Below are positions 1 to 6,013 of a stretch of 6,013 nt of DNA, piece by piece. Location of the stretch: NCBI GenBank assembly GCA_903930515.1, contig CAIYYW010000339.1:1-6013 (forward strand), given 5' to 3'. The notes beneath the pieces were generated by a model. That model saw only the letters and a list, made by a program, of their open reading frames with translations. It was not told the origin of the DNA and did no database searches. Made by a program: the position numbers and the translations under genes. This DNA is from an uncultured delta proteobacterium (GTDB lineage Bacteria; RBG-13-61-14; DRUE01). Each line of letters opens with the position of its first letter. The stretch's first letter is position 1.

Positions 1-1889
1 AAAATTACGCTCATCCGCTCGGTGAAGCTCCGGTTTTGACGGTCGTTCCAGAAAAGCTGCGCGGAAATCTTTTGGCCCGGCAAAGTCGGCGTCACGCTCA
101 TCGTGACCACAACCTTATCCACCAGGAGCGGGTCCAGCCATAAATTCCCGCTTTCCAAATACGGGTCCGGCCCCAGGGCCTGGAAAATTTTCCGGTCCTG
201 ATCAAAACTCAGATGGTCTTTCAAAAACAACAACTCCAGCCTGCCCTCCTTTGCCAAAAACAGGGGTTTGTCCGGCCCTGGCGATTCTTTCAGCTTTTGC
301 CCTCGCAGTTGGATCGCCCTGATCATCAACCCGGTCAAATCAAACAGCCGTCCCGTATGCTCATCCCAACCGAAAATTGCCGCCTTTCCCGAAACAAGGT
401 CAAGGGGAGCCGGGAATTTGAAAAGATATTCCCCCGGACCGACCCGGCCGGTGTGATAGGCCTGGAGCAATGGTTTTGCCGGATGCCATTTCCGCCTGGT
501 CCGCAAAATCGGTCCGGTGAAATAGCCGGCCTCCGGCCCGAATTTTATTTGGTGGTTGATCGCCAGGTTGAGCGCGGAGGATAGGGCGATGTCGCGCGAG
601 AACAGCATCACCCCGTTTTGGCTTCGGGGGAAGTCCATCAGGTGGATTTCCGCGGGGCATGAGGAAATCGCGCAGGCGGAAGAAATATTCTGGATCACCT
701 TGAACACCATTTTCCCCGCCTGCTGAAAGGGCGGGAGGTTCCGGTTCAGTTGAATGGAATAAGCCAGGACCAGAATCCCGAACAGGATCAGTCCCCGGAG
801 CCTGGTAATCAAATTCGGCCTCCGGGCATCCGCCAGCAACAGCCCCAGGATCATTGAACTCCCGGCCGCGGGAAGGTAAAGGAACCTGGAGCTGACAAGA
901 TTTTTCAGTTCAAAGGGAGAGCCCAGGGCCGGGATCAAGCAAAAGATCAGGAGCGAAAGCGCGACCAGCAGGTGCCGCAAGCGAGCCGGCCGATAGAGAT
1001 TTAATCCCAGGGCCAAGGCGGGAATCAGGATCAAAACCCAAACCATCCAGACCGGGCTCTGGTCGGCATTCCAGATCGGGATCAAAAGATGATCCAGCGC
1101 GATTTTGAGCCGATCCCATAAATCCGCCTGTCCCATTTGAGCGGACACTTCGGCCGGGAGCAAGGAGCCGGTGAAAAATATTCGGAGCGACACATAAACA
1201 ACAACTAATCCCGCCAAAACCGCCCAGCGCCGGATTATTTCCTTTCCAGCCGGAAGGGAGCGCAAGGGAATCCCGGCTTCGCCTCCGTTTCTCTCAGAAA
1301 GCTTCACCAGGTCCGTAATCACCGCCACGCCGATAACCATCAAGCCGGTTTCCTTGGAAAAAAAACTGAGCAACGCAAAAACCGCGGCCGCGGCTGAATA
1401 TTTGAGCGACGGATGCTCCCGGTCTTTTAAATAGAAAATCAAGGTGAGCAGGAAGAAGACCAGGCAGACCGGATCAAACCTGCCGGTCACCCAGAAAACC
1501 GCTTCCGGCTGGATCGGATGATACAAAAACAACAGCCCGCTGAAAATACCGGCCCGTAAATTACGGGTCAGCAGTTTGATCCAGTAGCTCAGCAAACCGG
1601 CATTGAGCAGGTGGATCAGGATATTGGTCAGATGTGGCAATTTACCGTCCGCGATTCCCAGCCGGCCTTCCAGGAGATATAAAACCGCCACCACCGGCCG
1701 GCTCCGCGTCTTATTCACGATCGCGGCAAAAGACCCGATCAAATCCAGCGGAGATTTTTGATGCAACATCTCCAGTAACACGAAATCATCCGCGAACCAG
1801 CCCAGCCCCAGAACCTTTCGGTAAATCACCAAAGCCGGGATCAGCGCCAAAACCGCTCCGGCCAGCCATAATAATCTCCGCTTGTTCAT
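1..1889 (-). CDS. Polytopic GT-C / TMTC-like glycosyltransferase family membrane protein (3' end missing)
   Basis: The reading frame is open for 629 codons from an ATG at 1889 to the left edge, so the C-terminus lies outside the window. An in-frame TGA two codons upstream fixes the N-terminal limit; AGGAG lies 12 nt before the ATG, a rather long spacing. About nine to eleven hydrophobic segments are visible (roughly residues 6-23, 90-124, 143-155, 166-190, 222-237, 280-297, 307-322, 337-352, 366-380). GT-C hallmarks are present in order: an acidic pair in the first extracytoplasmic loop (WFADD, D34-D35), HLTNILIHLLNA at 86-97, YHPIQPEAVFWVTGR at 123-137, SKETG at 178-182 and SRFLYLPAAG at 334-343. 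This order matches TMTC/PMT-type enzymes that use polyprenyl-phosphate sugars. From about residue 385 the chain is soluble, ending near LFWNDRQNRSF, which resembles beta-sandwich domains of surface-glycan proteins rather than the TPRs usual in TMTC proteins. The family call is firm; donor and acceptor are unknown. Confidence 0.8.
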   Translation of the reverse strand, partial: MNKRRLLWLAGAVLALIPALVIYRKVLGLGWFADDFVLLEMLHQKSPLDLIGSFAAIVNKTRSRPVVAVLYLLEGRLGIADGKLPHLTNILIHLLNAGLLSYWIKLLTRNLRAGIFSGLLFLYHPIQPEAVFWVTGRFDPVCLVFFLLTLIFYLKDREHPSLKYSAAAAVFALLSFFSKETGLMVIGVAVITDLVKLSERNGGEAGIPLRSLPAGKEIIRRWAVLAGLVVVYVSLRIFFTGSLLPAEVSAQMGQADLWDRLKIALDHLLIPIWNADQSPVWMVWVLILIPALALGLNLYRPARLRHLLVALSLLIFCLIPALGSPFELKNLVSSRFLYLPAAGSSMILGLLLADARRPNLITRLRGLILFGILVLAYSIQLNRNLPPFQQAGKMVFKVIQNISSACAISSCPAEIHLMDFPRSQNGVMLFSRDIALSSALNLAINHQIKFGPEAGYFTGPILRTRRKWHPAKPLLQAYHTGRVGPGEYLFKFPAPLDLVSGKAAIFGWDEHTGRLFDLTGLMIRAIQLRGQKLKESPGPDKPLFLAKEGRLELLFLKDHLSFDQDRKIFQALGPDPYLESGNLWLDPLLVDKVVVTMSVTPTLPGQKISAQLFWNDRQNRSFTERMSVI

Positions 1890-1915
1890 CCCTCAAAATC
1901 GCTCCTGTCTCTTGA

Positions 1916-1944
1916 ATTTAATCCGAAAAATACCCCAAGGTCAA
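1916..1944 (-). promoter_or_regulatory. Possible sigma70-type promoter of the GT-C gene
   Basis: Read on the minus strand, TTGACC (1939-1944, 5 of 6 to consensus) is followed after 17 bp by TTAAAT (1916-1921, 4 of 6). A start site about 7 nt downstream would give a leader of roughly 20 nt before the ATG at 1889, containing the AGGAG motif. The elements are weak enough that chance cannot be excluded in this AT-rich gap. No other clear feature was seen between 1890 and 2063. Confidence 0.35.
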
Positions 1945-2063
1945 AGCCGGTCGTTTTCAAGGGCTTTCCTTGTTTCCAGATCAACAATTAAACCGGGCTA
2001 AAAATATTGGGGGGGCTTTGGGGAATTTAAACTTTGGATAGATATAAAAGGGGATATTAAATT

Positions 2064-2139
2064 TGGCTCCTCGGGAGGGACTCGAACCCCCGACAAAGTG
2101 GTTAACAGCCACCCGCTCTGCCAACTGAGCTACCGAGGA
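2064..2139 (-). tRNA. tRNA-Asn (anticodon GTT)
   Basis: The minus strand folds into a complete 76-nt cloverleaf, including the encoded CCA at 2064-2066. The acceptor stem TCCTCGG pairs with CCGAGGA and the discriminator base is G. The D-arm is GCTC-AGTTGGCA-GAGC. The anticodon stem GGTGG/CCACT encloses the loop CTGTTAA, giving anticodon GTT (reads AAC/AAT, asparagine). The variable loop is TTGTC and the T-arm is GGGGG-TTCGAGT-CCCTC. All stems pair, with G-U only at one anticodon-stem and one T-stem position, so the gene looks functional. It stands alone between two divergent protein genes; no clear intrinsic terminator follows it on the minus strand. Confidence 0.97.
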
Positions 2140-2151
2140 ACCTGTGGTATA

Positions 2152-2179
2152 ATGATAGATATTTTGGGCTTTTTGTCAA
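2152..2179 (-). promoter_or_regulatory. Promoter of the tRNA-Asn gene
   Basis: On the minus strand a perfect -35 hexamer TTGACA (2174-2179) is followed after 16 bp by TATCAT (2152-2157, 5 of 6 to TATAAT). The -10 ends 12 nt before the first tRNA base, so transcription would begin only a few bases upstream of the mature 5' end, as is usual for bacterial tRNA genes. This is the best promoter match in the window. Confidence 0.75.
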
Positions 2180-2191
2180 GAATGTCAAGAA
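2174..2191 (-). repeat. Perfect 9-bp tandem duplication carrying the -35 hexamer
   Basis: TTCTTGACA occurs twice head to tail on the minus strand (2174-2182 and 2183-2191). Each copy contains a full TTGACA. The copy nearer the tRNA is correctly spaced from the TATCAT box; the farther copy lies 25 bp from it. The farther copy has a weak -10-like AAAATA 17 bp downstream, so it could support an alternative start or may be a silent slippage duplication. Confidence 0.8.
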
Positions 2192-2210
2192 TAATAAATA
2201 TGAAAACCCG

Positions 2211-2354
2211 ATGAATAAATTGGCGGTGTTTTTGCCGGCGCCTGGAGTTGACCGGGCGGGCCTGGGCGGAAAAGGCGCAAACTTGGGATCTTTGCTGGAG
2301 TTGGCGGATGAATTTCGGGGGCTGGTCACCCTGATTTCCGCTCCAAACCCATAA
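2211..2354 (+). CDS. Doubtful 47-codon ORF with a PEP-synthase-like GGKGANLG motif
   Basis: An ATG at 2211 opens a 47-codon frame ending in TAA at 2352. Residues 18-27 read LGGKGANLGS, closely resembling the conserved lysine motif at the N-terminus of PEP synthase / pyruvate phosphate dikinase nucleotide-binding domains, which normally occupies about this position. In that family a PVPPGF-like stretch follows; here the frame reads ELADEFRGLV instead and stops. Codon use (GCG, GGC, CTG) is similar to the real genes nearby. Against it being a gene: no Shine-Dalgarno sequence precedes the ATG, it is short, and no continuation of the domain follows the stop. It may be a decayed 5' fragment, a small protein, or coincidence. 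Confidence 0.22.
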   Translation: MNKLAVFLPAPGVDRAGLGGKGANLGSLLELADEFRGLVTLISAPNP

Positions 2355-2381
2355 TCAAGATTTCCCTTTAACGCGCGGATA

Positions 2382-2390
2382 TGCTAATAA
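2382..2390 (+). promoter_or_regulatory. Weak extended -10-like element upstream of the DUF2804-GH127 operon
   Basis: TGCTAATAA resembles an extended -10 (TGn followed by a hexamer with 4 of 6 matches). No convincing -35 lies 16-18 bp upstream. It is the best candidate in the AT-rich stretch just before the operon, where a promoter is expected because the upstream tRNA and GT-C genes point the other way. No clear operator palindrome was seen. Confidence 0.2.
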
Positions 2391-2404
2391 TTCAAATAAA
2401 CCTT

Positions 2405-2412
2405 AAAAGGAG
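2405..2412 (+). promoter_or_regulatory. Ribosome binding site of the DUF2804 gene
   Basis: AAAAGGAG ends 6 nt before the ATG at 2419. This strong Shine-Dalgarno match fixes the start, and with it the twin-arginine N-terminus of the protein. Confidence 0.8.
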
Positions 2413-2418
2413 CGAACC

Positions 2419-3570
2419 ATGGACCGACGATTGTTAATCAAGAGCGGGGCAGTTGGCGCGCTGGGAATGGCGGCCGGGAGGATGGCGATGGCGGGAAAAA
2501 ATTTGCCGGACTATATGCCGATTGTCAAAGCCAAAATGGAAAGCGGCGGTTATCTTCCTCATTATCCGGAGCGCGAGCTGACCGAGCCGGTTATGCTTTG
2601 CGATGATATGGGGAATCTGAATCCCAAGGCAATCGGCTGGTCGCGGGCGCCGCTGGTGACCGCCAATCTCAGCAATCATTGGGGCCGGAAGAAGAAATGG
2701 AATTTCTGGAACTGGATCAGCCCGGATTTTGTCTTTTCCGTCACCCTCTCGGATATTGATTACGCGGCCTTCTGCGCGGCCTCATTCATTGACTTTGCGA
2801 CCAAGGAAAACTTCAGCGCGATTTCCATCCACCGGGGCGGAAGTCTCGCGATGCCGGAAGAGGTTGAAAAGAGCGTTGGCTTTGAAAGCGGCGCGATCAA
2901 ATATTCCTTCAATCATCTGGGCGATCACATCCAGGTGAATTTTCAATGCAAGGATATGAAGGGCAAGCCGGCAAGCGCGGATTTCATCATCCATAAGCCC
3001 AAGGGCCACGAGACTTTGAACATTGTGGTGCCCTGGACCAATCAACGGTTCCAGATGAACTCCAAGCATAACACCCTGCCGGTGGAAGGTTTTGTCAAGA
3101 TTGGGGATAAAAAACATTTGATGAATCCGGAAGAATGTAATGGCGTGCAGGATTTTGGAAGGGGGATCTGGCCCTATCATTCCATCTGGAACTGGGGAGT
3201 GGCAACCGGCAGGCAGGACGGGAATATGATCGGCATCAATCTGGGCGCGAAATGGACCACCGGAACCGGCAGCAATGAAAACGGGATCTGCTTTAACGGC
3301 CGGCTCTACAAGGTGATGGAAGACCTGATTTGGGAATATGATCCCAATAATTGGATGAAGCCCTGGCATATCCACGCGGACTACTCCAAAATGATTGACC
3401 TGACCCTCACCCCCTTTCATCAGCAAGCCACCAAGCTGAGCCTCGGGGTGATGAGCACCGGCGGGGTGTGCTGCTTCGGCAAATGGAACGGAATGATCCG
3501 GTTTGAAGGCAAAGAGGTTCAGGTGCGCGACCTGACCGGATGGGCGGAGGAGTTCGCGCATAGGTGGTGA
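2419..3570 (+). CDS. DUF2804 family protein with a Tat-type signal peptide
   Basis: This is a complete 383-residue protein of the DUF2804 family (Pfam PF10974), whose biochemical role is not established. The N-terminus reads RRLLIK at residues 3-8, then a small hydrophobic stretch of Gly/Ala/Leu/Met and an AMA site at 23-25: a classic twin-arginine signal, with predicted cleavage after A25. Family-type motifs follow: LNPKAIGWSR (67-76), NLSNHWGRKKKWNFW (83-97), DFGRGIWPYHSIWNWG (245-260), the Asn/Gly-rich GTGSNENG (282-289), and a C-terminal CFGKWNG with a final DLTGWAEE near residue 372. The many Trp/Asn residues would suit a carbohydrate- or lipid-binding cleft, but that is inference. A vicinal cysteine pair sits at 351-352. 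It is the first gene of an operon, 15 nt before a GH127 gene, so a partner role in envelope glycan metabolism is likely. The family call is solid; the function is unknown. Confidence 0.85.
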   Translation: MDRRLLIKSGAVGALGMAAGRMAMAGKNLPDYMPIVKAKMESGGYLPHYPERELTEPVMLCDDMGNLNPKAIGWSRAPLVTANLSNHWGRKKKWNFWNWISPDFVFSVTLSDIDYAAFCAASFIDFATKENFSAISIHRGGSLAMPEEVEKSVGFESGAIKYSFNHLGDHIQVNFQCKDMKGKPASADFIIHKPKGHETLNIVVPWTNQRFQMNSKHNTLPVEGFVKIGDKKHLMNPEECNGVQDFGRGIWPYHSIWNWGVATGRQDGNMIGINLGAKWTTGTGSNENGICFNGRLYKVMEDLIWEYDPNNWMKPWHIHADYSKMIDLTLTPFHQQATKLSLGVMSTGGVCCFGKWNGMIRFEGKEVQVRDLTGWAEEFAHRW

Positions 3571-3571
3571 A

Positions 3572-3578
3572 GGGAGGA
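3572..3578 (+). promoter_or_regulatory. Ribosome binding site of the GH127 gene
   Basis: GGGAGGA lies 7 nt before the ATG at 3586, immediately after the stop codon of the preceding gene. It supports this start, which also gives a clean Sec signal peptide, and co-transcription of the pair. Confidence 0.8.
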
Positions 3579-3585
3579 AAACGGC

Positions 3586-5580
3586 ATGAAACTTTTTCCG
3601 TTGGGATGGTTGCTGGTTTTCGGAATGGCGATTTCAGTTCAAGCCGCCGGCCAAATGACTCCTTACGCAAAGCTCAGCCAGTTAAGCCTTTCTCAGGCTG
3701 AAATCAAGGGCGGGTTCTGGGGAGAGCGGCGGGAGCAGTTATGGAAGACGGTGCTGCCTTATCAATGGACGCAATTGGAATCGCATCACGATGTTGACAA
3801 TTTCCGCATCCTGGCCGGGGAGAAGGATGGCGTTCATCTGGGGCCGGTCTATCTTGACTCGGACCTTTACAAATGGCTGGAGGCCGCGTCCTATCTGAGC
3901 GGCAAGCATCCGCAGGATCAGTGGCTTTCGGACCGGATCACCGAGTTGACCGGATTATTCGGCAAGGTCCAGATGCCGGACGGATATTTGAACACCTATT
4001 ACCAGACCTTTGCTCCGGACCGGAGATGGACCAACCTGCTGATGAACCACGAGTTGTATTGCTCCGGCCATTTGATTGAGGCCGGCTGCGCGCTTAAAGA
4101 AGCCACCGGCAAAGACGACCTGTTCAAGATCGCGACCAGGCTCGCGGACCAGATCAGCTCGGTTTTCGGGCCTGGGAAAAAGCAGGGGGTTCCGGGCCAC
4201 GAGGAAATTGAGCTCGCGCTGGTCCGTTTGTACCGCCAGACCGGGGACAAAAAATATTTGGAGATGGCGAACTTTTTCATCGGGCGGCGCGGCCGCGCCA
4301 ACAAGTATCCGCAGGCGATGATCAAATCCCTGAAGGACCAGTCCGAGCTGGCCAGGATCGTGAACGAAAAACGAAGGCCCTGGCTGGAAAAGGCTCCCAA
4401 GGCCAAAAGCGCGGCCGGGTATATCATCGGCGGGACCTTGTTTGACCCGCGCATCTTCACAAATTTTTACACCGGCAAATACTTCCAGGATGACAAGCCC
4501 TTCGTGGATCAGACCACGGGCGTGGGACACGCGGTGCGGGCGATGTATTATTTTACCGGGGCCGCGGACCTTTATCTTGAGACCGGGGACGCCGCGCTTT
4601 TTCAGACCGCGCAAAAAATCTGGGACAACACCATCAGCAAACGAACCTACCTCACCGGCGGGATGGGGTCGCTCGGGGGCATTGAAGGCTTCGGCCGGGA
4701 CTATGAGCTTCCCAACCGCTCTTACACCGAGACCTGCGCCGCGATCGGATCCTTCTTCTGGAACTGGAGGATGCTCCGCGCAACCGCGGACGCCAAATAC
4801 GCGGACCTGATGGAGCGGACCCTTTATAACGGGATCCTGCCCGCGATCTCGCTGGACGGGACCAAATATTTTTACCAGAACCCGCTCACCGGCAACGGCA
4901 AGGACCAGCGCCAACCCTGGTACGGGACTGCCTGCTGCCCGCCCAATATCGCCAGACTGTTCGGGTCGCTGGAGCGGTATCTTTACTCCGAGAGCGACGA
5001 AGGCGTCTGGGTCCACCAATACATCAGCGGCGCGGCCAGGTTCAGGAATGGAAAAGTCAATCTTGAATTGGAAAGCGGTTTCCCTTTCAGTGGAGATGTC
5101 AGGATCAAGATCAGCGCTCAAAAACCGGGATCGTTCGCAGTGATGCTCCGCATTCCGGCTTGGGCGGACAAGGCCGCGGTCGCGGTGAATGATGAAAAAC
5201 TGAGCAATATTCTGGCGGGAACCTATCTGAAAATTCAGCGCGAATGGAAAACCGGGGATGAGATCACGCTCAATTTTCCAATGGAAATCCGGCTGATTGA
5301 TTCCCCGCCCGAGGTCAAGAGCAACCGGGGAAAGGTGGCGCTAATGGCCGGACCCCTGATTTATTGTTTGGAGGAAAAGGATACTCCGGGGATCAATGTC
5401 CACCAGGCGGTGATCTCAAAATCGGGAAAGCTGGAAATGGCAAAACGCGATGACTTGCTGGGCGGGGTGATGACGGTGAAGGGCAAAACCCTGGCGGGAA
5501 AAGAATTTATTGCGATTCCATATTACGCCTGGTCCAATCGCGGGCCGTCCCGGATGGAGATCTGGATCAAGGCGCGGTAA
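3586..5580 (+). CDS. Exported GH127 (DUF1680) beta-L-arabinofuranosidase-like glycoside hydrolase
   Basis: A complete 664-residue enzyme of glycoside hydrolase family 127, whose characterised members release terminal beta-L-arabinofuranose with a zinc-bound cysteine nucleophile. Residues 1-20 form a Sec signal (charged start, LLVFGMAIS core, cleavage near VQA). The (alpha/alpha)6 catalytic domain shows DSDLYKWLEAA (91-101), PDGYLNTYY (131-139), HELYCSGHLIEA (155-166), PGHEEIELAL (203-212) and GVGHAVRAMYY (312-322). By alignment from memory with Bifidobacterium HypBA1 (Glu322, Glu338, Cys340, Cys417, Cys418), the acid/base is E367 in IEGFG, the zinc ligands are E382 and C384 in TETC, and C450-C451 in GTACCPPN supply the nucleophile (C450) and last ligand. 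All are intact. A beta-sandwich region follows (about 490-605, with LRIPAWAD and GPLIYCLE). Length is usual or slightly long for the family; residues about 237-296 look like an insertion. Substrate is unproven: DUF1680 relatives may act on other sugars. Confidence 0.92.
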   Translation: MKLFPLGWLLVFGMAISVQAAGQMTPYAKLSQLSLSQAEIKGGFWGERREQLWKTVLPYQWTQLESHHDVDNFRILAGEKDGVHLGPVYLDSDLYKWLEAASYLSGKHPQDQWLSDRITELTGLFGKVQMPDGYLNTYYQTFAPDRRWTNLLMNHELYCSGHLIEAGCALKEATGKDDLFKIATRLADQISSVFGPGKKQGVPGHEEIELALVRLYRQTGDKKYLEMANFFIGRRGRANKYPQAMIKSLKDQSELARIVNEKRRPWLEKAPKAKSAAGYIIGGTLFDPRIFTNFYTGKYFQDDKPFVDQTTGVGHAVRAMYYFTGAADLYLETGDAALFQTAQKIWDNTISKRTYLTGGMGSLGGIEGFGRDYELPNRSYTETCAAIGSFFWNWRMLRATADAKYADLMERTLYNGILPAISLDGTKYFYQNPLTGNGKDQRQPWYGTACCPPNIARLFGSLERYLYSESDEGVWVHQYISGAARFRNGKVNLELESGFPFSGDVRIKISAQKPGSFAVMLRIPAWADKAAVAVNDEKLSNILAGTYLKIQREWKTGDEITLNFPMEIRLIDSPPEVKSNRGKVALMAGPLIYCLEEKDTPGINVHQAVISKSGKLEMAKRDDLLGGVMTVKGKTLAGKEFIAIPYYAWSNRGPSRMEIWIKAR

Positions 5581-5686
5581 AACCGCCAACCGCTGAGCAT
5601 CTGTGGGCAGTCTGAAATGTGCTAGGAAAGGAGCAGGAAGGGGATTCGGGAATCCGGCAACTATTTAAAAAACTTATGCAAAATAA

Positions 5687-5717
5687 AAAACGGCCGGGAT
5701 TTGGTCCCGGCCGTTTT
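5687..5717. terminator. Bidirectional intrinsic terminator between GH127 and groL
   Basis: CGGCCGGGA (5691-5699) pairs perfectly with TCCCGGCCG (5705-5713) around a TTTGG loop, extended by AAAA/TTTT on the flanks to a 13-bp stem. On the plus strand it is followed by TTTTAATTT, and on the minus strand by TTTTTTATTTT, the better U-tract. It sits about 107 nt after the GH127 stop and 24 nt after the groL stop, so it can end both convergent transcripts. Nothing else convincing was seen in 5581-5686. Confidence 0.93.
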
Positions 5718-5741
5718 AATTTCAGATCTTCCGCTGATTGC

Positions 5742-6013
5742 TCAGTACATCGGCGGCTGGGGCATATGTCCACCGCCACCGCCCGGGAAGGATGACTTGT
5801 CATCCGGCCTTTCCGCAATCGCGCATTCAGTGGTAATCAGGAGCGCGGCCACGCTGGATGCGTTCTGGAGGGCGCACCTGACCACTTTGGTCGGGTCAAT
5901 GATCCCGGCCTTGACCAGGTCTTCATAAACCATCGTCTGCGCGTTCAGGCCGAAGCCGCCCTTGTTGTTCTTGATCTTGTCCACGGCAATGGATCCGTCC
6001 ACGCCCGCGTTCT
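5742..6013 (-). CDS. groL: Chaperonin GroEL, C-terminal fragment (5' end missing)
   Basis: The frame enters from the right edge and ends at TGA 5742-5744, giving the last 90 codons of the 60-kDa chaperonin, the ATP-driven double-ring protein-folding machine of the cytosol. Diagnostic motifs in order are [50 protein letters not shown] and AIAERPDD, all typical of the equatorial domain end. A GTG at 6000-6002 lies inside this conserved stretch and is not a start. The tail is unusual: in place of repeated GGM it reads [15 protein letters not shown]. No groS is visible here because the upstream side is cut off. The gene converges on the GH127 operon and shares its terminator. Confidence 0.97.

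Follow-up and report, generated by a model that had tools for sequence, protein, structure and literature searches.

The window analysed here is an entire contig of 6,013 bases, part of a genome in 401 contigs that is evidently a metagenome assembly. It carries two adjacent, co-directional genes, the first of which (2419..3570, +) encodes a 383-aa protein of the DUF2804 family. Its ATG start is preceded by a ribosome-binding-like AAGGAG (2404..2418, +), and the gene opens with a Tat-type signal region, MDRRLLIKSGAVGALGMAAGRMAMA (2419..2493, +). A further in-frame ATG (2488..2490, +), which follows a GGGAGG by 6 nt, could yield a product without the signal. A 15-nt intergenic gap containing GGGAGG (3571..3585, +) leads to the second gene (3586..5580, +), which starts at an ATG and encodes a 664-aa GH127 glycosidase with a Sec-type signal and the motifs IEGF, YTETC and ACCPPN. 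The GH127 gene and groEL point towards each other, and a 13-bp hairpin (5687..5717), listed on the minus strand and with a near-symmetrical stem, lies between them as a likely terminator. The open reading frames, ribosome binding sites and 15-nt gap described in an earlier note on this DNA thus hold, with exact coordinates and with AAGGAG and GGGAGG ahead of the two ATGs.

The surroundings are mixed. A large membrane protein (3-1889, -) weakly resembles PMT-type glycosyltransferases and runs off the contig; a tRNA-Asn(GTT) gene (2064-2139, -) has a near-consensus upstream promoter (TTGACA-16-TATCAT; 2152-2179, -); and the C-terminal end of groEL with its tail (5742-6011, -) is truncated by the contig end. 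Just 5′ of the DUF2804 gene sits a 47-codon ORF (2211-2354) that begins MNKLAVFLPAPGVDRAGLGGKGANLG. This ORF matches no Pfam family and has no convincing homologue in three related genomes; it faintly recalls the N-terminal part of PEP-synthase-like proteins.

Both proteins are intact members of their families, as had been claimed. All three Pfam GH127 domains are present in the glycosidase (catalytic, E = 1e-98; middle, 6e-24; C, 5e-21), together with the Glu and Cys motifs, and the DUF2804 protein matches PF10974 over its full length (E = 3.6e-95; residues 51-383 against profile positions 1-339; 319.5 bits vs a cut-off of 26.9). The best solved relative of the glycosidase is the Geobacillus GH127 enzyme 4qjy (named a β-L-arabinofuranosidase; E = 2e-140), which has the Glu/Cys motifs in common with it: YTETC and ACCPPN in the window align with YAETC and ACCPPN in Geobacillus. 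We take these motifs to hold the Cys3-Glu zinc set with its Cys nucleophile. The two enzymes differ between two matched segments, which are ~55 residues apart in the window protein and ~20 in the Geobacillus protein. A Cys3-Glu zinc site has been described for GH127 (PMC10850190), a family that spans β-L-arabinofuranosidase, aceric acid hydrolase and 3,6-anhydro-D-galactosidases (PMC5698469, PMC10850190). Against the aceric acid hydrolase model (NF049879), the window enzyme scores 438 bits vs an equivalog cut-off of 950. Because the activities of the family vary and this cut-off is missed, the arabinofuranosidase label given earlier is not borne out.

For DUF2804, a PDB sequence search with the window protein and a 46-member profile returned nothing useful, and a Pfam ComGG match (E = 0.002, under its cut-off) was dismissed as chance. 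A structure prediction, which the earlier note had called for, was run with AlphaFold2 from a 46-sequence alignment and gave a confident model (pLDDT 89.8, pTM 0.87), with low confidence at residues 1-26. Structural comparison (Foldseek, VIA-align) points to an AttH/CrtC-type, two-domain calycin fold over residues ~53-383 of the predicted structure (Foldseek E = 6.5e-8). The top VIA-align matches reach Z 20-21 over 261-293 residues, while the next unrelated row stands at Z 5.9; the top fold matches are AttH (2ich), kievitone hydratase (7a0t), Fsa2, Phm7, CghA and the 25-phosphosteroid lyase (9fzn). These proteins would share with the window protein the same fold and, in the profile comparison, collinear D and W..W motifs, whereas identity is just 7-13% and DUF2804 leaves Pfam CrtC unmatched (none of the 46 members). 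In hhalign, the DUF2804 and CrtC-family profiles are collinear over 222 columns, a weak match (E = 2e-4, probability 44%) that sets DFGRG...WNW of DUF2804 opposite DHE...WDW of the CrtC family. The window's genome also encodes a CrtC-family protein.

This fold bears on two proposals of the earlier note. Prenyl hydration and cycloaddition, carried out without cofactors, are the reactions of the characterized AttH/CrtC-fold members other than the lyase, and to our knowledge enzymes of this type need no cofactor; a Tat signal as a hint at a cofactor is therefore not favored. Nor is action of DUF2804 on the glycan itself, as a lyase or otherwise, since the solved fold relatives use hydrophobic substrates of isoprenoid, steroid or polyketide type. 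The 25-phosphosteroid lyase, for instance, is proposed to take phosphate off a sterol side chain (PMC11061730).

From fold and context, we infer an AttH/CrtC-type role for DUF2804. In our preferred reading, to which we give a probability of roughly 40%, it is cofactor-free and either binds a hydrophobic small molecule or acts on one as a hydratase/lyase-type enzyme, and GH127 strips the sugar. Tat would export the folded DUF2804 protein to a compartment that the Sec-exported GH127 enzyme also reaches. There, GH127 would take a terminal sugar off a glycosylated compound, presumably a substrate shared by the two, and DUF2804 would bind or chemically alter this compound or the freed aglycone.

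How far the pairing is kept was examined at several distances, with plain ORFs used for genes, as a composition-based gene caller overlooked many DUF2804 genes; neighbour clustering on shared ORFs was dominated by antisense shadows and dropped. The lineage set consists of three genomes: that of the window, a sister species of the same genus and an order-mate, Deltaproteobacteria bacterium RBG_13_61_14 (contig MGQK01000065.1), whose lineage is presumably ranked as its own phylum by GTDB. The sister species has the end of DUF2804, an opposite-strand gene and GH127, in that order; the intervening gene has 791 codons and no Pfam family (L037:199-2571, -). In the order-mate, DUF2804 and GH127 lie on separate contigs, both products having export-type N-termini. 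The operon is thus not fixed, being interrupted in one relative and absent in the other.

For a second phylum, a scan of named genomes gives a different picture. Three Anaerolineales (Chloroflexota) carry MFS-GH127-DUF2804-GH2 operons (L095, L115, L120), with GH127-DUF2804 gaps of 8-12 nt; a fourth has GH127-DUF2804-GH2 on a contig that stops short of the MFS position (L109), and in a fifth pair, GH127 and DUF2804 are divergent (L085). The GH127 near DUF2804 is the sole GH127 of the genome in genomes G098-G102. As in the window, GH127 and DUF2804 are adjacent and co-directional in the Anaerolineales operons, but the gene order is reversed, MFS and GH2 genes are added, the products have no obvious signal peptides, and both proteins belong to other clades. 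The partners thus appear to share a compartment in both settings, exported here and without obvious signals there. Among 201 Anaerolineales genomes, the relevant GH127 subfamily occurs in 20, and DUF2804 is found in 16 of these 20 vs 34 of the 181 others (Fisher 6e-8, from counts that ignore kinship); it is found in none of the nine genomes with only other GH127 subfamilies. A DUF2804-MFS-GH2 operon occurs in five further Anaerolineales (L080, L088, L102, L105, L110); two of these also carry a prolyl-oligopeptidase-like gene, and several adjoin a divergent hydantoinase-like pair. DUF2804-MFS-GH2 may be the core context and the GH127 form a variant.

The pairing arose independently in this lineage and in Anaerolineales, because the GH127 and DUF2804 trees both part the window pair from the Anaerolineales pair; a single clade of paired GH127s was rejected by the AU test (p = 2e-41). 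The proposed functional link between DUF2804 and GH127 gains support from this recurrence and from the co-occurrence of the subfamily. Restriction to this strain, which had been named as a result that would speak against the link, is true of the operonic pair inside the lineage and false across phyla. The Anaerolineales operons seem to encode a cytoplasmic version of the pairing, accompanied by an MFS sugar importer and a GH2 glycosidase. In both groups, the molecule that DUF2804 binds or transforms is probably a glycoside from which GH127 or GH2 takes the sugar.

Elsewhere, DUF2804 keeps other company. Across bacteria it was found in 31 of 386 genomes, 27 of them from beyond the lineage; two of the 27 encode a GH127, and none has it adjacent. 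The search for neighbours proposed in the earlier note yields adjacency in two independent lineages, that of this strain and Anaerolineales. A search of viral contigs found no relative. Most DUF2804 genes do not lie beside a glycosidase gene, and the remaining neighbours seem related to lipids or CoA, namely acyl-CoA dehydrogenases, a thiolase, carboxylesterases and glycerol enzymes (all identified by eye from sequence, except the carboxylesterases, which are Pfam matches). The literature on DUF2804 is sparse, and we found the family named just in a table (PMC8151288), where the Pseudomonas aeruginosa member PA3342 is among the genes raised by a glycerolipid regulator. PA3342 has the full-length family match in common with the window protein, which differs from DUF2804 proteins of this type by its Tat-type signal, present only in this lineage, and by its GH127 partner. 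Because of the acyl-CoA, esterase, glycerol or solitary contexts and the regulation of PA3342, the DUF2804 family is broader than glycoside metabolism.

The strongest alternative may well be correct: DUF2804, with its AttH/CrtC fold, would serve a general lipid- or fatty-acid-related purpose, its adjacency to GH127 in this strain would be chance, and the Anaerolineales operons would hold a different DUF2804 subfamily with a role of its own. The regulation of PA3342 is consistent with it, as are the loss of the arrangement in the order-mate and its interruption in the sister species; the nearest orthologues, in Binatota and Myxococcota, likewise lack a GH127 gene in their vicinity, and a search of four of these genomes found no GH127 at all. 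Against it stand the 15-nt gap, the strong ribosome binding sites and the matched export of both products to one compartment, as well as the pairing that arose separately in another phylum and the co-occurrence with one GH127 subfamily.

Export of both proteins, as claimed earlier, is borne out by rule-based signals, conserved Tat-type N-termini and the presence of TatC. The DUF2804 N-terminus (MDRRLLIKSGAVGALGMAAGRMAMA-GKN) combines a twin arginine, a core of weak hydrophobicity (Kyte-Doolittle 1.5) and AMA in the c-region, while the GH127 signal core is more hydrophobic and Sec-like (2.2). Tat assignment was made by rule (a twin-arginine n-region, a core of mild hydrophobicity, AxA and a TatC in the host), and the window protein has all of these features, TatC being encoded in 3/3 lineage genomes. 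The Pfam TAT_signal model matches one of the 46 family members, which is not the window protein. Tat-type N-termini are found in all five N-terminally complete DUF2804 proteins of the lineage (the window protein, its orthologue in the order-mate and three proteins from a second line of paralogues) vs 0 of ~108 others; an apparent Tat-bearing protein outside the lineage (L139) was rejected, as its match sits inside the domain. Signal-less relatives start at LPDxxPI, a point that the window's signal region precedes, and the nearest outside relatives (Binatota, Myxococcota; 51-54% identity) mostly start directly at LPDHLPI, about the expected N-terminus of the mature window protein. On the DUF2804 tree, the two Tat-bearing groups are placed apart and a single clade is rejected (p = 5e-7); the signal was therefore probably gained twice in the lineage, although losses may account for the pattern. 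Two Tat changes are scored on a smaller tree with all rows labelled, and one on a larger tree in which unlabelled rows are uncounted.

The calycin-type fold would also suit a non-catalytic protein that serves in the envelope as carrier or shield of a hydrophobic ligand, such as a lipid or aglycone in the periplasm, with GH127 one of several enzymes acting on the cargo, and Tat-type copies do adjoin carboxylesterases and a sulfatase. We regard this as improbable, given that most solved fold relatives are enzymes and that the charged residues R90, K92, K216, D245 and R248 are invariant in the DUF2804 alignment, suggesting more than passive binding. Least probable by far is that ATG 2488 is the true start and the protein cytoplasmic: its upstream GGGAGG and a MAGKNLPDY start resembling the cytoplasmic relatives speak for it, but the first ATG has a good ribosome binding site, the codons before ATG 2488 have coding-type GC by codon position (0.58/0.54/0.75 in the signal region vs 0.31/0.46/0.38 in upstream DNA), and the twin-arginine N-terminus is kept in five lineage proteins, including paralogues without an internal start of this kind. 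The mis-start that had been raised against the Tat proposal is thus unlikely, though the signal is indeed absent from homologues elsewhere. ATG 2488 might additionally yield a signal-less form.

An extended version of our preferred reading, in which DUF2804 is a new AttH/CrtC-fold enzyme family that works with GH127 and GH2 on glycosylated terpenoid- or steroid-like compounds, cytoplasmic in Anaerolineales and in the envelope here after two Tat gains, seems unlikely. The fold family consists of unusual, cofactor-free enzymes, and the predicted fold together with the recurring glycosidase context makes DUF2804 testable as a binding or hydro-lyase-type protein (Pfam or InterPro may already hold a calycin-clan link). 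Because Anaerolineales independently keep both genes together and the predicted fold is that of terpene-type enzymes, a joint role in degrading sugar-decorated molecules also becomes testable. The repeated gain of a Tat-type signal in one lineage would be a neat, self-contained example of an entire family relocating to the envelope.

The second DUF2804 paralogue of the window's genome (G000:C228:19169-20182; L012, L025) has a Tat-type N-terminus, and the next two genes encode carboxylesterases (COesterase) whose own N-termini are signal-like. In G001, a sulfatase comes after the counterpart of this paralogue, and in G002 a carboxylesterase lies near it.
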